NCBI RefSeq assembly: GCF_900240265.1
Contig: NZ_LT964739.1
Span: 2,191,901-2,197,801 of the forward strand
Direction of reading: 5' to 3'
Source: Galactobacillus timonensis
GTDB lineage: Bacteria; Bacillota_I; Bacilli_A; Erysipelotrichales; Erysipelotrichaceae
DNA: 5,901 nucleotides
Shown here: positions 1 to 5,901 of the stretch, in pieces
How the letters are laid out: every line of letters starts with the position of its first letter
Position numbering within the stretch: position 1 is the first letter of the stretch
Position numbers and translations under genes: made by a program
Notes under the pieces: generated by a model
Seen by the model: only the letters and a program-made list of their open reading frames with translations
The model's database searches: none
Told to the model about the DNA's origin: nothing

Positions 1-1237
1 CTATCGCTTTGAATTCCGGAAAGGTCTCCAGTTCTTCTTCTCTGAGCTTTGATGAATTCAGAAGACGTGCTGCACGGATGAATTCTCTGCGGCAGTGCAT
101 CCAGCATAATGTGTTGATGACAGACCCATTTCTCTCGGAGGCGTAAAGCGAATATGCCGCATAGGCATCAGAGGTGATCTTTCCTTTGAAATCATCTCCG
201 TAGAATTCTCTGAGATGATCCGTGCTGCGGGTCAGCTCAAAGCAGAAACAGATAATCTTATTGCCGGTATAGAACTCGCTGGAAGTATGAAGCCAGTAAT
301 AGCTTGTTGACCCTGCGGACCTTCCGTCATTGATCACACGTCCGAAGGTTTCATCTGCCTGCTGGTGGTCCTGCTGTTTCAGAAGATCAGCCATGTACTG
401 CCATACCGGGAGAAAGCACTGATCAGTGAATGTCATGATCCATACTGACATCGTTCCTCTGGTCAGCCGGAAACCTTCTGCGGCCATGTCTTTTTCCATC
501 CGGTAGTACGGCACATACAGACAGAATCGGGAATACAGAATATCGGCAAGCAGCGATGATGAAACAATAGAACCTGGAAGAGGCTTTCCTTCATAAGGGG
601 TATATTCAATCTCTCTGCAGCACGTTCCATGCGAAATGACAGGAACATAGACGCACTGAACATAATGACGGCTCGGAACGCATTCAACGGTCCTGTATTT
701 CTTCCAGGAAAAGATATACCAGCTGGTTCCATACTGTTCGTTCAGCTGATCAGGATTGATCTGGTAAATGTTTCGGACCGGAAGACCGGACAGATCCTTC
801 TCCCGCTGTCCTTTCTTCCGTATGCCATGACCTTTATGATCAGAAAACGCAGATCTTGAAGTAATAACCGGTGCTTTCGGAGATTCTTCCGCTTCTTCTG
901 CCAGCGGATCCTCTGCGATTTCTTCTTCCTGTGCAATCTCTGACAGCTTTTCTGTTCCGCGACCGAACAGATCGTTATTCCGCATCTGAAGCTGCTCCGT
1001 GCACTTCTGAAGTAAGCCGCTCAGCCGTTCATTCTCACGCTTAAGGGTTTCTGACAATTCCTTCATTGTCTGATAATCCCGGGTCATGTTTTTCTCGGCT
1101 TCTTCATGACCGTCAAGAATCGCAAGAACTTCAAGATGAGAAGCGATGACATTCCTGAGAGCGCAATTCAGCTCCGGCTTTTTCAGTTCCGGAAGTTTCC
1201 GATTCAGCTCATTCAGCTCAGAAGAAGTCATCACCAT
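1..1237 (-). CDS. tnpC: IS66-family DDE transposase TnpC, C-terminal end off the window
   Basis: This is the catalytic transposase of the IS66 element. The frame is open for 412 codons from ATG at 1237 to the left edge. Residues 55-85 form a likely coiled coil (KRENERLSGLLQ), followed by LFGRGTEKL (90-98), the family's hallmark LFGR-SEKL motif. The catalytic part shows D295 in QQADETF, D357 in TSDAYAAYS and the CWMHCRREF motif (378-386, CWAHxRRKF in relatives). The third acidic residue should lie beyond base 1. The CxxC pairs of the usual zf-IS66 zinc finger are not seen in residues 150-220, where only scattered cysteines occur. The start is supported by GGAGAA 8 bases upstream. The gene begins 18 bases after the accessory gene's stop, so the two are probably co-transcribed. 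Family is secure; activity is unknown. Confidence 0.92.
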   Translation of the reverse strand, partial: MVMTSSELNELNRKLPELKKPELNCALRNVIASHLEVLAILDGHEEAEKNMTRDYQTMKELSETLKRENERLSGLLQKCTEQLQMRNNDLFGRGTEKLSEIAQEEEIAEDPLAEEAEESPKAPVITSRSAFSDHKGHGIRKKGQREKDLSGLPVRNIYQINPDQLNEQYGTSWYIFSWKKYRTVECVPSRHYVQCVYVPVISHGTCCREIEYTPYEGKPLPGSIVSSSLLADILYSRFCLYVPYYRMEKDMAAEGFRLTRGTMSVWIMTFTDQCFLPVWQYMADLLKQQDHQQADETFGRVINDGRSAGSTSYYWLHTSSEFYTGNKIICFCFELTRSTDHLREFYGDDFKGKITSDAYAAYSLYASERNGSVINTLCWMHCRREFIRAARLLNSSKLREEELETFPEFKAI

Positions 1238-1255
1238 AGCTGCAGTTCTCCGGGA

Positions 1256-1651
1256 TTATTTCAGAAGATCACTGCTGGCTGTTCTGATCCGTTCTGCCAG
1301 ACTGTCAGTCTGCTTCAGTGCATATAAAAGCCGATCATTTGTTTTCTGCAGGCTGCGCAGTTTCTCCTCGCACTCTGCCAGCTGCAGCTGCAGTTCTTTA
1401 TTCTCTCTGCATTTTTCCTCATACTGCTTTTTCAGTTCTTCCTGATCTGCTGCAGCGGCAGTCACAGCAGGAACTTCTTTTGGCTTTCTCCCGCGCTTTC
1501 CAGTAGGAATAATCTCACCGGTTGCCGGATCAATCTTTCCGATCACTCTTCTTCTGGAGCGTGACTGTTTCTTCTCCGGATCCCAGTAGCTTTCCGATTC
1601 GTAAACGTAAGTGGTATCGGTGTCCTTGTGATACTGCCTGATCTGTGCCAT
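1256..1651 (-). CDS. IS66-associated accessory protein with AT-hook-like motif and coiled coil
   Basis: This 131-aa protein lies between tnpB and tnpC in the same orientation, so it is almost certainly part of the IS66 element. Residues 14-50 (YVYESESYWDPEKKQSR, then IGKIDPATGEIIPT) resemble a short N-terminal module that I associate with Bacillota transposase-type proteins. KRGRKPK at 52-58 resembles an AT-hook DNA-binding core. Residues 70-115 are rich in Glu, Lys, Leu and Gln and look like a coiled coil. No catalytic motif is visible. An SD-like GGAGGG (minus strand, 1659-1654) precedes the ATG, and a near-consensus promoter lies just upstream. It may be a DNA-binding or oligomerising partner of TnpC, or a regulator; that role is inference from position and composition. 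Confidence 0.8.
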   Translation of the reverse strand: MAQIRQYHKDTDTTYVYESESYWDPEKKQSRSRRRVIGKIDPATGEIIPTGKRGRKPKEVPAVTAAAADQEELKKQYEEKCRENKELQLQLAECEEKLRSLQKTNDRLLYALKQTDSLAERIRTASSDLLK

Positions 1652-1678
1652 AAGCCCTCCAAGTTACATTGCAATAAT

Positions 1679-1707
1679 AATATATCACTTGTTATGACAC
1701 GTGTCAA
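1679..1707 (-). promoter_or_regulatory. Sigma-70 type promoter for accessory gene and tnpC
   Basis: On the minus strand TTGACA (1707-1702) is separated by exactly 17 bases from TATATT (1684-1679). The -35 box is perfect and the -10 box is one base from consensus. The predicted start near 1672 would leave a leader of about 20 bases holding the GGAGGG site before the accessory ATG at 1651. The promoter lies downstream of the tnpB stop, so the second half of the element can be transcribed independently of tnpA-tnpB. Confidence 0.75.
1695..1706. promoter_or_regulatory. Perfect 12-bp palindrome over the -35 box, candidate operator
   Basis: TGACACGTGTCA is a perfect 12-base palindrome covering five of the six bases of the -35 hexamer. 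That position suits a repressor site for a dimeric DNA-binding protein. The binding protein is unknown. The accessory protein or TnpA of the same element would be candidates, by inference only. Confidence 0.45.
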
Positions 1708-1713
1708 GAATAA

Positions 1714-1745
1714 AAAGTGACATTGTAGAATATAAATGTCACTTT
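1714..1745 (-). terminator. Hairpin plus T-run at the end of tnpB
   Basis: AAAGTGACATT (1714-1724) and AATGTCACTTT (1735-1745) are perfect 11-base inverted repeats with a 10-base loop. Read on the minus strand the stem runs into TTTTTATTCTT, which resembles an intrinsic terminator, although the stem is AT-rich. The stem contains the tnpB stop codon (1741-1739). It would end or attenuate the tnpA-tnpB transcript just before the internal promoter. It could instead be a protein-binding repeat, since GTGACA also resembles half of the nearby palindrome. Confidence 0.55.
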
Positions 1746-2128
1746 GTCTCACTCTTATCATTATTTTCTGGAGTTCTGTTACGGTTCGGAAATGTCTCTC
1801 TGATCGTTCCCTCAATGGCGATTCCGGCCATCAGTCTCTGATACTGCTCAGGAGTGATCAGTCTGGCTTCATCACTATTCCGCGGCCACTGGAATCGGTT
1901 GCCTTTGGAAAGCCGAAGGGTATACATTCCCATTCCGATCCCTTCAAAGCAGATCCCGCGAATCCGATCGCACTGGTTTCCGCAGAAGAGATAGAGGACT
2001 CCTTTTTCGAATGGATCCAGTTCATAGTTAAGTCTCACGTAGGCTGCCAGTCCATCCATTCCGCGCCGAAGATCAACCCGGCCGCAGCAGATAATGACCC
2101 GCGAGAATCCAGTTCCGTCTTTAAGCAT
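1739..2128 (-). CDS. tnpB: IS66 Orf2-family protein TnpB
   Basis: This 129-aa protein belongs to the IS66 Orf2 family and is unrelated to the RNA-guided nuclease also called TnpB. Diagnostic stretches are GRVDLRRGMDGLA (16-28, typically GRTDMRKGFDGLA), VLYLFCGNQCDRIR (44-57), GNRFQWPR (76-83) and LITPEQYQRLMAGI (90-103). The family is needed for transposition of three-gene IS66 elements, but its biochemical role is not established. Its ATG lies inside the end of tnpA (8-base overlap, GATGCTTAA), which suggests translational coupling. The stop lies in a hairpin that may terminate transcription. The C-terminal tail after residue 105 is polar and longer than the family core. Confidence 0.92.
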   Translation of the reverse strand: MLKDGTGFSRVIICCGRVDLRRGMDGLAAYVRLNYELDPFEKGVLYLFCGNQCDRIRGICFEGIGMGMYTLRLSKGNRFQWPRNSDEARLITPEQYQRLMAGIAIEGTIRETFPNRNRTPENNDKSETK

Positions 2129-2465
2129 CTTTCAGCACCCGAAGCACCATGCGGAGCGTGCTCTCGCTTGAAGGATGATTCACTGTCACTTTACAGCGGT
2201 TCACTTCAATCTGAACCGGAGCAGATTCTGCATCAGAAATCGCAGCAGGCAATGCCGGGCTTTCCAGATATTCTGTGATATCCACAACATCACAGCTGCT
2301 CGATTCCTGCTCTCTGATCCGCTTCGCCCAATAGTAGAATCTGCGTTCCTTTATTCCGTGTTCCTTACACCAGGTTCTGGTCTTGATCTCCGGGCTGCGC
2401 CGTTTCCATTCCTCCACAAGCTTCCGCCAGTATTCTTCATTTTCCTGACGCGTCAATCCTTTCAT
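2121..2465 (-). CDS. tnpA: IS66 accessory protein TnpA
   Basis: This is the first gene of the IS66 element, 114 aa from the chosen ATG at 2465. A GTG at 2474 is in frame, but it falls inside the GGAGGTGA ribosome binding site (2478-2471), so the ATG is preferred. Residues 26-50 (IKTRTWCKEHGIKERRFYYWAKRIR) match the helix-turn-helix-like region of TnpA, with the family's Cys, FYYW and basic residues. The C-terminal part (VNRCKVTVNHP, then LRMVLRVLKDA) matches the family's ending. TnpA is required with TnpB and TnpC for transposition in IS66-type elements and probably binds DNA. No clear promoter is seen between this gene and the IS tip. Confidence 0.87.
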   Translation of the reverse strand: MKGLTRQENEEYWRKLVEEWKRRSPEIKTRTWCKEHGIKERRFYYWAKRIREQESSSCDVVDITEYLESPALPAAISDAESAPVQIEVNRCKVTVNHPSSESTLRMVLRVLKDA

Positions 2466-2484
2466 GAAAATCACCTCCAGGTTT

Positions 2485-2505
2485 CTGATTGATAATCACA
2501 ATCAG
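2485..2505 (-). other. Hairpin upstream of the tnpA ribosome binding site
   Basis: CTGATTG (2485-2491) and CAATCAG (2499-2505) form a perfect 7-base stem with a 7-base loop, ending 6 bases before the GGAGGTGA site. Other insertion sequences use such structures near the first gene to limit translation from transcripts entering from outside. Whether this one acts that way is inference. Confidence 0.4.
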
Positions 2506-2530
2506 TCTACCCAGAGGTGCTCTTCATTTC

Positions 2531-2555
2531 AGTTCACCTTGTATTAGGCGCTTAC
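2531..2555 (-). repeat. Terminal inverted repeat of IS66 element 1 (tnpA side)
   Basis: Read on the minus strand from 2555, the tip begins GTAAGCGCCTAATAC and ends GGTGAACT. It matches the sequence at 5777-5801 at 23 of 25 positions. GTAA-initial tips are characteristic of the IS66 family, and the distance to the tnpA start (about 90 bases) is reasonable. Confidence 0.8.
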
Positions 2556-2571
2556 GTTCGATTGATGTCAT
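2556..2571 (-). pseudogene. First five codons of a gene cut by the IS66 insertion
   Basis: A strong ribosome binding site AGGAGGA (2584-2578) lies 6 bases before ATG at 2571. The frame reads M-T-S-I-E and then enters the IS66 tip one base into the sixth codon. Read through, it would give a 15-residue peptide ending at 2524. This looks like the start of a host or element gene whose body now lies beyond the left end of the IS66 copy. The product cannot be identified. Confidence 0.4.
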
Positions 2572-2624
2572 GATTTGTCCTCCTCTCAGCCATTCAGGCA
2601 TCAAAAAAGACATACCCATCTGCC

Positions 2625-2740
2625 CGCTGCTTATGCGTAAGCATTCCGCAGAAGTTCAGCCGATTCACGGCGTTCTGATCACACACGCAGAGAAATGGTT
2701 GCGTGCGTAACTTCAATGGAATGACCTGCAATGCAGGGCT
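2625..2740 (-). other. Hairpin-rich leader upstream of the interrupted start codon
   Basis: Four short inverted repeats lie in about 115 bases: CCTGCA-A-TGCAGG (2725-2737), an arm pair at 2681-2689 and 2700-2708 that pairs fully on the minus strand with one G-U, GCCG-ATTCA-CGGC (2659-2671) and TGCTTA-TGCG-TAAGCA (2628-2643). The G-U pair favours a minus-strand RNA. They precede the AGGAGGA and ATG at 2571, so this could be a regulatory leader or the hairpin end of another mobile element. No known riboswitch class is recognised. Confidence 0.35.
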
Positions 2741-2811
2741 TCAAAGTATGTCTTTATCGATTAAATGATAGCATGGTTCAGAAAATATTAGCGAGATTTC
2801 AGATTTTAAAT

Positions 2812-3120
2812 GTGAACCTCCCCGCCTAAGTCCTAACGTACTATAGACGGAGCTTCCAAGGGCTTGTGTGCCCTCAGACTTCCGTCTGCTAAACGATTCG
2901 GTGACAGCACAGCACACAAGCCGAAACTTATGTACCCATCTGCACTAACGTTTCTCAGACTTATGTCAGGATCGTCAGACTGCCATAGGAAGCAGAGGGT
3001 ACAAGACCCTGTTGATCTTCCACAGGTCAGCTAACGTCCTTTGGGTTCCACTCCCGATCCCAGAGATTTTGGTCATAAGATCGGGTGATTCCATAAACAG
3101 CCCGCGGATCTACAGGGACC
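2812..3120 (-). ncRNA. Orphan IS200/IS605 TnpB-type guide-RNA (omegaRNA) scaffold and right end, probable
   Basis: There is no credible ORF here, but the minus strand holds many stems: CCCGATC/GATCGGG (3053-3059, 3079-3085), AGGGT/ACCCT (2996-3010), CCTGT/ACAGG (3008-3026), an 11-base perfect pair (2861-2871, 2912-2922) enclosing CAGAC-TTCC-GTCTG, and a final GC-rich stem CTCCGTCTA/TAGGCGGGG. The region ends GGGGAGGTTCAC at 2812. A terminal stem followed by GGTTCAC resembles, from memory, the right ends of Bacillota IS200/IS605 elements, where the TnpB guide RNA overlaps the end of tnpB and the bases just beyond serve as guide. No tnpB with its RuvC and zinc-finger motifs is adjacent, so this is either a decayed remnant or a non-autonomous scaffold. 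The 5' limit is uncertain. Another structured mobile-element RNA is possible. Confidence 0.5.
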
Positions 3121-3197
3121 ACTTTATGCAAATACGGCTTTTTTAATTACATCAACGATTCCAGATTGTTTGCTCGTGAATTAGGAATCTGCATCAA

Positions 3198-3695
3198 TCA
3201 GGTTCCATGCTTTTTATTGACAGTAAAAGTGTATTCTTCCTTATCCCGGGTTTCATAAAATCTTCTGACACACTTCAACACGCCTGTGGCTTTGGTATAT
3301 TTGTACTTTTCGTATGGTTGGTACGAATTGTCAGATGAGTTTTCATTCGAGCCTTCACCAGTGAATGAGACGTCCGGCATGGATTTTGCAAGCACCATTG
3401 CCAGCAGTGTAGGAAAATGAATTTCGTCTTTGCCTGTCTGTGTCCCGAACCACAGGCTGATTTCCGCCTGCATGGCATCGTTTTTGCAATAATAGAAATC
3501 GAGGAAATCTTCGCAGGTTACATCGTTGGCTGGCATGATGTAGTTTCCTATTTCAACCTGCACATCGCTCAGATTTTCCATCGCAGGCCATCCCCAATCC
3601 TGATGCTCCCTGGCGAAATCAGAAATAACCTTGGCAGCTTGTTCTGCGTCTTCCTTGTTCTTGTACTGAATTTTGAAAAACATCCATTCCTGCAT
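3198..3695 (-). CDS. Hypothetical protein, 165 aa, possible immunity-type protein
   Basis: I do not recognise a named family. The ATG at 3695 is preceded by AGGAGGAG (3710-3703) with a 7-base gap, so translation is well supported. The protein is soluble, with no signal peptide or membrane segment. A beta strand (MFFKIQYK, 5-12) and an amphipathic helix (14-31) begin it, as in small alpha/beta ferredoxin-like folds. A hydrophobic helix (95-106) is followed by SFTGEGSNENSSDNSYQPYE (110-129), a polar Asn/Ser/Gly loop, and then strand-like segments (KCVRRFYE, EYTFTV). It follows the tail of a truncated gene on the same strand after about 108 bases. That order would fit a toxin-immunity pair, but this is inference from context only. 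Confidence 0.75.
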   Translation of the reverse strand: MQEWMFFKIQYKNKEDAEQAAKVISDFAREHQDWGWPAMENLSDVQVEIGNYIMPANDVTCEDFLDFYYCKNDAMQAEISLWFGTQTGKDEIHFPTLLAMVLAKSMPDVSFTGEGSNENSSDNSYQPYEKYKYTKATGVLKCVRRFYETRDKEEYTFTVNKKHGT

Positions 3696-3803
3696 ATTAT
3701 TACTCCTCCTAATGGTTCAATATACTGATGAGCCAAATGACTACGATTGCGATAAACTGTATATCGTCAAGTAAGTATCCCTGAAAATATTACAGACTTT
3801 ATA

Positions 3804-3896
3804 TCAGATTATCTGTCTCAACACCCTCTCATAATATTCTTTATAGTTTCCATTGAAATGATACTCAATTGCAGAAGTGAACGCAAGGGATCTGTT
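3804..3896 (-). pseudogene. 3' tail of a truncated upstream gene
   Basis: A minus-strand frame without a start codon ends at TGA (3806-3804). Its last residues are polar and aromatic (AIEYHFNGNYKEYYERV, then LRQII) and read like the C-terminal helix of a real protein. Upstream in this frame there is a TAA just beyond 3896, next to GGGATCTGTTGCA (3888-3900), which resembles an IS tip, so the gene was probably cut near 3888. It lies upstream of the 165-aa gene on the same strand and may once have shared an operon with it. Confidence 0.35.
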
Positions 3897-3968
3897 GCAT
3901 TAACTTAATCGAAACAGAAACCATGATGCTGTTGCAATCAGTTGCTTTGATTCCGAATAATGATTTCA
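3897..3968. other. Unassigned junction sequence before the IS30 element
   Basis: This short stretch contains no ORF I can support. CTGTTGCA occurs at 3892-3899 and again at 3929-3936. It lies between the truncated gene and the IS30 left repeat and may be a remnant of another insertion or deletion. Confidence 0.3.
3932..3961 (+). promoter_or_regulatory. Weak candidate promoter for the IS30 transposase
   Basis: TTGCAA (3932-3937) and AATAAT (3956-3961) are separated by 18 bases and lie about 50 bases upstream of the transposase start. Both match the consensus only partly. If the element begins at 3969 this promoter would lie in flanking DNA. No better candidate is visible. Confidence 0.25.
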
Positions 3969-3983
3969 GGTCAGGTATAGCCG
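3969..3983 (+). repeat. Left inverted repeat of the IS30 element
   Basis: GGTCAGGTATAGCCG matches the complement of 5711-5725 at 13 of 15 positions. The outer boundary is uncertain because no target duplication is seen. Confidence 0.5.
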
Positions 3984-4010
3984 ATGAAAGAACTAGGAGG
4001 AACTTTCATC

Positions 4011-5345
4011 ATGACTGCTTTTTCTAAGCTGGATCTTAATAAAAGAATGCAGATCCAATCATTTCTTTCAGAAGGATTATCTCTTTCTGCCATCGCTCGT
4101 AAGATTGGTGTTACCACTTCTACCGTTTCAAGAGAGATCAGGCATTTCCGAGTTGAAGATGGCCGCCCTGGACGTTTCAGCAGGAACAGCTGTGCGTTTC
4201 GCAAAGAATGCAAGCGTTGCAATCTCTGCGCAGCAATGGAAACCACATGCCGAAGAAGAGGGAAATCCTGTGCTCACTGCAGATCGATCAACTGCAATAC
4301 CGTCTGCAAGGATTACAGAAAAGAAGTATGCCCCAAACCGGATCGCCCTCCTTATGTGTGCAACCATTGCAATGAGTTTATCCATGGGAAGTGCCCTCTG
4401 ACAAAGTATTTCTACAAAGCAGCAGAAGCACAGGAAGCCGCCCGAACACTGCGCTCTTCTTCCCGTTCAGGTCTGAATCTCACGGAGCAGGAGATTCATG
4501 AAGCCGACGTGCTTCTTTCTCCGCGCATTCGCAAAGGTCAGTCTATTCACCACATCATGGTTTCTGAACCAGAGGTATTCAATTTTTCTGAGCGTCAGGC
4601 TTATATCCTGGTCAATGCCGGGCTGATCTCTGCTCGCCCTATCGATATGCCACGAACTGTGCGAATGAGGCCGAGAAAGCGGAAATCCGTGGAAAAGAAG
4701 GTAGATCGCAGCTGCCGCATCGGCCGAACTTACGATGACTTTTTAAGATACATGGATAAGCATCCGGATGAGCCTGTCCTAGAAGGAGATACGGTTGAAG
4801 GGGTTAAAGGAGGAAAGTGCATTCTTACCCTCACCTGGCGGCAATGGTCTTTTCAGATCGGATTCCTGCGGGATCATAACAATTCGGAGTCTGTAACTCA
4901 GATCATTAACAGCCTGTATGAATCATTAGGCTGCGATAAGTTCCATCAAGTTTTTCCTTCCGTCTGGCTGTTTGACAATGGCTCTGAATTCTCTGATCCG
5001 AAAGAGATTGAAAAGTTCGGTGTATTGGTGTTTTACTGCGACCCTTCTTCGCCCTATCAGAAGGGATGCTGTGAAGTGACACATGAATACGTACGCAGAA
5101 TTCTGCCCAAAGGGACATCATTTGATGATCTGGATCAGGGGTTTATTGATTACATGTATAGCCATATCAACAGCGAGCGCAGAAAAAAGCTGAATAACCT
5201 CTCACCCTTTGAGGCATTCAGCTCCGTTCTGGGAAAGGACGTAATCGAGAAGTACTTCTGTATCAGATGGATTGATCCTCGTTTTGTCCAGCTGAATCAA
5301 TCTCTGAAGTCCACATGGCTTTTCTGTGAAAAGGAGGAAAACTGA
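4011..5345 (+). CDS. IS30-family DDE transposase with cysteine-rich insertion
   Basis: This 444-aa transposase cuts and joins the IS30 ends. The ATG at 4011 is chosen because AGGAGG (3995-4000) precedes it by 10 bases; an ATG at 3984 is in frame but lacks such a site. Residues 8-47 are the IS30 N-terminal HTH (KRMQIQSFLSEGLSLSAIARKIGVTTSTVSREI, shown as consecutive parts at 11-43). Residues 61-128 carry 13 cysteines, several as CxxC, suggesting zinc binding. The core has D260 in LEGDTVEG, D322 in FDNGSEF and E355 in GCCEVTHEYVRR followed by LPKGTSF, matching the family's D-D-E motifs. It is longer than a typical IS30 transposase (about 320-390 aa). The frame is intact, so the enzyme may be active. 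A small gene starts one base after its stop. Confidence 0.92.
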   Translation: MTAFSKLDLNKRMQIQSFLSEGLSLSAIARKIGVTTSTVSREIRHFRVEDGRPGRFSRNSCAFRKECKRCNLCAAMETTCRRRGKSCAHCRSINCNTVCKDYRKEVCPKPDRPPYVCNHCNEFIHGKCPLTKYFYKAAEAQEAARTLRSSSRSGLNLTEQEIHEADVLLSPRIRKGQSIHHIMVSEPEVFNFSERQAYILVNAGLISARPIDMPRTVRMRPRKRKSVEKKVDRSCRIGRTYDDFLRYMDKHPDEPVLEGDTVEGVKGGKCILTLTWRQWSFQIGFLRDHNNSESVTQIINSLYESLGCDKFHQVFPSVWLFDNGSEFSDPKEIEKFGVLVFYCDPSSPYQKGCCEVTHEYVRRILPKGTSFDDLDQGFIDYMYSHINSERRKKLNNLSPFEAFSSVLGKDVIEKYFCIRWIDPRFVQLNQSLKSTWLFCEKEEN

Positions 5346-5346
5346 A

Positions 5347-5700
5347 ATGAGAAACCACCACACTACTTTTGAATCTGATGAGCTTCTCCTCACTCTTCGT
5401 ACAGTGTTGCCTCTCTACAAGGATGTTGAGAATCCACAGGTGATTATGTGGATCTGGGATATCGAATGCGCACGCTGGTGCTATGTGATGGGGTATGAAT
5501 CTGAATGCGGCCCGGATCTCATCATGTCTCTCGTATATAACGAAAGCTGGGATTATTACGAAATGGGAGATGTCTGTGAGAATGAATTCGATAACAGACA
5601 TTACATATATGGCATTTATCCATCCGGATCCAGGCCTAAAGTCAATACGATCATCAAACATCTGCGCAAACTGAAGCACGGCACACCAGTCGTCGGTTAG
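5347..5700 (+). CDS. Passenger protein of the IS30 element, 117 aa, unknown function
   Basis: I do not recognise the family. The ATG at 5347 has AAGGAGG (5331-5337) 9 bases upstream, inside the transposase tail, and starts one base after the transposase stop, so the two genes are probably translationally coupled. An in-frame ATG at 5326 overlaps the transposase and has no comparable site. The protein is acidic in the middle and rich in Trp and Tyr (MWIWDIECARWCYVMGYE, 34-51; ESWDYYEMGD, 66-75; HYIYGIYP, 85-92), with a basic C-terminal helix (KVNTIIKHLRKLKH, 98-111). It has four cysteines, no signal peptide and no clear membrane span. Its place inside the inverted repeats suggests a role in transposition or its control, by inference. 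Confidence 0.75.
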   Translation: MRNHHTTFESDELLLTLRTVLPLYKDVENPQVIMWIWDIECARWCYVMGYESECGPDLIMSLVYNESWDYYEMGDVCENEFDNRHYIYGIYPSGSRPKVNTIIKHLRKLKHGTPVVG

Positions 5701-5710
5701 TGCCCTGTCA

Positions 5711-5725
5711 CGGCTGTATCTGACC
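5711..5725 (-). repeat. Right inverted repeat of the IS30 element
   Basis: CGGCTGTATCTGACC is the imperfect complement (13 of 15) of 3969-3983 and begins 10 bases after the passenger gene's stop. This places the passenger gene inside the element. Confidence 0.5.
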
Positions 5726-5776
5726 ACCGAATAGACCAGCAGATACCAGTCGACATAACTTTATCCGAAAAAGTAA

Positions 5777-5801
5777 GTAAGCGTCTAATACAGGGTGAAC
5801 T
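5777..5801 (+). repeat. Terminal inverted repeat of IS66 element 2
   Basis: It matches the tip at 2531-2555 (opposite strand) at 23 of 25 positions. Similarity fades just beyond, as expected for two different ends of one IS type. Confidence 0.7.
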
Positions 5802-5835
5802 TATTTCATAAGAGCAGGACAATATAATGAGCGCG

Positions 5836-5890
5836 AAGGCGACCGGACTTTAAAGAACCCAGTGCTGGGTCAGTAAAGCTCGATCGCCTT
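5836..5890. terminator. Long imperfect hairpin inside the second IS66 end, possible terminator
   Basis: AAGGCGACCGGACTTTA (5836-5852) pairs with TAAAGCTCGATCGCCTT (5874-5890) with three interruptions, one of them a G-U pair in RNA. The loop contains ACCCAG/CTGGGT (5857-5870). On the plus strand the stem ends in TTTT, so it could stop transcription entering the element from the IS30 side. It could also end tnpC transcription on the minus strand, where the T-run is absent. Confidence 0.5.
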
Positions 5891-5901
5891 TTGATGGCGA
5901 A

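Follow-up and report, generated by a model that had tools for sequence, protein, structure and literature searches.

The minus strand of a 5,901-nucleotide stretch of Galactobacillus timonensis DNA, the whole of which is referred to here as the window, carries a segment resembling the guide-RNA scaffold of a TnpB nuclease at a place with no tnpB gene, and this raises the question of what such a scaffold is and whether it serves any TnpB. The preliminary description had considered two answers, an orphan RNA working in trans with a TnpB made elsewhere or a remnant. With a probability of roughly 0.85, we regard positions 2812-3109 (minus strand, 298 bases) as the right end, truncated on its 5' side, of an element of the IS605 family, which holds the tail of tnpB and a complete predicted TnpB guide-RNA scaffold (omegaRNA or reRNA) and is likely a decaying remnant without a TnpB of its own. 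The identification as an orphan scaffold of this type was upheld: homologues adjoin intact tnpB genes, the paired positions covary and the element ends at GGTTCAC. The omegaRNA role is a prediction from homology and covariation.

The segment is somewhat shorter than first outlined. Similarity to the closest relative, locus L007 of Lactimicrobium massiliense, ends at 3109, which places the truncation joint between element and unrelated upstream DNA at 3109/3110, and the original extension to 3120 was given up. The stretch had also been called gene-free, which fails for 3109-2975 and so applies at most to the remainder: on the minus strand 2975-3109 reads in frame as the last 44 codons and the stop of tnpB (translation IRGLFMESPDLMTKISGIGSGTQRTLADLWKINRVLYPLLPMAV*), 39 of the 44 residues, as counted by eye, being the same as residues 407-450 of the intact TnpB P0003. 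Within this tail lies hairpin 1 (3053-3085, minus strand; columns 56-88 of alignment A1). The scaffold is closed by a helix with the 5' side GAACC at 3044-3048 (columns 93-97, cells 100% paired) and the 3' side GGTTC at 2814-2818 (columns 346-350), both on the minus strand, and the GC-rich terminal hairpin, helix 11, occupies 2820-2852 of the same strand. Covariance model R1 matches 2812-2955, the 2812-3109 copy being one of the seven rows on which it was trained. The word ACGTTAG occurs three times within the RNA, each time in a different helix or loop.

A covariance search with the omegaRNA families had been suggested as a check; no Rfam family matched, the Rfam 15 scan of the whole window giving nothing at E values up to 1, and relatives therefore had to come from a pattern search. 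The pattern, consisting of the two sides of the closing helix only, returned five loci from a collection of 84,980 species, four of them in Erysipelotrichaceae and aligning along the RNA. The remaining one (L006, Amycolatopsis) was chance-like, blastn at E 1e-3 finding nothing in common with the window, and was set aside. L. massiliense provides the closest relative (L007/L010; L007 at G001:C6:193700-194000), with 90.7% identity over 301 aligned columns corresponding to 2810-3109 of the window. Three of the five pattern loci (L005, L008 and L009) lie at the 3' end of an intact tnpB, where the RNA starts in the last codons of an open frame of 434-450 amino acids and extends beyond its stop, and in L005 and L009 a divergent Y1 tnpA stands alongside (Y1_Tnp Pfam matches of 137 and 136 bits). 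Homologues beside tnpB or IS200/IS605 ends, whose absence had been named beforehand as the refutation test, were thus found. The RNA region overlaps the tnpB 3' end and the right end in these three loci and in L026. Alignment A1 includes, besides two copies from L. massiliense, the three that are linked to tnpB. At L007 an rve-type transposase gene interrupts the adjoining tnpB, the left end and tnpA being still present; four other tnpB copies in L. massiliense are intact and of another subfamily, and an intact TnpB of the 2812-3109 subfamily, P0003 (450 aa, 97%), comes from another L. massiliense MAG.

Blastn with the 2812-3109 RNA gave matches in L. massiliense only among 145 family genomes, so that protein and covariance searches were needed. 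Blastn against phages gave no match. A single 31-base plasmid match (E 0.4) was dismissed, and four IMG/VR contigs with a 16-base 3'-end pattern were attributed to chance; two more specific patterns had zero matches. Nothing on this Erysipelotrichaceae RNA was found in the open-licence literature, a scope outside which subscription papers mostly fall.

The frames of 434-450 amino acids beside the relatives' RNA are, by their profile matches and conserved residues, TnpB. P0003 scored above the cut-off of TIGR01766 (42 of 32 bits) and below the curated cut-off of NF040570 guided_TnpB (82 of 100 bits, E 4.3e-23); of the four TnpBs scanned in NCBIfam, none reached the curated cut-off of NF040570 and three exceeded that of TIGR01766. 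A Cas12f1-like TNB domain in the relatives' frames fell just under the Pfam cut-off. Furthermore, profile A3 matched solved TnpB and Cas12f chains, with 9nzq (3.1e-10) and 9nzp (1.6e-8) as the best, and D221, E310 and D394, which from their motifs are read as the RuvC triad, do not vary in any of the 15 aligned TnpBs.

The multiple stems seen at the outset were borne out by folding and by covariation. The minus strand of 2796-3130 folds at -128.6 kcal/mol, as compared to -99.9 (sd 6.1) in 100 shuffles, none of which was as low (z -4.72), and its plus strand gave a z of -2.87. In seven related sequences 91.9% of the cells are paired, and both sides have changed in 31 of the 72 pairs versus 18.5 (sd 2.5) in shuffles, a number reached by 0 of 500; the covariation score of the seven sequences was 0.466, against 0.219 in shuffles. 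Sliding the partner by one column brought the paired cells down to 44-46%, a control tilted towards the structure because the latter came from the same alignment. Although hairpin 1 lies wholly within tnpB codons, 4 of its 8 pairs show changes on both sides, and the pair at A1 columns 59/85 is G-C in the 2812-3109 copy and A-U in L010. The 2812-3109 copy forms 69 of the 72 consensus pairs, L. massiliense L010 all 72 and the other five sequences 60-68.

The 3' limit of the element was read from 57 copies, in which identity is 0.81-1.00 over the last five positions and 0.24-0.30 over the next 20; the terminus TTCAC is present in 47 of them. These 57 are the rows, out of 61, that aligned on the model's end, three out-of-register rows and L079 having been dropped. 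The copies were placed in register by the end of the model, and since the model was trained on seven sequences so ending, the 2812-3109 copy included, the ending itself is favoured, but not the fall in identity after the boundary. GGTTCAC at 2812, which had been proposed as the end of the element, is supported by this similarity, at chance from the next base on. With the boundary exactly at 2812, positions 2811-2796 are therefore host flanking DNA and, as had been supposed of the next minus-strand bases, the predicted guide (ATTTAAAATCTGAAAT; 2796-2811, minus strand). Its length of 16 nucleotides was borrowed from ISDra2, in which the last ~16 bases of the reRNA are flanking DNA according to the accessible part of the published account (PMC8612924).

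On a rival view, 2812-3109 would be a working orphan guide RNA, transcribed, loaded into a TnpB (or a nuclease-dead relative) made elsewhere and aimed at TTGAT-ATTTAAAATCTGAAAT. TTGAT precedes the left end in the five copies with a left end readable by eye (L026, L027, L029, L009 and L031); L030 has lost its left end and the contig of L005 stops there. In the 2812-3109 copy the left end, and with it the place of this TAM, is absent. The word TTGAT plus the first 12 guide bases occurred in 0 of 272 family genomes, which argues against such a function. Exact matches to TTGAT plus 14 guide bases were detected in three IMG/VR contigs, as the orphan reading would have it, yet two of these are of identical sequence, only 14 of the 16 guide bases are matched, and a scrambled TAM also gave three contigs (the reversed word none), so that virus targets are not enriched. 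The completeness of the scaffold is in line with a functional RNA, whereas three of its pairs are broken as compared to none in L010. On the 2812-3109 branch, 11 changes broke these three pairs versus 4.2 expected from random placing (P 0.32, with low power), and selection on the pairing was accordingly dropped as a claim, there being no measurable constraint in so few changes. Partner proteins would be at hand in L. massiliense, where a TnpB of the same subfamily is present in full length and another subfamily has four intact copies, and the accessible part of the ISDra2 work describes experiments with separate promoters for reRNA and TnpB (PMC8612924); however, no promoter-like site was found on the minus strand of 2600-3990 in the window. 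Taken together, we consider a working orphan guide improbable. The same improbability attaches to a free-standing guide RNA gene that would be expressed by read-through from the upstream gene and used in trans, insertion scars then acting as dispersed guides. The likely source of any read-through transcript is a 165-aa open reading frame just upstream on the same strand (3198-3695, minus strand). It had no match in Pfam, NCBIfam or PADLOC. Among 5.8 billion proteins its homologues formed a single cluster (25 members on 4 contigs), and 0 of 70 related genomes contained any.

The reading as a decaying right end is in accordance with what has been lost. Upstream of 3109, blastn aligned nothing with the left ends of L031, L026 or L009, there is nothing like tnpA or the 5' parts of tnpB, and tnpB is represented in cis only by codons 407-450 (P0003 numbering), no other TnpB match being found in the 1.9 kb upstream. 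As only the last 44 codons of tnpB have been kept, what remains is probably a relic in decay, derived from a system of known type. The remnant alternative mentioned at the outset therefore fits better than use in trans, with the left end gone, 44 codons kept and no detectable constraint. The missing left end also bears on the view that 2812-3109 is a PATE-like non-autonomous element, that is, one with two ends moved by TnpA in trans. Despite a close published parallel in Halanaerobium, as far as the accessible part of its description goes (PMC7290912), and two TTGAT words in the minus strand of 3400-3100, blastn gave no left end beside the right one; the PATE identity was dropped and is very unlikely. 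The terminal hairpin has a look-alike in the L. massiliense left end (CTATAG...TTAGGCGGGG in both) and, given this similarity, probably doubles as a TnpA recognition site, but that the hairpins would serve only as single-stranded DNA for TnpA in a family making no guide RNA is scarcely credible, since ten of the eleven helices are separate from this hairpin and absent from the left end, covary and extend into tnpB codons, and the scaffold adjoins TnpBs with invariant acidic residues.

TnpB-less copies are common among the relatives of 2812-3109. In the L. massiliense genus group (70 genomes), the model had 69 matches, spread over 23 genomes. Sixty of these copies were examined with their surroundings, and the 28 with at least ~1.75 kb upstream could be judged, most of the others being near contig ends and not judgeable. 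Of the 28, 12 have a tnpB of the same clade (in L090 its last 151 codons only), one has another TnpB type and 15 have none by tblastn (L093, L099, L100, L107, L115, L116, L117, L120, L121, L122, L124, L125, L126, L127 and L129). A first count of 16 had included L114, which was removed on account of a 466-aa TnpB of another type upstream; in L119 and L128, which were outside the 16, a different TnpB type likewise lies upstream. An upstream frame was profile-checked in 12 of the 15 and is not TnpB, and for L093, L099 and L126 the assignment comes from tblastn and a motif scan. Seven of the nine remaining places have tnpB, which brings the TnpB-less share to 15 of 35, a figure biased towards 5'-truncated copies because the search requires a 3' end. 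The 3' ends of the 15 are intact and their 5' truncations ragged. Thirteen of them retain 39-224 bases by blastn, L117 and L122 having no blastn match, as compared to about 297 in the 2812-3109 copy, the scaffold of which is strikingly complete for a relic, both in its 69 of 72 pairs and in being longer than the 13 measured copies.

Three of these loci call for separate mention. The flank of L117 (G193:C24) and L121 (G149:C9) is common to both, related, genomes (88% over 198 bases), and their right ends belong to two different subfamilies, so the same guide stands beside different scaffolds; this points to more than one insertion at the same site or to the exchange of one right end for another. 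In L. massiliense, L115/L021 (G001:C4:113922-113985) is a right-end relic of ~70 bases, nearest to the 2812-3109 subfamily, which lies directly behind an alpha-amylase-type gene and has an internal deletion in its scaffold.

The window also has features of other insertion sequences. Near-matching inverted ends facing outward, GTAAGCG[CT]CTAATACA[AG]GGTGAAC, are located at 2532-2555 and 5777-5800. The former closes IS66-type genes at 2-2474 (minus strand) and the latter appears to open another copy of IS66, which extends beyond the window. An IS30-type transposase (NF033563, above cut-off) is encoded at 3984-5345 of the plus strand, followed by a 124-aa open reading frame without an assigned family.

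Judged by sequence, the intact relatives consist of a left end beside TTGAT, a Y1 tnpA, a tnpB divergent from it and a right end overlapping the tnpB 3' end. In ISDra2, TnpA excises the element in single-stranded form and inserts it 3' of TTGAT, while TnpB keeps an RNA from the end of its own message, comprising the right end and ~16 flanking bases; these 16 bases direct TnpB to cut the empty donor site, and repair copies the element back. By analogy, the intact Erysipelotrichaceae relatives would work as ISDra2 does. The 2812-3109 copy has lost everything from the left end through about tnpB codon 406, and what is left has neither self-mobility nor a nuclease in cis. Any transcription of it, such as read-through out of the upstream 165-aa gene, would yield an RNA with the guide AUUUAAAAUCUGAAAU at its end. 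Reading of raw sequence can thus spot a TnpB guide-RNA scaffold without a gene or an Rfam model, and a covariance-supported scaffold is now available for an uncurated Erysipelotrichaceae family. Moreover, if TnpB-less copies were transcribed and loaded in trans, decayed insertion sequences would constitute a reservoir of guides for RNA-guided nucleases.

Among the systems with which 2812-3109 can be compared, L007 of L. massiliense is the nearest in sequence, with the 90.7% identity extending across all 298 bases, the same fold and the same GGTTCAC end, but it has kept its own left end, tnpA and both tnpB halves, and its flank differs. The ISDra2 reRNA, or omegaRNA, likewise arises where the tnpB 3' end and the right end overlap and takes its guide from the flank, and TTGAT at the left end is shared with the relatives of 2812-3109; by contrast, its scaffold measures ~130 nt as compared to ~240-298 nt, going by the accessible portions of the two reports (PMC8612924; PMC10097598), and its sequence is different, while the copy described here is without a tnpB in cis and known from sequence alone. 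The guide RNAs of TldR, as far as they are covered in the accessible text (PMC13418256), are similar in that TnpB-type guides have been retained outside transposition. However, TldR loci retain a nuclease-dead protein, whereas 2812-3109 has no adjacent protein; a linked nuclease-dead TnpB relative was not found here, and the acidic residues D221, E310 and D394 are kept throughout the 15 relatives. The PATE-like IS605 derivative of Halanaerobium hydrogeniformans, made up in the accessible part of its description (PMC7290912) of a left-end hairpin (28 nt), the last 58 nt of tnpB and a 160-nt right end, has a left-end hairpin where 2812-3109 has none, and both consist of the final stretch of tnpB and a whole right end, the remainder being gone.
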